Shown here: one piece after another, positions 1-64,000 of the stretch
Layout of the letters: the number at the start of each line of letters is the position of its first letter
How positions within the stretch are numbered: the first letter of the stretch is position 1
DNA from: Chryseobacterium oranimense
GTDB taxonomy: Bacteria > Bacteroidota > Bacteroidia > Flavobacteriales > Weeksellaceae
Direction: 5' to 3'
DNA: 64,000 bases
Assembly (NCBI RefSeq): GCF_900129755.1
Contig: NZ_FQWT01000002.1
Coordinates: 1 to 64,000 of the forward strand
Translations under genes and position numbers: made by a program
Notes under the pieces: model-generated
Told to the model about the DNA's origin: nothing
The model's database searches: none
Seen by the model: the letters and a program-made list of their open reading frames with translations, nothing else

Positions 1-44
1 CAAAAGCTCTTCTGCGCTACCGTCTACTCTCGTTTTCAGTGGGG

Positions 45-78
45 CAAAGATACATCCTTATAACTACACAAAACAAAA
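45..78 (-). promoter_or_regulatory. Bacteroidetes-type promoter firing off the left edge
   Basis: On the minus strand TATCTTTG (45-52) matches the -7 consensus TAnnTTTG exactly, and TTTTG (74-78) lies 21 nt upstream as a -33 element. Transcription would start near 40 and leave the window. Bases 1-40 do not show a convincing coding start, so the product could be a stable RNA leader or a gene whose start lies outside. I cannot tell which. Confidence 0.5.
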
Positions 79-111
79 GTATTTAACATAAAATTCATAT
101 AATAATCACAT

Positions 112-177
112 TGGGGATAAGTTACCCTGTAATAAGCTTATTTAAAGTTCATTACAATTAAAATCGAGTTATCCACA
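112..177. other. Two DnaA-box-like 9-mers in AT-rich DNA
   Basis: TTATCCACA at 169-177 equals the classical DnaA box. TGGGGATAA at 112-120 is an opposite-strand 9-mer one base off. They lie in very AT-rich DNA between the left-edge promoter and the end of the vanZ-like gene. Two boxes are too few to call an origin, and no dnaA gene is visible. Confidence 0.25.
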
Positions 178-209
178 ATAACAGTGAATAAAACCAAAAA
201 GCTTTTTTG

Positions 210-569
210 CTAGAAAAAACGTTTGATGAGTGCTTTATATATGGAGTATCCGATCAGGCAGCCTATAATATCTGCTACGATATCCAAGGTTTCCATTGAT
301 CTGCCTAATCCCATTTCTTCCTGAAGAATTTCGGTAAGGAAGGCATATAGAAGTATGATCTGGAAAAAATACGAAAATTTGATTCTGGGAAAGGTAGCAA
401 TGAAGGAAAACCCCAGCATTGCAAATATGCTCACATGCAAAACTTTGTCGATACCATTGAACATAAACCAATATTCATGGTTTTCTTCACCGGGCTTGAG
501 AAGCATATAAGTAAGAAATGCCCAATAAATGGGCAAAATCTTACTAAATATTTTTGAAATATTATCCAA
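210..569 (-). CDS. VanZ-like family membrane protein
   Basis: A small hydrophobic protein with about four membrane segments. It has the hallmarks of the VanZ-like family: a D-K-x-x-H segment ([15 protein letters not shown]), then a polar turn ending in a [12 protein letters not shown] helix. In flavobacteria such genes commonly sit next to gcvH; their function is unknown and glycopeptide resistance should not be inferred. The frame is open back to an ATG at 626, but that would overlap gcvH by 65 bases. I chose the TTG at 567-569, which overlaps the gcvH stop by only 8 bases; an internal ATG near 506 is also possible. It is co-transcribed with gcvH from the promoter at 958-988. Confidence 0.7.
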
Positions 570-939
570 TGATTGCCTGGTATTCTTCTGCAGTAAGTAG
601 TTCTGAGTGATCTGCACCATCAGCAAGCTCTAATTTAATGATCCATCCGTTTCCATAAGGATCTGTATTTAAAAGCTCAGGTTGATCTTCCAGTTCGGAA
701 TTAAACTCAATAACTTTTCCAGCGACAGGTAAGAATAAATCTGAAACAGTTTTCACTGCTTCTACACTTCCGAAAACCGCTCCTCCTTCAAGATCATCAT
801 CTACAGTATCTACATCTACATATACGATATCTCCAAGTTCTCCCTGTGCGAAGTCTGTAATACCGATGGTAGCAACATTACCTTCAACCTTGATCCATTC
901 GTGGTCTTTAGTGTACTTTAATTCTGATGGTGTATTCAT
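562..939 (-). CDS. gcvH: Glycine cleavage system H protein
   Basis: The lipoyl carrier of the glycine cleavage complex, shuttling the aminomethyl group from the P to the T protein in the cytoplasm. The protein is 125 aa, the usual size. It has the N-terminal YTKDHEWI segment, the [16 protein letters not shown] strand region and the lipoylation loop [11 protein letters not shown] with its modified lysine, followed by a family-typical C-terminal ELLTAEEY. The open frame extends seven codons upstream, but the ATG at 939 gives the conserved [15 protein letters not shown] start and leaves room for the promoter. No gcvT or gcvP is nearby, as is usual in Bacteroidetes, where the gcv genes are scattered. 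Confidence 0.97.
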
Positions 940-957
940 TTTAATTTTTATTTTGTA

Positions 958-988
958 CAAATGTATTCAAAATAATAAAAGGTTCAAA
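958..988 (-). promoter_or_regulatory. Promoter of gcvH-vanZ
   Basis: On the minus strand TTTG (985-988), a 19-nt spacer and TACATTTG (958-965) give a perfect Bacteroidetes -33/-7 promoter. The leader to the gcvH ATG at 939 would be short. Confidence 0.75.
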
Positions 989-1067
989 GAGGTAATGAAT
1001 ATCTTGATCAAATTTTGGATGGAAAATAAAAAAACATTCCTGAATCAGCGATTGGATTACTATCTTA

Positions 1068-2270
1068 TTACTTTGTTATAGCTTTTAATTCTTTAATTTC
1101 TTGTGCTAACTTGTTATTATTTTCCTGAAGTTTTTTAAGCTGCTTATTTTGCTCGATGGTATATAATGTAAGTTCCTCAATTTTCTGCAGAAGTTTAATC
1201 TGAAATTCTCCGATATTAACTCCCTCTTTCTCCATTTGTGCTGCCGATGCAATTTCAGGAAGATGCTTTTTTTCTTTAATATGTTTTTCTACCTCATCTA
1301 ATTTTGGCAGCTTATAATTTTCATCAAAAACAAAATCAGCTGTTGGAGTCAGTGTTACCTTTACTTCCTTTGCTTCGAATTTTCCATATAAAGCCATATT
1401 ACCATCGTCAGAAAGTTTTAATCTTGAACCATACATTGTTCCATCATTTGAATAATTCCAGAATTGTAAAGAATTACCATAGCCTCCTGTCATATTGTAT
1501 ATAGCCCACTTTCTGGCAATATTTGAGGATGTTTTTGTAGAGTTTTCTAAAATAAGCACGCCTCCTTCATTTGAATTTGCCAGAGAAGAGAGCTGGCCGC
1601 TAACTTCAAATTTGTCTCTAGTTAAAGTAGCTATGATTTTCCTCTCGTCCGTATTAGATACTAAATTAAAATTAATCTGATTCTCCAATAATCGCATATA
1701 AGAACCTCCTGTATTTGTATTAATACGAGGAAATTTTTGACCATTAAAATAGTTTCTTACATTATTCCCAATTCCTACACCTGTATATGTTTCTTGCGGC
1801 TCTGAAGCCCAAAACGACAAATTAGCAGAACTGTTTCCTCCATCACCTGATGAATGTAGTAGAATTGTAGAATTTTCATGATTTCCAAAAACGGTTAGCT
1901 TTTCAGATGGGGTTAGTGTTCCTATACCCACATTGCCCATTATTGTTTGTTTACCTGTAAAATCATTTGCACCTTTGGTTGCTAGCTCATTCCAAGAATT
2001 CCAAACACTAAAATCCCCATTTCTAGTTCTAAAGGATATATTACTTCCATTATAAGCGGCACTTATTTGTGTATCATATTGATTTGCAAAGCCTCCAAAA
2101 CTTATTAGTGAGCCATTCCAAGGTGTTCCGGAAGTAGCATAAGCAAAAGTATAACCTCCTGTAAAATTATCAGCTGAACCGGGAGCTGAAATTGACACTG
2201 TAGGGGACAGATTTTGTGCCGTGGACATTATAGACATTAGGGTGAAAAAAGGTAAAATAAATCTCTTCAT
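1068..2270 (-). CDS. Secreted tail-fibre-like protein with C-terminal coiled coil
   Basis: A 400-aa protein of unknown function. A signal peptide (MKRFILPFFTLMSIMSTAQ) is followed by a pyocin-knob-like segment (WNSWNELATKGANDFTG), then a NVGIGTLTPSEKLTV unit, a motif repeated in many Bacteroidetes tail-fibre-like secreted proteins. The C-terminus has the recurring block KLDEVEKHIKEKKHLPEI...EGVNIGEFQIKLLQKIEEL and ends in a leucine- and lysine-rich coiled coil, suggesting trimerisation. The ATG at 2270 was preferred to one 17 codons upstream because it starts the signal peptide. No T9SS sorting domain is evident. Such proteins are widespread in Chryseobacterium outside prophages; a surface fibre or adhesin role is conceivable but inferred only. 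Confidence 0.75.
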   Translation of the reverse strand: MKRFILPFFTLMSIMSTAQNLSPTVSISAPGSADNFTGGYTFAYATSGTPWNGSLISFGGFANQYDTQISAAYNGSNISFRTRNGDFSVWNSWNELATKGANDFTGKQTIMGNVGIGTLTPSEKLTVFGNHENSTILLHSSGDGGNSSANLSFWASEPQETYTGVGIGNNVRNYFNGQKFPRINTNTGGSYMRLLENQINFNLVSNTDERKIIATLTRDKFEVSGQLSSLANSNEGGVLILENSTKTSSNIARKWAIYNMTGGYGNSLQFWNYSNDGTMYGSRLKLSDDGNMALYGKFEAKEVKVTLTPTADFVFDENYKLPKLDEVEKHIKEKKHLPEIASAAQMEKEGVNIGEFQIKLLQKIEELTLYTIEQNKQLKKLQENNNKLAQEIKELKAITK

Positions 2271-2341
2271 AGTTTTATGTAAATTTTGAGCAAAGATATC
2301 ATATAAACCAAGGCATTCCAAAAAACGTGAATTAAAACTAT

Positions 2342-2368
2342 AAACCCTTTCTTTTACAGAAAGGGTTT
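2342..2368 (-). terminator. Hairpin between sprA and the tail-fibre-like gene
   Basis: An 11-bp perfect stem (AAACCCTTTCT with AGAAAGGGTTT) around a 5-nt loop lies 33 bases after the sprA stop on the minus strand. The following U tract is weak. It probably ends the ruvA-sprA transcript. Confidence 0.6.
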
Positions 2369-2400
2369 ATTATTTTAACAATTATATATTAATTTTTTTC

Positions 2401-5400
2401 TTAGAAACCACCGCCTGAATCTCCAAATGTAAATGTTGCAGACAGACCTGCTCTAATAGTAGACAGCGGGAATGCCGTTGATATTTTGTACTTGGAAGTC
2501 ATCTGCTCGTAGAATACTCTCAGGTTCAGGTTTTCTGATACATTGTAATCTGCGGAAAGCTTTATATTCATCAATTTCTGACCTCCTGTAATCTGTGAAT
2601 CATTCAACAGGATGTTCATGATCGAAGTTTTACTGTCTCTTAACGAGATATCCCCTCTAATGTTAAGGTCACTTCCTTTTCCTCTTGAACCTCTTGTATT
2701 GGCCATTCCTAATCTGAAATTCTTAACGATATATCCAAGTCTCACTACATATTCGGTATTGGCATCTTCAGTAAGGGTATGGTTTACCAATCCTAACATC
2801 AGCATTCTGTTTCTGTTATACTGAAGCCCAAACTGCATGTTGTTTCTCATCGTAACATCTATACCGATAAGCGGTGAGAATGATTCTACGTAACCAACCT
2901 GCGAGAAAGTAAACGGATTAATATAATCATTATTAACATCGAAGGCATTTCCACCTGAAATCCTGTTAAAGTAGTCAATACTTGACTGGATACCGGTTGC
3001 TGTATAGGTCGCCGTATATCCGTGCTGTATATCAAACTTCGTAAACTGACCGTTAATGATAGGAATATTCCTTAAGCCTGAATAGATGACCTTCCAGTTT
3101 GGAATAGGAAGTCCCGCTTTTTTAGCATTGCCGATCTGTTTAACGGATTTCCCTTCAACTGCCGCCCTGAATGCAGGAATCAATACATAGGCATTGGCAA
3201 TACTGTAGTGATCCGCAAAGCCGTCACTGTTCAGTATTTCTCCTATTCCCATCTGCTGGGAAAGTATCATTGCATTTTCTCTTATCGCCTGGTAAACAGC
3301 CTGGGTTTCTTTAAATGAGGTTTTAAGAAGCACCACAGAGTTGGAGTACGTTACCAGATCGTTAGCAAAGGTATAATCGTGATTGGCTGTTCCAAGGTTG
3401 TTCCTGTTATTAAATCCTGATTGTGAGAAGTTTCTGTTATAATTATGCAATGCACTAAGGTCAATCCTGAAATCATTAATCGGAACGATCTGTAAATTGG
3501 CTCTTAATTCTCTGGTGGACATCCTCACATATGGATCCGTCATATAAGGGGAATCACTTACCCAGCCATTTTCAAGCACTGTTCTTCTGATATCGGCCTG
3601 CGATCCTAAAAGGAATCCAATGGTTGGTCCTCCCAATGTCTGACCGTATCCATACATATTAGGTGCTGAAAGTAAACCTGGAAGCACCGTTCCGTTATTT
3701 TCGGAATAATTAATATCCAATTGTTTGAATGAAGTCAAAGCGAAAGCTGCACTCTGCAATAATGTCAGTTTATTTTTGAACTTATAGCCCTTATATCTGT
3801 ATCTTTTCTTTTCCCATTGCTGTGTATAGACGTTGTTCAAGGAATCTATCTCCTGTTTACGCTTCTGCAGTTTTGCAGAGATGTTCTTGAAATATTTAAA
3901 CTGGCCAAAGAACTTAGGAATATCTGCAGTAGCCGTAGCCTGAATCACATTGGTATTCTGACCTACAGAACCTAGGCTTCCCTCAGGACTTGAAAGAAGT
4001 GCCGTAGATCTTGCATTCCAGTTATAAGTAAGCCCATACCCTATTTCTGCGTCAATAAAATCCAAATATGGAAGATACTGGAACGGCAGTTTGTAATTAA
4101 GCTGAACTCTGTGATTATACAATACCGGTCTACCGGCTCTGAACACATTTCCAAAGATGGATTTGTCATTCATCCCGTTCACATCCACATTATCATTAAG
4201 GGTTCTTGTCGCAGAATTAATTTCCAGATTCAATGATTTGGTAAATTTAAATCCTAAGCCATACTGCCACCCGAAATAGAAGTTTCTGTTTCTGATCGGA
4301 GCAAAACTTTCACCGGTATTTCCGTTCAGGATTGCTTCCACGTTTCGGAACTCAAGCTCATTGTAATTTCTGTCTATTTCCGTTCTGAAAGATAATCTTG
4401 TAGGAACCGGATTGAAATTGAATTCTTTAATCCATTTCAGGTATTTCGTGGATTTTGCCGTATCACTGATCATTTTGTTGAATGGCTTAATTACCCATGG
4501 CTTGAAGGTGTAATTATAATCAACATATCCTCTCAGATACTGTCTGTAGTTTTTAGAAGTATAAATATCTCTGTAATAATCATCATTATAGACTGCAGTT
4601 ACAGAAACGTTTTCAATATCATAGAACTTAGGCTTTTTATTTGGATTTACCCTTTCTTTATGCATATTGACAACTCCAATACTTCTTTGTTGTGTATATG
4701 TTCTTGCTACCTTCTTAAGCTGTTCTTTGTTCGCTGCCTTGCTGAATTGTACATCGGTATCAAGAGGATTATATTTTGGATCCTCAATGGTTTGCGAATA
4801 GGAATAGTTTAAAGGAATCTTCATTCCGCTTTTTTCAGGAAGGAACTTATCTACATTGACAGCGGTATTGATACTGAATGCAGATTGGGTAGACTGATTT
4901 CTTTCCGCCGGTTTTGAATCTATATTCCCGAAACCTACGGAAGTATAAGATGCATTGGTATTGACGGTGGCAAAATCTCCAAGGTTGAAGTTTAAGCTTG
5001 CATTACCTGCATATCCTCCGTCATTTTCAATTTCGGAAAGGCGGATTTCGTTTACCCATAGAATTCTGGTGATGGAGTTTGAACGGCTTGTATTTCTTAC
5101 CCCGATCATAATAGTCGTAATATTTCCTAAACTTGGACGTCCTTTGATATAAATCCTTTTTGACTCATCTCCAAAGTTAGGATCCATAATTCTGTCTACA
5201 ATATTGGTTGAGTTTTTATCTCTTCTGATTTTGGCGTCTACAAAATTCTGAATTTCAAAATCGACATTATTTTCAATCGGCCATATTTCCAAAGGAGTGG
5301 TTGCAGTTCTAGGAGTAAGCATCATTTGAGATTCATACTCATAATAGTTGTCTGTAGCATCACTTCCGAAACGGATAAAGAATTTAGATTCGGAATCAAT

Positions 5401-8400
5401 ACCCTGGTATCTGTCAGTAGGATCCTGAGCATGTACAAAAAATTTAAGCTTTTTATATCTTCTCATATCCAGGGTAGTATTTTTGAAAACTCCTCTTGCT
5501 TCTCCGGCAAGATTATCTACCTTCATGTAAAGGGAAGCTTCATTCTGTCTCTGTGCTCCCGCATTTCCACTTAACACCTGTCTGTCGATTCCCGGAGGCA
5601 ATACATACGGAGGCTGGTTTAATGCATTTTCCTCAATATTTACGCTTCCTACTTCGAAGTTGTTATTTTGCGCTATACCTACCCCTTCCTGCTGAGAAGT
5701 TACTGTTGGGCTGGCAATTTGATTAGGATATCTTCTCCAGTCTGATCTTACAAGATCCATGGTCCCAAATCTTAAAGTAGAAGTGTTCTCAAAACCTGTA
5801 AGCATTAATCTCGCAAATCGTACGTTGTTAAGTACTGATGCACTTCTTTCTCCTTCCGCATCATTCTCAGCATATTTAGAAACAGGAATTCTGAACAGGT
5901 ACCATTTCACATCGGAAGACTGCCCGTTCTGGAAGGTAGCTTTTACTGTTTTTACATCTACGATATTGTTCTGTCCTAATGCAAGACTTGGTTTATCTAA
6001 TTTTACAACGTATTCATTATAGCTTTCTGTCTGGTCAAGGTTATAATCCTTGTTGATATCTTCCGCATCCGGAGTCTGGGAAGCTACTTCCAATGAATTG
6101 GCCTGAGAGTTTCCTTCCGGGTTTCTGAAATATTTGTATCTCTGAACAAGAGATGCAGCCTGATTTCCTGTAAATTTATCTGACATGAAAAACACAAAGT
6201 CATCCACTGCAGGGTCTACCAGGTTGGTAACCGGGTTTACAAATGTATTCCCGAATCTCATGGATTCCTGATCAGAACTTAGACCATCGTAACCCAAATC
6301 CTGGGATCTTCTGTCGTCCCCTTCACTTGAAAATGCATAAAGAATCGGTGGCTGTTTCGGCTGTACTCCCCAATTGGAAGTGGTGGTAGTAGATGGTGCT
6401 CCTGGCGTTGGAAGACCATTTTCATACTGCATTTTGCCATCTTTCAGGATATCTTCGGAAACGTTTCCTAATTGAAGTAAAAGCCTGGCATTGTTTCCTA
6501 AAACGGTTCCGTCCGCATAAGGATCCATCATCCAGAATTCTACATATTCTATATTCGAGTTAACGAAATTGGAAACACTGATCGGTCTCATGATCCCCGC
6601 CCATCTGGAAGCTGCTGTTTCAGAACCAGGATTAACGTTATAAGGACCTTTTTCCTGAGGATAATAGGAAATATCTAAAGTATTGGTGAAGGTTTGCTCA
6701 CCTGCAACAAAATCTCTGTTGTTATAAATTTCGGAGTACTGAACTCTTCTGGATGCGTGATTGGAAACAGATTGTGCTGTAATTCCCGCAGGTGCTCTTC
6801 CTCCTACTCCCCAGAATCTCGGGTCAATGTTGTACCATGATAAAAGTCCTCTTCCGTAGCCGCTTGTCAGGGCATCATCACTTGGTGCGCCGTTAAACGG
6901 AGGTGCCAGGTTTTTCTCAGGTCTTGAAGCTAAGCTCCATGCTGCCGGCTCTTTTAAAGATATTTTAGAGGTTGTCTGTTCGAAATCATCCACATAAGAT
7001 TGGTCATTCGTCCCTTTATTCAGTCCCGGAAGAAGGTATGCAGCTTCCATTTTGAAGTTCAGGTTGGATGGGGCTTCAGTGTTTACCAATGGAATTTTAT
7101 CCGTCAGCCTGGTAAGGAAAGGAACCTGATTGTTATACATCATATTGATCCCTGCCATTGTATTGTTGACCGCTTCCTGTCCGTAGTTTACCTTCTGGGT
7201 AAGCGGAGATTCGGAATAATTGACAATGGTTCCTCCTAATATGAAGTTTTCACTGAATCTTCTTTCGAGGTTTAATCCTAAGAATCTTTTTCTCTGGGTA
7301 TTAAATGTAAGCTGGTTTTCCAGTGAAATATTAATGGCCTGTCCGGACTGTTTAACATTTTCGTTGATAATGGTTACCGTTCCCAGCATATAATCTACGG
7401 TATAGTCTACCCCTTCTGTCAGCTGAACACCGTTTGCAGAAACTTTTACAGATCCCTGCGGAACGTTTACAGCACCAAGGGAAATTCCCTGCCCTTGTGT
7501 TCCTTTATAACGCCCTTCTATGGTATATCGCTGTGCAAGGTTGCTGGAAGATGCCACCTGCTTCTGCTGCCTGTAGAGATCAGTAAAAACAAACTGCGGA
7601 TCATTCCCGACCTGTCCCTGCATAAAGCTTCCGAAAGGCTGTACTTTGGTAAAGATAATTTTTCCTGTTTCCGGCCTGATGGTAATTCCGTTGACAAAGT
7701 CAAAAATACCGTCTCCCAGTACTCCGCTGCTGGCCTGGATATCGCCGTTCATATTAAGACGGTCCCAGTTAAGTAATTTAAGTAAGTTTTTGTCCTGAAC
7801 ACTGGTTCCCGGAAGGTAGTTGACTTTACCTCCGGTTTTCGGATCACGATAAAAAACATTCAGGATGAATCCGTCCTGTGCTACCTGTCCGGCATCCAGC
7901 GAATAGATGTTTTTCATCATCAGGTCCCACATAGGGGATTCTGTATTCACTTTATTGTTTACCCTAAGAACTTTGGTTACCAATACCGGGCTTTCTTCGG
8001 AGAATTCCCCTACTTTATAGACTTTATTGGTTCCATCCGTGAAGGAATATGAAACCGCTAAAAGCTGATTCTCGTTTAGTTTCTGGTTTAATGAGATATA
8101 TCCTAACTGAGGCTGCAATGTATATTCATTGGCATTCAGCCTTCTTGCTTTTGTATTGAAAATAAATTGTTCTCCGTTGTCATATGGCTGCGTACTTCCC
8201 GGAAACATCTGCCCCTGAAAAGTAGTTGCATAGTTTTTCCCGGCTTCCCTTGTTCCTACCACAGCATTAATTGACTGATACAATCCGTTCTGTGAGTTGT
8301 CCGGCAGACCGGCTGCTCCTTCTCCCAAATCCCTGATACCAATAATACTTTTCTGATAAGCCAGGTTACTGTTTCCCTGGTCAAGTACCCATACTTCCAA

Positions 8401-9420
8401 TCTGGTAATATTAACCGTGGAATTGATCTGTGGATAATTGGCCAAAGCATTGTCGTAACGATCCAGGAAGTAATGTCCCAGGAAGAAGTGCTGATTATCT
8501 TCGTAGTCAATAGCATTAACCTTGAAGTTATTCATCACACCACCACCCTGTACTACAATATTTCTGGCTTCTCCCTGTTGTTGGGAAAGAACTACCGTTC
8601 CATAAGTTTTTCCAAGCTGGAATTCTGATTTTACCCCGAATAATGACTGTGAACCACGGATAAGACTTGTAGAAAGCGGCATATTAACGTTACCGAATTC
8701 TACTCTTTTAATGATCTTATCTTCTCCTCCGGCACTAGGCTTGTCTACATCCCCAAGACCTTTGGTCTGAAGATCTTTCCAGCTGCCTTTTGCCTGCCAT
8801 ACGAGGTTCATCCTGTTTTCGAATGCAAAACCACTCTGGGTATCGTAATTGGCTTTCAGCTGGAGATTTTCTCCTACTTTACCTAACAGTCCCAACTGTA
8901 TCCTTTGGTCGATATCAAAAGTAAAGCTAGTTCTGTTTTGAGGCAGAATCAGTGGGTTATCTATTTTCTGGTATAACCCGGCAAAGTCTAAAGAGGCATA
9001 TCCGGATGGGATAATCTCTATTTTATTACTTCCGAAAATAGTTTCAAACAGCCTGTTGTTGATCGTTAAAGACGGAATGAGCCCTTTCTTGCGGGCATCA
9101 GTTCTGTCTCTTCTGTAAAGGAGACTGTATTTATCGGATTTTTCTTTGTAGTAAGCTTTTGACTGCGTTGCGAGCATAAATTCCTTATACTCTTCGGGAG
9201 ACATCGCTGTAGGAGGTCCTGTGAATGTATTTCCTATTTTAGGATACACATAATACATTCCTGTTTTTATATCGTAATAGGCTTCGTACCTCGTGGGATC
9301 GGCCAGTTGATAATCTTTCTTTATGATCGCAGTATCACGCACCTGTGCAAAGGCACTTACTGACATGCACAGGAACGACAGGAACAAAAATATTTTCAGA
9401 TGCTTATTATTCGCCACCAA
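2401..9420 (-). CDS. sprA: T9SS outer-membrane translocon / gliding motility protein SprA
   Basis: SprA (Sov in Porphyromonas) is the giant outer-membrane barrel that forms the type IX secretion channel and is needed for export of adhesins and enzymes and for gliding in motile flavobacteria. The 2339-aa length is typical. A signal peptide ends around SAFAQ (residue 25), followed by the conserved PTRYEAYYDIKTGMYYVYPKIG start region and many amphipathic strands; the sequence ends in a membrane-strand-like FTFGDSGGGF. Bulky tyrosine- and asparagine-rich repeats fill the middle, as in known SprA. It starts 3 bases after the ruvA stop, so the two are one transcript; this ruvA-sprA order is recurrent in flavobacteria. 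The window also encodes likely clients (genes at 25736, 31029 and 40529). Confidence 0.97.
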   Translation of the reverse strand: MVANNKHLKIFLFLSFLCMSVSAFAQVRDTAIIKKDYQLADPTRYEAYYDIKTGMYYVYPKIGNTFTGPPTAMSPEEYKEFMLATQSKAYYKEKSDKYSLLYRRDRTDARKKGLIPSLTINNRLFETIFGSNKIEIIPSGYASLDFAGLYQKIDNPLILPQNRTSFTFDIDQRIQLGLLGKVGENLQLKANYDTQSGFAFENRMNLVWQAKGSWKDLQTKGLGDVDKPSAGGEDKIIKRVEFGNVNMPLSTSLIRGSQSLFGVKSEFQLGKTYGTVVLSQQQGEARNIVVQGGGVMNNFKVNAIDYEDNQHFFLGHYFLDRYDNALANYPQINSTVNITRLEVWVLDQGNSNLAYQKSIIGIRDLGEGAAGLPDNSQNGLYQSINAVVGTREAGKNYATTFQGQMFPGSTQPYDNGEQFIFNTKARRLNANEYTLQPQLGYISLNQKLNENQLLAVSYSFTDGTNKVYKVGEFSEESPVLVTKVLRVNNKVNTESPMWDLMMKNIYSLDAGQVAQDGFILNVFYRDPKTGGKVNYLPGTSVQDKNLLKLLNWDRLNMNGDIQASSGVLGDGIFDFVNGITIRPETGKIIFTKVQPFGSFMQGQVGNDPQFVFTDLYRQQKQVASSSNLAQRYTIEGRYKGTQGQGISLGAVNVPQGSVKVSANGVQLTEGVDYTVDYMLGTVTIINENVKQSGQAINISLENQLTFNTQRKRFLGLNLERRFSENFILGGTIVNYSESPLTQKVNYGQEAVNNTMAGINMMYNNQVPFLTRLTDKIPLVNTEAPSNLNFKMEAAYLLPGLNKGTNDQSYVDDFEQTTSKISLKEPAAWSLASRPEKNLAPPFNGAPSDDALTSGYGRGLLSWYNIDPRFWGVGGRAPAGITAQSVSNHASRRVQYSEIYNNRDFVAGEQTFTNTLDISYYPQEKGPYNVNPGSETAASRWAGIMRPISVSNFVNSNIEYVEFWMMDPYADGTVLGNNARLLLQLGNVSEDILKDGKMQYENGLPTPGAPSTTTTSNWGVQPKQPPILYAFSSEGDDRRSQDLGYDGLSSDQESMRFGNTFVNPVTNLVDPAVDDFVFFMSDKFTGNQAASLVQRYKYFRNPEGNSQANSLEVASQTPDAEDINKDYNLDQTESYNEYVVKLDKPSLALGQNNIVDVKTVKATFQNGQSSDVKWYLFRIPVSKYAENDAEGERSASVLNNVRFARLMLTGFENTSTLRFGTMDLVRSDWRRYPNQIASPTVTSQQEGVGIAQNNNFEVGSVNIEENALNQPPYVLPPGIDRQVLSGNAGAQRQNEASLYMKVDNLAGEARGVFKNTTLDMRRYKKLKFFVHAQDPTDRYQGIDSESKFFIRFGSDATDNYYEYESQMMLTPRTATTPLEIWPIENNVDFEIQNFVDAKIRRDKNSTNIVDRIMDPNFGDESKRIYIKGRPSLGNITTIMIGVRNTSRSNSITRILWVNEIRLSEIENDGGYAGNASLNFNLGDFATVNTNASYTSVGFGNIDSKPAERNQSTQSAFSINTAVNVDKFLPEKSGMKIPLNYSYSQTIEDPKYNPLDTDVQFSKAANKEQLKKVARTYTQQRSIGVVNMHKERVNPNKKPKFYDIENVSVTAVYNDDYYRDIYTSKNYRQYLRGYVDYNYTFKPWVIKPFNKMISDTAKSTKYLKWIKEFNFNPVPTRLSFRTEIDRNYNELEFRNVEAILNGNTGESFAPIRNRNFYFGWQYGLGFKFTKSLNLEINSATRTLNDNVDVNGMNDKSIFGNVFRAGRPVLYNHRVQLNYKLPFQYLPYLDFIDAEIGYGLTYNWNARSTALLSSPEGSLGSVGQNTNVIQATATADIPKFFGQFKYFKNISAKLQKRKQEIDSLNNVYTQQWEKKRYRYKGYKFKNKLTLLQSAAFALTSFKQLDINYSENNGTVLPGLLSAPNMYGYGQTLGGPTIGFLLGSQADIRRTVLENGWVSDSPYMTDPYVRMSTRELRANLQIVPINDFRIDLSALHNYNRNFSQSGFNNRNNLGTANHDYTFANDLVTYSNSVVLLKTSFKETQAVYQAIRENAMILSQQMGIGEILNSDGFADHYSIANAYVLIPAFRAAVEGKSVKQIGNAKKAGLPIPNWKVIYSGLRNIPIINGQFTKFDIQHGYTATYTATGIQSSIDYFNRISGGNAFDVNNDYINPFTFSQVGYVESFSPLIGIDVTMRNNMQFGLQYNRNRMLMLGLVNHTLTEDANTEYVVRLGYIVKNFRLGMANTRGSRGKGSDLNIRGDISLRDSKTSIMNILLNDSQITGGQKLMNIKLSADYNVSENLNLRVFYEQMTSKYKISTAFPLSTIRAGLSATFTFGDSGGGF

Positions 9421-9423
9421 ATG

Positions 9424-10008
9424 TTAAATGTTTTTTAAAATTTGTTTTACCAATTCTTCTACGGAGATCTCCGGATTCTGTTTCATCATTCTGTCCGCGA
9501 TCTTCTCACTCATACGTTTCGGAATCCCTAAAACTTCTAATGCAGATAACGATTCTTCCTTCACTTTATTATCCACAAAAGAAGAAATATTTTCTTCTGC
9601 AATGCTGAATTTTTGGACTTTATCCTTCAAATCCACGATGATTCTTTCTGCAGTTTTAGCACCAATTCCTTTGGCTTTCTGAATGAGTGCGCTGTTTCTC
9701 GAGAGGATGGCCGAAGCAATCTCTTCAAGGCTTAAAGTGGAAAGAAGTATAAGGGCAGAAACAGCTCCTACTCCGTTAACGCTTATTAACAGATTGAACA
9801 TTTCTTTTTCTGAACGAGTGTTAAATCCAAAGAGAAGATGAGCATCTTCCCGTATGATCTGCTGAGTAAATAAGAATGCCGGCTTATTCAGGGCCAGTGC
9901 CTGGGAGGTCATCAAACTGATACCTACATAGTAACCAACTCCTTGTACGTCGATTACTGCGTAAGTGGGTGTAAGTTCTTGAACGCTGCCTTTTAAGGAA
10001 AATATCAT
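9424..10008 (-). CDS. ruvA: Holliday junction DNA helicase subunit RuvA
   Basis: RuvA binds four-way junctions and loads the RuvB motor for branch migration. The 194-aa protein has the N-terminal OB fold (MIFSLKGSVQELTPTYAVIDVQGVGY), two helix-hairpin-helix motifs (LLISVNGVGAVSALILLS and IQKAKGIGAKTAERIIVDLK) and a C-terminal RuvB-contacting three-helix domain (LSALEVLGIPKRMSEKI). Length and order match the family. It is the first gene of the ruvA-sprA unit, driven by a -7 element just upstream. Confidence 0.97.
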   Translation of the reverse strand: MIFSLKGSVQELTPTYAVIDVQGVGYYVGISLMTSQALALNKPAFLFTQQIIREDAHLLFGFNTRSEKEMFNLLISVNGVGAVSALILLSTLSLEEIASAILSRNSALIQKAKGIGAKTAERIIVDLKDKVQKFSIAEENISSFVDNKVKEESLSALEVLGIPKRMSEKIADRMMKQNPEISVEELVKQILKNI

Positions 10009-10027
10009 TATTAATTTTTAAAACTCC

Positions 10028-10035
10028 CAAATATA
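10028..10035 (-). promoter_or_regulatory. -7 promoter element of ruvA-sprA
   Basis: TATATTTG on the minus strand matches TAnnTTTG 20 bases upstream of the ruvA ATG. No clear TTG lies at the expected -33 distance. Confidence 0.45.
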
Positions 10036-10125
10036 GCAATTTAAACTAATTAATATTTTCATTTCATGAGCGAATGAGTTTTAACTTAAATTTTGAGTGT
10101 ACATTCAATGATTTAATACAAAAAC

Positions 10126-10152
10126 AAAAGACTCCAAAATATGGAGTCTTTT
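10126..10152 (-). terminator. Intrinsic terminator after maeB
   Basis: An 11-bp perfect stem (AAAAGACTCCA with TGGAGTCTTTT) with loop AAATA lies 42 bases past the maeB stop. Its arms end in A/T runs, so it could work in both directions. Confidence 0.75.
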
Positions 10153-10193
10153 ACTGTTTTATATTTAAAATTGCCATTGGTCTGGCAGTCTTA

Positions 10194-12491
10194 TTATTTC
10201 TCGGAAGCTTTCTTTTCTCTTCTCTGGGCATCGAGAACGGCTACCGTTGCAAGGTTTACAATTTCATCCACACTGGAACGCATCTGTAAAACGTGTACAG
10301 GCTGCTTTAGTCCCATTAAAATAGGTCCTATTACCTGGGCAACCTTCATTCCTCTGATGATTTTGTAAGAAAGATTAGCACTTTCAAGATTCGGGAAAAC
10401 GAAAGTATTGGCAGGAGTTGTTCCTAATTTAGAGAAAGGATAATCGCTCAAATGGTCTGCGTTCATTGCAAAATCCGGCTGGATTTCACCATCAACTATC
10501 ATTTTAGGATATTTCTCATGAAGGATACTTACTGCTTTGGCTACTTTTTTGGAAGTATCGGAGATAGCTGCAAAGTTTTCGAATCCAAGCATAGCGATTC
10601 TAGGTTCTATTGCAAAAGATTTCACGGTGATTTCTGCCATTTTAGCAATATTCACAAGATCTTCCGCCGTAGGATTCTGGTTGATGGAGGTATCTGCAAA
10701 GAAAATAGGCTTCTTTTCAGACAGGATCATCATCATCGCCGCTATTTTATCTACTCCTTTATCTTTTTCAATCACTTCCAAAACAGGACGAAGTACTGAA
10801 GTATAGTTTTTAGAGAAACCTACGATAAGTCCGTCTGTATCTCCATGTCTCAGCATTAAAGGACCGAAATAATCTCTCTGGCGAACATATCTTTTCGCCT
10901 TATATTCATTCATTCCTTTTCTCTGACGAAGTTTCCAAAGGGTTTCCCTGTATTTTTTTCTGTTTTCTTTCTGGTCGTCGTCGCTTGGATCAATGATTGG
11001 AATATCCAGATTGATTCCAAAACGCTCCATCTGTTCTTTGATGTATTTCTTGTCTCCTAAAAGGCTTGGGAAGGCAATTCCCTCTTCATAAAGGATCTGC
11101 GCTGCTTTCAATACGTTGTATTCTTCGGCATTTCCTAATGTGATTCTTTTCGGATTGGATTTGGCACGGCTCTGCATCATTCTTACCAGCTTCTCGTCTC
11201 TTCCCATTCTGTCCAGCAGCTGGTTTTCGTATTCTTCGAAGTCTTCGATGGTTTTTCCTGCAATACCGCTTTCGATAGCTGCTTTTGCTACAGCACTGGA
11301 TACTTTGGTGATCAGTCTGTTATCAAATGGTTTCGGAATGAAATATTCTCTTCCAAACTGTAAGTTCTGAACATTGTAAGCAAGAATTACCGCTTCAGGT
11401 ACAGGTTCTTTCGCAAGATCTGCAATTGCGTGTACAGCTGCCAGCTTCATTTCTTCATTGATTCCCCTTGCCTGGACATCCAAAGCGCCACGGAAAATAT
11501 AAGGGAATCCCAATACATTGTTTACCTGGTTAGGATAATCGCTTCTTCCGGTTGCCATGATGACATCCTTACGGGTTTCAAGGGCAAGGTCGTATGCAAT
11601 TTCAGGATCAGGATTAGCCAAAGCGAAAACGATAGGATTTTCGTTCATGCTGGAAAGCATTTCCGGGGTCATTACGTTTCCTTTTGATAAACCGATGAAA
11701 ACGTCGGAACCTTTTACGGCATCTTCTAATGTTTCGATATCGGTATTGGCAATGAAATCCAGTTTTTCAGGCGTAAGGTTTTCTCTTTTGTGATTGATAA
11801 CCCCTTTGCTGTCGCACATTAAAACATTTTCTCTTTTCAGTCCCAGAGAAATATACAGGTTGGTACAGGCAATGGCTGCCGCTCCGGCACCGTTCACTAC
11901 CATTTTCACTTCTCCGATGTTTTTATTGGCAATCTGTAATGCATTGATCAGGGCAGCTGCGGAAATAATAGCTGTTCCGTGCTGGTCATCGTGCATTAAA
12001 GGAATATTAAGCTCTTCTTTAAGTTTCTGCTCAATGTAAAATGCTTCAGGAGCTTTAATATCTTCAAGGTTGATTCCTCCGAATGTAGGAGCAATCCCTT
12101 TTACAATCTGAATAAACTTGTCCGGATCTTTTTCATCAATCTCGATATCAAAAACGTTGATATCTGCAAAGATCTTGAATAAAAGACCTTTTCCTTCCAT
12201 TACCGGTTTTGAAGCTTCTGCCCCAATATCACCAAGTCCCAATACCGCCGTTCCGTTTGAAATTACGGCTACCAGATTACCTTTTCCTGTATAATCGTAT
12301 ACGGTTTCGGGCTTATCATGGATCTCCATACAAGGAACCGCCACTCCCGGTGAATAGGCCAGTGATAAATCTCTTTGTGAAGAGTGTGGCTTTGAAGGAA
12401 TGACTTCAATTTTTCCTTTAGGTTCATTTTTATGATAATCCAACGCAGCCTGATTGAAGTTCTTTTCGTCGCGGTTGTTTTTGCTTGACAT
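10194..12491 (-). CDS. maeB: NADP-dependent malic enzyme, MaeB type with PTA-like domain
   Basis: Oxidatively decarboxylates malate to pyruvate with NADP, supplying NADPH and pyruvate. The 765-aa length is that of the long MaeB class. An N-terminal malic domain ([11 protein letters not shown]; active-region motif [11 protein letters not shown]) and a nucleotide-binding domain ([12 protein letters not shown]) occupy about residues 1-420. A phosphotransacetylase-like domain fills the rest ([31 protein letters not shown]); in characterised MaeB proteins it is regulatory, sensing acetyl-CoA, rather than catalytic. The gene begins 15 bases after the GlcNAc-kinase-like gene and is probably its operon partner. 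Confidence 0.95.
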
Positions 12492-12506
12492 AGAATTTGT
12501 TTTTTA

Positions 12507-13358
12507 TTAAAGTATATACTTAATATGGTAGTCTACTAAACTTTCGATGGGTTTCTGGACCACATGGCCCACATGTAATTGGAATTCTTCCGCAACAGAG
12601 CGGAGAATGTGCTCATAATAATACGCAATAGAGCCGATGAAATTGATCTCGGCATCTTTTGATTCTTCATAGGGAATCACCTGGTATTCGAAGAAGTTTT
12701 TCATTTCTTCGTATACCATATTTTTAAAGTAAGGGTGCTCCTTTCTTTCGATCACGAATTTGTTGAAATCTGCCAGCCAGGCATTCGGTCTCGGGCTGTG
12801 ATACATATTGTTCAGGGCTTCCTCTATTTTAAGCCCGTAGCTCTGCTCGAATTCTGTATGAAGGTCTGCAGGGAGTTTTTTCATAAAATATCTTCGTACC
12901 AGCTGTTTTCCGATGGCACTTCCGCTTCCTTCATCTCCCATAAGGAAGCCTAAGGACGGTAATTCTATCTTAAGGTTTTCACCGTCAAAATAGCAGGAAT
13001 TTGATCCTGTTCCTAAGATGCATACTACAGCCGGTTTGCCGCCGTATGCAGCATAGGCTGCGGCCATAAGATCTTCCCTCACAACAATTTCTGCTTTTGT
13101 GAATATTTTTTTAAGCTCTTCTTCAATGGTTTCGCAGTTTTGTTTCACACCGCACCCTGAGCCATAGAAGAAGATCTTTGTAATGGAATTTTTGACTAGT
13201 ATAAGGCTGCTGTTCTTTTCTATTTCAGGAACAATGAGTTCTCGGTTGATAAAATTGGGATTAAAGCCGATGGTTTCTGTTTTTAAAAACTCTTTTTTGA
13301 AATCATCCAGTATCACCCAATCTGACTTGGTAGACCCACTATCAACAATAGCAACCAT
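12507..13358 (-). CDS. BadF/BadG-type ATPase, probable N-acetylglucosamine kinase
   Basis: A 283-aa member of the ASKHA kinase superfamily. It shows the phosphate-1 motif DSGSTKSDW near the N-terminus, an ILGTGSNSCYFDG phosphate-2 loop and a GDEGSGSAIGKQLVRRYF block, all typical of the BadF/BadG/BcrA/BcrD group. Bacteroidetes members of this size are annotated as N-acetylglucosamine or glucosamine kinases that phosphorylate sugars recycled from the cell wall or chitin. Substrate specificity cannot be read from the sequence. It precedes maeB by 15 bases on the same strand and probably shares its message, though no metabolic link between the two is obvious. Confidence 0.85.
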   Translation of the reverse strand: MVAIVDSGSTKSDWVILDDFKKEFLKTETIGFNPNFINRELIVPEIEKNSSLILVKNSITKIFFYGSGCGVKQNCETIEEELKKIFTKAEIVVREDLMAAAYAAYGGKPAVVCILGTGSNSCYFDGENLKIELPSLGFLMGDEGSGSAIGKQLVRRYFMKKLPADLHTEFEQSYGLKIEEALNNMYHSPRPNAWLADFNKFVIERKEHPYFKNMVYEEMKNFFEYQVIPYEESKDAEINFIGSIAYYYEHILRSVAEEFQLHVGHVVQKPIESLVDYHIKYIL

Positions 13359-13433
13359 ATTTTACATTTTAGTTTAAGGATGCTAAATTATGAATTTATC
13401 TTCAAATAGCGTTTAAAAACAGACTGGAAGCTT

Positions 13434-13697
13434 CTAATGTTTTATATCAGCTTTTTGATCATTGAACTTAAGCAGCCAATCTTCTATTTCATCTTCAAGA
13501 TAGGAACTCTGAAGCTTGATTGCATTAATAAAATCATCAGGCACAGGATCGTTTGTAGAGTTCTCCAGATTCCACAATTCATTTTCCATATTTTCATATT
13601 CTGAATACACTCTTTTGAAGCGGGAATTTTCTCTCTCAAGAGCTTCAATATTTTTTTGCTGAAGCTGGAATTTTCTGTATTTGTTTTGACTTTTCAT
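13434..13697 (-). CDS. Small coiled-coil protein of unknown function
   Basis: An 87-aa acidic and basic mixed protein without signal peptide or membrane segment. Residues 10-45 form a heptad-like charged helix (LQQKNIEALERENSRFKRVYSEYENMENELWNL is the core), followed by a second acidic helix (LQSSYLEDEIEDWLLKF). I recognise no family. It stands alone upstream of the kinase-maeB unit, 75 bases away on the same strand. Codon use looks like its neighbours, which supports a real gene. Confidence 0.6.
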   Translation of the reverse strand: MKSQNKYRKFQLQQKNIEALERENSRFKRVYSEYENMENELWNLENSTNDPVPDDFINAIKLQSSYLEDEIEDWLLKFNDQKADIKH

Positions 13698-14191
13698 ACA
13701 AATATTATTATAATTTGGGTCGTAAAAATTAAGGTAGTATGCGTTATACCGCGCATTACAAGATAGAAAAAACCATCAACACAAGAAGTTGAAAATGAAT
13801 TTATTATCAGGTTATAATTACATCATTCTGAATATTAAATTTAGAAATTATTTTGGTTCAAAAAAATAATTTAACAACTTTTTTCATTGTTTAACATATG
13901 CTTATCACAATATTCCCGAAGCGAAACTTTCAGATCCCTGCACCCATCCCTATTGCTCCTGTTTTTATAGTTTTAAAAATGATAAAAATAAATTTTTCCA
14001 TTCCATATATAATAACTTTAATTAACTAAGACCCGGGAACATTATTTCTCTGTATACTACTATAACATGATGTAAAAAGCCTCGCACAATATTGTAATTC
14101 AATGATTTAAATTAAAATTTAAGTTTAAAATAATCTTTTATTCTTACATTATTAACATATAATTATAAATTTGCAACTTCATATCTATTGA
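13698..14191. other. AT-rich intergenic region with a -7 element for the GtrA-like gene
   Basis: A 494-base divergent spacer. The only signal I can support is TAAATTTG at 14166-14173 on the plus strand, 18 bases before the GtrA-like ATG, matching TAnnTTTG. No RNA fold, repeat or small gene was recognisable. Confidence 0.4.
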
Positions 14192-14650
14192 ATGAGAGAA
14201 TTACTAATACGCCAGAAACAGGTATTGTTCTTTATTATAGCCGGTGGGCTAAGTGCCATTGTAGAGATTGGAAGCTTCAAGGCATTCAGTACCTATCTTC
14301 CGCATTTCTTTGCCAGAGAGACCAATTTTCACGGCATCCATTATCCGTTAAGTAATATTTTCTCTACAAGCTGCGGGATCATCAGCAATTATTTCCTGAG
14401 CATCTGGTTTGTATTCGAAAGGGGCAAACATTCCAAGAAAAAAGAATTTGTCTATTTTATGGCAGTCTCTTTTGTCTCCACTTTATTAAGTCTAGGCTTC
14501 TTCCAGATTTTTTACAGCTTTATATTTAAGGATAATATTGATTTAATTTTTTATACCTTAAGCCCGGAAATGATCAGTAAGATCGCAGCAATCCTGCTGG
14601 TTTCCATTCTTAATTATTCAGTAAAGAAGAAAGTAATTTTTAACGGATAG
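14192..14650 (+). CDS. GtrA-like family membrane protein
   Basis: A 152-aa protein with four predicted membrane helices. It fits the GtrA family: an N-terminal KQVLFFIIAGGLSAIVEIGSF helix, a second segment SNIFSTSCGIISNYFLSIWFVF containing the recurrent N-Y/F-x-x-x-x-x-x-F-x-F pattern, and a last helix ending NYSVKKKVIF. GtrA proteins are thought to flip or help transfer polyprenol-linked sugars during O-antigen or teichoic-acid glycosylation. It is followed after 3 bases by an acyltransferase gene, so a cell-envelope lipid role for the pair is reasonable but inferred. Confidence 0.85.
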   Translation: MRELLIRQKQVLFFIIAGGLSAIVEIGSFKAFSTYLPHFFARETNFHGIHYPLSNIFSTSCGIISNYFLSIWFVFERGKHSKKKEFVYFMAVSFVSTLLSLGFFQIFYSFIFKDNIDLIFYTLSPEMISKIAAILLVSILNYSVKKKVIFNG

Positions 14651-14653
14651 GCG

Positions 14654-15382
14654 GTGACAAAAATTTTAAATTATCTCTGGAGATTCTGGCTGCTGGTACT
14701 GGCATTTGTTCTGACAGTCACATTAGGAATCCCTGTTTACATACTGTCTTTTAACAAAAAGCATTACAAATACGCTTACAGGTTTATCCGCATCTGGTGT
14801 TTCGGGATGTTTTACGGCATGGGCCTGCGTTACGATCTTATTAATCTTTCTGATCAGAAAAAGGATAAAGGCAAACCGTATGTTTTTATTTCGAACCACA
14901 CTTCCATTATGGATATTATGCTTACCTGTATCCTGATGCCACACCACCCGATCTGCTTTGTGGGCAAAAAAGAGCTTGTAAAGATTCCCATCTTCGGTAC
15001 TATATATAAAAGGATATGTGTAATGGTGGACAGAAGCAGTGCCAGAAGCCGTGCAGATGTCTACAGAAGGTGTGCTGAAAAGATGGAAGAAGGAAACAGC
15101 ATTGCCATATTTCCTGAAGGTGGCGTTCCCGACGATACTTCCATTATTCTTGATGAATTTAAAGACGGAGCATTTACCTTATCCTCCAAACATCATTCTC
15201 CTATCGCCGTTTATACTTTTATCGGATTGAAGGAAATATTTCCTTTTGACAGTGGAAAAGGTTACCCTGGAAGGGTAAAAGTATATTTCAACGGAATCAT
15301 GGAACCATCAGATTCTCCGAGAGATCTGAAAATGGAAGCTTATAAAGAGATAAAAAAAACACTGCTGGAACATTCCATTTAA
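14654..15382 (+). CDS. plsC: 1-acyl-sn-glycerol-3-phosphate acyltransferase
   Basis: Acylates lysophosphatidic acid to phosphatidic acid at the inner membrane. The 242-aa protein has an N-terminal membrane helix (FWLLVLAFVLTVTLGIPVYIL), the acyltransferase HX4D motif in SNHTSIMDI, the acceptor-binding FPEGG motif (EGTR-like, with GG replacing TR) and a late PIAVYTFIG segment. The start is GTG at 14654, 3 bases after the GtrA-like stop; no ATG is available upstream. The two genes are probably translationally coupled. Confidence 0.9.
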   Translation: MTKILNYLWRFWLLVLAFVLTVTLGIPVYILSFNKKHYKYAYRFIRIWCFGMFYGMGLRYDLINLSDQKKDKGKPYVFISNHTSIMDIMLTCILMPHHPICFVGKKELVKIPIFGTIYKRICVMVDRSSARSRADVYRRCAEKMEEGNSIAIFPEGGVPDDTSIILDEFKDGAFTLSSKHHSPIAVYTFIGLKEIFPFDSGKGYPGRVKVYFNGIMEPSDSPRDLKMEAYKEIKKTLLEHSI

Positions 15383-15392
15383 AAGAAATAGT

Positions 15393-15400
15393 TATATTTG
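15393..15400 (+). promoter_or_regulatory. -7 element of the MFS transporter gene
   Basis: TATATTTG matches TAnnTTTG and lies 21 bases before the ATG at 15422. This is also why the longer reading frame that starts inside it was not used as the gene start. Confidence 0.5.
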
Positions 15401-15421
15401 TTTGCGAAATTTTTAACAAAC

Positions 15422-16867
15422 ATGTCAAATTATTCTAAACAAACCAATTGGGGACAGTTTATTCCCTTGGTTACTGTGTTTTTTTTCTGGGGATTTGTTG
15501 CTGCAAGTAATGACATTCTGATACCAGTTTTCCAAAAAGCCTTTAAATTATCCCAAACTGAAAGTATGCTCGTACAGATTTGTTTCTACGTGGCTTACAC
15601 TGTGGGTTCTTTAATTTATATGGTCGTCTCAAAAGGTTTGAAACAGGATCTTATTAATAAAATAGGGTACAAAAACGGCCTTATCTTAGGGCTCCTTATT
15701 TCTGCGGCAGGAACTTTACTGTTCTATCCGGCAGCAAATATGGCATCGTTCCCGTTAATGATTTCCGGCCTGTTCATTGTAGGGTTAGGATTCTCCTTAC
15801 AGCAGATTGTTGCCAACCCGCTGGCTATTGAAGTAGGACCCACTGAAACAGGATCCCAAAGGCTTACCATGGCAGGAGGAATTAATAACCTCGGAACTAC
15901 CATCGGGCCGCTTATTGTATCATTTGCTATTTTCGGATCAGCTACTGCAGCCAATACTGAGGCAAGCATTGAAAGCGTAAAGGTTCCTTATCTTATGCTC
16001 GGAGTTGCATTTGTGCTGGTAGCCATCATGCTTAAGTTCTCCTCTCTCCCTGCCATTACTCCAACTATTATAGAGGACACCGACGATGTTGTTCCGGGAG
16101 ACCATAAAACATCTGCTTTCCAGTATCCGCAATTGGTGATGGGGATGATTGCTATTTTTGTTTATGTAGGGGTAGAAGTTTCTACAGCCAGTAATCTTCC
16201 GGCTTATATGGAAAAAAGCTTAGGTTTTGAAACAAAAGATGTAGCCCCTTATATTTCATTGTACTGGGCTTCATTGATGATTGGCCGTTGGACAGGTGCA
16301 GTAGAAGCATTTGACCTGAGTGCAGGATTCAAAAAGATCTTAAGATTCCTTGCTCCTTATCTTGCGTTTGGTGTATTCTTATTGGTAAATGCCATTGCCA
16401 AGCATGATCTTTCTCCGTTCTATGTTTATGGTGCTGTTATCATTGTGATGATTATTTGCGATATCATGAGCCAGGGAAATCCGGCAAGAATGCTTCTGAT
16501 TTTTTCTATAGCAGGTATGGCTGCTTTGTTGATTGGAATGTTTACCTCAGGAATGGTTTCCGTATACGCGTTTACCAGTGTGGGATTATTCTGCTCTACT
16601 CTATGGCCATGTATTTTTGCACTAGCCATTAACGGGCTTGGGAAACACACCAACCAGGGTTCCGGATTATTGATTATGATGATTATGGGAGGAGGTATTG
16701 TAAGTATAATTCAAGGATATGTAGCTGATTTAACAACTATTCATATGAGTTATATGGTGGGAGTAATTTGTTTTGCTTATCTTGCATTCTATGCAGTCCG
16801 CGTAACCGGGATTCTGAAATCTCAGGGTATTGATCTGGATAAAATCTCTAAAGGCAGTGGTCACTAA
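15422..16867 (+). CDS. Sugar MFS transporter, FucP/GluP-like
   Basis: A 481-aa 12-helix major facilitator of the fucose/glucose-galactose:proton symporter group. The start WGQFIPLVTVFFFWGFVAASNDILIPVFQKAFKL contains the family's F-F-x-W-G-F and N-D-I-L motifs; the GLGFSLQQIVANPLAIEVGP and AGGINNLGTTIGPLIV segments are also typical. It is located in the inner membrane. Substrate cannot be assigned. The next gene overlaps its end by 11 bases, so they are one message. Confidence 0.92.
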   Translation: MSNYSKQTNWGQFIPLVTVFFFWGFVAASNDILIPVFQKAFKLSQTESMLVQICFYVAYTVGSLIYMVVSKGLKQDLINKIGYKNGLILGLLISAAGTLLFYPAANMASFPLMISGLFIVGLGFSLQQIVANPLAIEVGPTETGSQRLTMAGGINNLGTTIGPLIVSFAIFGSATAANTEASIESVKVPYLMLGVAFVLVAIMLKFSSLPAITPTIIEDTDDVVPGDHKTSAFQYPQLVMGMIAIFVYVGVEVSTASNLPAYMEKSLGFETKDVAPYISLYWASLMIGRWTGAVEAFDLSAGFKKILRFLAPYLAFGVFLLVNAIAKHDLSPFYVYGAVIIVMIICDIMSQGNPARMLLIFSIAGMAALLIGMFTSGMVSVYAFTSVGLFCSTLWPCIFALAINGLGKHTNQGSGLLIMMIMGGGIVSIIQGYVADLTTIHMSYMVGVICFAYLAFYAVRVTGILKSQGIDLDKISKGSGH

Positions 16868-17918
16868 TAATACAAAAATAATATATAAGAAGAGATTTTG
16901 GGCAGGTATTTTACTTGCCCAATTTCTTTTGTTTTATGCTTTCTCAAAGTCGGGGGCTATGATTTCTTTTTTCGAAAAGTTTTTTGAATTACAGAAGAAA
17001 ATCCATCAGATGCTTTTCAGCCGGATTCCTTTTTCTTTTGGGGATCTTATGTACATTATTTTCGGCATTTTTCTTTTATATCAAATTGTTTTATGTTTTA
17101 AAAAGATAAGAAGAAATGAGGCTATGTTAAAGCTTCTGATTGCCATTAATGCCTTCTACTTAGTTTATCAGATGTTTTGGGGCATGCTGTACTTTCAGAT
17201 TCCCATTATTAAGAAGCTCTCTGATCAGAAAGAACCGGAAATTGGTAAAGCAAAAACATTGGCGCTGCGTTATCTGGAAAAGTGTAAAGCTACCAGACAA
17301 ACTGTAAAGGAAGACAGAAACGGTATATTCATTATAACCGATCTTTCCTCTATCCAGACGGAAATTTTACAGCAGCAGGCAAAACTTCCAAAATATATTT
17401 CCGATAAAAAAGCCCCACAGATCAATTCTTTTAAACCCAGTATTTTTAAAAGCGTGATGAATTTTACAGGAATATTGGGCTACTACAATCCTTTTACAGC
17501 AGAAGCTCAATATAATGCCAAGCTTCCTCATACCCTCATTCCGTTTACTTCAGCACATGAAAGTTCTCACCAGCTTGGTTTTGCAAGGGAACAGGAAGCC
17601 AATTTTGTAGGTTATCTGCTGGGGGTGAACTCTAAAAATGCCGATCTGAAATACAGCACTGAATATTTTACATTAAAAAGTCTTCTAAGGTTTATTGTGG
17701 AGGAAGATCCTGAATTTGTAAAATCAGTTCTCAATCAGTATTCTCCCGCCATGAAAAGGGACCGCATGTATGAAAGAAGCTTTATTTTCAGACATCAGGG
17801 CTGGCTGGATGATTTCTTTGGATTTACCAATAATCTCTTTTTAAAAAGCAATCAGCAGGAAGGTGCAGTTACCTACTCCTACTTTATCGATCTCCTTTTG
17901 AACTACGAAAAACCATAA
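16857..17918 (+). CDS. DUF3810 membrane protein with HExxH motif
   Basis: About 353 aa. Two or three N-terminal membrane helices (AGILLAQFLLFYAF, FGDLMYIIFGIFLLYQIVL, LLIAINAFYLVYQMFWGMLYF) precede a soluble region. This contains FTSAHESSHQLGFAREQEANFVGYL, an HExxH zinc-protease signature followed by a downstream E-x-x-A-N that could supply the third ligand. This matches DUF3810 proteins of Bacteroidetes, whose activity is unreported to my knowledge. Start choice: GTG at 16857, preceded by AAAGG; a TTG at 16830 is also in frame. It overlaps the MFS gene by 11 bases and ends just before an opposite-strand small-RNA terminator. Confidence 0.85.
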   Translation: MVTNNTKIIYKKRFWAGILLAQFLLFYAFSKSGAMISFFEKFFELQKKIHQMLFSRIPFSFGDLMYIIFGIFLLYQIVLCFKKIRRNEAMLKLLIAINAFYLVYQMFWGMLYFQIPIIKKLSDQKEPEIGKAKTLALRYLEKCKATRQTVKEDRNGIFIITDLSSIQTEILQQQAKLPKYISDKKAPQINSFKPSIFKSVMNFTGILGYYNPFTAEAQYNAKLPHTLIPFTSAHESSHQLGFAREQEANFVGYLLGVNSKNADLKYSTEYFTLKSLLRFIVEEDPEFVKSVLNQYSPAMKRDRMYERSFIFRHQGWLDDFFGFTNNLFLKSNQQEGAVTYSYFIDLLLNYEKP

Positions 17919-17919
17919 A

Positions 17920-18009
17920 CAAAAAAAGAATCGTATCAGGCGATACGATTCTAAAAACACAAATGATGAAAAAAAATTTATTACCTTGACTTGTTCCCTC
18001 ATTCAAGGC
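17920..18009 (-). ncRNA. Orphan small RNA candidate, about 90 nt
   Basis: On the minus strand a promoter at 18014-18043 precedes a 90-base transcript candidate. It begins with a hairpin (CCTTGA at 18003-18008 pairing with TCAAGG at 17984-17989, 13-nt loop) and has a U-rich linker. It ends with an 11-bp hairpin (AGAATCGTATC / GATACGATTCT, 17927-17952) followed by seven U residues, a textbook intrinsic terminator that points in the minus direction. On the plus strand the hairpin has no U tract, so it does not suit the DUF3810 gene. No open frame lies within. Rfam comparison, for example with Flavo-1, would show whether it belongs to a known family. Confidence 0.55.
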
Positions 18010-18013
18010 GATG

Positions 18014-18043
18014 TAAAAGTACAATATATTTTATAAATACAAA
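18014..18043 (-). promoter_or_regulatory. Promoter of the orphan small RNA
   Basis: On the minus strand TTTG (18040-18043), an 18-nt spacer and TACTTTTA (18014-18021). The -7 element differs from TAnnTTTG only at the last base. Confidence 0.5.
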
Positions 18044-18561
18044 AACATTTCCCTTCTTTTTTTAAACTTTAAGAAAATTTTATGATTTTTTATGTTTTTT
18101 TGAGTTTATTACTGGAAATTATATTTTTAACAAAACAGCCGGTTTGATCATCAATCATCATTTAAACATCACTTAAGCTATAAAAAGCTTATAAATCTAA
18201 ACAATTGTTTAATGATAAAGCATTGTGATTTTGTGTAAAATTTGTTATCTTGAAAATTAGAGTTATTTTCAAATTAGCAGCAAAATAATCAAAGAAAAAG
18301 GAATGAAAAGCTGCGAAAAATATATCACCCTAAATAACATAACAATTTCTTCATTTTAACTTCGATCAATTAACTTGTTTCAATTTCATCAGAAATTCTG
18401 TTAGGATTGTATTGCGAAATCAACTTGAATTTTCGCTAAACAAAACAAAAACAGCAACAATATTTGCACAAAATCAAGTATTTAACAAAGGTATATCACT
18501 AACAAAAGAAAAAAAACTTGTTTTTTTAAAACATCTGCGTATTTTAGTTAAAAATATTACT
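18044..18561. other. Very AT-rich region upstream of the VKOR gene
   Basis: A spacer of about 500 bases, strongly A/T biased. The reading frame of the next gene is open back to a TTG at 18412, but the upstream 50 codons look unlike protein-coding DNA. It presumably holds the promoter and leader of the export locus; I found no clean TTTG-N19-TAnnTTTG pair and no fold I can support. Confidence 0.4.
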
Positions 18562-20070
18562 ATGATTTTCGACAAATTAATTAACTACCTGAAGCTCGAT
18601 AAACAGGAATTTTCTTTCCAGTTCAACTCTCATCCAAACTACCCTTCTGCATTGGCTTTTAGCGATACGCTTAACTTTATGGGAGTAAAAAATGATGCTT
18701 ATGAACTTGATAAGGAATATTGGGATGAGCTGCCGGAAGAGTTTATTGCGATCGTAGATAATTCCTTTTCCTTGGTAAAGAAAACAGGAGCCGGATATTC
18801 GGTCTATTCTGAAAAAGCAAAAACGCTTAATAAGGAAGAGCTTCATCAGAAATCGACAGATTTTGTACTGCTTTTCGAAAAAACTGAACATGCAGAAAGT
18901 AAAGCTGTTTTTGATTTCAAGCCTCTTTTGTATGTTATTTTTGCCATCATTCTAGGCTATTCCTTCTTTACACAAACTATATTTGAAGCTCTTTTTAATG
19001 TTCTGTCTCTTGCAGGTGTTTATATTTCGATGGAAATTTTCAATCAGAAATTCGGAAATACGTCTACAGTAATCGGAAGTATTTGTGGAGATACTTCAGC
19101 CAAACAGGCCATCAATTCATGTGATAAGATCATCAAACAAGATAAAACCAGTATTTTAGGCTTAAAATTTTCTGATTTTTCTCTGATCTATTTTACCGGC
19201 CTCGCTGCATTGGGACTTTTTCTTCCCGCAACAGCCTATATTGTAAAAGGATTTACGTTGGTTTCCGTACTGGCAATCGCCTATTCATTATACATCCAGG
19301 CATTTGTGGAAAAAGCTTTCTGCAGAGTTTGTCTTTTGATCATTTCAATTCTTGCAGGACAATTGGTTCTTAGCATATTATTTTTCCAGAGTACACCATT
19401 TAGTGTAGGAGCATTATTATTAACTGCAGTTCTGTGGATTCTTGTTTTCTCTGCGGTTCTGTATTTCAACAATATTCTTTCACAAAAAGAAAGCCTTCAG
19501 AAGTCGAATGCTAAAAATCTCAGATTTAAAAGAAATTATGAACTTTTCAAGAGCCAGCTTTTAGAAAAGGAGAAAATAGAATTCCAGGATACCGATACAT
19601 TCACATTAGGAAATAAAGATGCCAAGTTTCGTCTATCCATTGTCTCCAATCCATACTGTGGATTCTGTAAAGACGGCCATAAGATTATGGAAGGGCTTCT
19701 TGAAAAATATCCAGATGATATTTCCGTACAGATCCGTTTTAACTATTCTTCAGAAAGGGCTGATGAGAAGTACACTAAACTACTTTCAGCTTTTAAACAT
19801 ATCTATCAGACTAAGCCTCAAAAAGAATTTTTAAAAGCCGTTGAGGAGTGGTTTGAAACAAGAGACGAAAACAAGATCGTTAGCCTCTCAGGTTCATCTG
19901 CTCCGGAAGATCTTAGTCCATTTGTTGAAATGACAAAAGATAACAGTAATTCAGGATTAAACTTCACCCCTATTTTTATACTGAATGGATACCAGTTCCC
20001 GGATAAATATGATCGTGAAGATATCTGGTTCTTTATTGATGAATTAATGGAAGACGAGGACTTTCAATAA
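18562..20070 (+). CDS. C39-like / VKOR / thioredoxin fusion for disulfide formation
   Basis: A 502-aa membrane protein with three parts. Residues 1-110 resemble a degenerate C39-peptidase-like domain (SHPNYPSALAFSDTLNFMGV) without the catalytic cysteine. The middle is a vitamin K epoxide reductase (VKOR) bundle of about five helices with a loop cysteine pair (C175, C187, in CGDTSAKQAINSC) and the quinone-linked CRVC motif (254-257). The C-terminus is a DsbA-like thioredoxin domain with CGFC (366-369). By family, VKOR reoxidises the thioredoxin partner, which oxidises cysteines of exported substrates. The two downstream genes are a GG-leader peptide exporter and its adaptor. ATG 18562 was chosen because similarity starts there. 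Most likely role: oxidising exported six-cysteine peptides such as those at 63094-63434. Confidence 0.88.
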   Translation: MIFDKLINYLKLDKQEFSFQFNSHPNYPSALAFSDTLNFMGVKNDAYELDKEYWDELPEEFIAIVDNSFSLVKKTGAGYSVYSEKAKTLNKEELHQKSTDFVLLFEKTEHAESKAVFDFKPLLYVIFAIILGYSFFTQTIFEALFNVLSLAGVYISMEIFNQKFGNTSTVIGSICGDTSAKQAINSCDKIIKQDKTSILGLKFSDFSLIYFTGLAALGLFLPATAYIVKGFTLVSVLAIAYSLYIQAFVEKAFCRVCLLIISILAGQLVLSILFFQSTPFSVGALLLTAVLWILVFSAVLYFNNILSQKESLQKSNAKNLRFKRNYELFKSQLLEKEKIEFQDTDTFTLGNKDAKFRLSIVSNPYCGFCKDGHKIMEGLLEKYPDDISVQIRFNYSSERADEKYTKLLSAFKHIYQTKPQKEFLKAVEEWFETRDENKIVSLSGSSAPEDLSPFVEMTKDNSNSGLNFTPIFILNGYQFPDKYDREDIWFFIDELMEDEDFQ

Positions 20071-20169
20071 GAAATCTCCAGAATTCAAAAATTCACTATC
20101 TTAGGACAAAATTAAAAGCGGTTTCTGAAAAGCTTTGAAAGAGTAAGAGATAAAAAACTTAATAACAAT

Positions 20170-20214
20170 ATGAAAAATTTAAAAAAATGTTCTAAAGAAT
20201 ACAATAACAAATAA
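20170..20214 (+). CDS. Possible 14-codon remnant of a GG-leader peptide
   Basis: The short frame MKNLKKCSKEYNNK lies between the VKOR gene and the ABC exporter. Its first residues resemble the leader start of bacteriocin-like peptides of this group (compare MKKLKR in the peptides at 63094 and 63282) but it stops before any double glycine. It may be a decayed peptide gene or chance. There is no further evidence for translation. Confidence 0.2.
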   Translation: MKNLKKCSKEYNNK

Positions 20215-20255
20215 TAGTGTTAGTTAAAGATTAAGTTGTAACAATGAATAAAGAA

Positions 20256-20284
20256 AAAATGTCGTCATCCAATGACGGCATTTT
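20256..20284 (+). terminator. Hairpin between the VKOR and ABC exporter genes
   Basis: A 13-bp stem with one G-U pair (arms 20256-20268 and 20272-20284; core GTCGTCAT/ATGACGGC) with a 3-nt loop, ending in TTTT. It looks like an intrinsic terminator or attenuator 21 bases before the exporter start, so the exporter may be transcribed at a lower level or from its own promoter. Confidence 0.55.
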
Positions 20285-20304
20285 ACAATGAGATAAATTA
20301 AATT

Positions 20305-22497
20305 TTGAAGAAATTTCCCTTTTATAAACAGCCGGACGCTAAAGACTGCGGACCCACCTGCCTTAGAATAGTAAGTAAATATTACGGCAGAAGTATTTCT
20401 TTGCAGCAGATCCGTACTCTTTCTGAAACAACCCGTGAAGGAAGCAGCCTTCTGGGACTTAGTGATGCGTCAGAAAACCTGGGATTCCGCTCGCTTGGAG
20501 TCCAGATCGATTTTAATACCCTTGCAGAAGAAGTTCCGTTTCCCTGTATTGTCCATTGGAACAAGAACCACTTTGTTGTTGTCTATAAGATTGATAAAAA
20601 TAACAAGGTCTATATTTCGGATCCAAGTTATGGATTGATCACGTATACCCGCGAAGAATTCATTAAGTTATGGATTGGGGAAAATGCCAACGAAAATACG
20701 GAAGAAGGGATTGCCCTTATCCTTGAAACTACACCTGCATTTTTTCAAACTGAATTTGATACAGAGGAAAGCAAGGCAAGCTTCTCTTTCCTTTCGAAAT
20801 ACCTGCTTAAATACAAGTCGCTGGTTATACAGCTGGCGGTTGGTCTTTTGGCAGGAAGTTTACTGTCCCTTATATTTCCGTTTCTTACCCAAAGTATTGT
20901 AGATGTCGGGATACAGAATCAGGATCTCAATTTCATTTACGTAGTTCTTCTTGCCCAGGTTATGCTGTTTCTTGGAAGGATGGGGATTGAAGTAATCCGG
21001 AGCTGGATTTTGCTACATCTTTCTGCAAGGATCAATATTTCGATTATTTCAGATTTCTTTATCAAACTAATGAAGCTTCCTATAAGCTTTTTTGATACAA
21101 GAATGACCGGAGATATCATGCAGAGGATCAATGATCACCACAGAATTGAGCAGCTTCTGACGAGCTCCTCTTTAAATACCCTGTTTTCTCTTGTTAACCT
21201 TATTATCTTCAGTATTGTCCTGTTATTCTATGATTACAGACTTTTTCTTGTTTACCTTGTAGGAGCAGCTCTATACATTGGATGGATTACTTTTTTCCTT
21301 AATAAAAGAAAAGAATTGGATTATAAAAGATTCTCCCAGGTTTCCCAGGAACAGAGTAAGGTAATTGAGCTAATCAATGGAATGCAGGAGATCAAAATGC
21401 ATAATGCGGAAAAACAGAAGCGTTGGGACTGGGAATTCCTTCAGGTAAAATTATTTAAAATCAGGATAAAATCTCTTTCTCTGGAACAATGGCAGTCCGT
21501 AGGAGGAAATTTCATCAACCAGATGAAAGATATCCTGGTAAGTTTCCTTTCTGCCAAATTGGTTCTGAGCGGAAATCTTACTCTGGGGATGATGCTTTCG
21601 GTACAGTATATCATTGGACAGCTGAATAGTCCTTTGCTACAGCTTATCGAATTCATTAAACAAACCCAGGATGCCAAAATCTCTTTGGAAAGATTGGGTG
21701 AAATTCATGACAAAGAAGACGAAGAAGATAAAAATGAACAGTACGCGGGAGAAATTCCTCAGAAAGATATTGAAGTGAACAACATATCGTTCCGATATAT
21801 CGGGTCAGATGTTCCCGTGTTTGAAGATCTCAGTCTTACTATTCCCTATCAGAAGACTACAGCCATTGTAGGTTCCAGCGGAAGTGGAAAAACCACTCTT
21901 CTGAAGCTTCTGATGAAATTTTACGAACCTGACACAGGAGAAATTAGACTTGGAAATACCCAATTGAAAAGCATTTCACCAAGGGTCTGGAGAGATCATT
22001 GCGGAGTAGTAATGCAGGAGGGTTATGTATTCAATGACACTATTGCTAATAATATTGCAGTAGGAGAAGATTATGTTGACAAACAAAAATTGAGACGTGC
22101 TGTAGAGATTGCCAATATCAAAGATTTTATCGAAAGTCTTCCGCTAAGCTATAATACAAAGATCGGAAATGAAGGTGTAGGGGTGAGCGGTGGCCAGAAG
22201 CAGAGATTGTTTATTGCCAGAGCTGTATACAAGTCTCCGGAATTCATCTTTTTCGATGAGGCTACTTCCGCTTTGGACGCCAATAATGAAAAGGTGATCA
22301 TGGAAAATCTGGAACAGTTCTTTAAAGGCAAGACAGCCATTGTGATTGCCCACAGATTATCAACCGTAAAACATGCCGATAAAATTATAGTTCTTGATAA
22401 AGGCAAAGTGGTAGAGGAAGGCAACCATGCCGAATTGGTGGCCATAAAAGGGGAATACTACAGGCTGGTGAAGAATCAGCTGGAATTAGGAAATTAA
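20305..22497 (+). CDS. Peptidase C39-containing ABC exporter
   Basis: A 730-aa inner-membrane exporter that cleaves double-glycine leaders and pumps out the mature peptide. The N-terminal C39 peptidase has its full triad: C15 in KQPDAKDCGPTCLR, H89 in KNHFVVVY and D106 in ISDPSYG. A six-helix transmembrane domain follows (about 165-450), with TRMTGDIMQRINDH as coupling helix. The ATPase has Walker A GSSGSGKTT, signature VSGGQKQR, Walker B FIFFDEATSAL and switch H in IAHRLS. The start is TTG at 20305: it gives the family's conserved MKKFPFYKQ beginning, and no ATG is suitable. The HlyD adaptor follows. No peptide gene is adjacent; the peptides at 63 kb are the best candidates in the window. 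Confidence 0.95.
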   Translation: MKKFPFYKQPDAKDCGPTCLRIVSKYYGRSISLQQIRTLSETTREGSSLLGLSDASENLGFRSLGVQIDFNTLAEEVPFPCIVHWNKNHFVVVYKIDKNNKVYISDPSYGLITYTREEFIKLWIGENANENTEEGIALILETTPAFFQTEFDTEESKASFSFLSKYLLKYKSLVIQLAVGLLAGSLLSLIFPFLTQSIVDVGIQNQDLNFIYVVLLAQVMLFLGRMGIEVIRSWILLHLSARINISIISDFFIKLMKLPISFFDTRMTGDIMQRINDHHRIEQLLTSSSLNTLFSLVNLIIFSIVLLFYDYRLFLVYLVGAALYIGWITFFLNKRKELDYKRFSQVSQEQSKVIELINGMQEIKMHNAEKQKRWDWEFLQVKLFKIRIKSLSLEQWQSVGGNFINQMKDILVSFLSAKLVLSGNLTLGMMLSVQYIIGQLNSPLLQLIEFIKQTQDAKISLERLGEIHDKEDEEDKNEQYAGEIPQKDIEVNNISFRYIGSDVPVFEDLSLTIPYQKTTAIVGSSGSGKTTLLKLLMKFYEPDTGEIRLGNTQLKSISPRVWRDHCGVVMQEGYVFNDTIANNIAVGEDYVDKQKLRRAVEIANIKDFIESLPLSYNTKIGNEGVGVSGGQKQRLFIARAVYKSPEFIFFDEATSALDANNEKVIMENLEQFFKGKTAIVIAHRLSTVKHADKIIVLDKGKVVEEGNHAELVAIKGEYYRLVKNQLELGN

Positions 22498-22539
22498 ATA
22501 ATATCCTCCTTAAATATGGGAGGAATTTATCTCAGAAAC

Positions 22540-23838
22540 ATGAAAGAAGACATCTTAGACAATATTGAACTCCGTTCGGAAAGTGTTCAGGACATTCTTA
22601 CCCAGCCTCCTCATTGGATGATACGCTGGGGAAACAGTGTTATATTAATTATACTCCTGCTTATCCTTGTGATGAGCTATATTATAAAATATCCGGAATT
22701 CGTTTCCGCTCCTGTTATTGTAACATCGCAGAACCCTCCCGAGAAAATAGAAGCCAGGACAAGTTCTAAAATTGAGAAAATCTTTATAAAAGACCATCAG
22801 CAGGTTAAAAAGAACGATGTACTGATGGTTATGCAATCAACGGCAAATTATAAAGATGTTTTGGAGCTGAAAAAGCTTGTGGATTCTATCACTCCCAATC
22901 AGCTCAGCTCTTTTCCGATTGCGCAGACATCCAGGTTTAAGCTGGGCGAGCTTCAGGCTGATTACAACAATTTCGCCAAAGCTTTTCAGGATGAAGAGCT
23001 TTTCACAAGGCTCCAACCCTATGCTCCGGAAAATATAGCAGCCAATCAAAGTATTTCTGAATACAGGGGAAGAATTGCCACATTAAAACAGCAGAAAAGC
23101 CTGGAAATGGCCAAGTATGAATTATCAAAGAAAAGTTATCAGAGATCTCAGGAACTTTTCAACCAGGGTGTCATTGCTTCCATAGAACTTGAAAACGAGA
23201 AAATAAAATTCCTTCAGGCCCAGCAGAATCTTGAAAACCTTAATATTTCTATCTCCCAGATGGACGAAGGGATTTCGAACCTGAACAAAACGAAAAGCGG
23301 GACAGCTATTAATACGGAAAAAGACAAGATCACTTACTCTTCACAGACATTACAGCTTTTCGAGCAGCTCCGCAAATCTTTAAAGCAATGGGAGCAGAAT
23401 TACCTTGTTATTTCTTCTACTGATGGGATGGCCAGTTTTCAGCAGTTTTTCGGGGAAAATCAATTTGTGAAAACAGCAGAACCTATTCTGTCTATTCTTC
23501 CAAGCAACAAAGAAAAGCTGGTAGGCAGATTGTCCGTTCCTACCGTGAACTCAGGAAAGGTAGCCACAGGCCAGAAAGTATTGATTAAACTCGATAACTA
23601 CCGCTTCCAGGAATATGGTATCGTAGAAGGAAAAGTACAGAATATCTCCCTTATTCCTGATGAGAAAGGAAATTATTATGTAGATATAACTCTCCCTAAG
23701 GGATTAAAAACAAGCTATAATAAAACTCTTCCATTTGATAAAGAACTCAGAGGTAATGCAGAAATTGTAACCCAGGACCTGAGGCTGATTGAAAGGTTTT
23801 TCTACCAGATCAGAAAATTATTGGGATACCAAAGCTAA
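22540..23838 (+). CDS. HlyD-family adaptor (periplasmic membrane fusion protein)
   Basis: Bridges the ABC exporter to an outer-membrane channel. Of 432 aa, an N-terminal cytoplasmic part (ILDNIELRSESVQDILTQPP) is followed by one membrane helix (SVILIILLLILVMSYII), a first half-lipoyl domain (IEARTSSKIEKIFIKDHQQVKKNDVL), a long coiled-coil hairpin (LKQQKSLEMAKYELSKKSYQ to NLENLNISISQMDE) and a beta-barrel C-terminus (VGRLSVPTVNSGKVATGQKVLI). An ATG at 22516 is in frame, but the one at 22540 gives the conserved MKEDILDNIELRSE beginning. A small hairpin (TCCTCC / GGAGGA, 22503-22523) lies in front and could tune its expression. No TolC gene is nearby, so a chromosomally distant channel is presumably shared. 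Confidence 0.92.
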   Translation: MKEDILDNIELRSESVQDILTQPPHWMIRWGNSVILIILLLILVMSYIIKYPEFVSAPVIVTSQNPPEKIEARTSSKIEKIFIKDHQQVKKNDVLMVMQSTANYKDVLELKKLVDSITPNQLSSFPIAQTSRFKLGELQADYNNFAKAFQDEELFTRLQPYAPENIAANQSISEYRGRIATLKQQKSLEMAKYELSKKSYQRSQELFNQGVIASIELENEKIKFLQAQQNLENLNISISQMDEGISNLNKTKSGTAINTEKDKITYSSQTLQLFEQLRKSLKQWEQNYLVISSTDGMASFQQFFGENQFVKTAEPILSILPSNKEKLVGRLSVPTVNSGKVATGQKVLIKLDNYRFQEYGIVEGKVQNISLIPDEKGNYYVDITLPKGLKTSYNKTLPFDKELRGNAEIVTQDLRLIERFFYQIRKLLGYQS

Positions 23839-23856
23839 TTGTTCTCAGAAAATATG

Positions 23857-23885
23857 AAAACCGTAACTGTATAAGTTGCGGTTTT
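23857..23885 (+). terminator. Terminator of the peptide-export operon
   Basis: A 12-bp stem with one G-U pair (AAAACCGTAACT with AGTTGCGGTTTT), loop GTATA, followed by more T residues. It lies 18 bases after the HlyD stop. Confidence 0.8.
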
Positions 23886-24000
23886 TTTATCTATAATCCC
23901 ACATTTGAGTCTTGCAAAAAATAAACTGCTGAAAACTTAGAGTGGGCAGATTTTAAATCATCATTTAAAAGTTAACAATCATGATTTTTTAAAATAAAAA

Positions 24001-24029
24001 AAGGGAAAGTAAATATCTTACTTTCCCTT
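24001..24029 (-). terminator. Terminator of tRNA-Met
   Basis: A perfect 12-bp stem (AAGGGAAAGTAA / TTACTTTCCCTT) with 5-nt loop, followed on the minus strand by a T-rich run. It lies 6 bases beyond the tRNA 3' end. Confidence 0.8.
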
Positions 24030-24035
24030 CTGTTG

Positions 24036-24109
24036 TAGCGAAGACGGGAATTGAACCCGTGACCTCAGGGTTATGAATCCTGCGCTCTAACCAACTGAGC
24101 TACCTCGCC
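24036..24109 (-). tRNA. tRNA-Met (CAT)
   Basis: A 74-nt cloverleaf on the minus strand. The acceptor stem starts GGCGAGG and pairs with CTTCGCT (two G-U pairs). The D arm is GCTCAGTTGGTTAGAGC, the anticodon loop TTCATAA gives CAT, and the T arm is ACGGG-TTCAATT-CCCGT with discriminator A. CCA is not encoded. The first pair is G-U rather than the unpaired C-A of an initiator, so it is probably the elongator; a lysidine-modified tRNA-Ile cannot be fully excluded. Confidence 0.95.
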
Positions 24110-24153
24110 GTTTTGGTGGTGCAAATATAGAAAATATTTGTTTACCACCAAAA

Positions 24154-25446
24154 TTATTTTAGCTTAAAATATTCCAAAACATTCCCCACGTGATCTGGTT
24201 TATTGATTATCTTATTGTTAGCATCTAAAATAAAATACGTCGGAGTTGCATGAACATTGTACGTATCTACATAACTACTGTTCCATCCTCTTAATTCAGA
24301 ATCATTGATCCAAGGAAATGCAGCAATCTTTTGAGTATATGAGTTCTTATCCACATCCAGGGATAATCCAATAATCTGTACATTTTTACCTTTCAGATCA
24401 CTATATTTTGCCAAAAGTTGAGGCAGTTCACTTTCACAATGAGAGCATGTAGATGACCAGAAAACAACTATCTTTTTATCCGCTTTTACATCATACAGTG
24501 ACTTTGCAGATGTATTTGCCGGAGACTGAAATTTAACATTAGGAAATGCAGCTCCAATTTCAACATTGGCATTGGATTTTAAAGTAGATGCCAGCCTGTC
24601 ATTGATAGTACACTTAAGGTTTTTTGCCAATGTAAGATATTTCGTTTTAAACTCTTCCATATCATACGCGTCAAAGATATCAATAAGCTCTGATAACACC
24701 GTCTGCCCTCTTGGAGTTTCCACCTTTAAACGGTCTAAAAGTGTATCTACAGAAGCTCCTACATTGGTATTTCCTCCTGAATTAAGATAAGCCACTAAAA
24801 CCGGTCTTAAAAGAGAAGACGATTCAAGCATATCATTGGATTTATCCAGAAAGTTAACAATATCGTCCTGAGTAACTTTTTTAGTCGAATCTGCAGAGTT
24901 AGACAGAAACTTGTTATAATTGGTATTATAATAGGAAATAAACGGATGCTGGGTAGCATCAATAGCTGTATTCATTCCGGCAAGCCTTTCTATTTCTGTT
25001 TTCAGCGCTTTTCCGAAATCTGTATTGTCTTTGTAATATTCTTTAATCTGTGCCAGGGCCGGAAGAATAAGATCTTTCTTCTGCGAACCTTCCTGCTGTT
25101 TACTCATAAGATCATTCACTTCATCAAGATAGATTACATCTTTGATCTTATTATTCTGAACATCCATTTTGATGTTTACATTTTTATTTTCCGAAACAAA
25201 GCTTACCGAATTATTTGAAGCCGGAAAATACACTTTCATCATTCCCATATAATGACTGGGATATTTGAAGGTCCAAGTATTGTTCTTGCTCTGTTCTTTG
25301 GTAACGATAATATCTTTCGAACCGTTTAATGTATATAGAATAGCATCCTGATCTTTAAATTCTGCCGGTGTCTGAATTGTAACTGTAAACTGTGCCTGCA
25401 GGGAAAATGCAGCTAATACTGCAGATAATATATATATCTTTTTCAT
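24154..25446 (-). CDS. Secreted TlpA-like thiol-disulfide protein
   Basis: A 430-aa exported protein: signal peptide MKKIYILSAVLAAFSLQAQ, a beta-rich N-terminal domain (residues 20-110; DUF4369-like by position, not confirmed), a helical middle region, and a C-terminal thioredoxin domain with the active site CSHC (334-337) and the cis-proline in HATPT (402). TlpA/ResA-type proteins keep periplasmic or surface cysteines reduced. It sits 45 bases from tRNA-Met on the same strand, downstream of the PID-CTERM-like gene. Although near the disulfide-forming export operon, it is on the opposite strand, and a functional link is only a guess. Confidence 0.88.
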   Translation of the reverse strand: MKKIYILSAVLAAFSLQAQFTVTIQTPAEFKDQDAILYTLNGSKDIIVTKEQSKNNTWTFKYPSHYMGMMKVYFPASNNSVSFVSENKNVNIKMDVQNNKIKDVIYLDEVNDLMSKQQEGSQKKDLILPALAQIKEYYKDNTDFGKALKTEIERLAGMNTAIDATQHPFISYYNTNYNKFLSNSADSTKKVTQDDIVNFLDKSNDMLESSSLLRPVLVAYLNSGGNTNVGASVDTLLDRLKVETPRGQTVLSELIDIFDAYDMEEFKTKYLTLAKNLKCTINDRLASTLKSNANVEIGAAFPNVKFQSPANTSAKSLYDVKADKKIVVFWSSTCSHCESELPQLLAKYSDLKGKNVQIIGLSLDVDKNSYTQKIAAFPWINDSELRGWNSSYVDTYNVHATPTYFILDANNKIINKPDHVGNVLEYFKLK

Positions 25447-25461
25447 AAAGTAAAAATAAAA

Positions 25462-25487
25462 AAACTCTCCGATTAATCAGAGAGTTT
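25462..25487 (-). terminator. Hairpin between the PID-CTERM-like and TlpA-like genes
   Basis: AAACTCTC pairs with GAGAGTTT around a self-complementary GATTAATC. It lies 21 bases past the stop of the small gene on the minus strand. The U tract is modest, so termination may be partial. Confidence 0.55.
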
Positions 25488-25507
25488 AATGTTATTTTAA
25501 TAAAATT

Positions 25508-25729
25508 TTAGGCTTTTTGGCTCTTAAATTTCTTTGTATAGTATACGATGAATGCTACTGCTACAATAGATAGCAAATAAACATACATATCAATAGGTGA
25601 TGCTACCCCTCCAGGTCCTACACCTCCTGTACCTCCACCTCCTGGTGCTGGTGGTATTTCATCATCTGCCTTGACTAAAAGTGTCCCGAAAAAGAAAAGA
25701 GCAAGTACTAGTTTATTAATAGTTTTCAT
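25508..25729 (-). CDS. Small PID-CTERM-like surface protein
   Basis: A 73-aa protein: signal peptide (MKTINKLVLALFFFGTLLVKA), an acidic start, a Pro/Gly-rich stretch (PPAPGGGGTGGVGPGG), then SPIDMYVYLLSIVAVAFIVYYTKKFKSQ. The latter is a tripartite C-terminal signal: a short P-I-D motif, a membrane helix and a basic tail. This architecture matches the PID-CTERM sorting class known from flavobacteria, thought to be processed by an exosortase-like enzyme (family assignment from memory). It starts 6 bases after the T9SS protein's stop and is surely in the same operon. The function of the tiny mature part is unknown. Confidence 0.8.
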   Translation of the reverse strand: MKTINKLVLALFFFGTLLVKADDEIPPAPGGGGTGGVGPGGVASPIDMYVYLLSIVAVAFIVYYTKKFKSQKA

Positions 25730-25735
25730 AATATT

Positions 25736-27682
25736 TTATTTTAAGATTTTAGTGTTAACGGTTTCTCCTTTATCAGAAACAATTTTTACAACGTAAGAAT
25801 TTTTAACTGCGCCATCAAGCTCAATTACAAAATCCCTAGATGCATCAACTGCTTTTTTAGAGATAACCAGTTTACCGCTCATATCATAAACTTCAATATC
25901 TGCTTTTTTCCAGTTTGGATCAAATCTAACAATGTAGTTGGTAATCGCTGGATTATATACTACTATTGTTCTCGAAGGTTCGGCTGTTTCTTTTGTAGCC
26001 AACACCACACTACTAGGCTCACCATAATATAAATCATAAGATGCAACAGCATTAGGAGCAATACCTCCTTGTGTTGCCGGCTGTAAAGTACCGTTTGATG
26101 CTTTATAGTAGAAACCAATTCCTGCAGACAATAAGTGAGTTCCAGATGGAACTAATTGTCCGTTTTCTCTTATTTCAAATTTATACGATTTTACTTTACC
26201 TGTATCGTAATTTACCAGTTTAACATTTTTACCTTTGAAGTTACTTTCATTAGCTTCGTTAATGTATAACCAATACTGTCCTGTATAGTTAGTATCATAA
26301 CCACCATTTAAAGCTTCTTCAAATGTACCGATAATGTTACTTCCTGCAGTTGCCTGAACCGTAGTTGCTACAGAAGTCTGGTGACCAGTAACTGCATTAG
26401 GTGAAACTACATAATATGTTCTTGCAATTTCATTCCCGTTAACGTCTAAACCAATAACTCCAAGTTGTTTTATTGTACCTTCACCAACTTTTCCATTGGC
26501 ATTTCTGGCAGCAGTAACACTGTAGTCAGTAGTTTCAGCTCTAACGGTTGAATTAAATCTTCTAAGGGTATTGAAATTCAGGGTTTGTGCAGAATTATCT
26601 CTCAATTTCAGAACAAAAGTCTGCATTGGTTTGATAATCATTCCGATATCTCCTACCGGAACTTTTGTAGTTGCATCATAGGTCTGGATCAATGCTCCTG
26701 TACTGTATGCATTTCCTTGTGAGCCTACAACAACAGTTCCCGGATCATATCTTACTCCCCAGATGTTGCTGATATTGTTACCATCAGTAACACCTCCGGT
26801 TGCTGGCTCTGCATATCCTATTCTTGATAAATCAAGGTTAGTTAAGAAAGGATTCCCGAACTGGTAAATATTTTTACCATAAGTTCCTCCCCAAGGCGTA
26901 GCTGAGTTTTCAAACTGATCCTGAAGATACGTGTTATATTTTTCATTATATCCGTTAAGCGCTGTACCACCTGGGCCAAATGTTACATTTCCTCCATTTT
27001 GAAGAGTTGCGGCAGAGGCAAATGTTGCATAAGGACGACCATTAACAGTATGCAAAGAGCTACTTACATCTAAATTATTATTATTAGACCCAAGCATATA
27101 ATACTCTGAACCATTGCTGGTGTTAGTTGTTAAACTTGTATAATGATCAGCTACAGCTCCAGTGTTATTCCATTTTAGGATTTCATTCTGGCTTCTTCTT
27201 ACAGTACCGAATGTTTTACCCAGCTCAGTGGATAAGCTGCTCAAGGTTTTATCAAAGAAAGGTAACCCAACCTGTTGGTAATAATTTCCAGTACCGTTTT
27301 TCTTGGTCCTGAATTCCTTACTTACAATTCCAGTAATGTCGCTTTGGTTTAAACCATCAACATATAACTGCCCGTAAGTAGATGCATCGTCTGTGTTAGT
27401 AGGAGTATTAAGCCTTAAAATAATATTTCCGCCATCAGTTTTAGGACTTCCTAATCCTGCTCCGGAAATTGTTTTAATAGCATCACCAGCAGCACCTACG
27501 ACCATTACATTACCATGAACGTCGAGGATACCATTATCTCTGGTCTGTAAACCTCCACCGCTGTAGACGAGGGTGCCTTCGCTCACATACATATTAGCAT
27601 TAGTGTCAACATGACATAGTACCTGCGCCTGAACAGAGTAACTAATTGCTAAAAGACCTATAGCAAATAAACTTTTTCTCAT
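25736..27682 (-). CDS. Large secreted protein with T9SS type A sorting domain
   Basis: A 648-aa exported protein. The signal peptide (MRKSLFAIGLLAISYSVQAQ) is followed by a beta-rich region (VSEGTLVYSGGGLQTRDNGILDVHGNVMVVG) common in Bacteroidetes surface proteins. The last 80 residues form a T9SS-type sorting domain (FDPNWKKADIEVYDMSGKLVISKKAV...SYVVKIVSDKGETVNTKILK). No catalytic motif is visible; a structural or adhesive surface role is likely. It leads the operon with the PID-CTERM-like protein, a pairing that recurs in Chryseobacterium-like gene orders as far as I recall. It is a predicted client of SprA. Confidence 0.85.
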   Translation of the reverse strand: MRKSLFAIGLLAISYSVQAQVLCHVDTNANMYVSEGTLVYSGGGLQTRDNGILDVHGNVMVVGAAGDAIKTISGAGLGSPKTDGGNIILRLNTPTNTDDASTYGQLYVDGLNQSDITGIVSKEFRTKKNGTGNYYQQVGLPFFDKTLSSLSTELGKTFGTVRRSQNEILKWNNTGAVADHYTSLTTNTSNGSEYYMLGSNNNNLDVSSSLHTVNGRPYATFASAATLQNGGNVTFGPGGTALNGYNEKYNTYLQDQFENSATPWGGTYGKNIYQFGNPFLTNLDLSRIGYAEPATGGVTDGNNISNIWGVRYDPGTVVVGSQGNAYSTGALIQTYDATTKVPVGDIGMIIKPMQTFVLKLRDNSAQTLNFNTLRRFNSTVRAETTDYSVTAARNANGKVGEGTIKQLGVIGLDVNGNEIARTYYVVSPNAVTGHQTSVATTVQATAGSNIIGTFEEALNGGYDTNYTGQYWLYINEANESNFKGKNVKLVNYDTGKVKSYKFEIRENGQLVPSGTHLLSAGIGFYYKASNGTLQPATQGGIAPNAVASYDLYYGEPSSVVLATKETAEPSRTIVVYNPAITNYIVRFDPNWKKADIEVYDMSGKLVISKKAVDASRDFVIELDGAVKNSYVVKIVSDKGETVNTKILK

Positions 27683-27720
27683 TGTATAAATTATTTGTGT
27701 GTTAATACAATCTTCACCTG

Positions 27721-27728
27721 CAAAGGTA
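27721..27728 (-). promoter_or_regulatory. -7 element of the T9SS protein / PID-CTERM-like operon
   Basis: TACCTTTG on the minus strand matches TAnnTTTG, 38 bases before the ATG. No -33 TTG is visible at the usual distance. Confidence 0.5.
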
Positions 27729-27757
27729 AGATTTTTTTTTAAAGAAAAAAATATATT

Positions 27758-28945
27758 TTATTTATTAACAAAAATATTATCTTCCGTTAATATGATTTCT
27801 TTTTCTTCACCTATTGAAAACATATAGTCCTCCAATACTTTTTCTGTTGTTCCTCTTAAACCTCTGGCTCCCAACCCTTTTTCGATGGTCTCTTCCACAA
27901 TCTTTTCAATAGCTCCATCCGTAAAAACCAAATTCGTGCCATCCATTTTGAAAAGCTCTACGAACTGATTGATGATTGAATTTTTAGGCTCCTTCATGAT
28001 TCTCACCATCGTCTCTTTGGTAAGTTTATCGAGGTAGGTAATAATCGGGAATCTTCCCAAAAGTTCCGGAATCAATCCGAAAGAGCGAAGGTCGATTGCG
28101 TTGATATGGGTTAATACATAATCCTCTTCATCGGCCTTATTGATTTTTTCCGAACTGAATCCTATAGCCTGCTTATTCATCCTTCTTTCGATGATCTCTT
28201 TGATCCCGTCAAAAGCACCTCCTGCAATGAACAGGATATTCTGGGTATTGACCTGGATGTATTTCTGGTCCGGGTGTTTTCTTCCTCCCTGAGGCGGAAC
28301 ATTCACAATACTTCCTTCCAGAAGCTTCAGTAATCCCTGCTGTACCCCTTCTCCTGAAACATCTCTTGTAATACTCGGGTTGTCTGATTTTCTTGCAATT
28401 TTATCGATCTCATCAATAAATACGATTCCTCTTTCCGCTTTTTCCACATCATAATCCGCAACCATAAGAAGTCTGGAAAGGATACTTTCCACATCTTCCC
28501 CCACATAACCTGCTTCTGTAAGAATTGTGGCATCTACGATACAGAAAGGAACGTTAAGCTCTCTTGCAATGGTTTTTGCCAGAAGAGTTTTTCCTGTACC
28601 GGTTTCGCCTATCATGATGATATTCGATTTTTCCAGTTCTACTTCTCTGTTCTCGTCCTGAGCGTGAAGCAGTCTTTTATAATGGTTGTATACAGCAATC
28701 GAAAGCTGTTTTTTAGCCTGATCCTGTCCAATGACATATTGGTTCAGGAATTCCTTGATTTCTTTCGGTTTTTTAAGTTCTTCTATATTGGCTGCAGGAG
28801 AAGATCCTGTTTTAGAAACGCTGTCTTTTACGATAACATGCGCCTGTTCGATACAGTTCTCGCAGATAAAACCACTCTGCCCTGAGATAAGCATCTGTAC
28901 TTCATTTCTTTTTCTGCCGCAGAAAGAACATTGGTTTGAATTCAT
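27758..28945 (-). CDS. clpX: ATP-dependent Clp protease ATP-binding subunit ClpX
   Basis: AAA+ unfoldase that feeds tagged or damaged proteins to ClpP. The 395-aa protein has the N-terminal zinc-binding domain (CSFCGRKRNE...CENC), Walker A in GETGTGKTLLAKTIA, Walker B in IVFIDEIDKIA, pore-loop and sensor regions (EAGYVGEDVES; GLIPELLGRFPI) and the ClpP-contacting loop AIGFSSE. The E of GETGTGKT replaces the more common P/S, which is normal in Bacteroidetes. clpP is not in the window. It follows the HIT-family gene after a strong hairpin, so it is probably transcribed separately. Confidence 0.97.
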   Translation of the reverse strand: MNSNQCSFCGRKRNEVQMLISGQSGFICENCIEQAHVIVKDSVSKTGSSPAANIEELKKPKEIKEFLNQYVIGQDQAKKQLSIAVYNHYKRLLHAQDENREVELEKSNIIMIGETGTGKTLLAKTIARELNVPFCIVDATILTEAGYVGEDVESILSRLLMVADYDVEKAERGIVFIDEIDKIARKSDNPSITRDVSGEGVQQGLLKLLEGSIVNVPPQGGRKHPDQKYIQVNTQNILFIAGGAFDGIKEIIERRMNKQAIGFSSEKINKADEEDYVLTHINAIDLRSFGLIPELLGRFPIITYLDKLTKETMVRIMKEPKNSIINQFVELFKMDGTNLVFTDGAIEKIVEETIEKGLGARGLRGTTEKVLEDYMFSIGEEKEIILTEDNIFVNK

Positions 28946-28964
28946 AATAATATATATGTTAAAG

Positions 28965-28996
28965 AAAATCGTAAAAAATTTCTTTTTTACGATTTT
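28965..28996 (-). terminator. Terminator between the HIT gene and clpX
   Basis: A perfect 14-bp stem (AAAATCGTAAAAAA / TTTTTTACGATTTT) around TTTC, 8 bases past the HIT-gene stop. It separates the greA-HIT unit from clpX. Confidence 0.75.
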
Positions 28997-29003
28997 ATGC
29001 TTT

Positions 29004-29393
29004 TTAAGAATTAATAATTGAGTTTTGGATCTCTTTATATTCTTCGTCTGTTAATTTCAGTCTCTCATTTCTGAAGTTCATGTCTTCCATTTTATTTAAG
29101 GGAATAAGATGGATATGGGCATGAGGAACTTCAAGTCCTACTACAGCTACTCCCACTCTTACACAGGGAACTGCATTTTTTACTTTTTTGGCAACCTTCT
29201 GGGCAAATCCCCAAAGGTTTTTGTATTCTTCACTTTCCAGATCAAAGATCAGGTCAACTTCTTTTTTGGGAACTACCAGTGTATGCCCTTTTACCAAAGG
29301 CATTGCATCAAGAAATGCTACGAAATTATCGTCTTCAGCAATTTTGTATGAAGGAATTTCACCATTGATGATCTTTGTGAATATACTGCTCAT
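29004..29393 (-). CDS. HIT-family nucleotide hydrolase
   Basis: A 129-aa cytoplasmic protein of the histidine-triad superfamily: FTKIINGEIPSYKIAEDDNFVAFLD at the N-terminus, a PLVKGHTLVVPKK strand and the triad HAHIHLIPL near residue 95. HIT hydrolases of this size (Hint group) cleave aminoacyl- or nucleoside phosphoramidates. It follows greA by 40 bases on the same strand; the greA-HIT pairing is frequent in Bacteroidetes. Confidence 0.93.
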   Translation of the reverse strand: MSSIFTKIINGEIPSYKIAEDDNFVAFLDAMPLVKGHTLVVPKKEVDLIFDLESEEYKNLWGFAQKVAKKVKNAVPCVRVGVAVVGLEVPHAHIHLIPLNKMEDMNFRNERLKLTDEEYKEIQNSIINS

Positions 29394-29433
29394 TTTAGAA
29401 TTTAGATTTTAAAGTTGAATTTAATTCAGCGGT

Positions 29434-29904
29434 CTAAAGAGTAATGTCCAATACTTCGAAAGACAGTTTGTTTCCGTTGGGTAACGTAATATCTGCGGTT
29501 TCGCCTATCACTTTACCAAGTAATCCTTTAGCGATAGGTGTATTCACAGAAATTTTTCCTGTTTTAAGGTCGCTTTCATTATCCGGCACTAAAGTAAACA
29601 CCTGCTCCTGGTTGGTTGCATTGTTTTTAAGTTTAACCGTAGTAAGGATTGAAACCTTTGAAGTATCTAGTTGACTTTCATCTATGATCTTGGAATTTGC
29701 AATAGCATCCTTAAGCTTGGAAATTCTCATTTCAAGCATACCCTGAGCCTCTTTAGCAGCATCGTATTCAGCATTTTCAGATAAATCTCCTTTATCTCTC
29801 GCTTCTGCAATCTGCTGGGTAATTTTTGGTCTTTCCACAGTTTCTAACTGTTCCAGCTCAGCTTTCATTTTCTCTTGTCCCACCTTTGTTACATAGCTTG
29901 CCAT
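29434..29904 (-). CDS. greA: Transcription elongation factor GreA
   Basis: Rescues backtracked RNA polymerase by stimulating transcript cleavage. The protein has about 156 aa. The N-terminal coiled coil carries the catalytic acidic tip (LETVERPKITQQIAEARDKGDLSENAEYDAAKE, key D-x-x-E-N), and the C-terminal FKBP-like domain includes TPIAKGLLGKVIGETADI. ATG 29904 gives the conserved MASYVTKVGQEKM start; a frame three codons longer exists. The promoter is the -7 element at 29990-29997. Confidence 0.96.
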   Translation of the reverse strand: MASYVTKVGQEKMKAELEQLETVERPKITQQIAEARDKGDLSENAEYDAAKEAQGMLEMRISKLKDAIANSKIIDESQLDTSKVSILTTVKLKNNATNQEQVFTLVPDNESDLKTGKISVNTPIAKGLLGKVIGETADITLPNGNKLSFEVLDITL

Positions 29905-29989
29905 AATTTTCAAAATTTAGTTTTGGTATAAAAAAATAATCCGACATTTGCCGGACAATGTTTTACGTGTTATAATCGTTTAACTTTTA

Positions 29990-29997
29990 CAAATATA
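29990..29997 (-). promoter_or_regulatory. -7 element of greA
   Basis: TATATTTG on the minus strand matches TAnnTTTG. The leader to greA would be about 80 bases and includes a small TCCG/CGGA hairpin. No good -33 element is seen. Confidence 0.4.
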
Positions 29998-30014
29998 TAA
30001 AAATTTAAATTGAA

Positions 30015-30470
30015 ATGAAAAAAACTTTTTCAATCCTGTCTATTTTAACACTGCTGATTTTCAGTAATTTAACCATAAACTCATGCGGAAGCAGGGAAGA
30101 CACCGTGAACTGCTTCCCCAGCAACCCTATCAATGTATCTTTAAATCTGAACCTGCCCGCCTATAATAATCTCAACTATGACGGAGGCTGGATTTATGTG
30201 AACGAGCAACAGTCCGGGACAAGAGGATTAATCGTAGTCCGCGTGGGAGATTCCTTTAAAGCTTATGACCGTAATGCTCCTCATATATGCCCTGATACCA
30301 ATACAACTCTTGAGGTAAAAGACAATATCAGCATCCTTTGTCCTAAGGACAATACCCGCTGGATTTTGAGAACAGGCCAGCCGGAATCCGGTGCTGCCAC
30401 TTCCCTGCCTCCCAAAACATATCCTTACAACTATGATGTTGCTACCAAAACATTAAATATTTATTATTAA
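30015..30470 (+). CDS. Lipoprotein with degenerate Rieske-like domain
   Basis: A 151-aa lipoprotein: signal with lipobox NSCGS (Cys at residue 24). The rest resembles a Rieske fold in size and order, with the two cluster loops at DRNAPHICPDTN and ILCPKDNTRWILRTG, then a proline-rich SLPPKTYPYNYDVATKTLNIYY strand. A functional Rieske site needs C-x-H and C-x-x-H. Here the first loop reads A-P-H and the second C-P-K-D, so one cysteine and the second histidine are missing and a 2Fe-2S cluster is unlikely. This is inference from motif shape. It ends one base before dtd and probably shares its message. Confidence 0.7.
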   Translation: MKKTFSILSILTLLIFSNLTINSCGSREDTVNCFPSNPINVSLNLNLPAYNNLNYDGGWIYVNEQQSGTRGLIVVRVGDSFKAYDRNAPHICPDTNTTLEVKDNISILCPKDNTRWILRTGQPESGAATSLPPKTYPYNYDVATKTLNIYY

Positions 30471-30471
30471 C

Positions 30472-30921
30472 ATGAAGATTGTGATCCAAAGAGTTTCCGA
30501 GGCTCATGTAAAAGTAGATGGAAAAATTGTCGGGGAAATCGGAAAAGGCCTGATGCTTCTGACCGGAATTGATGAAAACGATGAGAAACAGGATGCAGAC
30601 TGGCTTGTTCAGAAGATTCTGAATTTAAGGATCTTCGGTGATGAAGATGACAAGCTTAATCTTTCCGTAAAAGATATTTCCGGTGAAATTTTGTGCATCA
30701 GTCAGTTTACCTTAATTGCAGACTATAAAAAGGGAAACCGCCCCTCTTTTATCAAAGCGGCCAAACCAGATAAAGCGGTTCCTCTTTTTGATTATTTCAA
30801 GGAGGAACTGGCTAAATCAGGATTAAAAACCGAAAGTGGAATTTTTGGTGCAGACATGAAAGTTTCGCTCGTCAACGACGGGCCTGTTACTATCGTTATG
30901 GATTCAATCACGAAAAGCTAA
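30472..30921 (+). CDS. dtd: D-aminoacyl-tRNA deacylase
   Basis: Hydrolyses D-amino acids mischarged on tRNA. The 149-aa length is the norm. Motifs present: the N-terminal MKIVIQRVSEAHVKV, the active-site SQFTLIADYKKGNRPSF (S-Q-x-T) and the cross-subunit G-P motif in VSLVNDGPVTIVMDS. The gene starts immediately after the Rieske-like lipoprotein gene. Confidence 0.96.
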   Translation: MKIVIQRVSEAHVKVDGKIVGEIGKGLMLLTGIDENDEKQDADWLVQKILNLRIFGDEDDKLNLSVKDISGEILCISQFTLIADYKKGNRPSFIKAAKPDKAVPLFDYFKEELAKSGLKTESGIFGADMKVSLVNDGPVTIVMDSITKS

Positions 30922-30995
30922 TACTGTCCTCATTAAAAAATTCAATTATTTTTCTAAATTCACAAAAAAGTGATTAATATTTCTCATTTAATTTA

Positions 30996-31003
30996 TATAT
31001 TTG
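30996..31003 (+). promoter_or_regulatory. -7 element of the S8 peptidase gene
   Basis: TATATTTG matches TAnnTTTG, 25 bases before the ATG at 31029. The -33 element is not clear. Confidence 0.45.
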
Positions 31004-31028
31004 GTTTACAACCATTTAATAAGATATT

Positions 31029-32681
31029 ATGAGAACGAAAATTAGACTTTTCACATTATGTATTTTCATTTTCGTGTTTTCATTCGGGCAGAAAACCGAT
31101 CAATTAAGTCCTAACATTTATGTGTGCTTCTCAAAAGATGTCAGTTCTGACAAAGAGGCGTTCAGTAAAAACCCTGCATTAGCAGAATTTGTCAAAACAA
31201 GTGACATTTTATTCGTTAATGATCTTGGCTTCAGTGAGAGGAAACTTGAGGAAATGATGGCAAGCAGCAGAGCAAACGGTAATTCGGGCGAATCCGTTCA
31301 AAAGCTGAAACGCATCTTCAGAGTCAGTCTTCCTTTCCTGAATCACGAGGAAGCTGAAAGAACAGCTCGCACTCTTGAGAAGTTTCCGGAGGTAGAATAT
31401 GTTTCCGTAATGAGCAGCACTCCCATTGAACCTCCATTCGTTAAAGCTTTTGTGACTACCCCGGATCTTGAAAGCCTTCAGACTTACCTCAACGACAATC
31501 CCGGGATCAACGCAAAATATGCATGGTCCAGAGGAATTACAGGGCAAAATATCCGGATTCGTGATGTTGAATACGGCTTTTACAAAACTCACGAAATGCT
31601 CTCCAATCAGAACTCGATACAACTGGAACCGGGATATTCACCTAATTCGGGGCTATCAGGTAACAATTACAGGGATCACGGGACTGCAGTGGTTAGTATT
31701 TTAGGTTCCGTGAAAGATAATATCGGGCTTTCCGGCGCCGCTTACAGCGCATCAGAAATCAAAGGATATATGGAATGGACTACTGTGGGCTACAACAGGG
31801 CTGCCGCAGTAAGCAGATCGATCAATGCATCGCAGGCCGGTGATATTATTTTATACGAAATGCAGACAGGCGGAAAAGACGGCCAGTACTGCCCAGCTGA
31901 ATACGACAGTGTGATCTGGGATCTGACAAAAGCAGCTACCGATTCCGGAATCATTATTATTGCAGCAGCAGGAAACGGAAATCAGAATCTGGATGATCCT
32001 TTTTATGCTTCTTACATGGCAAGAGGAAACAGCGGGGCTATTATCGTAGGGGCAGGTTCTTCCAACACTACTCACTCTAAACTGAGCTTCAGTACCTACG
32101 GAAACCGCGTGGATGTACAGGGTTGGGGAAGTAATGTTCTGGCTGCCGGATACGGCTCGTATCAAAAATACGACAACGATAATAACAGAACATATAATTA
32201 TTTCAGCGGAACAAGCTCTGCTACTCCTGTTGTAGCATCGGCAGCTACTTTGATCCAGTCTTTTTACCGGCAAACTACAGGTCAGTATTTGACTCCTGCT
32301 GCTATGAAGAACCTTTTAATATCAACAGGAATCCCTCAGGGAGGTACCGTTGCCAATCAAAAAATAGGACCTTTTCCTAATGTGAAAAATGCCATATTAC
32401 AGCTGGAAAGTAGTTCTTTACTCAAATCCAATAAGGCTGAGGTTCCTCTTCCTTTAGAAGTTAAGATTTATCCGAATCCTGTAACCAGCCATATCACCAT
32501 TCACAGCAGTGAAAGTAAAAAACTGGATTTTGAAATTATCAATATGCAGGGAAGAACTGTCAGAAAGGGATCTGCCTTACCTGATGAAAAGATCGGAACT
32601 GCAGATCTTCTTCCAGGCCAGTATATCATCAATATTACAGAAGGACAAAGAAGAGTGGTTGAAAAATTCACTAAATTATAA
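31029..32681 (+). CDS. Secreted S8 (subtilisin-like) serine peptidase, T9SS client
   Basis: A 550-aa secreted protease: signal peptide (MRTKIRLFTLCIFIFVFSFGQ), a propeptide-like region to about 155, and an S8 domain with D179 (RIRDVEYGF), H217 (YRDHGTAVVSIL), oxyanion N316 (AAAGNG) and S396 (SGTSSATPVVA). The T9SS type A sorting domain covers about 475-550, opening KIYPNPVTSHITI and ending VVEKFTKL. The DVEYGF variant of the Asp motif recurs in Bacteroidetes subtilases. It should leave the cell through SprA and be attached or released after sorting-domain cleavage. A stand-alone gene between its own promoter and terminator. Confidence 0.93.
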   Translation: MRTKIRLFTLCIFIFVFSFGQKTDQLSPNIYVCFSKDVSSDKEAFSKNPALAEFVKTSDILFVNDLGFSERKLEEMMASSRANGNSGESVQKLKRIFRVSLPFLNHEEAERTARTLEKFPEVEYVSVMSSTPIEPPFVKAFVTTPDLESLQTYLNDNPGINAKYAWSRGITGQNIRIRDVEYGFYKTHEMLSNQNSIQLEPGYSPNSGLSGNNYRDHGTAVVSILGSVKDNIGLSGAAYSASEIKGYMEWTTVGYNRAAAVSRSINASQAGDIILYEMQTGGKDGQYCPAEYDSVIWDLTKAATDSGIIIIAAAGNGNQNLDDPFYASYMARGNSGAIIVGAGSSNTTHSKLSFSTYGNRVDVQGWGSNVLAAGYGSYQKYDNDNNRTYNYFSGTSSATPVVASAATLIQSFYRQTTGQYLTPAAMKNLLISTGIPQGGTVANQKIGPFPNVKNAILQLESSSLLKSNKAEVPLPLEVKIYPNPVTSHITIHSSESKKLDFEIINMQGRTVRKGSALPDEKIGTADLLPGQYIINITEGQRRVVEKFTKL

Positions 32682-32706
32682 GAACTAAAATACTTATAAA
32701 ATAACT

Positions 32707-32729
32707 AGGTGGTCCAATTAAGACCACCT
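32707..32729 (+). terminator. Terminator after the S8 peptidase gene
   Basis: AGGTGGTC pairs with GACCACCT around CAATTAA, 25 bases after the stop. Confidence 0.65.
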
Positions 32730-32848
32730 TATTTACTACCTATCATGATCATATTTTTGTCAATAAGAAGGATGCTGAGAAGACTATTGAAGTATTGATA
32801 AAATTATCCGAATAGGCTTTTTACAATGATTTAATACTTAAAAAAAGA

Positions 32849-32870
32849 GGCTGCCCTTTTCAGGACAGCC
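32849..32870 (-). terminator. Terminator of the lipoprotein operon
   Basis: On the minus strand GGACAGCC-like and GGCTGCCC arms (one mismatch) are followed by a TCTTTTTTT run, 20 bases beyond the stop of the gene at 32890-33402. It ends the minus-strand membrane and lipoprotein cluster. Confidence 0.7.
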
Positions 32871-32889
32871 CTTTATTTTATTTTTCGAA

Positions 32890-33402
32890 TTAGTTTGCCG
32901 GAACGCTGTTAAAATTAAGCGCTATTTTAAGCGTCATATCTGAGCTTGTCTGATTTTTCAGCTCATACACTGTTCTTACCGTTAAACCTGTACTTTTTAC
33001 CACCTCATCCAGATATCCTGTATCATTAATATCCAGATTTAAGCTGGAAGAGTCCGTTGTTATATTGGAACGGGATGCAACAAGTCTTTCACTGGTTCCG
33101 TTAGATGAAACATAAACCTTTACGGATTGAACCGCACTTAAGTTTCCTCCTGAAGGGGACACTACGGAAATTTTAGCATCAGAAATTCTTACATCCTTGA
33201 TTTTCGCGTTATTGTTACCTCCAAACCATGTCTGTACATTGGTAGCAGTAGATGTGGAAGAAACTTCTTTACCTGCCGGCACTCCCGTAGAAACCAAAAC
33301 GTTGGTTGTATAAGGGAACGTATTCTGAACAAGCGACTGTACGGTTCCGCAGCTTACTGCTAAAACTGAAACGGCTGCTGACATTAAAAATATATTTTTC
33401 AT
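32890..33402 (-). CDS. Lipoprotein of unknown function
   Basis: A 170-aa protein with lipoprotein signal MKNIFLMSAAVSVLAVSCG (lipid-modified Cys at about residue 18). The mature part is Ser/Thr/Val-rich and beta-predicted (KVYVSSNGTSERLVASRSNITTD is typical) and resembles no family I know. The open frame starts 21 codons upstream, but the ATG at 33402 begins the signal peptide. It is the last gene of a minus-strand run. Probable location: periplasmic face or cell surface. Confidence 0.75.
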   Translation of the reverse strand: MKNIFLMSAAVSVLAVSCGTVQSLVQNTFPYTTNVLVSTGVPAGKEVSSTSTATNVQTWFGGNNNAKIKDVRISDAKISVVSPSGGNLSAVQSVKVYVSSNGTSERLVASRSNITTDSSSLNLDINDTGYLDEVVKSTGLTVRTVYELKNQTSSDMTLKIALNFNSVPAN

Positions 33403-33454
33403 AATGTTAAACTTTAGGATTGAGTTTGCAGAAATTATACCAAAATGATGAATC

Positions 33455-33994
33455 CTATTCCACACTTACATTAAAACCTCCTTTTGTATTACCGGAAGCC
33501 ATATTACTTTTTCCTATGATGAGCCATACTTCACCTTTTCCTTTGGTTTCGTAGGTAATCTCTCTTCCAAAAGGCCCGTCATAATCTCCGTTTGGCAGCC
33601 TGATCTGGTTGAACCTGATATTGAAATCTTTTTCATTAGTTGAAATCGTGGCTTTAATGTTGGGTCTGTCATAATGGGTTAGCTTTAAAACCAGCTCCTG
33701 TCCGTCTTTTGTAAATTCCTCGCCTAATGTAAAGGGAAGCTGTGAAGCATCTGCTGTTCTTATGATCTGCCCTTCTTTTTCGCTTCTCATCACGCCTTTA
33801 CGCAACACTTCTTTGGTAACGGGAGCATTGTTAATGATTGAATCTTGCTTTCTGAGAGCCGCAGAATCTGTTTTAATGGCAGAATCCGGCATTTCTTTAA
33901 CCACAGCGGAATCCTTGTTCACAGTTTCCGTTACAGCGGGTTCTTTTTTACATGAAATAATAATCAATGGGATTAACAATAAGGATTTTTTCAT
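33455..33994 (-). CDS. Lipoprotein of unknown function
   Basis: A 179-aa lipoprotein: MKKSLLLIPLIIISCKKEPA with the lipobox Cys at 15, then a Ser/Asp/Lys-rich linker (residues 17-60) and a globular beta domain (EFTKDGQELVLKLTHYDRPNIKATISTNEKDFNIRFNQIRLPNGDYDGPFGREI). I recognise no family. It starts 5 bases from the DUF4173 gene stop and so belongs to that operon. Confidence 0.75.
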   Translation of the reverse strand: MKKSLLLIPLIIISCKKEPAVTETVNKDSAVVKEMPDSAIKTDSAALRKQDSIINNAPVTKEVLRKGVMRSEKEGQIIRTADASQLPFTLGEEFTKDGQELVLKLTHYDRPNIKATISTNEKDFNIRFNQIRLPNGDYDGPFGREITYETKGKGEVWLIIGKSNMASGNTKGGFNVSVE

Positions 33995-33999
33995 AATAA

Positions 34000-35373
34000 T
34001 TATTCTTTTAATGTTTCGAAGTAAAGAATCTTTGAAAGGAAAGTTTTGGATTTTTCCGCTTTAATTTTTTCCAGCACTTTCTTTTTAAGCTTCAGATCGT
34101 TTTTGCCGTCTGCATACTTCAGCAGTCCTTTCTCACTGAAATTGATCTTTTCCAGGTGATAACTGACTGCAAAGTCTTTACGTTTCATATTCTGGGAGAT
34201 AATAATTCCGCCCCAGTTCACATAACTGCAAGCCAAAATTGTTCCATAAAAATACCAAATCATTGTATTGAACAGGAATGCATTTCTTTTTTTCCTCTGA
34301 ATTTTAATGAAAGTAAGAGCAAGTCCTATTAATGCCAGCAGAAGAAAAGCAAAGACTCCCAGCCTTTTGTAAGTATAGCCGTAACTGATGATGTATTCGT
34401 AGTTTTTCAAGGCAGCAGAACATACGAGAATGGCATTCAGAACGATCCAGATTTTAGCAAGAATTTTTAGAAACCCGGCCTTAGGATCAAAATTAAAACC
34501 AGCTTTAAAATAAAACATAATCACGAGTACCGCCATAATGATCGACAGGATTACGGCATTAACCCTTTCATGGGTTTCTTCCGAAAGCTGAACCGGCGTT
34601 TTTGAAACTTCATAAAACTGCTCGTAATTGTACGTAATGATAAAAAATATGAGCAAAATATTCAGACAAAAAAAGGAAATAACACCGCTGGTTCTTTCTG
34701 CATTCAGATCCAGAAAAGAATATGTGGCCTTCTGAATCTTATCCGCATCCTGAAAATCCTCATCCAGCAGATGGTTCTTTTTATAAATAAATCGTTCCAC
34801 GGCATAGTTCCAGTAATTGAATGCAATGAAAAACCCAAGAACGGAAAGAGCAAGTACCTGCCATATATTAATATCCAGCTCATAATCCCTGAAAACAGCA
34901 GCAAAATGATCGCTCCCCACGGAATAAATTCCAAAAAATATAGAGATAAATAATAATGGTATGATGATAAAAGCCAAAGTTTTCTGCCATATGACGGAAA
35001 TATTTCTTTTCGGCAGCCATGCGTCAAAGCTGAAGAACCGGAAAACTGAAGTAACACTATTGATGATAAAAACCGGGATCAGGAAAAGTATTTTCAGCTT
35101 TCTGTTTCGTGAGCGGTAGCCTAACAGCAGAAGGGAACTTACAACCGCCAGCAGGGACGGAAAATCTCTGAACCATGCAAAAGCAAAACCTGACAGAATA
35201 CTGGTAACAAAAAGTATCAGAAAAGTTCTGGTCCTGTTTCTCTCAGGAGTTTTGAACAGGGTAAGCAATGCATAAATAATGGCAAGTATACCTAGATTCA
35301 GCCCGGGCTCCTGATCATAGAACAGGATGACAAACAAAGCGGCTGTAAGAAATATATAATGATGTGTTTTCAT
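34000..35373 (-). CDS. DUF4173-family polytopic membrane protein
   Basis: A 457-aa protein with about 10-11 membrane helices, a short cytoplasmic charged tail (LKYADGKNDLKLKKKVLEKIKAEKS) and the family-like central block VERFIYKKNHL...LNAERTSGVISFFCLNILLIFFIITYNYEQFY. This fits DUF4173 (related to DUF4153) proteins, which have no established activity. In Bacteroidetes and Firmicutes such genes often neighbour small wHTH regulators, as here (regulator at 37784-38074). Confidence 0.8.
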   Translation of the reverse strand: MKTHHYIFLTAALFVILFYDQEPGLNLGILAIIYALLTLFKTPERNRTRTFLILFVTSILSGFAFAWFRDFPSLLAVVSSLLLLGYRSRNRKLKILFLIPVFIINSVTSVFRFFSFDAWLPKRNISVIWQKTLAFIIIPLLFISIFFGIYSVGSDHFAAVFRDYELDINIWQVLALSVLGFFIAFNYWNYAVERFIYKKNHLLDEDFQDADKIQKATYSFLDLNAERTSGVISFFCLNILLIFFIITYNYEQFYEVSKTPVQLSEETHERVNAVILSIIMAVLVIMFYFKAGFNFDPKAGFLKILAKIWIVLNAILVCSAALKNYEYIISYGYTYKRLGVFAFLLLALIGLALTFIKIQRKKRNAFLFNTMIWYFYGTILACSYVNWGGIIISQNMKRKDFAVSYHLEKINFSEKGLLKYADGKNDLKLKKKVLEKIKAEKSKTFLSKILYFETLKE

Positions 35374-35457
35374 GATTTAAAATTGAAGAGTTTGTAACCA
35401 TTAAAAAAGGAGAAGAATATTAAGATGGAATCTTCCCATGTCATTTAATTAAAAATA

Positions 35458-35754
35458 CTATGGATTTGAATTCAAGATAATAAAGATATAAAGGACAGTG
35501 ACGGGAATATTGATCAACAGAAGAAGGACTGAGTTCCCGGATGATTTCTTCTCTGAGGTATTGTTCAGAAATTCCAGAAGTTCATACAGCAGGACCAGCA
35601 TATTGATCACTGCTGCAATGATTACAAAATAGAACCCTGTTATCAGAAGAAAGTCTGCCCTGGCTATCAAATAAGAAACCAGCAAAAAGCTCCCCGATAA
35701 AAATGAGATCCAAAAGGTCGTTCTTCCGGTTTTGCTAAATTTTATTGTCTTCAT
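35458..35754 (-). CDS. Small membrane protein, paralogue of the one at 36256-36555
   Basis: A 98-aa protein with three membrane helices and no known family. Its last third (SVLLLLINIPVTVLYIFIIL) closely matches the last third of the protein at 36256 (GLLLINIPLAYLYVLIGI), and both have an N-terminal F-x-x-x-x-G-x-x-x-x-x-Y-L-I-x-R pattern, so they look like duplicated copies flanking the Coq4-like gene. The protein starts 9 bases after the Coq4-like stop. Confidence 0.7.
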   Translation of the reverse strand: MKTIKFSKTGRTTFWISFLSGSFLLVSYLIARADFLLITGFYFVIIAAVINMLVLLYELLEFLNNTSEKKSSGNSVLLLLINIPVTVLYIFIILNSNP

Positions 35755-35763
35755 GGCAGTTGT

Positions 35764-36249
35764 TTAATATAGAACTGTTGTTTCTTTCTGCTGGATATAG
35801 TCTTTCAGGTGGTCGAAATTCTGCCATAACAGGCTTTCAAAATCCCAGTGATAAAAAGGTCTCATGCTCTGCCCTTTCCTGTATGCTTTTACGTACAGCT
35901 TCAGGTATTCCGGAAGGATGATCGTCCCCAATACAACGGCTGCAAGGAGGTGTGCATTGAGTTTACCATTTCCCAGAAGAAGGTACTGCATGGCGATTTC
36001 GTCTTCGAATTGGGTACCGCAACCTGTGATCAGGTGATGCACATCATGGTTTTCCATTTTGGGAATCATTGAAAACCCATGCTTTTTATAAAACTCGCCC
36101 AGCTTTCTCCCTAAGGAATCTTCTTTGAATTTCAGCAGCTGCTCTTCATTGAACTGCCACTGTCTTTTTTTCTTTTTAAAATATTTCCTGTAAGCTTTCT
36201 GGGTTTTATCATAAACAAACAGCAGAAATTGAACTCGTATTTTTTTCAT
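35764..36249 (-). CDS. Coq4-like family protein
   Basis: A 161-aa protein with the Coq4 metal motif HDVHHLITG (H-D-x-x-H) preceded by MPKMENHD and followed by an acidic residue (QFEDEIAMQYLLLGNG), then membrane-associated helices. Eukaryotic and proteobacterial Coq4 binds lipids and is needed for ubiquinone synthesis. Flavobacteria make menaquinone, and no quinone gene is nearby, so another lipid-linked role is likely here. The basic N-terminus (KTQKAYRKYFKKKKRQW) would suit membrane binding. It lies between two paralogous small membrane proteins. Confidence 0.8.
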   Translation of the reverse strand: MKKIRVQFLLFVYDKTQKAYRKYFKKKKRQWQFNEEQLLKFKEDSLGRKLGEFYKKHGFSMIPKMENHDVHHLITGCGTQFEDEIAMQYLLLGNGKLNAHLLAAVVLGTIILPEYLKLYVKAYRKGQSMRPFYHWDFESLLWQNFDHLKDYIQQKETTVLY

Positions 36250-36255
36250 AATGTA

Positions 36256-36555
36256 TTATTTAAATATTAAATTAATTCCTATTAAAACATAAAGGTATGC
36301 TAAGGGAATATTGATGAGAAGAAGACCAATAGCTTTGAGACAAGCTTTAAGTTTAGATCGACTGGCAATTCCATAAATCAATAATCCAATTACAAAGAGT
36401 AGGTTTACAATGGTTCCCCAAGTTAAGAGCATATAACCACAGGCTACAAAACCATCATTTCTGGTTATTAAATAGCCGAAAAGACAAATATTTCCGAGCA
36501 TAAAGCATAATCCGAAAATATATTTCCCGATGTTTATTATTTGATGATCTTTCAT
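36256..36555 (-). CDS. Small membrane protein, paralogue of the one at 35458-35754
   Basis: A 99-aa protein with three helices (YIFGLCFMLGNICLFGYLI, YMLLTWGTIVNLLFVIGLLI, GLLLINIPLAYLYVLIGINL). No family recognised. It is 6 bases upstream of the Coq4-like gene and 12 bases after the metallophosphoesterase on the same strand, so it sits inside a tight operon. See the paralogue for the shared C-terminal motif. Confidence 0.7.
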   Translation of the reverse strand: MKDHQIINIGKYIFGLCFMLGNICLFGYLITRNDGFVACGYMLLTWGTIVNLLFVIGLLIYGIASRSKLKACLKAIGLLLINIPLAYLYVLIGINLIFK

Positions 36556-36567
36556 CTATATTGTATT

Positions 36568-37407
36568 TTAAGCTCGAGTTAAAGTAAAGACTGTAATTTC
36601 CGGACGCACCATAAACCTGATCTGGAAAGAATGACCAATAGCCCTGTTGATGTACAGCATTCTTCCATCCTGAAGGTCTATTTCTCCGGATACATATCTT
36701 CGGTTTTCCACAGGCAGAAGAGGGGTGATAATTCCTGGGATTCTGCATTGTCCGCCGTGGGTATGACCACTCAGAATCCATCCTTTATACCCGTTCCAGA
36801 TATCCCTGTCGCACGCATCCGGATTATGGCAGAGTACGATATGGGCTTTGGAAGGATCATAGCTTTCCATCACTTTTTCCGGATAGAAATTGGGTGACCA
36901 CAAGTCTTCAAAACCTATAAAATTGAGTCCGTGGCTTTCTTCACTGCTGTTTTTTAGCATCCTGATTCCGAAGCTTTCCAGAGTATCGCAGATTTTTTCG
37001 GAGCATTCTGTATCATCCCAGTTTTTTCCGTAATCGTGATTGCCGAGAATTGCAAAAGTTGACAGTTTGCCATGCACTGCATGATTCATTACTTTCTCTA
37101 GATTCTCCTGATCTTCTGAGGTTCCGTGGTTAACAAAATCCCCCGTATACACTACAAAATCAGGATTGAATTGTTTTGCTTTCTGAAAGGATTCAATCAG
37201 GAAATTCCAGTCGAAACGATTTCCGACATGCAGGTCTGATATCTGCATCAGTATTTTTCCCTCCAATGCTTCTGGCAAATTTTTAATGGGAAGTTTTCTC
37301 CGGACGAATTCTACCCAAAAAGGTTCTATCTGCCAGGAATACAAACCCGGAAAAGCTTCTAAAAGGGAAAGCTGCATGAGCCTTTTAATAAATTTTTTCC
37401 TTGTCAT
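36568..37407 (-). CDS. Metallophosphoesterase, YkuE-like
   Basis: A 279-aa calcineurin-type phosphoesterase. All five metal-binding blocks are visible: ISDLHVG (D-x-H), VVYTGDFV (G-D), ILGNHDYG (G-N-H-D), VLCHNPDA (H) and ILSGHTHGGQCRIP (G-H-x-H). The N-terminus is basic and hydrophobic (RKKFIKRLMQLSLLEAFPGL), possibly a membrane anchor. Relatives act on membrane or cell-wall phosphoesters; the substrate is undefined. It follows a three-helix membrane protein by 20 bases in the operon. Confidence 0.9.
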   Translation of the reverse strand: MTRKKFIKRLMQLSLLEAFPGLYSWQIEPFWVEFVRRKLPIKNLPEALEGKILMQISDLHVGNRFDWNFLIESFQKAKQFNPDFVVYTGDFVNHGTSEDQENLEKVMNHAVHGKLSTFAILGNHDYGKNWDDTECSEKICDTLESFGIRMLKNSSEESHGLNFIGFEDLWSPNFYPEKVMESYDPSKAHIVLCHNPDACDRDIWNGYKGWILSGHTHGGQCRIPGIITPLLPVENRRYVSGEIDLQDGRMLYINRAIGHSFQIRFMVRPEITVFTLTRA

Positions 37408-37427
37408 AAGTGAAAATAAATCAGCTT

Positions 37428-37718
37428 TTAACTTCCTGCGAAAGGACTTCCGAAAATCCCTACTGCCAGTTCAGCCCAGATTAATGCGAGAATCAGCAGA
37501 ATAACAATACTGACCAGGACTCTATGATTTTGCTTTTTGACTGTTCTTCTGACCAGATTGATCAGAAAAGCTGTGGTAAAAAGTAAAGCCACTGCTACCA
37601 GAAAATCTGAAGCTGTCCAATTGAATTCTTTAGAAAATAGATTTCCCAGCAATGGAATACACAGCAAAGCCAATGGTAGGGCATAAATCGTGATTGTTTT
37701 TTGTTTTTGTGTCATCAT
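37428..37718 (-). CDS. Small three-helix membrane protein
   Basis: About 96 aa, starting at the first of two adjacent ATGs (37718); the open frame continues 13 codons upstream into the promoter palindrome. Helices: ITIYALPLALLCIPLLGNLF, ASDFLVAVALLFTTAFLINLV and VLVSIVILLILALIWAELAVG. No family is recognised with certainty. It is the first gene downstream of the second regulator palindrome (37744-37760) and heads the metallophosphoesterase-Coq4-DUF4173 run. Confidence 0.75.
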   Translation of the reverse strand: MMTQKQKTITIYALPLALLCIPLLGNLFSKEFNWTASDFLVAVALLFTTAFLINLVRRTVKKQNHRVLVSIVILLILALIWAELAVGIFGSPFAGS

Positions 37719-37743
37719 TTTATTTAATTTTAATTTATAAAGT

Positions 37744-37762
37744 ACTTTGTAATTCAAAGTTA
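37744..37762 (-). promoter_or_regulatory. Operator-like palindrome over a -7 element
   Basis: ACTTTG-TAATT-CAAAGT (37744-37760) is a 6-bp inverted repeat. On the minus strand its right arm is part of TAACTTTG (37755-37762), a perfect TAnnTTTG element in front of the 37718 gene. The inner 17 bases are the exact reverse complement of the centre of the palindrome at 38757-38775, on the other side of the regulator gene. Confidence 0.6.
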
Positions 37763-37783
37763 ATTTTTAAAAAAATATAAAGC

Positions 37784-38074
37784 TTATCGTCCCAACAATT
37801 TTTCAAGGGCATCCAGATGTTCGTTAAAGGCCTGTCTCCCATTCTGCGTAACACGGTATGAGGTTTTGGGCTTTTTACCAACAAATTCTTTTTTTACTTC
37901 AATATACCCTGACTTTTCAAGGGCATTGCTATGGCTGGCCAGGTTACCGTCTGTAATTTCCAGAAGTCCTTTCATTTCAGAGAAATCAACCCAGTCGTTG
38001 ACCATAAGAACGGACATGATCCCCAGTCTTACACGGCTTTCGAATTCTTTATTGAGTTGATGTATCTTTATCAT
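37784..38074 (-). CDS. Winged-helix regulator (HTH_34 type)
   Basis: A 96-aa single-domain wHTH protein. It has a recognition region FSEMKGLLEITDGNLASHSNALEKSGYI, with the T-D-G-N-L-x-x-H motif typical of this group, and a beta-wing VKKEFVGKKPKTSYRVTQNGRQAF. Such regulators are usually encoded beside the membrane proteins they control. It lies downstream of the 38750 membrane protein and upstream of the 37718 run. Matching palindromes sit at both promoters, so I infer it represses both units. The inducing signal is unknown. Confidence 0.85.
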   Translation of the reverse strand: MIKIHQLNKEFESRVRLGIMSVLMVNDWVDFSEMKGLLEITDGNLASHSNALEKSGYIEVKKEFVGKKPKTSYRVTQNGRQAFNEHLDALEKLLGR

Positions 38075-38088
38075 AGTAAGTCAGTAAC

Positions 38089-38124
38089 TGCAGGTTCTTA
38101 AGAAGGCTTTCTTAAAATCCTGCA
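38089..38124 (-). terminator. Imperfect hairpin upstream of the regulator gene
   Basis: TGCAGG pairs with CCTGCA and TTAAGAA with TTCTTAA, with a 3x3 internal loop. It fills the spacer between the membrane protein and the regulator. It lacks a U tract on the minus strand, so attenuation or RNA stabilisation is likelier than full termination. Confidence 0.4.
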
Positions 38125-38132
38125 AATTTAAT

Positions 38133-38750
38133 CTATTTATATTTTTTATGCATGATCAATCCATACACAATATGTAAAACTCCGAAACCAATGGTCCAGA
38201 AGACTAGTCCCCAGCCTAAAAAGAACAGGGAAATGAGGCCAAAAACGATCTGGCAGTATCCAAGATACTTAATATCCGTCAAAGTATATCTTTCTGCACC
38301 CACCAGGGCGATCCCGTAAAATATTAATGTTGCCGGGGCAATCCATACGAACAGATGGTGAAAAAGAAGCGCGAGACAAAAGATTCCACCTGTTACCAAA
38401 GGAACGGCAAAGGTTAATAGCAAACGTTTTGTTGTAGCATCCCAGATCTTCTGCCCTTTCTTCTTACTTTTATTGGCTGTAAAAATGTAACCGCTCAATA
38501 AGGCTGTCAGTAAAATGACTGCTCCGGTAAGTACAAGTTCTCTGACCAATGCGGGGCTGAAGAAGTTTCTGTCCCCATCAAAATAGTCAATTCCTTCCCT
38601 TTGGAAAACAAAATATACATATCCGGCACCAATCAGCGCGGCCAGTCCTGCAAAAACTCCTGACAATCCGCTCAATGAAATAAATCTGGAAGACCGCTCC
38701 ATCATGGAACGGATATGAGATAAGTCTTCGTGATAGTTTTTCGAATCCAT
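38133..38750 (-). CDS. Membrane protein encoded with the HTH_34 regulator
   Basis: A 205-aa protein with a cytoplasmic start (MDSKNYHEDLSHIRSMMERSSRF) and six membrane helices (LSGLSGVFAGLAALIGAGYVYF first; GLVFWTIGFGVLHIVYGLIM last). Similar proteins lie beside HTH_34 regulators in many Bacteroidetes; the D-L-x-x-I-R-x-x-M-E-R-S-S-R start is characteristic. Function unknown; a membrane-stress sensor or target of the regulator is plausible. It has its own promoter with an operator-like palindrome (38757-38799). Confidence 0.8.
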   Translation of the reverse strand: MDSKNYHEDLSHIRSMMERSSRFISLSGLSGVFAGLAALIGAGYVYFVFQREGIDYFDGDRNFFSPALVRELVLTGAVILLTALLSGYIFTANKSKKKGQKIWDATTKRLLLTFAVPLVTGGIFCLALLFHHLFVWIAPATLIFYGIALVGAERYTLTDIKYLGYCQIVFGLISLFFLGWGLVFWTIGFGVLHIVYGLIMHKKYK

Positions 38751-38756
38751 AAAAAG

Positions 38757-38799
38757 AACTTTGAATTACAAAGTTATCATTTAATTTTAATCTGCAAAA
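38757..38799 (-). promoter_or_regulatory. Promoter with palindromic operator for the regulator operon
   Basis: On the minus strand TTTTG (38795-38799), an 18-nt spacer and TAACTTTG (38769-38776). The -7 element overlaps a perfect 7-bp inverted repeat, AACTTTG-AATTA-CAAAGTT (38757-38775). A repressor bound there would block the -7 element. Confidence 0.65.
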
Positions 38800-38841
38800 T
38801 ATTTTTTTTAAAATTTCAATCTTTACAAAGACATGAAATAA

Positions 38842-38868
38842 AAAACCGCTGAAATAATCAGCGGTTTT
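38842..38868 (-). terminator. Terminator of the enoyl-CoA hydratase-like gene
   Basis: A perfect 11-bp stem (AAAACCGCTGA / TCAGCGGTTTT) with loop AATAA, 21 bases past the stop on the minus strand. Confidence 0.8.
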
Positions 38869-38889
38869 AATAATGTATAATGAAAAAGA

Positions 38890-39654
38890 TTATTTCGCTC
38901 TTAATCTTTCCTTAATTCCTTCGATATTTTTCTTCGCCGAGTCTTCAAGGATCAGGCTTGCGCTCATATGGATTCTTGCAGGCATCAGTTCATTGAAGTG
39001 ATCTGTTCCTTCCCACGAAACTTTTTTAATCAGAGCTAAGGCATCACTGCTTCTGGAAGCCAGCGTCTGCATAAATTTGTCCAGTTTGGAATCCATTTCC
39101 TGGATATTTTCCGAAACGGAATGGTAAACGTTATGCTGCTCCGCCCATTCTGCCGATCTGAAATCTGCATCAATAGCCATTGCAGCAAACTGTGATTTTC
39201 CGATCTTTCTTTCTACATAAGGTCCGATTACGAAAGGTCCGATTCCTAAATTAATCTCCGTAAGTGCCAAAGCTGAATCTTTAGTAGCAAAACAGTAATC
39301 TGCACCGCAGGCAATACCTACTCCACCGCCTGTAGTTTTTCCCTGAACTCTTACCACAACTATTTTTCCGCAATTTCTCATTGCATTGAGGACTTTAGCA
39401 AAGCCCCCGAAGAATTTTGTAGAGGCCTCTAGTTCTTCAATCGCTAAAAGCTCATCAAAACTTGCTCCTGCACAGAATGCTTTTTCACCTTCACTTTTTA
39501 CCAGAATAGCTTTTACTTCTTCTTTAGCTCCTTCATCCAGAATGGTCTGAGCCAGCTTTTCTAAAATAGCTCCCGGAAGGGAATTGCTTTTGGGTGTTCC
39601 GAAGGTAATTTCGGCAATATTGTTTTTAATTTCTGATGCTACGAATTCGTTCAT
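38890..39654 (-). CDS. Enoyl-CoA hydratase/isomerase family protein
   Basis: A 254-aa crotonase-fold protein: the oxyanion-hole segment EKAFCAGASFDELLAIEE and the GKTTGGGVGIACGADYCFATKDSALALTEINLGIGPF region are clear. Specific substrate cannot be read out. It lies 4 kb downstream of paaZ on the same strand, outside the main cluster. Because the paa cluster has only one dedicated crotonase (paaG-like), this gene could supply a PaaF-like dehydroadipyl-CoA hydratase; other acyl-CoA pathways are equally possible. The region before it carries no operator like the one at the paaK promoter. Confidence 0.88.
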   Translation of the reverse strand: MNEFVASEIKNNIAEITFGTPKSNSLPGAILEKLAQTILDEGAKEEVKAILVKSEGEKAFCAGASFDELLAIEELEASTKFFGGFAKVLNAMRNCGKIVVVRVQGKTTGGGVGIACGADYCFATKDSALALTEINLGIGPFVIGPYVERKIGKSQFAAMAIDADFRSAEWAEQHNVYHSVSENIQEMDSKLDKFMQTLASRSSDALALIKKVSWEGTDHFNELMPARIHMSASLILEDSAKKNIEGIKERLRAK

Positions 39655-39961
39655 TTTTATTTTAATTGGATTCTTACAAAAATACTAAATACCGCCTTTC
39701 CGGAGAAATTATGCAACATAAATTCCAGATTAAATTGTGATTATGTGATCTCCATGATTCCTTATGATAAAAGCTATTTAAAAAGGGAAAATAAATCACC
39801 ATTACGTATAAATACGGACTCTTCAATTTGGTATTTTCTACTCTAGTACTGCCTTTCTATATATTGTTCCTTTGACTTATCAAATTTAAAGTTGAAGGCG
39901 GTATCCGAAAAGCCCAGAGAACAGAGTAGGAAAATTTTAAAACTGAAAAAAAAATATTATC
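39655..39961. other. Divergent AT-rich spacer
   Basis: The 307 bases between the hydratase-like gene and the tail-collar gene. I found no RNA gene, repeat or full promoter match; it presumably holds both promoters. Confidence 0.3.
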
Positions 39962-40507
39962 ATGGATGAGTACATGGGAATCGTAAAATTATTTGCAGGA
40001 AACTTTGCACCAAGAGGCTGGATGTTCTGCGACGGCAGTATATTGAGTATTTCTCAAAACTCTGCACTATTTTCTTTATTGGGAACAACGTATGGGGGTG
40101 ACGGGATAACTACCTTCGCACTGCCTAATCTGATCGGGCGTATGGCTCTGGGAGCAGGAAATATGAATACCGGTAAGTCTTATCCTCTGGGAATCGTTTC
40201 CGGAACAGAGCAGAATACACTTCTTCAACAAAACATGCCAAGCATGGGAGGATTTCAATTAAAGGTAGCTAATGCAAATGCTACAACATCTACTCCTTCT
40301 GCAAGTACCTCAATTGCCATAACAGGGAATCAGGTAGGAAGAGATTTTACTGCTGTACCAAGCTTTATACAGGCCGATCCTGATACTGCTATTAATGTAA
40401 AATCAATTTCTTATACGGGACAGAGTATCCCGGTCAACAATATGCCGCCTTTCTTAGGGCTAAATTATATCATTTGCGTAGAAGGCATTTATCCGTCTCG
40501 CAGCTAA
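39962..40507 (+). CDS. Tail-collar domain protein (microcystin-dependent-like)
   Basis: A 181-aa protein with the phage tail collar fold seen in MdpB-type proteins: YMGIVKLFAGNFAPRGWMFCDGSILSISQNSALFSLLGTTYGGDG, then TFALPNLIGRMALGAG and a C-terminal NNMPPFLGLNYIICVEGI. Proteins like this are common as chromosomal genes in Bacteroidetes, often in tandem, outside prophages. It has no signal peptide. The next gene (22 bases on, same strand) encodes a T9SS-sorted surface protein, and no phage gene is near, so a cellular or toxin-delivery-like role rather than a prophage remnant is inferred. Confidence 0.9.
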   Translation: MDEYMGIVKLFAGNFAPRGWMFCDGSILSISQNSALFSLLGTTYGGDGITTFALPNLIGRMALGAGNMNTGKSYPLGIVSGTEQNTLLQQNMPSMGGFQLKVANANATTSTPSASTSIAITGNQVGRDFTAVPSFIQADPDTAINVKSISYTGQSIPVNNMPPFLGLNYIICVEGIYPSRS

Positions 40508-40528
40508 AAATTATTTAAAACCTAAATC

Positions 40529-41350
40529 ATGAAAAGATCTATTTTTTTAACCATTTGTAGCCTGCTCATATCTTTATTGTCTTTCGGGCAGACCAGTACA
40601 GAGCAATTTGAAACCGAATCTCACGGAAGTTCAAGTTTCACGGACAATGGAGTGATTTTTAACATTATCTCCCATGTAGGAACTTTTGATATCCAGGGTA
40701 ATTATCCGGGTACAGGATGGAGCGGAACAGCTAACGATAACAGGTATATTGATAATTCCAATGATGCTGCTTCGCCACCTTCATTCAGTATAAAAACTAC
40801 ATCCAATTTATTTAAAGTAAACCGCTTCTGGATGTATCTGTCCGCCCTTAATCTGGATCTGAATGTATCCGGTACTCTTACCATTACGGGAAAGCTAAGC
40901 GGTGTCACAAAGTTTACACAGACAAAGACGACCGGTTTTGCAACATCTCTGGGCTCCACTAATGGATATACCCTTATTGACATGACGAATCTGAATGGTC
41001 AGAATTATTCGAATATAGTGATTGATGAATTACGCATTACATTAGGCGGAAATTTCAGATATGCAGGATTTGACGCCTTCACCTGGGTAAAAGACAGCAA
41101 TATAGTACTGGCAACGAATGAAACAGCGATTTCAAAAAAAGAAATCAGTATCTATCCTAACCCTACCAGCGGACCTTTTACGATTAACACGGAAGAAAAC
41201 GGTCAGGCAGAAATTTACAGCCAGGACGGTAAATTGCTGAAAAGATTGGAGCTGAAGAAGGGAAATAACCATGCGGATGTTTCGGAACTTCCCAACGGTG
41301 TCTATATCCTTAAAACACCTTCCGGATCTTCTAAGATTATCAAAAAATAA
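40529..41350 (+). CDS. Secreted beta-rich protein with T9SS sorting domain
   Basis: A 273-aa exported protein: signal peptide (MKRSIFLTICSLLISLLSFGQ), a beta-sandwich-like domain of about 160 residues, and a T9SS type A sorting domain (IYPNPTSGPFTINTEENGQAEIYSQ...GVYILKTPSGSSKIIKK). There is no catalytic motif. The domain features (SFSIKTTSNLFKVNRFWMYLSAL; GFDAFTWVK) resemble carbohydrate-binding sandwich modules, but this is only a shape resemblance. Likely in operon with the tail-collar gene. Confidence 0.85.
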   Translation: MKRSIFLTICSLLISLLSFGQTSTEQFETESHGSSSFTDNGVIFNIISHVGTFDIQGNYPGTGWSGTANDNRYIDNSNDAASPPSFSIKTTSNLFKVNRFWMYLSALNLDLNVSGTLTITGKLSGVTKFTQTKTTGFATSLGSTNGYTLIDMTNLNGQNYSNIVIDELRITLGGNFRYAGFDAFTWVKDSNIVLATNETAISKKEISIYPNPTSGPFTINTEENGQAEIYSQDGKLLKRLELKKGNNHADVSELPNGVYILKTPSGSSKIIKK

Positions 41351-41401
41351 AATTTTTCATAAGCGATGTGTGCCGCGAAAAGATTCTAATGCATAAATGA
41401 T

Positions 41402-41431
41402 AAATCCCCCTGGAATTATTCCGGGGGATTT
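41402..41431. terminator. Bidirectional terminator
   Basis: AAATCCCCC...GGGGGATTT with an inner GGAA/TTCC extension, then TTATTTTTT. It lies between convergent genes and serves both. Confidence 0.8.
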
Positions 41432-42117
41432 TATTTTTTCAATGCTAAAATATATTTGTCAATATACAGCTGTTTTTCTTTTGATTTGTATTGCTGGATA
41501 TACCTGGGATGCTCAAGGACGGTCATTTTTTCAAATAACTGAGCTTCTTTATTCAGTTTGGAAATAAATTCTGAATTCTTTTTCCCAAGCACAAAAACTT
41601 CGGAAGTATCTACGCCCATGCTGATATGCTTCTTCAGAGAATCTATCATAAAGTCTTTCACTGCTTCAAAAAGATTTTTATCATCATAATAATTGGCGTT
41701 CAGCCAGCCTGTTTTTGCTTTTCTTACAATAGCCAACGGAAAAGGTGAATTGATGTAGATATCCTTATAAAATTCTTCTGCTCCACCATATTGATCAATC
41801 ATATCATAAACAAAAACCGAGGAAATTTCATGGGTCCGGACCGAATTCATTTTGATGCCACAGACACTTTCCAATCTTTTGGTATCGGTAAAAGGGACTC
41901 CGGTAACTCCTGCCCCATGCCTGCTGGGATTGATTCCGATGATAAATTTTCGGCGGTTCTGATCATTATAATATTTGTGATAAAATTCCCGCATAACCTT
42001 CACCGTTTCCGGATTGTCCAGATATGGATTCATAACTTCGAAACCATCAGGAAGATGTCCTGAAAACCGAAGATTTATATTGAATTCTATAACTTTATCA
42101 GCAAATGTTTTATTCAT
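41431..42117 (-). CDS. SMUG2-like uracil-DNA glycosylase family protein
   Basis: About 228 aa, matching the SMUG2/DUF4918 glycosylase family. It has LRFSGHLPDGFEVMNPY early, the phosphate/uracil pocket FIIGINPSRHGAGVTGVPFTD (G-I-N-P; family usually GINPGR) and the C-terminal loop VLEHPRYIQQYKSK (HP-R/S box). Family members excise uracil and relatives from DNA. The long frame to 42378 runs inside the neighbouring gene; ATG 42117 overlaps that gene's stop by 8 bases (ATGAATAA) and gives the conserved MNKTFADKVIEFN start. It is translationally coupled to the DUF4241 gene. Confidence 0.85.
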   Translation of the reverse strand: MNKTFADKVIEFNINLRFSGHLPDGFEVMNPYLDNPETVKVMREFYHKYYNDQNRRKFIIGINPSRHGAGVTGVPFTDTKRLESVCGIKMNSVRTHEISSVFVYDMIDQYGGAEEFYKDIYINSPFPLAIVRKAKTGWLNANYYDDKNLFEAVKDFMIDSLKKHISMGVDTSEVFVLGKKNSEFISKLNKEAQLFEKMTVLEHPRYIQQYKSKEKQLYIDKYILALKK

Positions 42118-42838
42118 CTCCGTCATCTTCATCAGACAATGCCAGTTCAATATCGATAAACTGGATGTACAATCCACAGATCTCATCTTTTTCATCATAT
42201 GCAAAATAAACGGGATAGCCTCCATCTCCGAAACCGCTTGCAAACATTGGAATTTGATAATCTGTATTGGGAACCGTCCAGTTGATCCAGTCTCCCAGCT
42301 CTCTTTGATTTTCCGGATGTTCTTTATAACTTTTTGCAAATTTTTCTGCAAAATAATCATCGTAAATGTTTCCGACATTCAGCTCAGTAAGGAACTTATC
42401 AATATAAGGTAGCACCTCCGCATCTGTAATACACCCCAATCCGGCATCAACCATGAATCCGAAATAGTCTCCTTCATTTAATCCTTCAAGGTTTTCTATC
42501 CCTATCAGAGCTTCCCTGTACAGTACAGGTTTTTCTTTGGTAAATTCCACTTTTACCGCAGCATAACGATCACCCCATTCTTCTGATTTTACAACAGCGA
42601 TCTTTACAGGAAAATTTCCTTTCGGAGCCTGTACGAAATAGGGCTTTTCACCGGCGTTAAGAAAAACCAGCGGATCTCTTACAAGTATTTTACCGGAAGG
42701 CAGAGAAACATTTCCAATCTCCATTACCTGCATCTTCTGTTCCAGAATTTCATCTGAAGTAAAATAGGTTTCCAAATCTACAGGGCAGGTAAGAATATCT
42801 TTTACCTCTTCCCATTTTTGCATCCAGCTTTCGTCCAT
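42110..42838 (-). CDS. DUF4241 domain protein
   Basis: A 242-aa cytoplasmic acidic protein matching DUF4241: a strand-rich first half (IGNVSLPSGKILVRDPL; PVKIAVVKSEEWGDRYAAVKVEFTKEKPV), the core GFMVDAGLGCITDAEVL and the C-terminal SGFGDGGYPVYFAYDEKDEICGLYIQFID. This resembles immunity-like or SMI1/SUKH-associated proteins in gene-neighbourhood surveys, but no toxin gene is visible here. It is the first gene of a two-gene unit with the glycosylase. Confidence 0.85.
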   Translation of the reverse strand: MDESWMQKWEEVKDILTCPVDLETYFTSDEILEQKMQVMEIGNVSLPSGKILVRDPLVFLNAGEKPYFVQAPKGNFPVKIAVVKSEEWGDRYAAVKVEFTKEKPVLYREALIGIENLEGLNEGDYFGFMVDAGLGCITDAEVLPYIDKFLTELNVGNIYDDYFAEKFAKSYKEHPENQRELGDWINWTVPNTDYQIPMFASGFGDGGYPVYFAYDEKDEICGLYIQFIDIELALSDEDDGDE

Positions 42839-43023
42839 TATTTTATTTTTATGATGGGTTGAAGTTTTAAAAATACTATTTATCTGATCGAAATCAAATT
42901 CTTTACTGGTTCTTAAATTTTCAGCCTACAACTTCAAAACCTTACTTCCTGATTTTCAATATTTTCATTAACTTAGTTTTAAAGAATATAGCTTTATCTT
43001 TTATTCAAAAAAACTACTTTACC

Positions 43024-43722
43024 ATGATCGGAATTATCATTGAGCTTATAATTTCCTGGCTCCTCCTGCGATTCATAGCAGGAAAAAACTTATCTGTCCT
43101 TGGACTTAAGCTGTCACCAGAACGAATGAAGCACTTTACCGCAGGATTTTTTTTAGCAGCTATCTGTTGTTCGCTTTATCAGGTGATGACGGTAACATTT
43201 GCCAATAACAGCTGGGTCGTTAATGATCAACTGACATTCCAGAGTTTACTGAAAGGCGTTTGGTTTACTTTAAAGTCTGTATTATTTGAGGAACTCATCT
43301 TCAGGGGAGCTTTACTATATTTAGCCATAGAAAAAATTGGCATTCAGAAAGCATGTATTCTCTCTGCAGCCTGTTTTGGCATTTATCACTGGTTTTCCTT
43401 TAATTCTTTTAGCAATCCATTTCAGATGGGTATTATTTTTCTAATGACCGGTATTTTTGGATGGATGCTGGCTTTTGCCTTCGCAAAAACAAAATCACTC
43501 TATCTTCCCATAAGCCTTCATCTGGGCTGGAATCTTTTTAATATTGTAGTCTTTTCGGCCGGGCCACTGGGTACTCAAATTCTTATAAAAGCCAATCACC
43601 ATAAGCTTGAAGGTATCTTATCCTTATTTGTATTTTTGTTTCAGGTATTGGTTTTACCTGCTCTTGTCTATTTTTATTTAAGGTATTCAAAATCAAAACA
43701 ACCTCCCAAAACTGTCATGTAG
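43024..43722 (+). CDS. CPBP intramembrane glutamic endopeptidase
   Basis: A 232-aa polytopic membrane protein of the CAAX/bacteriocin-processing (CPBP, Abi) family: motif 1 EELIFRGALL (E-E-x-x-x-R), motif 2 FGIYHWF (F-x-x-x-H) and motif 3 SLHLGWNLFNI (H-x-x-x-N). Six to eight helices. Family members cleave prenylated proteins or bacteriocin-related peptides, or give immunity to them. Since this genome encodes GG-leader peptides, an immunity role is worth noting, but the gene is far from them and no link is shown. Confidence 0.88.
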   Translation: MIGIIIELIISWLLLRFIAGKNLSVLGLKLSPERMKHFTAGFFLAAICCSLYQVMTVTFANNSWVVNDQLTFQSLLKGVWFTLKSVLFEELIFRGALLYLAIEKIGIQKACILSAACFGIYHWFSFNSFSNPFQMGIIFLMTGIFGWMLAFAFAKTKSLYLPISLHLGWNLFNIVVFSAGPLGTQILIKANHHKLEGILSLFVFLFQVLVLPALVYFYLRYSKSKQPPKTVM

Positions 43723-43733
43723 ACTGATAATAA

Positions 43734-43761
43734 AGCCGCAGCCCAAAATTGGGCTGCGGCT
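43734..43761. terminator. Strong bidirectional terminator
   Basis: AGCCGCAGCCC pairs with GGGCTGCGGCT (11 bp, GC-rich) around CAAAATT-like loop bases. It lies between the convergent CPBP and paaZ genes. Confidence 0.8.
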
Positions 43762-43787
43762 GTTTAATTGTACTATTGAACGACTCT

Positions 43788-46283
43788 TTAAATCAGTCCA
43801 AACTGTTCAAAATGGTGGGTAAAATGCTTTTTGTGCATCAGTTCCCACATTTCTTTATTCAGCTTTCCGAATACGAAATTCATATGTTCAGCCTGTGGAT
43901 TTTCTTTGTAGTAAATTGAAAACCTTTTTAAAGTGTCCAGGAAAGACTGTTTTGCAGCTTCAAGGTTTTTATGTTTCAATTCAAGTAAAGTTTCATCTTC
44001 AGCCAGGAACGGAGCCGGGAAATCTTTCGGCATTTTTCTGTGGTTGTAAAGGGAATCCTGCCATTTTTCCAGATGTTCTTCCGGTGTGAAGCATTTATCT
44101 GCTTCCGGCTCTCCTAAGCTTACCAGAACGCCATGCTCCAGATGCTCAATCATTTGCTGAGGTGACATTTTACCCCAGTTGGGTTGGGTATTTTCTGACA
44201 GACCATTCAATATTTTACTCATATTTTTCACGTTGAGGTCGATAAATGGAGAATGCTTTGCCACGAGTGTCAAGATAGTTGCTACACAAACAATTTCATC
44301 TCTTTGGTTCACTACTTCAACCAGCCATTTTACAACACCGGAAGGAATGTTTCTCCCTTTTACCCCTCTGTTGATTTTTTCTTTTGCTGTTAAATAGACT
44401 GTAATGGTATCTCCTGCGTAAACAGGTTTAAAGAATGAACAGTTTTCAAGTCCGTAATTGGCAATAACCGGTCCTTTTTTACCGGAAACGAATAATCCAG
44501 CTGCTGCTGAAAGGATGAAATATCCATGGGCAACTGTTTTATCGAAAATAGTTCCTGTTAAGCTTGTAGCATCAGTATGGGCATAGAAGTGATCCCATGA
44601 AACATTGGAGAAATTAACAATATCTGCATCCGTAACCGTTCTTCCTGCTGTTTCTAACGAATCTCCGATTTCAACTTCTTCAAAGTATTTCTGGAATGGG
44701 TGTTTGTCCGAGAATTTTTTCTCCGCACCCTGCTGATAAATTTTTGTAATCGCTTTCAAAACATCCGGTGACCCCTGAATGGCTGTTTTCTGAAGGAAGA
44801 AATGAAGACCGTTCAGTCCGCCCATTTCTTCACCTCCTCCGGCTCTTCCCGGGCCTCCGTGCATCAGGGTAGGAAGTGGTGAGCCGTGGCCTGTACTTTC
44901 TTTAGCGTTATCTCTGTTCAGTACAAAGATTCTTCCATGCTGGGAAGCCATTTTCCATGAAGTTTCAGCGATAAAGCTCTCATCATGAGAAATAATAGAA
45001 CCTACCAGACTTCCTTTTCCTCTTTTTGCCAGAGCTGCCGCTTCTTCCGCATCTTTGTAAGGCATTAGTGTAGAAACAGGTCCGAAGGCTTCTACATCAT
45101 GAGAGATATTTTTCTCGAAAGGTTTATCATTAAGGAATAATTTCGGACTCATAAATGCTCCGTTATCGTAGTTGGCATCTACAAGTTCGTGTTTTCCGTC
45201 ATATATCAGTTCTGTTTCAGATTTTAAGATATTTACTTTTCTTACTACCTCATCATACTGCTGTTTTCCAACCAAAGATCCCATTCTGGTTTCCCTGCTT
45301 AACGGATTTCCGATCTTAGTTTGATCCAAGGCTTTGGATAAAGCATTTTGAACATCGCCTAACAAATGTTCAGGAACGATAATTCTTCTAATTGCAGTAC
45401 ATTTCTGGCCTGCTTTGGTGGTCATCTCGTTTCTTACTTCTTTGATGAACAGATCAAATTCAGGGGTGCCCGGCTTTGCATCCAAACCAAGAATTGAACA
45501 GTTCAAAGAATCTGCCTCCATATTGAAACGTACTGCATTTCCTGCCACTGACGGTAAAGATTTTAATTTTCTACCAGTGTTGGCAGAACCGGTGAACAGT
45601 ACAGAATCTCCATCCTGAACATAATCCAGGATATTTCCAGGTTCACCGCAAACCAACTGAACCGCTCCTTCTGGCAGAATACCGCTTTCGATCATGTCCT
45701 GGAAAACCGCATTGGTAAGATAGGAACCGAATGGTGATGGTTTTACAATAGATGGAACTCCTGCCAATAATGATGTTGACAGTTTTTCGAGCATTCCCCA
45801 AACGGGAAAGTTATAAGCATTGATCTGTATGGAAACCCCTTCACTTGGGGTCAGAATGTGGGTTCCTAAGAAAGTTCCGTTGGCTGAAATTTTCTGAGTT
45901 TCTCCATCTACCCAAAACGGTGTATTCGGCAGCATTCTTTTTGCAAGTCCGGAATAGGTAAAGAAGGTACCGAAGCCTCCTTCAATATCTACCCAGGAAT
46001 CTGCGTGGGTTGCTCCTGTTTTATATGATAATTCGTAATATTTCTTTTTTCTTTCCAAAAGATAAAGCGCTACTTTCTTCAGCATTTCGCCTCTGTCGTA
46101 GAAGGTCATGGAAGATAGGTTTTTGTAGCCTACTGTTCTTCCGTAGTCAAGAGCCTGCTCAAAATTAAGCCCTTCCGTATCTGAAATGGCAACCTGTTCA
46201 CCTGTAACAGCATTGTATAAAGGTATTCCGTTTCCGGTACCTTCAACCCATTCTCCGTGTATATAGTTTTTTAACTTTTCCAT
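43788..46283 (-). CDS. paaZ: PaaZ ring-opening enzyme with C-terminal DUF1569 domain
   Basis: Hydrolyses oxepin-CoA and oxidises the resulting semialdehyde in phenylacetate catabolism. Residues 1-520 are an aldehyde dehydrogenase (E256 in FNMEADS, catalytic C295 in AGQKCTAIRR). Residues 533-675 are a MaoC-like hydratase (SWDHFYAHTD, hydratase pair D/H). A further part, 685-831, matches DUF1569, a DinB-like helical domain (MSPQQMIEHLEHG; FGKLNKEMWELMHKKHFTHHFEQFG, several His). E. coli PaaZ is about 680 aa, so the extension adds 150 residues. It ends the minus-strand paa cluster, after a DUF6624 gene (24-base gap). The junction needs no frameshift. Confidence 0.93.
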   Translation of the reverse strand: MEKLKNYIHGEWVEGTGNGIPLYNAVTGEQVAISDTEGLNFEQALDYGRTVGYKNLSSMTFYDRGEMLKKVALYLLERKKKYYELSYKTGATHADSWVDIEGGFGTFFTYSGLAKRMLPNTPFWVDGETQKISANGTFLGTHILTPSEGVSIQINAYNFPVWGMLEKLSTSLLAGVPSIVKPSPFGSYLTNAVFQDMIESGILPEGAVQLVCGEPGNILDYVQDGDSVLFTGSANTGRKLKSLPSVAGNAVRFNMEADSLNCSILGLDAKPGTPEFDLFIKEVRNEMTTKAGQKCTAIRRIIVPEHLLGDVQNALSKALDQTKIGNPLSRETRMGSLVGKQQYDEVVRKVNILKSETELIYDGKHELVDANYDNGAFMSPKLFLNDKPFEKNISHDVEAFGPVSTLMPYKDAEEAAALAKRGKGSLVGSIISHDESFIAETSWKMASQHGRIFVLNRDNAKESTGHGSPLPTLMHGGPGRAGGGEEMGGLNGLHFFLQKTAIQGSPDVLKAITKIYQQGAEKKFSDKHPFQKYFEEVEIGDSLETAGRTVTDADIVNFSNVSWDHFYAHTDATSLTGTIFDKTVAHGYFILSAAAGLFVSGKKGPVIANYGLENCSFFKPVYAGDTITVYLTAKEKINRGVKGRNIPSGVVKWLVEVVNQRDEIVCVATILTLVAKHSPFIDLNVKNMSKILNGLSENTQPNWGKMSPQQMIEHLEHGVLVSLGEPEADKCFTPEEHLEKWQDSLYNHRKMPKDFPAPFLAEDETLLELKHKNLEAAKQSFLDTLKRFSIYYKENPQAEHMNFVFGKLNKEMWELMHKKHFTHHFEQFGLI

Positions 46284-46307
46284 ATATTTTAACTTTTTAC
46301 TTGACTT

Positions 46308-47000
46308 TTATTTAATTTTTTCCTGAATTTCCAAGGCTTCCTTCAGTGTATATTTTCTGTATTCCATACCCGTCACATCTTTGGCATACTCTTCTATGGT
46401 TTGGGTAAACCCGGAATTCTTTCTCAGTTCATTGACGTGGTCTGGATTTTTTACAGGCCATACCAAAGACAGTGTTTCCGTTTTTCCGTCTTTTGTCGTA
46501 AAAAAAGAACGAATCTGTGTTCCATAGATCTGCTCTTTGTTTTCCTGCATGAGCTTTCTGTCCAGCATCATGGCATACAGTCTGAACGGTAATTCTTTTT
46601 CATCTGCTGCTTTCTTAATCAAAGGAAGGTATTTTTGAATTTCAGGGGAATGCTGGATCACATACCATACTGCTTTATTTTCCGGCTCTCCTACCATAGA
46701 TTTTCCCGGATAACCATATTTTTGAATGATATTCTCAACCTTGACAAGGTTTGCATGATCCTGGGCATTCATGATCTCGGATAGCCTGGCTCCGAGATCT
46801 GCTTCCGTGAGATTTCTCTCCGTCATGATCTGTTTCTTTCTTTCGGGAGTAATATTGGGCTGCATCATTTCACGGTAAACCTGATCGTCTTTATAAATTT
46901 GTGTCAGTTCTTTTTTAAGCTCTGCATTGAATGGTTTTATATCTGTTTGCTGGGCATTCAATACAACAGAAAAGAAAAATGCAGTCAACAAATATCTCAT
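46308..47000 (-). CDS. Secreted DUF6624-like protein
   Basis: A 230-aa exported protein: signal MRYLLTAFFFSVVLNAQQ and a helical mature region (LKKELTQIYKDDQVYREMMQ; YGYPGKSMVGEPENKAVWYVIQHSPEIQKYLPLIKKAADEKELPFRLYAMMLDRKLM). This fits DUF6624, whose members have the D-Q-x-x-R, Y-G-W/Y-P and H-S/D pattern seen here. Function unknown. It lies 9 bases downstream of an esterase gene and 24 bases upstream of paaZ, an unusual insertion in a paa cluster. Confidence 0.8.
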   Translation of the reverse strand: MRYLLTAFFFSVVLNAQQTDIKPFNAELKKELTQIYKDDQVYREMMQPNITPERKKQIMTERNLTEADLGARLSEIMNAQDHANLVKVENIIQKYGYPGKSMVGEPENKAVWYVIQHSPEIQKYLPLIKKAADEKELPFRLYAMMLDRKLMQENKEQIYGTQIRSFFTTKDGKTETLSLVWPVKNPDHVNELRKNSGFTQTIEEYAKDVTGMEYRKYTLKEALEIQEKIK

Positions 47001-47009
47001 GATTTCTGA

Positions 47010-47837
47010 TTACTTTTGGGGTTCTTTATACGGAAACATTTTCACCAAACCTTCATACAAACTTCTGTGAAGAATGGTGGCATGATTGTCTGTTTCCATC
47101 ATTTTATATTCAACAGTCCAGTTTTTTTTGCCGGCTTTCTGAAGGGTCTCATAAAGAGTTCCTGCATCTTTTACCATCACCGGATGTTCGTCTTTACCTA
47201 CAGACACATAAACAAATTTCTTTGTATCCGGGCTTTTAGACAGTAGCTGGGTCTGCTTCAAAAGGCTTTGATCATCCCACCATAAACTTGGGCTGATGAT
47301 AAAATAATTATTGAACATTTCCGGCTTTTTAAAAAGGATTTCTGTAGCAAGAAGCCCTCCCAATGACTGTCCGAACAAATACCTGTCTGTTGTTTTATAC
47401 TGGGATCCTATGTAGGGCAGTAATTCTTTTTCCAAAAAATTGATAAACTTGTCAGAATGGCCTGTGGTAGGATAATCCTGCTGTAAATCTTTTAAATCTG
47501 TGTGGAAGGTAAAATCTCTTTTCCGGTCGATATTGGCAATTCCCACCACAATGGTCTCCGGCATGGAATACATTTGATTAAAGAACTGAACGAGCCCGGT
47601 TACATGAATGAAGTCTTCATTTATTGAGCCATCCAGAAGATAAATTACCGGATAGGATTTTGCTTTGTCAAATCCTTGAGGAAGATAAATGTTTAAGGTT
47701 CTGTCTTCATTTAATATCTTAGATTTTAATGTTCGTACTTCTCCGATAGTCAGAGGTTTTACATTTTCACTCTGGGCTAAAACCATGAATTGGAAAGCAA
47801 AAAGAATACTGAAGAGTGCGAGGATTTTTTTGATCAT
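47010..47837 (-). CDS. Secreted alpha/beta-hydrolase esterase (IroE/Fes-like)
   Basis: A 275-aa secreted hydrolase: signal MIKKILALFSILFAFQFMVLAQ, a Tyr-rich start (NIYLPQGFDKAKSYPVIYLLDG), nucleophile elbow LFGQSLGGLLATE (G-Q-S-L-G), and a late His in TDNHATILHRSLYEGL. It fits the esterase-D/enterochelin-esterase (IroE, Fes) group; a Bacteroidetes carbohydrate-ester role is possible. The substrate is unknown. With DUF6624 it forms a two-gene unit between the RAYT region and paaZ, on the same strand. Confidence 0.85.
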   Translation of the reverse strand: MIKKILALFSILFAFQFMVLAQSENVKPLTIGEVRTLKSKILNEDRTLNIYLPQGFDKAKSYPVIYLLDGSINEDFIHVTGLVQFFNQMYSMPETIVVGIANIDRKRDFTFHTDLKDLQQDYPTTGHSDKFINFLEKELLPYIGSQYKTTDRYLFGQSLGGLLATEILFKKPEMFNNYFIISPSLWWDDQSLLKQTQLLSKSPDTKKFVYVSVGKDEHPVMVKDAGTLYETLQKAGKKNWTVEYKMMETDNHATILHRSLYEGLVKMFPYKEPQK

Positions 47838-47865
47838 ACTTTATTTTATTACTGGTTGTCTTTCA

Positions 47866-47898
47866 AAACCTCATAGGTTTTAGAAACCTATGAGGTTT
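47866..47898. repeat. REP-like palindrome, copy 1
   Basis: A perfect 15-bp stem (AAACCTCATAGGTTT, 47866-47880, with AAACCTATGAGGTTT, 47884-47898) around TAG. It is identical in both arms to copy 2 beyond the RAYT gene. On the side facing the gene the flank reads ATTC in hairpin orientation in both copies, so the two are mirror-placed. Confidence 0.85.
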
Positions 47899-47911
47899 GA
47901 ATCAAAATATT

Positions 47912-48490
47912 TTATTTAATTGTTAAGAAATCATATTCAACATTTGATTGATGATATTCTATAAAATCATTTACTGTATCAAAATACTGCATCATTTCTG
48001 TTCTTTCAATTTTACTTTCTTTAGCCAAATTAATATAAGAATGATAAGATGAATATTTCCAATCTTTAATATCTTCAACAAATCCATGATTAACCGGATT
48101 ATTGTGGATATAATGAAATAGTTTTATCAAATACTCACTATCATTCACTCTTTTGCGTTTTAAATAATCAAGAAAAAGAGAACCTTTTCGATTATATCTT
48201 TTATTATAAGCTTTTGCATAACCATTTAATAAATTACTAAACTGTTTCATTAAATATTTATGTTCATCTTCATTTGGAATTTGATCTTCACTTTTAAATC
48301 TTACCAATAAATGAAAATGATTTGGCATTAAACAATATGCATATATTTCAGCTATTGGAACAATATATTTTACAAGCTTATCTAAAAAATATTTATAATT
48401 TTCTTCTTCTCTAAAAATTAAATCTCTTCCATTTGCATGAGAGTAAATGTGATACACATATTCATATTCAAAATTTTCTGTATTTGACAT
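47912..48490 (-). CDS. REP-associated tyrosine transposase (RAYT), Y1 family
   Basis: A 192-aa Y1_Tnp protein: MPNHFHLLVRF carries the HUH metal motif (H-x-H), YVYHIYSHANGRDLIF the N-terminal family motif and FHYIHNNPVNHGFVEDIKDWKYSSYHSYI the C-terminal one. The catalytic Tyr should lie in YSSYHSY. RAYT proteins nick and join DNA at REP palindromes and are domesticated IS200-like transposases. It is flanked 13 and 34 bases away by two copies of a 33-base palindrome, the arrangement of a REPtron. It sits within the paa cluster between paaY and the esterase gene. Base composition is more AT-rich than the neighbours, suggesting acquisition. Confidence 0.9.
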   Translation of the reverse strand: MSNTENFEYEYVYHIYSHANGRDLIFREEENYKYFLDKLVKYIVPIAEIYAYCLMPNHFHLLVRFKSEDQIPNEDEHKYLMKQFSNLLNGYAKAYNKRYNRKGSLFLDYLKRKRVNDSEYLIKLFHYIHNNPVNHGFVEDIKDWKYSSYHSYINLAKESKIERTEMMQYFDTVNDFIEYHQSNVEYDFLTIK

Positions 48491-48524
48491 TTATTTTTTT
48501 CATTTGTGTGTGTGTTTTATATTC

Positions 48525-48557
48525 AAACCTCATAGGTTTTCAAAACCTATGAGGTTT
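48525..48557. repeat. REP-like palindrome, copy 2
   Basis: The same arms as copy 1 (AAACCTCATAGGTTT, 48525-48539; AAACCTATGAGGTTT, 48543-48557) with loop TCA instead of TAG. It lies 34 bases upstream of the RAYT start and ends 11 bases before the paaY stop. Confidence 0.85.
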
Positions 48558-48568
48558 ATTAAGGACAA

Positions 48569-49162
48569 TTATTTCACATCATCCCAAATACTGTAATCAA
48601 CCGTTTTGGTAGCAGTCTGTTCTACATATTCCGAGAAGGGCTCACATGGAAGAATGGCTTCTTTTCCTTCTCTAGCCAGCTGCTGGTAAAGTTTGGTACC
48701 TTCTGTTTTCCAGTGGATCATTTCATCAGAAACATCACGGATGATTTTTGCCGGACTTCCTACGATGAGTTTTCTCGGCTCACATTTGAAGTTGGCAAGA
48801 ACAAACGCTAAGGCGCCAATGATACATTCATCACCGATAACGGCTTTGTCCATCACTACGGAATTCATTCCAACAAGGCAGTTTTTACCGATATGTCCGG
48901 AATGGATGATCGCTCCATGTCCGATATGGGCAGATTCTTCCAGAATGGTTTCAATATTCGGAAATACATGAAGAGTACAGTTTTCCTGAACATTGGCTCC
49001 GTCTTTAATGATAATTTTCCCCCAGTCGCCGCGGATCACGGCATTGGGCCCGATATATACTTCTTCACCGATTTCTACGTTCCCAATGATTACCGCCTGC
49101 GGATGAATGTAGGCAGAGGGCTTGATGATAGGACGTATGCCGTGGTATGAGTAGATGTTCAT
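48569..49162 (-). CDS. paaY: PaaY-like hexapeptide acyl-CoA thioesterase / carbonic anhydrase-like
   Basis: A 197-aa left-handed beta-helix protein with hexapeptide repeats (VIIGNVEIGEEVYIGPNAVIRGDWGKIIIKDGANVQENCTLHVFP), gamma-carbonic-anhydrase-like His (HIGHGAIIHSGHIGKN) and a PaaY-like C-terminus. PaaY hydrolyses ring-hydroxylated or trapped CoA thioesters made by the epoxidase pathway, limiting dead ends. Bacteroidetes paa clusters carry it at this place. The open frame goes to 49228, but ATG 49162 gives the conserved MNIYSYHG start, with an inverted-repeat element (49163-49258) before it. Confidence 0.9.
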   Translation of the reverse strand: MNIYSYHGIRPIIKPSAYIHPQAVIIGNVEIGEEVYIGPNAVIRGDWGKIIIKDGANVQENCTLHVFPNIETILEESAHIGHGAIIHSGHIGKNCLVGMNSVVMDKAVIGDECIIGALAFVLANFKCEPRKLIVGSPAKIIRDVSDEMIHWKTEGTKLYQQLAREGKEAILPCEPFSEYVEQTATKTVDYSIWDDVK

Positions 49163-49258
49163 TTTATTTAATTTGAAAATTTGAAAATGAATTAATTTGA
49201 AAATGATTAGCATGCTGAAACATTTCAAATTCTAAAATTACCCCATTTTCAAATTGAT
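49163..49258. repeat. AT-rich inverted-repeat element A in the paa cluster
   Basis: The entire paaJ-paaY spacer. It opens AATTTGAAAATTTGAAAATG and closes CATTTTCAAATTGA, so the two ends are inverted copies and can fold back. Same family as at 50465, 52197/52584 and 56621. No protein gene inside. Confidence 0.75.
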
Positions 49259-50464
49259 TTATACTTTTTCAATGACCATTGCATAGCCCTGCCCGACACC
49301 GATACAGAGGGTACACAATGCATATTTTTTATTCTGTTTTTCAAGTTCAATAGCAGCAGAACCAACGATTCTTGCCCCGGAAACTCCCAGCGGATGCCCT
49401 ATAGCAATAGCTCCTCCGTTCGGATTAACTCTTGAATCATCGTCTTTTAAACCTAAGGTTCTGGTTACTGCCAAAGCCTGTGCTGCAAATGCTTCGTTCA
49501 GTTCAATGATATCCATATCATCAAGGGAAAGGTTTAATCTTTTTAATAGTTTTTGTGTGGCTTCCACAGGTCCGATTCCCATAATTCTTGGTTCAACGCC
49601 AGCTACGGCAGATCCCAATATTTTAGCTTTTGGTTTTAAACCATATTTTTTTACGGCTTCTTCGCTTGCAAGGATAAGGGCAGCTGCTCCATCATTCATT
49701 CCTGACGCATTTCCTGCAGTTACGGTTCCTTCTTTTCTGAAAGCGGGACGAAGTTTGGCAAGGCCTTCCATTGAGGATGTCGGCTTAATGAATTCGTCTG
49801 TTTCAAAAATTTTAGGTTCTCCTTTTTTCTGTGGAATTTCAACTTTTACAATTTCTTCTGCCAGTCTTCCACTCTCCTGGGCTTTTGTAGCTTTCTGCTG
49901 AGACCAAAGAGCAAATTTATCCTGATCTTCTCTGCTGATATTGTGCATATCTGCTAAGTTTTCAGCTGTTTCCCCCATTCCATCTACTCCATACATTTCT
50001 TTCATTTTCGGATTGACAAAACGCCATCCGAAAGTGGTATCAAACATCTGGCTGTCTCTTCCGAAGGCCATACTTGGTTTTGACATTACATAAGGTGAAC
50101 GTGTCATATGCTCTACCCCACCTGCAATATAAATTTCTCCTTCTCCGGCTGCAATAGATCTGAATGCATTGGCTACTGCTGACATTCCCGATGCACAAAG
50201 CCTGTTTACCGTTTCGCCCCCGATTTTGTATGGTAACCCGGCCAATAGAAGAGCCATTCTGGCTACATTACGGTTATCTTCTCCTGCCTGGTTGGCACAT
50301 CCGAAAATAACATCCTCAATTTCATCTACCGGTAATTCAGGGTTTCTGGCTATAATTTCTTTAATAACTACTGCTGCCAGATCATCAGCTCTTACTTCTG
50401 ATAATCCTCCCTGCAATTTTGAAATTGGCGTTCGTACGTAGTCTATGATGTATACGTTGTTCAT
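49259..50464 (-). CDS. paaJ: 3-oxoadipyl-CoA thiolase (PaaJ)
   Basis: Cleaves 3-oxoadipyl-CoA (or the dehydro form) to succinyl-CoA and acetyl-CoA at the end of phenylacetate degradation. The 401-aa thiolase has the nucleophile C90 in TVNRLCASGM, the His in GGAIAIGHPLGVSGARI and the acid/base Cys in CTLCIGVGQG. The DVIFGCANQAGEDNRNVARMA block is typical of PcaF/PaaJ. It lies between the inverted-repeat elements A and B, on the paa message. Confidence 0.95.
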   Translation of the reverse strand: MNNVYIIDYVRTPISKLQGGLSEVRADDLAAVVIKEIIARNPELPVDEIEDVIFGCANQAGEDNRNVARMALLLAGLPYKIGGETVNRLCASGMSAVANAFRSIAAGEGEIYIAGGVEHMTRSPYVMSKPSMAFGRDSQMFDTTFGWRFVNPKMKEMYGVDGMGETAENLADMHNISREDQDKFALWSQQKATKAQESGRLAEEIVKVEIPQKKGEPKIFETDEFIKPTSSMEGLAKLRPAFRKEGTVTAGNASGMNDGAAALILASEEAVKKYGLKPKAKILGSAVAGVEPRIMGIGPVEATQKLLKRLNLSLDDMDIIELNEAFAAQALAVTRTLGLKDDDSRVNPNGGAIAIGHPLGVSGARIVGSAAIELEKQNKKYALCTLCIGVGQGYAMVIEKV

Positions 50465-50566
50465 TTATTTTAATTTGAAAATATGTTAATTTGAGAATTT
50501 GAAAATGAGATAGTGATAAGGCATTTAAAACAATTTTCAAATTACCTCATTCTCAAATTCCCAAAT
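50465..50566. repeat. AT-rich inverted-repeat element B in the paa cluster
   Basis: The paaI-paaJ spacer: left AATTTGAAAATATG... AATTTGAGAATTTGAAAATG, right CAATTTTCAAATTACCTC and ATTCTCAAATT. Same fold-back design as element A. Confidence 0.75.
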
Positions 50567-50980
50567 TTATAGTTCAGTTACTTTTTTTCCTATTTTATAA
50601 ACGGTTCCGACGAATTTAGCTACCAATTCACTGTTTTGATTGGTAATTTTAATATCGTAAACGGCTGTTTTTCTGGTATTGTTCACGAGAATACTCTCTG
50701 CTCTGAAAATATCACCTTCTTTTCCTGCTTTGGTAAAATTGATGATACAGTTCAGGGCAACGGCTGCGTCTCCGGAACTGTTTGACGAAAAGGCCAGTGC
50801 AGAATCTGCGAACGCAAACGTAACGCCTCCGTGAACGGTTTTAAGCCCATTAATCATTTCTTTTTTGATGGGCATTTCTATTAAACAATAGTTTTCTTTG
50901 ACTTCAATCAGTTTGATATTCATCCATTGGGAAAAATAATCCTGACCGAACATATAATCTGCAACTTGTCTTGGCGTCAT
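50567..50980 (-). CDS. paaI: PaaI hydroxyphenylacetyl-CoA thioesterase
   Basis: Hot-dog fold thioesterase that frees CoA from dead-end intermediates. The 137-aa size matches PaaI. MINGLKTVHGGVTFAFADSALAFSSN carries the hot-dog H-G-G signature, and the FTKAGKEGDIFRAES strand and MTPRQVADYMFGQDYFS start agree. Located between paaH and paaJ on the same strand. Confidence 0.92.
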   Translation of the reverse strand: MTPRQVADYMFGQDYFSQWMNIKLIEVKENYCLIEMPIKKEMINGLKTVHGGVTFAFADSALAFSSNSSGDAAVALNCIINFTKAGKEGDIFRAESILVNNTRKTAVYDIKITNQNSELVAKFVGTVYKIGKKVTEL

Positions 50981-51051
50981 AATTTTTAATTTACCAATGT
51001 AACAGTTTACCGATGTACCAATAATTGCTACACTGTTACATTTTTATATTT
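50981..51051. repeat. AT-rich palindrome of the second spacer family
   Basis: The paaH-paaI spacer: ATGTAACAGT pairs with ACTGTTACAT. The same TAACA/TGTTA vocabulary returns at 53414 and 54107. Confidence 0.6.
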
Positions 51052-52182
51052 TTACATTTTACGAAGTAAAGGGCTTTGTCTGTACCTTTCTTCCTGATAT
51101 TCTTCGTAAAGATTTTGAAGGGTTTCAGAGATTTTTGAATAACCGATTTCTTTTCCCCAGGCTAATAATCCTTTCGGGTAGTTGACTCCTTTCTGCATTG
51201 CCAGTTCGATATCTTCATCGCTGGCAACACCTAATCTTTTGGCTTCTACCGCTTCATTAATCAACATTGAAATAATTCTTAAAAAGATCTGCTGATATAA
51301 GGCATCATCCTTCTGAGCTGCCGGGTTTTCTGCACCTTGAGCATAATTGTAGAAACCTTTTCCTGTTTTTCTGCCATGAAGTTTGGCTTCGGACATCCTT
51401 TGCTGAAGAAGGGACGGTTTATACTTCGGATCGTAGAAATAATCTTTGTAAACGGTTGTCGTTACAGCAAAATTCACATCAACACCAATCAGATCCATCA
51501 GTTCAAAAGGTCCCATTTTAAAGTTTCCAAGCGTTCTCATGGCTTCGTCCACCTGCTCAGGAGTTGCTATATTTTCTTCAACAATCCTCAAACCTTCACC
51601 ATAGTAAGGACGGGCAATCCTATTGACGATAAACCCGGGAATATCTTTAGCAATTACAGGCATTTTACCCCACTCTTTCATGAGGTTATACATTTTTTCA
51701 GCTAATGATTTTTCTGTAAGTAAAGATGGAATAATTTCAACCAAAGGCATTAATGGAGCCGGATTGAAGAAGTGAATTCCAATGAAGCGTTCCGGCTTCT
51801 TTAGTTCTGCACCGAGAGAGGTGATAGAAATGGATGATGTGTTGGAACTGATGATACAGTCTTCGGAAACATAGGTTTCGAGCTCTGTAAATACTTTGGT
51901 TTTTATGTCTTTGTTTTCGATGATGGCTTCTATAATCAGCCCGCAATCTTTAAAGTCTTTCAGTTCTGTAGCGATGGAAATATTAGCTAAAATTTCAACC
52001 ATTTTTTCTGCCGAAATTTTCTGCTTGTCAACCAGTCTGGTTAATGTTTTTTCTAAACCTACAGTGGCTGTTTCTACCTGTTTTGGATTGGCATCATATA
52101 CCCAGACTTTGCATCCGTTCGTTGCGGCTACTTGTGCAATGCCGATTCCCATAGTCCCAGCACCGATAATTCCTACATTCAT
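51052..52182 (-). CDS. paaH: 3-hydroxyacyl-CoA dehydrogenase PaaH
   Basis: NAD-dependent oxidation of 3-hydroxyadipyl-CoA. A 376-aa protein with the N-terminal Rossmann motif GIIGAGTMGIGIAQ, the NPAPLMPLVEI and GFIVNRI segments of the first domain and the C-terminal dimerisation domain (MGPFELMDLIGVDVNFAVT). Longer than the 280-aa short class because of a second C-terminal domain, which is normal for PaaH-like proteins of Bacteroidetes. The four-helix-bundle gene lies directly upstream. Confidence 0.93.
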   Translation of the reverse strand: MNVGIIGAGTMGIGIAQVAATNGCKVWVYDANPKQVETATVGLEKTLTRLVDKQKISAEKMVEILANISIATELKDFKDCGLIIEAIIENKDIKTKVFTELETYVSEDCIISSNTSSISITSLGAELKKPERFIGIHFFNPAPLMPLVEIIPSLLTEKSLAEKMYNLMKEWGKMPVIAKDIPGFIVNRIARPYYGEGLRIVEENIATPEQVDEAMRTLGNFKMGPFELMDLIGVDVNFAVTTTVYKDYFYDPKYKPSLLQQRMSEAKLHGRKTGKGFYNYAQGAENPAAQKDDALYQQIFLRIISMLINEAVEAKRLGVASDEDIELAMQKGVNYPKGLLAWGKEIGYSKISETLQNLYEEYQEERYRQSPLLRKM

Positions 52183-52196
52183 AATTTTAATTTGAA

Positions 52197-52222
52197 AATT
52201 TGAAAATGAGCTAATTTGAAAA
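52197..52222. repeat. Left inverted repeat flanking the four-helix-bundle gene
   Basis: 26 bases starting AATTTGAAAATGAG, abutting the stop codon of the gene at 52223. It is the inverted partner of 52584-52609 with three mismatches. Confidence 0.75.
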
Positions 52223-52576
52223 TTATTTAAGCTTTGAGCTTGAAATGATTTTAGACAGAATTAATAGAATTTCCCTCAAATCCGATAACATTTTTTCGCT
52301 CGGAGATTGTAAATGTGGAGATTGTAAACACAACAAAAGCCAATATTCAGTTTCATCAGCTTCTTTAGCTGCAATTTTTAATTTATGAATAAAATCGGCT
52401 TTACTTTCCGCATTCTGGGCTTCTCTGACATTTGCACCAATTGATGTTCCCGATTTAAAAATCTGATTGGCCAGAGAAAATTTGTTAACTTTATATAATT
52501 CTTCTGAAAATTCAATAATATTTAATGCAAAATCGAAAGTCTTATTTACAATAACATTTTCTTTGTCATTTCTCAT
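52223..52576 (-). CDS. Four-helix-bundle (S23/IVP-like) protein inside the paa operon
   Basis: A 117-aa member of the four-helix-bundle/S23 family (intervening-sequence protein; related to the Avd accessory protein of diversity-generating retroelements): VNKTFDFALNIIEFSEELYKVNKFSLANQIFKSGTSIGANVREAQNAESKADFIHKLKIAAKEADETEYWLLL has the conserved R-x-S/A-x-S-I-x-x-N-I/V-x-E-A segment. No enzymatic role is known. It is framed by 26-base inverted repeats (52197-52222 and 52584-52609) of the same type found empty elsewhere in this cluster, so it looks like cargo of a small mobile or repeat element rather than a pathway gene. Confidence 0.88.
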   Translation of the reverse strand: MRNDKENVIVNKTFDFALNIIEFSEELYKVNKFSLANQIFKSGTSIGANVREAQNAESKADFIHKLKIAAKEADETEYWLLLCLQSPHLQSPSEKMLSDLREILLILSKIISSSKLK

Positions 52577-52583
52577 TTCCGAA

Positions 52584-52609
52584 TTCTCAAATTAATTCAT
52601 TTTCAAATT
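52584..52609. repeat. Right inverted repeat flanking the four-helix-bundle gene
   Basis: 26 bases ending CATTTTCAAATT; 8 bases upstream of the gene start. Inverted match of 52197-52222 with three mismatches. Confidence 0.75.
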
Positions 52610-52612
52610 GAT

Positions 52613-53413
52613 TTACTTTCCTTTATATTCAGGTTTTCTTTTCTGTAAAAAGGCGTTTACACCTTCTATAAAATCTTCTGTTTCTGCTGCTTCCTGCTGT
52701 AAATCTCCTTCCAATTCCAACTGTTCCTTTAATGTATTGCTGTAAGACTGAGCAAAGGCTTTTTTGGTTAATTTAATGGCGGCAGTCGGCATATTTGACA
52801 TTTTTTCAAGGATCTCCATAGATTTAGGAACAAATTCTTCTTCTGTGAAAACCTCAGCCACCAAACCATACGATTTGGATTCTTCAGCTGACAGCCTTTT
52901 TCCTGTAAATGCCAAGTAGTTGGCTAACTGTCTTCCCAATAATTTTGGTAAGAAATAAGTTCCTCCTGTATCAGGAATCAATCCTATATTCGAAAATGCC
53001 TGAGAAAAATAAGATTTATCTACGGCTAAAACGAAGTCGCAGATCAGGGCCAGCATAGCACCTGCTCCTACTGCAGGACCATTCACCAATGCCACAACAG
53101 GTTTTTTACAACGCGTAATCTCCGTTACCAGCGGGTTGTAGTAGTCTACTACAATTTTTCTGATGATATCGTTATCATGGTGCTCGTTGCCCTGTACAAA
53201 GGCATCATCCAGATTCTGGCCGGAGCAGAAAGCTCTTCCTCTTCCTGAGATTGCCACGCATCTTACTGTCGGGTCTTCGCTGCATTCTTTAATAAAATCT
53301 TTTAGATCTGATAAAGAGGGCTTGGTAAGCGCGTTCATGGTTTCTGGCTGATTGAGGTAAGCTACTTTCAGTTTCCCGTCAAAATGCGTTTCAATATCAA
53401 GTTGTGTATACAT
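52613..53413 (-). CDS. paaG: Epoxyphenylacetyl-CoA isomerase-like crotonase (PaaG)
   Basis: Converts the ring epoxide to oxepin-CoA by isomerisation. A 266-aa crotonase: oxyanion hole block AISGRGRAFCSGQNLDDAF, second block NGPAVGAGAMLALICDFVLAVDKSYFSQAFSNIGLIPDTGGTYFLPKLLG (with the D-T-G-G-T/S run typical of PaaG) and a C-terminal ETEDFIEGVNAFLQKRKPEYKGK. Order PaaD-PaaG-...-PaaH matches the pathway. PaaB-type naming varies between species. Confidence 0.92.
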   Translation of the reverse strand: MYTQLDIETHFDGKLKVAYLNQPETMNALTKPSLSDLKDFIKECSEDPTVRCVAISGRGRAFCSGQNLDDAFVQGNEHHDNDIIRKIVVDYYNPLVTEITRCKKPVVALVNGPAVGAGAMLALICDFVLAVDKSYFSQAFSNIGLIPDTGGTYFLPKLLGRQLANYLAFTGKRLSAEESKSYGLVAEVFTEEEFVPKSMEILEKMSNMPTAAIKLTKKAFAQSYSNTLKEQLELEGDLQQEAAETEDFIEGVNAFLQKRKPEYKGK

Positions 53414-53641
53414 GGTTTTAAATTTAAAAATTAAAGATTAAAAGAATTAAAAATTACACTGCTCTAATTTAACAATATAAAATAATCTAACAATCTATAT
53501 AATGTAACAATCTAACAGTTTAATTATGTAACAATAAGTAGTTATGCATAACATCAAAATAATTTAGCAATATATTTGTCAAACGATGTAATAGTTATTT
53601 TGGAATTGGTAAACCGGTACATCGATATATTGTTACATTAA
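53414..53641. repeat. AT-rich spacer with TAACAAT motifs between paaD and paaG
   Basis: 228 bases. AACAATATAAAATAATC, ATGTAACAATCTAACAG and the end ATATTGTTACATTAA form partial inverted pairs. Second spacer family, related to 50981 and 54107. No gene found. Confidence 0.55.
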
Positions 53642-54106
53642 TCAATGGCATTTAAAATAATCAAAAGGTTCCAGGCAGTCCAGGCACTGGTAAGAAGCCT
53701 TACACAAGGTGGAACCGAATCTGCTGATCTGTTTTGAATTCATAGAGCCACAACGCGGACATTTTTTCGGTTTCCCGATGTGATGTTCATCTGCTCCTTT
53801 TTCAGGAGGTGTAATTCCGTAAGCACGGAGTTTTTCTCTTGCTTCATCCGTCAGCCAATCCGTTGTCCATATGGGAAACATTTTGGTGACTACTTTGGCA
53901 TCCCAGCCGTTTTCCTTCATGATTTTCATGATATCTTCCTCAATGGTAAACATGGCAGGACAGGCAGAGTAAGTGGGCGTTATGGTTACTTCACAGGTAT
54001 TTTCACCTGTCACTTTCGCCTCTCTTACAATACCTAGCTCCACAACGTTGATCACCGGAATTTCGGGATCTGGAACCTGGGATAGTATGTTTAATAAATT
54101 ATTCAT
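53642..54106 (-). CDS. paaD: PaaD, iron-sulfur maturation factor of the epoxidase
   Basis: A 154-aa protein of the DUF59/MIP18 family required for active PaaABCE epoxidase. LLNILSQVPDPEIPVINVVELGIVREAKV is the DUF59 core. ITPTYSACPAMFTIEEDI carries the conserved Cys. A C-terminal zinc-ribbon-like part (KKCPRCGSMN...ASYQCLDCLEPFDYFKCH) is standard in PaaD. ATG 54106 was chosen over 54127 because it begins the conserved region. Confidence 0.95.
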   Translation of the reverse strand: MNNLLNILSQVPDPEIPVINVVELGIVREAKVTGENTCEVTITPTYSACPAMFTIEEDIMKIMKENGWDAKVVTKMFPIWTTDWLTDEAREKLRAYGITPPEKGADEHHIGKPKKCPRCGSMNSKQISRFGSTLCKASYQCLDCLEPFDYFKCH

Positions 54107-54188
54107 TTTAATGTACCAGTTCAACAATATAACAGTCTAACAATTAATTGCTACATTGGTAAAATATTACATTGTTCCATTTTAAAAA
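54107..54188. repeat. AT-rich inverted repeat between paaC and paaD
   Basis: AACAATATAACAGTC and AAAATATTACATTGTT are approximate inverted copies around CTACATTGG. Second spacer family. Confidence 0.55.
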
Positions 54189-54938
54189 TTACCACGTACA
54201 CCCCGGATAAGCTCTCTGCATATACTGAAGCTCACAAAGAATGTATCCGAAATATTCTGTATGATATCCTGTTCTGGATTTTGGCTGCATGAATGGGTTT
54301 TCCGGAAATGCCAATCCATATTCCTGGAAATCTTTTGTTGTAATCGCTACAAATTCTTTGTATAATTCATCAACATCCGGAGCAATGTTTAAAGAAATTA
54401 AATCATCTTCTCCTTCCACTTTTGCGAACAAGCCTTTGGTATACTCCCAGATATTTTCAATAGCTTTTACCAAACGGCTTTTACTTTCTTCCGTTCCCTG
54501 GGCAAAGATTTTCATCCATGAAGAAGCATGGGTATAGTGGTATTTTACTTCTTTCAAAGATTTCTGAGCAAGAGCAGAAAGCTGTTCATCCGCAGAATTG
54601 GATAATGCTTCATACATCAGTTTCTGGTATACAGAGAAAACGTATACTTTAAGAATGGTCTGTGCATAATCTTCATTGGGAAGTTCTACCCAGTGGGCAT
54701 TTACATATTCATGTTCATACCTTAGAAATGCCAGGTCATCTTCACTTTTACCGTTATCAGCAACCCTTGAAGCATACTGATAAAAGTTATTCGCCTGCCC
54801 GAGTTCATCCAGGGCAATATTCGTCAAAGCAATATCTTCTTCCAGATATGGGCCTTCACCACACCATTCGGATAACCTCTGTCCCATGATGAAACTGTCA
54901 TCGGCAAATTTCAATAAATAATTATATAGTGGATTCAT
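54189..54938 (-). CDS. paaC: PaaC, structural subunit of phenylacetyl-CoA epoxidase
   Basis: A 249-aa ferritin-like helical subunit that pairs with PaaA but lacks the di-iron site's full ligand set. Motifs: NYLLKFADDSFIMGQRLSEWCGEGPYLEEDIALTNIALDELGQA and EVKYHYTHASSWMKIFAQGTEESK match the family. The open frame runs to 54977, but residues upstream come from a repeat-like spacer; ATG 54938 (MNPLYNYLLKF) is the right start. Confidence 0.95.
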   Translation of the reverse strand: MNPLYNYLLKFADDSFIMGQRLSEWCGEGPYLEEDIALTNIALDELGQANNFYQYASRVADNGKSEDDLAFLRYEHEYVNAHWVELPNEDYAQTILKVYVFSVYQKLMYEALSNSADEQLSALAQKSLKEVKYHYTHASSWMKIFAQGTEESKSRLVKAIENIWEYTKGLFAKVEGEDDLISLNIAPDVDELYKEFVAITTKDFQEYGLAFPENPFMQPKSRTGYHTEYFGYILCELQYMQRAYPGCTW

Positions 54939-55008
54939 TATTTTAGCTTTTGGCTTTTGGCTTCTAGCTTTTAGCAAATTGCAGGCAGCTAGCGGCCGGT
55001 CAGCTGTT
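54939..55008. repeat. Intergenic repeat with AGCTTTTGGC motifs
   Basis: AGCTTTTGGCTTTTGGCTTC and TAGCTTTTAGC followed by a CAGCT...AGCTG hairpin. A third spacer pattern between paaB and paaC; it creates the spurious N-terminal extension of paaC. Confidence 0.5.
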
Positions 55009-55290
55009 TTACATATTTTTTACATCATTAGGAATATCGTAGAACGTTGGATGACGGTATAATTTGTCATCTGCAGGATCGAAAAACGCATCCTGATCCA
55101 TTCCTTCGGAGCTGATGATATATTTACTCGGAACTACCCATACGCAGGTTCCTTCTTTTCTTCTTGTATAAACGTCTCTTGCATTCTGCAAAGCCATTTC
55201 TGCTGTTGGTGCCTGAACTGTTCCGGCGTGTTTGTGGGATAATCCCGGTTTAGTCTGAATAAACACTTCCCACATATCTAATTGACTCAT
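55009..55290 (-). CDS. paaB: PaaB, phenylacetyl-CoA epoxidase subunit B
   Basis: A 93-aa bridging subunit of the multi-component epoxidase. Recognised by WEVFIQTKPGLSHKHAGTVQAPTAEMALQNARDVYTRRKEGTCVWVVPSKYIISS, the PaaB family core, and by its place in the cluster between PaaA and PaaC (separated here from paaA by a lipoprotein gene). Confidence 0.96.
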   Translation of the reverse strand: MSQLDMWEVFIQTKPGLSHKHAGTVQAPTAEMALQNARDVYTRRKEGTCVWVVPSKYIISSEGMDQDAFFDPADDKLYRHPTFYDIPNDVKNM

Positions 55291-55293
55291 ATC

Positions 55294-55668
55294 TTATTTT
55301 CTTTTAAATCCTTTTGGTGTTCCTAATTCTGCTTTATCATAAATATTCATATACAGATAAACGGTATCTTTTTTACCTTCATAAGTAACCCGATATTTAT
55401 CAAGAAGTCCCATATCTCCGATTAATGCATTTTTAGTCTTAAAAGCACAGCAACTTCCCAGTCTGTCAAAACTGATTTCCTCTCCATTGGGACCTGTTAA
55501 TGATGATAAATATTCAATCGAGTTTGCAGGGTTTAAATTGCCTAACTTCACCGGATTTTTTTCTGAATATCCATAAGTATCATCAAAAACATTTGTTGCC
55601 ACAGATTGAGTACCGCATGCCATTAAAAATATTAATGATGAAAAAAGGAATACCAATGTTCTTTTCAT
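55294..55668 (-). CDS. Lipoprotein inserted between paaA and paaB
   Basis: A 124-aa lipoprotein: MKRTLVFLFSSLIFLMACG has the lipobox (Cys at 18). The mature part contains KNPVKLGNLNPANSIEYLSSLTGPNGEEISFDRLGSCCAFKTKNALIGDMGLLDKYRVTYEG. Similar small lipoproteins in Bacteroidetes have been mislabelled as a KDO-8-phosphate-synthase relative; no catalytic similarity is apparent. It starts 10 bases after the paaA stop and ends 3 bases before paaB, so it is surely cotranscribed with the epoxidase genes, which are otherwise contiguous. Confidence 0.85.
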   Translation of the reverse strand: MKRTLVFLFSSLIFLMACGTQSVATNVFDDTYGYSEKNPVKLGNLNPANSIEYLSSLTGPNGEEISFDRLGSCCAFKTKNALIGDMGLLDKYRVTYEGKKDTVYLYMNIYDKAELGTPKGFKRK

Positions 55669-55678
55669 AATTTGATGA

Positions 55679-56620
55679 TTATTTTTCTATTGTTTTTGCA
55701 CTTTTTTCAGCAAAAGCCACTGCTGCCTCTTTTACCCATGCATTTTCTCTTTGAGCTTTTCTTTTGGTCTCGATACGCTTTTTATTGGCAGGTCCGTTTC
55801 CTTTAAGGATTTCCATGAACTCATCCCACGGAAGTTCCCCGAAATCATAATGCTGTCTTTCCTCGTTCCACTTCAGGTCTTTATCCGGAATTGTTAATCC
55901 TAAAAACTCAGCCTGAGAAACGGTAACATCAATGAATCTCTGACGAAGACTGTCGTTACTCTCACGTTTTACTCTGTAATTCATAGAGATTTTAGAGTTT
56001 GGAGAACTGTCGTCGTTAGGGCCAAACATCATTAAAGCCGGCCACCAGAAACGGTTAAGCGAAGCCTGAGCCATTTCTTTCTGTTGTTTGGTACCACGGC
56101 AAAGTGCCATTAAAATTTCATACCCCTGTCTTTGGTGGAAAGATTCTTCTTTACAGATTCTCACCATCGCTCTTGAATAGGGCCCGTAAGAGTTCCCCAT
56201 CAGCATTACCTGGTTCATGATGGCAGCACCATCTACCAGCCAGCCGATAGCTCCAATATCTGCCCAGCTTAATGTAGGGTAATTGAAAATGCTTGAATAT
56301 TTTGCTTTACCTGAAAGCATATCATCATAAGTAGCATCCCTATCCGCTCTGATGGTTCCGTTTCCAAGAGTTTCGGTTGCAGCGTACAGATATAAGCCAT
56401 GTCCCGCTTCGTCCTGAACTTTTGCCAAAAGAGCCATTTTTCTTCTTAATGAAGGAGCTCTTGAGATCCAGTTGGCTTCCGGCAGCATTCCTACAATTTC
56501 AGAATGGGCATGCTGTGAGATCTGACGTACCAAAAGTTTCCTGTAATCATCAGGCATGATATCTTTTGGTTCTACCTTATTTTCTTCGTGAACGTATTGA
56601 ACAAATTTTTCTAAGTCCAT
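55679..56620 (-). CDS. paaA: PaaA, catalytic subunit of phenylacetyl-CoA epoxidase
   Basis: Ring-1,2-epoxidase catalytic subunit with a carboxylate-bridged di-iron site. The 313-aa length is usual. Family motifs: [61 protein letters not shown] (with iron-ligand E and H in E-x-x-H blocks) and [21 protein letters not shown] (second E-x-x-H), then [11 protein letters not shown]. Head of the epoxidase subunits; the lipoprotein gene follows. Confidence 0.97.
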
Positions 56621-56705
56621 AATTTTTTTAATTTGAAAATTTGAAAATTTGATAATGTATCAATTAATTTTCAGATTAACACATTACCACATTTTTCAAA
56701 TTGAA
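56621..56705. repeat. AT-rich inverted-repeat element D in the paa cluster
   Basis: The paaA-paaE spacer: left TAATTTGAAAATTTGAAAAT and ATAATGTATC, right ACACATTACCACATTTTTC. Same family as A-C, with weaker arms. Confidence 0.65.
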
Positions 56706-57791
56706 TTAAACATCATAATTAAGCATCACCACATTGGTAGTCGGGTGGCATTGACATGTCAGAACATAACCTCTGGCTACTTCTTCTTCGGTAAGCGCAA
56801 AATTCTTTTCCATGAAAACTTCTCCTTCAAGAACTTCTGCTTTACACGTACAGCATACTCCTCCTTTACATGCAAACGGCACCGGGAGATTGTCTTTTAA
56901 TGCTTTATCTAAGATACTTTCTTTTTTGGAATTTAGGTGGAACGAATATTCATCATCATCAATGATGACCGTTACCATACTTTCAATATTGGCTATCGCT
57001 TTGAATTCTTCACTCATTTCCTCGGAATTTTCTTCGTCGGGAGCTGTAAAATATTCAAACAATACCTGGATAGCAGGTACTTTTTTATCTTTCTTCAGAT
57101 AGTCTGCTATCCCTTTGATCATTTCTGCTGGTCCGCAGATAAAATACGTAGCTTCTTTTACATCAATATCCGTATATCTTTCAAAGAGCTGCTCCAGTTT
57201 TTCTGCGGAAATTCTTCCTTCGAATACAGGATCTTCATGTTTTTCACGGCTTACCAGATAGATTACCTTCAGCCTTCCGTTAAACTGCTCAACCAACTTA
57301 TCAATTTCGGACCTTTTCATTACATGATTCATGCTTCTGTTGCTGTAGAACAGATAAGCACAGCTGTTGGGCTCCTGATAAAGACTTTCCTTAATATTGG
57401 ATAAAACCGGGCTTATACCACTCCCCGCTGCCAAACCTACATAGGTTTTTACATTGCTGGGATGATAAGAAGTATTGAAACCGCCCATCGGAGGCATTAC
57501 TTCCAGTACCTCGTCCATATGAAGATGCTCATTAAAATATCCTGAAACCCTTCCACCTTCCAAAAGCTTAACCAGTACTTCCAGCGTATTGCTTTTTTCA
57601 CTTGGAGCATTACAGATAGAATAAGAGCGTCTTTCTTCATTCCCGTCGATCATCATACGGAAATTAAGATACTGTCCCTGCTTGAACCTGAACTTATCCT
57701 TCAGCTCCTCAGGAATTTCTACTGCCACGTTTACCGCGTCAGGGGTATCTTTCTGAACTTTTACCGTTTTAAGTTTATAAAATGAATTCAT
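56706..57791 (-). CDS. paaE: PaaE, reductase of the phenylacetyl-CoA epoxidase
   Basis: Transfers electrons from NADPH through FAD and a 2Fe-2S cluster to the epoxidase. Residues 1-240 form the ferredoxin-reductase module (RRSYSICNAPSE FAD motif; YVGLAAGSGISPVLSNIKE nucleotide loop; TYFICGPAEMIKGI). Residues 270-361 are a plant-type ferredoxin with CKGGVCCTCKAEV plus a late Cys (TCQC). The ATG overlaps the paaK stop by one base (TAATG), so translation is coupled. Confidence 0.96.
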   Translation of the reverse strand: MNSFYKLKTVKVQKDTPDAVNVAVEIPEELKDKFRFKQGQYLNFRMMIDGNEERRSYSICNAPSEKSNTLEVLVKLLEGGRVSGYFNEHLHMDEVLEVMPPMGGFNTSYHPSNVKTYVGLAAGSGISPVLSNIKESLYQEPNSCAYLFYSNRSMNHVMKRSEIDKLVEQFNGRLKVIYLVSREKHEDPVFEGRISAEKLEQLFERYTDIDVKEATYFICGPAEMIKGIADYLKKDKKVPAIQVLFEYFTAPDEENSEEMSEEFKAIANIESMVTVIIDDDEYSFHLNSKKESILDKALKDNLPVPFACKGGVCCTCKAEVLEGEVFMEKNFALTEEEVARGYVLTCQCHPTTNVVMLNYDV

Positions 57792-59107
57792 TATTTTTTA
57801 AGTATTCTATTAATTTTTCCACCTTCGCACTTTGGCAGGCTGTCCTGGGCATGGATTTTTACTTTCGTGGTAATTCCTACCCTCTTTTTTATTTCGTTTT
57901 CTATGTTTTTTCCGAAGCTGCCGACAAAATTAAAATAATCATCGGTATCTGCATATATTTTCTGCTCTTTCACCAATTCATCATCAATTTCTACGTCAAT
58001 ATCCAATGCTACGCACATTTGTTCCTTTTCAACAGGGGTCAGGTAATAGTTGGGAACCACTCCTTTTACATGAGAAAATGCTTCTTCTATCTGGCTTGGA
58101 TAAACGTTTACCCCTCTTACGATCAGCATATCGTCTGCCCTTCCTTTGATGGGTTTCATCTTTACCATGGTCCTTTTAGCATTTTCATCATAGTAAAGGC
58201 TTGTAATATCATTCGTCCAGTAACGCAGGAGCGGCATTGCTTTTTTCGTTAAAGTCGTAATTACCAAAACACCCTCTTCTCCAAAGGGAACGGGTTGTTT
58301 GGTAACCGGGTCTAAAATTTCCGGATAAAAATGATCTTCCCAGATGTAAGCCCCTCCTTTCTCTTCATAGTCTTCCATGGACACTCCGGGACCTATGATC
58401 TCGCTTAATCCGTAGATATTGGTTGCATGAAGACCTAATCTTTCTTCAATATGGTTTCTGATAATTTCCGTCCATGGCTCTGAGCCTAATACAGCATATT
58501 TAAGACTGATTTCATCTGCAGAAATCCCTCTGTTGGCAAATTCATCAGCAATTGTCAAAGCGTAAGACGGTGAGCAGCAAATGACTTCAGGTTTAAAATC
58601 AAGAATCAGATCGACCTGTCTGGCCGTCATTCCCCCGGAAATCGGAAGAACGCTCATTCCTAATTTTTCCGCCCCATAATGAAGTCCTAATCCTCCGGTA
58701 AAAATTCCGTATCCGTAGGCATTGTGCAGCTGCATTCCCGGCCTAGCCCCTGCCGCATACAACGATCTGGCGACTACTTCGCTGAAAAGATCAACATCTT
58801 CTTTGGTGTAGCCTACCACTGTAGGTTTTCCCGTTGTTCCACTGGAACAGTGAATCCTCTGAAGCTCATTTTTCGGAACTGTAAACAATCCAAACGGATA
58901 ATTATCCCTCAAATCCTGTTTGTAAGTGATCGGAAGTTTCGTGATATCTTCAATTGACCTTATATCCTGTGGAGATATTCCCGATTCATTAAATTTCCCT
59001 CTATAAAATTCTGATCTCTCCCCAAGATAGCCGACCAAATCTGTCAACCGGTCAGACTGAAGCTGTCTCAACTGGTCGAGCCTTATATATTCAACTGAAA
59101 AATCCAT
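57791..59107 (-). CDS. paaK: Phenylacetate-CoA ligase
   Basis: Activates phenylacetate to phenylacetyl-CoA with ATP, the first step. A 438-aa adenylate-forming enzyme: P-loop-like HCSSGTTGKPTVVGYT, A5 motif ATNIYGLSEIIGPGV, A8-type KGRADDMLIVRGVNVYPSQIEE. The start is ATG 59107 (MDFSVEYIRL); an in-frame TTG at 59113 gives two more codons. It heads the large paa transcript behind a promoter with a palindromic operator (59118-59166). Confidence 0.96.
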   Translation of the reverse strand: MDFSVEYIRLDQLRQLQSDRLTDLVGYLGERSEFYRGKFNESGISPQDIRSIEDITKLPITYKQDLRDNYPFGLFTVPKNELQRIHCSSGTTGKPTVVGYTKEDVDLFSEVVARSLYAAGARPGMQLHNAYGYGIFTGGLGLHYGAEKLGMSVLPISGGMTARQVDLILDFKPEVICCSPSYALTIADEFANRGISADEISLKYAVLGSEPWTEIIRNHIEERLGLHATNIYGLSEIIGPGVSMEDYEEKGGAYIWEDHFYPEILDPVTKQPVPFGEEGVLVITTLTKKAMPLLRYWTNDITSLYYDENAKRTMVKMKPIKGRADDMLIVRGVNVYPSQIEEAFSHVKGVVPNYYLTPVEKEQMCVALDIDVEIDDELVKEQKIYADTDDYFNFVGSFGKNIENEIKKRVGITTKVKIHAQDSLPKCEGGKINRILKK

Positions 59108-59117
59108 ATTCAACTAA

Positions 59118-59166
59118 CTAACATTTGTTAGGTGTAAATTTAAAAAGAATTTCTATGCTGGCAAAA
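59118..59166 (-). promoter_or_regulatory. Promoter and palindromic operator of the paa operon
   Basis: On the minus strand TTTTG (59162-59166), a 19-nt spacer and TAAATTTA (59135-59142, one base off TAnnTTTG). CTAAC-ATTT-GTTAG (59118-59131) is a perfect 5-bp inverted repeat placed over the expected start site, 11 bases from the paaK ATG. A bound TetR dimer would block transcription there. Confidence 0.6.
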
Positions 59167-59302
59167 TTTTTATGATTTTTGTCATATTTTGAATGATTCT
59201 AAATAACGAATACTATGTTGAATATAGTTAAGAAGGCTATGAAAGTGAATAAGTAAATGGGCAAATAACCTTCTTTGTTTTATTAACTTTTTGCTTTTAC
59301 TA

Positions 59303-59881
59303 TTAACGTGGCTGATTCCCCAGGAGGCCATAGAGAAGCTTAGCTCGGATTTCGTCGGTGATTTCGGTGGTAGATTCTGTATTTCTTTTGAACCAGAAAT
59401 AAGAGTTGTTCAGGGTATGAAGAATGAATCTTGTTGTAAAAGTCGGCGATTTCAGCTCCCAGTTTTCAGCTTTATAAATCTCGGAAATCAATTGCTCCAC
59501 TTCTTCCTGATAGTTTTTCCTGAGTTCAATAAATTCGGGCAGCCTTTCTTCAAGATGCCTCCATTCATTCGAGTAAATATGAGTAACATCCCTGTTCTTA
59601 AGAACGACCGATAAGTGTTTATCTAAAAATAAATTGAGCTTATCTTTTGGCGCAATGTCTGTATTTTTTACTTCCTGGAGTTCATCAAAAAATTCCTGTG
59701 CGATACCAAAACAGATCCATTCAAGAATTTCTTCTTTTGAACGAATATGGGCATACAGTGACGCAGCTTTTATATTAAGCTTTGTAGCCAGGTCCCGAAC
59801 CGAGCTGCCCATGTAACCTTTCTCTTTGAAAAGTTCTACGGCTACGTCTAAAATTTTCCTTTGTTTTTCTTTAAGCTCCAT
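59303..59881 (-). CDS. TetR/AcrR-family regulator, PaaR-like
   Basis: A 192-aa TetR repressor: helix-turn-helix (ILDVAVELFKEKGYMGSSVRDLATKLNIKAASLYAHIRSKEEILEWI) and a helical ligand domain (IYSNEWRHLEERLPEFIELRKNYQEEVEQLIS). Bacteroidetes and Thermus PaaR proteins sit upstream of paa genes and release DNA on binding phenylacetyl-CoA; by position and family this is the likely repressor of the paa cluster. Its target is probably CTAACATTTGTTAG at 59118. The 195-base gap to paaK holds the promoter. A separate -7 element (59893-59900) starts the regulator's own transcript. Confidence 0.88.
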   Translation of the reverse strand: MELKEKQRKILDVAVELFKEKGYMGSSVRDLATKLNIKAASLYAHIRSKEEILEWICFGIAQEFFDELQEVKNTDIAPKDKLNLFLDKHLSVVLKNRDVTHIYSNEWRHLEERLPEFIELRKNYQEEVEQLISEIYKAENWELKSPTFTTRFILHTLNNSYFWFKRNTESTTEITDEIRAKLLYGLLGNQPR

Positions 59882-59892
59882 CTGGTAAAATG

Positions 59893-59900
59893 CAAAAGTA
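59893..59900 (-). promoter_or_regulatory. -7 element of the paaR-like gene
   Basis: TACTTTTG on the minus strand matches TAnnTTTG, 12 bases upstream of the ATG. The leader would be only a few bases. Confidence 0.5.
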
Positions 59901-59969
59901 ATTATTCTGAGATTAATAAATTAATTTAAAATGATGATTTTAGACACAGGAGTGGGAGTTTTGTAGAAC

Positions 59970-60012
59970 CACCCCGTCAAATCTGCGATTTGCCACCCCT
60001 CCAGTGGAGGGG
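59970..60012. repeat. Double-hairpin repeat
   Basis: Two adjacent perfect hairpins: CAAATC-TGC-GATTTG (59978-59992) and CCCCTCC-AGT-GGAGGGG (59996-60012), preceded by ACCCCGT. Blocks like this recur many times in Bacteroidetes genomes (recollection, not checked). The GC content differs from its surroundings. Confidence 0.7.
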
Positions 60013-60351
60013 AATTCTAAGTAAAGCTGATATGAAGAGGTCGTCTGATACAATTTTTCTTCGTTTTTACAATTTCGCGTTTTCTTCAATATGACGGTTT
60101 TTCCATTATTTTAAATCAAATATTGAAGAATCGGAAAATTTGTCAAGTTAATTTAACGTTAAAAATGGATAATCCGGAAAATTTGTCCATATTTTTTGTA
60201 AATTTAATAATTGAACGGTTTTTGAAATAAACTAACCGATTAAATGATTAAATAATTGATGGCATTAGGAAACCAGGCCTGAAAATTTGGTTTCTTGATG
60301 TCTTTTTAAAACTGAACCAAAAAACAAATTATTACACAAAACATAAAAAAT

Positions 60352-62946
60352 ATGAACTTAAACCAATATACTGTAAAATCACAAGAAGCCATCCAGGCAG
60401 CACAGCAGACTGCTATGGAATTTGGCAACCAGAGTATAGAGCCGCAACATATACTTGAAGGTATTTTTCAGGTAGATGAAAATATTTCGCCTTTCCTATT
60501 AAAGAAGTCTGAAGCAGACGCCAATCTGGTTAGGGAGCGAAACAGAGAAAATATTGAAAAGCTTCCAAAAGTTCAGGGAGGAAATATTTACCTCTCTCAA
60601 TCGGCCAACAAAGTTTTGCTGGATGCCCCGAATATCGCCAAAAAAATGGGTGACGAATATGTCACGATAGAGCATTTATGGTTATCACTACTGGAAACCA
60701 GTTCTGAAGTATCCAAAATGTTAAAAGATATGGGCGTTACCAAAAGCCTTTTGGAAGGTGCCATTAAAGAATTAAGAAAAGGAAGTAAGGCAACGTCTGC
60801 AAGCTCAGAGGAGACTTACCAGTCTTTAAATAAATATGCAAAAAACTTCAACGAATTAGCAGCGGAAGGAAAGCTGGATCCGGTGATCGGGCGTGATGAA
60901 GAAATCAGAAGGGTGCTGCAGATTCTTTCGAGAAGAACAAAAAACAACCCGATCCTCATCGGGGAGCCCGGTGTAGGTAAAACCGCAATTGCAGAAGGTA
61001 TTGCACACCGTATTATTTCAGGGGATATTCCTGAAAATCTGATGGACAAGACTTTATATTCACTGGACATGGGTGCTCTGATTGCCGGAGCTAAATATAA
61101 GGGTGAGTTTGAGGAGCGTCTGAAATCTGTAGTGAATGAAGTCATCAAATCTGAAGGACAGATCATTCTTTTTATCGACGAGATCCACACTTTGGTGGGA
61201 GCAGGAGGCGGTGAAGGAGCTATGGATGCTGCAAACATTCTTAAACCGGCTTTGGCAAGAGGTGAATTAAGAGCGATTGGTGCCACCACTTTGAATGAAT
61301 ACCAGAAGTATTTTGAAAAAGATAAAGCATTGGAACGACGTTTCCAGAAAGTAATGGTGGAAGAACCGGATACGGAGTCCGCAATTTCCATTCTGCGTGG
61401 TATTAAGGATAAATACGAGGCTCACCACAAAGTAAGAATCAAAGATGAAGCGATCATCGCCGCGGTGGAAATGTCCCAAAGATATATTTCGGACCGTTTT
61501 TTACCGGATAAGGCCATTGACCTTATTGATGAGGCTTCCGCAAAATTAAGGATGGAGATCAATTCAAAACCGGAAGAGCTTGATGTTCTGGACAGAAGAT
61601 TAATGCAGCTGGAAATTGAGCTGGCCGCCATTTCAAGAGAAGGCAACCAGACGAAGATTGATCATGTAAAGGAAGATATCGCTAAAATTTCAGAGGAAAG
61701 AAATGAGATCAATGCGAAATGGCTTAAAGAGAAACAGAAATCTGAGGATTTAACTCAGCTTAAAAAAGATATTGAGTCTTTGAAACTCGAAGCAGAAAAG
61801 GCTTCAAGAGCAGGAGACTACGCAAAAGTAGCAGAAATCCAGTACGGAAAAATTAAGGAGAAAGAAGATGCTTTGCAAAAACTGGAACTGGAGATGCAAA
61901 ATCATCAGAATGAATTGATCAAGGAGGAAGTTACTGCTGAAAACATTTCTGAAGTTATTGCTAAATGGACAGGAATTCCTGTAACTAAGCTTCTTCAGTC
62001 CGAAAGAGAAAAACTGTTGAATCTTGAAACGGAGCTCCACCACCGTGTAGTTGGACAGGATGAAGCTATCGGAGCCGTTGCAGATGCAATCAGAAGGAAC
62101 AGAGCTGGATTAAGTGATGAGAAAAAACCTATCGGGTCTTTCTTATTCTTAGGAACAACAGGTGTCGGTAAAACAGAGCTGGCTAAAGCCCTGGCAGAAT
62201 ATCTATTCGATGACGAGAATAACATGACGAGAATCGACATGAGTGAATACCAGGAAAGACACAGTGTTTCCAGACTGGTAGGAGCTCCTCCGGGATATGT
62301 AGGTTATGATGAAGGCGGACAGCTGACGGAAGCGGTAAGAAGAAGACCTTATTCTGTAGTTCTGCTTGATGAGATTGAAAAAGCACATCCTGATGTTTTC
62401 AATACTTTGCTTCAGGTTCTGGATGACGGACGTTTGACGGATAATAAAGGACGTGTCGTAAACTTCAAGAATTCAATTATCATTATGACTTCGAATTTAG
62501 GTTCACATCTGATCCAGGAGAACTTTGAAAATATTACGGACGAAAACCAGGATGAGATCGTTGATAAAACCAAGGATGAAGTTTTTGATCTTCTGAAACA
62601 GACCTTGCGACCTGAATTTCTGAACAGAATAGATGAAGTGGTACTGTTCCAGCCTTTGAGCAGAAAAGAAATCGGAAAAATTGTTCAGTATCAGCTGAGA
62701 GGGTTTAATGAGATGCTGGCTAAACGCAACATTATCATGACTGCCACTCAGGATGCGATAGATTACCTGATGAATAAAGGATATGATCCTTCTTTCGGAG
62801 CGAGACCACTGAAAAGAGTGATCCAGCAGGAAGTTTTAAATAAATTATCCAAAGAGATCCTTGCAGGAAAAGTAAATGACGGCGACAGGATTGCCCTGGA
62901 TTATTTCGAAGAGACCGGTTTGGTTTTCAGACCGGCAGATCAATAA
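60352..62946 (+). CDS. clpB: ATP-dependent chaperone ClpB
   Basis: Disaggregase that works with DnaK to recover heat-aggregated proteins. The 864-aa length is right. N-domain (NLNQYTVKSQEAIQAAQQTAMEFGNQSIEPQHIL), AAA-1 with GEPGVGKTAIAEG and IILFIDEIHTLVGAG, a coiled-coil M-domain (about 410-530: LMQLEIELAAISREGNQTKIDHVKEDIAKISEERNEI), AAA-2 with GTTGVGKTELAKAL and VVLLDEIEKAHPDVFN, and the sensor-2 region FGARPLKRVIQQEV. The M-domain separates it from ClpA/ClpC. Confidence 0.98.
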   Translation: MNLNQYTVKSQEAIQAAQQTAMEFGNQSIEPQHILEGIFQVDENISPFLLKKSEADANLVRERNRENIEKLPKVQGGNIYLSQSANKVLLDAPNIAKKMGDEYVTIEHLWLSLLETSSEVSKMLKDMGVTKSLLEGAIKELRKGSKATSASSEETYQSLNKYAKNFNELAAEGKLDPVIGRDEEIRRVLQILSRRTKNNPILIGEPGVGKTAIAEGIAHRIISGDIPENLMDKTLYSLDMGALIAGAKYKGEFEERLKSVVNEVIKSEGQIILFIDEIHTLVGAGGGEGAMDAANILKPALARGELRAIGATTLNEYQKYFEKDKALERRFQKVMVEEPDTESAISILRGIKDKYEAHHKVRIKDEAIIAAVEMSQRYISDRFLPDKAIDLIDEASAKLRMEINSKPEELDVLDRRLMQLEIELAAISREGNQTKIDHVKEDIAKISEERNEINAKWLKEKQKSEDLTQLKKDIESLKLEAEKASRAGDYAKVAEIQYGKIKEKEDALQKLELEMQNHQNELIKEEVTAENISEVIAKWTGIPVTKLLQSEREKLLNLETELHHRVVGQDEAIGAVADAIRRNRAGLSDEKKPIGSFLFLGTTGVGKTELAKALAEYLFDDENNMTRIDMSEYQERHSVSRLVGAPPGYVGYDEGGQLTEAVRRRPYSVVLLDEIEKAHPDVFNTLLQVLDDGRLTDNKGRVVNFKNSIIIMTSNLGSHLIQENFENITDENQDEIVDKTKDEVFDLLKQTLRPEFLNRIDEVVLFQPLSRKEIGKIVQYQLRGFNEMLAKRNIIMTATQDAIDYLMNKGYDPSFGARPLKRVIQQEVLNKLSKEILAGKVNDGDRIALDYFEETGLVFRPADQ

Positions 62947-62979
62947 GTAGTTTTTTTCATATATATTATTTTTGTAAGT

Positions 62980-63007
62980 AAGTGGTGCAGCCCAATCTGC
63001 ATCACTT
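62980..63007 (+). terminator. Terminator of clpB
   Basis: AAGTGGTGCA pairs with TGCATCACTT (one G-U), followed by ATTTTTTTG. It lies 34 bases after the stop. Confidence 0.8.
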
Positions 63008-63093
63008 ATTTTTTTGAAGATTAAATTTATCCAAATCTTGTGAAATATTTGTACATTTATATCTCATCAAATTATAACTAAAACAAAATCAGT

Positions 63094-63270
63094 ATGAAAA
63101 AGCTAAAAAGAAATGCGCTAAAAACCATTTTAGGCGGAAAAAAAGATTGCAGATGCATAACAATAACTTATTCTGACGGCTCTGTAAGCAGCAACTGCGT
63201 TACGGAATACTGTACCGAAATAAGTCTTGCATGCGCACAGACAGAATGCCAACCAGTTCTTGAACTTTAA
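63094..63270 (+). CDS. GG-leader six-cysteine bacteriocin-like peptide 1
   Basis: A 58-aa precursor. Residues 1-15 (MKKLKRNALKTILGG) form a double-glycine leader nearly identical to peptide 2. Cleavage after G15 would leave a 43-aa mature peptide starting KKDCRC, with six cysteines (C19, C21, C35, C40, C47, C52). This is the class NCBI calls 'bacteriocin-like protein' in Chryseobacterium (recollection). The even number of cysteines suggests disulfides. The peptide gene precedes peptide 2 by 11 bases. No exporter is adjacent, but the C39 exporter and VKOR fusion at 18.5-23.8 kb would process this type of leader. Activity unknown; bacteriocin, signal or effector are all possible. Confidence 0.8.
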   Translation: MKKLKRNALKTILGGKKDCRCITITYSDGSVSSNCVTEYCTEISLACAQTECQPVLEL

Positions 63271-63281
63271 AAATTAATTTT

Positions 63282-63434
63282 ATGAAAAAGCTAAAAAGAC
63301 ATGATTTAAAGAAAATCAGCGGAGGTGTTTCTGCTGAAATAGTAGAGTGCGATATTAATATGAACTGCCCTACAGGCTTATGCTGCTCAACGGGGAATAT
63401 CTGCAGAGATCCCAGAAGATATCCTTGTATTTAA
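63282..63434 (+). CDS. GG-leader hevein/knottin-like six-cysteine peptide 2
   Basis: A 50-aa precursor, leader MKKLKRHDLKKISGG, mature peptide 35 aa. Cysteines C23, C29, C34, C35, C41, C49 give the pattern C-x5-C-x4-CC-x5-C-x7-C, the arrangement shared by inhibitor-cystine-knot and hevein-type peptides. NCPTGLCCSTGNIC aligns with the hevein core CPNNLCCS-x4-C (same x4 and x5 spacings, shared C-P-x-x-L-C-C-S). The aromatic chitin-binding residues are mostly absent. This may be convergent. A terminator follows at 63456, so the two peptide genes form a short operon. Confidence 0.8.
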   Translation: MKKLKRHDLKKISGGVSAEIVECDINMNCPTGLCCSTGNICRDPRRYPCI

Positions 63435-63455
63435 AAGAAATTTTATAAAATATAT

Positions 63456-63478
63456 AACCCTCAGGCTATCTGAGGGTT
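63456..63478 (+). terminator. Terminator of the peptide operon
   Basis: AACCCTCAG pairs with CTGAGGGTT around GCTAT, then TTATCATTTTAT. It lies 22 bases past the peptide 2 stop. Confidence 0.75.
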
Positions 63479-63607
63479 TATCATTTTATATCCTAATGTA
63501 CAATCCGTAAAAACACGGAAAATAAACAGGAAAAAACACATCAGTTTACTGCTTATTTTTTACGAAATTTGCACTACTAACTAACATTCTTTTATAAAAC
63601 TAACATT

Positions 63608-64000
63608 ATGGAAACAAAACCTACTTTTGAGAGTGGATCACTTGGAGCTGTTTCAGCTGCAAATACTATCGCCTCTGATCTTGTTCAGAAGTTGATAGAC
63701 AACTACAGAAATAACCAAATGCAGGCTGTGAATAAAGAAATGGGAATTACCGATTCCCACGCGATCTGGTTTGATCTTCCCAAACTTAAAAAATTTATTG
63801 CCTGTATAGAGAGTGAAGCGAAAAAAGTAAATCCTGAAGTTTCTGAAGAAGATTTGGGCATCAGGTTTTATTACGCAGCCTATCCAAAAGCTGAAGACTG
63901 GGCTATCATGGAAAGCCATCCTGTAGAATTGGAATATGCAGAAAGACATACCCTGGTGATGATCCCTACCCTTAAAAAAGCGGATGAGAACGGGGAAATG
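63608..64000 (+). CDS. Conserved protein of unknown function, truncated at the window edge
   Basis: The first 131 codons of a gene that runs off the right edge. It begins METKPTFESGSLGAVSAAN and continues as a soluble helical protein (LVQKLIDNYRNNQMQAVNKEMGITDSHAIWFDLPKLKKFIACIESEAKKV, then FYYAAYPKAEDWAIMESHPVELEYAERHTLVMIPTLKKADENG). I recognise no family; no signal peptide. GAAATTTG (63574-63581), one base off TAnnTTTG, could be its -7 element. It follows the peptide operon's terminator and is probably a separate unit. Confidence 0.8.
   Translation, partial: METKPTFESGSLGAVSAANTIASDLVQKLIDNYRNNQMQAVNKEMGITDSHAIWFDLPKLKKFIACIESEAKKVNPEVSEEDLGIRFYYAAYPKAEDWAIMESHPVELEYAERHTLVMIPTLKKADENGEM

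What the first reader, a model, noticed from the sequence alone, without database searches (positions are those of the whole stretch)
18562..23838. Dedicated export-and-disulfide machine for GG-leader cysteine peptides
A three-part C39-like/VKOR/thioredoxin protein is followed by a C39-peptidase ABC exporter with an intact Cys15-His89-Asp106 triad and a HlyD adaptor. The VKOR fusion has all its cysteine pairs (C175/C187, CRVC 254-257, CGFC 366-369). Such a set can cut a double-glycine leader, export the peptide and form its disulfides. No peptide gene lies beside it; two matching precursors occur at 63094-63434. The N-terminal degenerate C39-like domain of the VKOR protein may hold the leader, as accessory C39-like domains do in some exporters. 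The combination appears little described.
Basis: partly seen in the sequence, partly recalled or inferred. Interest (0 to 1): 0.85.

Follow-up and report, generated by a model that had tools for sequence, protein, structure and literature searches.

The report
Disulfide exporter for scattered cysteine peptides
Next to a peptide exporter this Chryseobacterium carries a disulfide-making membrane enzyme with a degenerate leader-reading domain; together they very probably process and release more than thirty small cysteine-rich peptides scattered over the genome, and the enzyme's charge pattern suggests it works inside the cell, before export.

Summary
In detail: at 18562-23838 lie a C39-like/VKOR/thioredoxin fusion, a C39-peptidase ABC exporter with its triad, and a HlyD adaptor. 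The peptide link, a guess at first stage, is now well supported by comparison. At least 32 GG-leader precursors are scattered over this genome. Fusion and leader family occur together in 61 of 197 family genomes (7 fusion only, 4 leader only, 125 neither). In 63 of 76 related loci precursor genes sit inside the cluster; the window keeps a 14-codon stub of one. Mature parts have an even number of cysteines in 145 of 148. The VKOR N-domain has the C39 fold without catalytic residues. New here: an extra helix puts this domain on the same side as all redox cysteines, and K/R density marks that side as cytosolic in 70 of 71 fusions, against 1 of 24 ordinary VKORs. So the fusion is probably an inverted VKOR that takes leader-bearing precursors in the cytosol and oxidises them before export. 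Leader docking, orientation and oxidation are inferred, not shown.

The parts
18562..20070 (+). C39-like / VKOR / DsbA-like thioredoxin fusion (502 aa); residues 1-113 C39-like, extra helix TM0 119-137, VKOR core 139-278, last helix from 282, Trx 335-502
20170..20214 (+). stub of a GG-leader precursor gene (14 codons and stop; about the first 8 codons match relatives), slot 1; the peptide body is missing
   Evidence: same place in other loci (30 loci, own included); DNA alignment with three relatives
20256..20284 (+). hairpin (13 bp stem, 3 nt loop, -14.7 kcal/mol for the 60-base stretch), conserved in three aligned relatives; terminator or leader element
20305..22497 (+). C39-peptidase ABC exporter (PCAT type, 730 aa, TTG start), triad C15/H89/D106
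22540..23838 (+). HlyD-family adaptor (432 aa; longer frame from 22516)
63094..63270 (+). precursor peptide, leader MKKLKRNALKTILGG, 6 Cys in mature part
63282..63434 (+). precursor peptide, leader MKKLKRHDLKKISGG, 6 Cys in mature part

Best explanation
The three genes are the dedicated maturation and export machine for a genome-wide set of small cysteine-rich GG-leader peptides. Precursors come from scattered genes. Their shared leader (hydrophobic at -4, -7, -12, -15) docks on the non-catalytic C39 domain of the VKOR fusion; the DsbA-like domain (CGFC) makes the disulfides and passes electrons through C175/C187 and C254-C257 to membrane quinone. The precursor then moves to the catalytic C39 domain of the ABC exporter, is cut after GG, and leaves through ABC and HlyD (plus an outer-membrane channel encoded elsewhere, not looked for). 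An extra helix and the K/R distribution suggest that the whole redox face is cytosolic, so that oxidation comes before cleavage and export. Shown by computation: domains, fold, co-occurrence, synteny, stub, cysteine parity, charge pattern. Inferred: leader docking on the VKOR fusion, orientation, order of steps, oxidation itself.
For: Co-occurrence of fusion and leader family: 61 both / 7 / 4 / 125 of 197 genomes (Fisher p 1e-37, relatedness ignored). In the genus 48 of 50 have both and 2 neither; those 2 hold one C39 ABC each, 44-46% identical to the window's, against 89-99% in the 76 loci. Precursor genes in slot 1 in 47 of 76 and slot 2 in 45 of 76 loci, 63 of 76 in either; 157 leader hits against 0 on reversed DNA. 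Even Cys number in 145 of 148 unique mature parts found by leader alone and 28 of the 30 best own ones. 9 of 32 own peptides match peptides near relatives' fusions, shuffles 0-1 of 30. Leader positions -4, -7, -12, -15 hydrophobic in 96-99% of 186, partly by choice since a leader profile picked them; LahT C39 docks -4, -7, -12 (PMC6363468, passages). C39 fold, hhalign 89.5% and E 2e-6 to the exporter's own C39; core 11-60 is the most conserved stretch in the genus (0.95; VKOR 0.75, Trx 0.67). Charge: K+R mean 11.1 on the redox side, 1.4 opposite, 71 of 71; ordinary VKOR 2.0 and 9.3, 23 of 24 the other way. Per residue, to allow for shorter opposite loops: 0.162 against 0.054, 70 of 71; ordinary 0.044 against 0.209, 23 of 24 the other way. 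No DsbB match at E 0.1 and one VKOR in the genome. VKOR, small Cys proteins, PCAT, HlyD in this order also on Aureibacter and Emticicia plasmids, with a TlpA gene between in Emticicia.
Against: No experiment. The full-length model is only pLDDT 71. Charge bias is a rule with exceptions: the short VKOR L287 breaks it, L300 could not be scored, net charge (K+R minus D+E) agrees in 68 of 71 only, and both groups hold close relatives. In the diverse set the whole N-domain is no more conserved than the rest (0.33, 0.33, 0.32); only its core is (0.46). DsbA-like domains and VKOR active faces are normally extracytoplasmic (recalled). 13 of 76 loci have no precursor in either slot, and the window itself has only the stub. 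7 genomes have a fusion match without the leader family, 4 the leader without a fusion; one of these 4, G178, holds an 88% identical exporter, and G126, counted as having both, has only fusion fragments and no C39 exporter. A second C39 exporter (50% identical) exists in the genome, so the cargo could be shared.
Confidence: 0.72

Rival explanations
1. Same machine, but ordinary orientation: VKOR and Trx face the periplasm and oxidise peptides after export; the C39-like domain is also periplasmic and docks something else, such as the exporter or adaptor.
For: The VKOR core matches Synechococcus and human VKOR (Z about 14), whose active face is recalled to be extracytoplasmic; Trx matches periplasmic ScsC/DsbA. 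The bacteroidetocin thiol oxidoreductase is needed for full toxin activity (PMC6671954, section 7 read).
Against: K+R opposite to that of ordinary VKORs in 71 of 71 by count and 70 of 71 by density; a 113-residue N-domain would have to cross the membrane ahead of TM0; the leader is expected to be cut by the exporter's own C39 domain, so none would be left to read, yet the C39-like core is the most conserved stretch in the genus.
Confidence: 0.35
2. The VKOR fusion is the cell's general disulfide oxidase and only happens to lie by the exporter.
For: It is the only VKOR found and there is no DsbB match in this genome.
Against: Absent in 2 of 50 genus members together with the peptides, and in 129 of 197 genomes of the family; fused to a leader-reading fold; similar neighbours outside the family.
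Confidence: 0.1
3. The fusion is a reductase or isomerase that keeps precursors reduced or corrects disulfides, not an oxidase.
For: CGFC is not the classical DsbA motif (recalled); a cytosolic position would suit a reductase.
Against: The VKOR module with both Cys pairs invariant normally runs from thiol to quinone, which is oxidation (recalled).
Confidence: 0.08
4. The scattered peptides leave by the second C39 exporter of the genome.
For: A second, 50% identical exporter with catalytic triad exists.
Against: It sits with its own Cys-free GG peptide, a protein with a JmjC match below cut-off and an outer-membrane receptor; no HlyD or VKOR and no leader-family gene was found in the 13-kb stretch.
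Confidence: 0.07

Closest known systems
Bacteroidetocin regions of Bacteroidales (PMC6671954; section 7 read, other passages seen)
   Same: GG-leader peptide with Cys, C39 ABC exporter, thiol oxidoreductase gene; deletion of peptide, TM or oxidoreductase gene attenuates toxin
   Different: There the peptide sits in a four-gene region with a separate 5-TM protein and the text does not name HlyD; here VKOR, Trx and C39-like domain are one protein and over thirty diverse precursors are scattered
VKOR-DsbA type disulfide oxidases (Synechococcus VKOR, 4nv5/3kp9)
   Same: VKOR core fold and both Cys pairs, C-terminal Trx domain
   Different: Extra N-terminal C39-like domain plus extra TM helix; reversed K/R asymmetry compared with ordinary VKORs of the phylum
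C39-like domains (HlyB CLD, 3zua) and C39 leader proteases (LahT, PCAT1)
   Same: Fold of residues 1-113; loss of catalytic residues, as in HlyB
   Different: On a redox enzyme instead of an ABC exporter
Aeropyrum pernix VKOR acting in two compartments (Hibender 2017; title seen in the reference list of PMC12453122, text not held)
   Same: Precedent, by its title, for VKOR-made disulfides in a second compartment
   Different: Archaeal; no C39-like domain (recalled)
Prochlorosin system (recalled; up to 30 prochlorosins in one strain noted in PMC6363468, passage)
   Same: One machine for many diverse GG-leader precursors
   Different: Thioether rings by a lanthionine synthetase instead of disulfides
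NCBIfam NF047798 leader_Chryseo, 'bacteriocin-like protein'
   Same: Own-genome precursors carry this leader
   Different: An annotation model of the leader only; no machine named in the table seen

Membership tests
VKOR family (PF07884) | Model match over cut-off, two Cys pairs, VKOR fold | tested here: met
   40.3 bits vs 27.5; C175/C187/C254/C257 invariant; Z 14.6 to 4nv5 over 124 residues, 2.4 A
VKOR family (PF07884) | Active face extracytoplasmic, one TM helix before the first Cys pair | tested here: inconclusive
   Two helices before it and opposite charge asymmetry; orientation itself needs an experiment
Peptidase C39 / C39-like domain (N-domain of the fusion) | C39 fold | tested here: met
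   Z 11.4 to 6mpz_B over 108 residues, 2.9 A; 3zua 10.5; but a papain-like toxin chain (9l5u_B) still reaches 10.1. PF03412: 13.6 bits in the window's protein, over the cut-off of 22 in fusions L094, L103, L104, below it or unlisted in the other ten fusions scanned
Peptidase C39 / C39-like domain (N-domain of the fusion) | Catalytic Cys, His, Asp | tested here: not met
   No Cys in residues 1-113; the exporter's His89 and Asp106 have no His or Asp opposite them: C39-like, not a peptidase
PCAT exporter (C39-peptidase ABC transporter) | N-terminal C39 with triad, ABC membrane and ATPase domains | tested here: met
Class II bacteriocin-like GG-leader peptides | GG leader with hydrophobic -4, -7, -12, Cys-rich core | tested here: met
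   leaders were picked by a leader profile, Cys were not
Class II bacteriocin-like GG-leader peptides | Antibacterial activity | not testable with these tools
   no assay
Bacteroidetocin region | Peptide gene adjacent, 5-TM protein, separate thiol oxidoreductase | tested here: not met
   No intact adjacent peptide in the window, fusion instead
Bacteroidetocin region | Peptide similar in sequence to bacteroidetocins | not tested
   no comparison made

The most novel reading that the evidence does not exclude
The fusion is an inverted VKOR: it catches leader-bearing precursors in the cytosol with a retired C39 protease domain and installs their disulfides there, before an exporter with a live C39 domain reads the same leader, cuts it and pumps out the folded product. 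Disulfide formation would be a leader-guided step in the cytosol, as in RiPP pathways, serving dozens of unrelated cores.
Probability: 0.5. Interest if true: 0.9.

Novelty: new variant of a known kind. Interest (0 to 1): 0.74.

Why it matters
It would join a large class of 'orphan' Cys-rich GG peptides in Chryseobacterium and other Bacteroidota to one machine, explain how a genome without a DsbB match could oxidise them, and make leader-guided disulfide formation in the cytosol directly testable. Such an oxidase with a common leader would also be a tool for making disulfide peptides of choice.

Tried and rejected
General oxidase by chance beside an exporter: rejected as main reading because of co-absence, synteny and the C39 fusion. 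Second exporter as carrier: unlikely (own Cys-free peptide). First automatic charge count mistook TM0 for TM1 in many fusions; classes were therefore set by hand (A1, A3, and by sight L280, L297, L298, L299, L302 as C39-type; the other 25 of the 30 loci as ordinary) and the count repeated under one rule. With alignment-fixed positions the result is the same, 24 of 24 and 43 of 43. Because opposite loops are shorter in the fusions (mean 25 against 68 residues), densities were compared too: 70 of 71 and 1 of 24. L300 could not be scored, L287 is the one exception among ordinary ones. TM0 fell below my hydrophobicity limit in 3 of 71. The short peptide matches of L004 and L023 (9 and 7 residues) are probably chance; without them 7 of 32. 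The lists use loose patterns that ask for Cys and hold some out-of-frame false peptides; the slot and Cys counts come only. One search kept the best 80 of 129 relatives, some of them two strains of one species; four of the 80 (L171, L188, L196, L205) had no ABC/HlyD match in the stretch held and are left out of the 76. Literature, held library only: no paper with Bacteroidetes + vitamin K epoxide reductase + C39 + ABC transporter + bacteriocin or VKOR + bacteriocin + disulfide; vitamin K epoxide reductase + bacteriocin gave one review on drug response, not opened; of 367 papers with 'VKOR' or 'C39-like domain' the ten first-ranked hold only VKOR, and papers with both would rank first; Chryseobacterium + double-glycine leader + bacteriocin gave one paper on graspetides (passages); PMC4555120 on VKOR phylogeny has no C39, peptidase or Bacteroidetes. 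Passages of PMC8546649 and PMC10352776 named no VKOR. Subscription papers are not covered.
Full report
Observation. The three ORFs are there as described and the Pfam calls agree. All six redox cysteines of the fusion are invariant in 24 aligned fusions, the other 23 being 22-70% identical to the window's; the exporter's C15, H89 and D106 are invariant in seven exporters. HlyD is 432 aa in many relatives, which fits a start at 22540.

The cargo. NCBIfam has a leader model, NF047798 leader_Chryseo. In the window's own genome it has 23 matches over its cut-off and 31 at E <= 0.01. I read the best 30: every mature part has 4 to 8 cysteines, 28 of 30 an even number. The two in the window (63094, 63282) score below the cut-off and have six each. 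They lie on many contigs. The genome shows one VKOR, no DsbB match at E 0.1 and two C39 exporters. The second exporter sits with a Cys-free GG peptide and an outer-membrane receptor, and has no HlyD or VKOR beside it.

The link. (a) Co-occurrence in 197 genomes of the family, fusion at E 1e-5 and leader at E 0.01: 61 with both, 7 with fusion only, 4 with leader only (best E 2e-4 to 3e-3), 125 with neither (Fisher p 1e-37 ignores relatedness). Within the genus 48 of 50 have both; G133 and G154 have neither, and their one C39 exporter each is 44-46% identical to the window's, against 89-99% in the 76 loci below. Some fusion matches outside the genus are fragments or distant paralogs of 24-36% identity; G126, counted as both, has fragments and no C39 exporter, and G178, leader only, has an 88% identical exporter. 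(b) Synteny: a leader scan that demands no cysteine found precursor genes between VKOR and ABC in 47 of 76 loci and between ABC and HlyD in 45 of 76; 63 of 76 have at least one and 13 none (best 80 of 129 relatives, four left out). The same scan on reversed DNA of 1.04 Mb gave 0 hits against 157. (c) The stub: at 20170 the window keeps the first codons of such a gene; aligned with Chryseobacterium sp. BLS98 and C. lathyri, both sides of the gap match and the body is missing. Its close sister L037 has the same kind of stub. (d) 9 of 32 own peptides (7 without two very short matches) match peptides found within 6 kb of relatives' fusions, shuffled cores 0-1 of 30. So the scattered genes and the locus genes look like one population.

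Disulfides. Among 148 unique mature parts found by leader alone, 145 have an even number of cysteines and none lacks cysteine (parity p 3e-39, not corrected for relatedness).

The N-domain. Folded alone it reaches pLDDT 82.9 and matches PCAT1, the LahT protease-leader complex and ComA at Z 10.7-11.4, and the HlyB C39-like domain at Z 10.5; a papain-like toxin chain still reaches 10.1. Profile comparison with the exporter's own C39 domain gives 89.5% and E 2e-6. The catalytic Cys, His and Asp are gone. Its residues 11-60 are the most conserved stretch in the genus, pairwise identity 0.95 against 0.75 for the VKOR core and 0.67 for Trx; in the diverse set the whole N-domain is level with the rest (0.33) and only the core stands out (0.46). 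This fits a fixed binding partner. The leader is hydrophobic at -4, -7, -12 and -15 in 96-99% of 186, which is partly the result of picking them by a leader profile; -4, -7 and -12 are the residues that LahT's C39 groove holds, and C39-like domains are thought to recruit substrate (PMC6363468, passages).

Orientation. The model of the whole protein (pLDDT 71.3) and plain hydrophobicity show six membrane helices. VKOR core residues 139-278 align with Synechococcus VKOR from its residue 17 on, so helix 119-137 is extra, and N-domain, Cys loop, CRVC and Trx come to lie on one side. Counting K+R next to the helices under one rule, all 71 C39-type fusions have more on that side (mean 11.1 against 1.4), while 23 of 24 scorable ordinary VKORs from the phylum have more on the other side (2.0 against 9.3). 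The opposite loops of the fusions are short, so I also compared densities: 0.162 against 0.054 per residue, 70 of 71, and for ordinary VKORs 0.044 against 0.209, 23 of 24 the other way; net charge agrees in 68 of 71 fusions. By the positive-inside rule the redox face of the fusions is cytosolic. The five C39-type fusions from outside the window's family (L280, L297, L298, L299, L302; assigned by sight) go the same way. VKOR-made disulfides in a second compartment have a precedent in title (Hibender 2017, seen only in a reference list). Export of a folded peptide is possible in principle: the PCAT1 channel is said to fit a small folded cargo (PMC8277102, passage), and LahT cuts precursors with ready-made rings (PMC6363468, passage).

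Breadth. Of 14 loci with a fusion taken from other genomes of the order, 10 hold ABC and HlyD matches too, and 9 of these a GG small ORF with Cys by a loose pattern. Plasmids of Aureibacter and Emticicia carry VKOR, small Cys proteins, exporter and HlyD in that order, with a TlpA gene between in Emticicia. NCBI annotates the parts (vitamin K epoxide reductase family protein, peptidase domain-containing ABC transporter); I found no paper on the set. The nearest tested system is the bacteroidetocin region (PMC6671954).

Verdict. The dedicated machine is well supported by comparison; leader docking on the fusion is likely; the cytosolic position is the bold part and rests on helix count and charge. 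Function of the peptides remains open; diversity, turnover and decay look bacteriocin-like, which is inference.

Noticed in passing
L106:896-7121 (own genome, contig C7 near 227913): A second C39 exporter with a Cys-free GG peptide (L106:3359-3511), a 423-aa protein with a JmjC match below cut-off, and an outer-membrane beta-barrel receptor: looks like a separate peptide system.
   Followed up: partly
L066, L082, L085, L093, L121: GLPGLI-family genes (TIGR01200) lie beside precursor genes or the fusion: 5 of 5 tested ORFs of about 270 aa matched. L085 has three more ORFs of that size, not tested.
   Followed up: partly
24154-25446 (-): Thioredoxin-like protein (Thioredoxin_8, weak DUF4369) converging on the locus; an ORF of 428-430 aa holds this place in many relatives (identity not checked), and a TlpA-type gene lies inside the Emticicia cluster (L306).
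   Followed up: no
20256-20284: Hairpin conserved about 15-20 bases before the TTG start of the exporter gene in the window and three relatives; terminator of the VKOR-peptide unit or a 5' element.
   Followed up: partly
25508-25729 (-): 73-aa protein with signal-like start, Gly/Pro linker, SPID motif, hydrophobic stretch and basic tail, like a PID-type sorting signal (recalled), beside a long secreted-type protein.
   Followed up: no
L287, L300: Short VKOR-like proteins with a K/R-rich first Cys loop, unlike the other ordinary VKORs.
   Followed up: no
L303:6565-8110 (Parabacteroides distasonis): Annotated as two overlapping genes, a C39-domain protein and a thioredoxin-domain protein, where other genomes have one fusion: split or frameshifted copy.
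   Followed up: no
L304:6917-14730 (Parabacteroides distasonis): VKOR fusion, small Cys protein with an AG-type leader, DUF4369 protein, LanC-like gene, two glycosyltransferase-type genes and PCAT exporter in one run: possible further modified peptide cluster.
   Followed up: no
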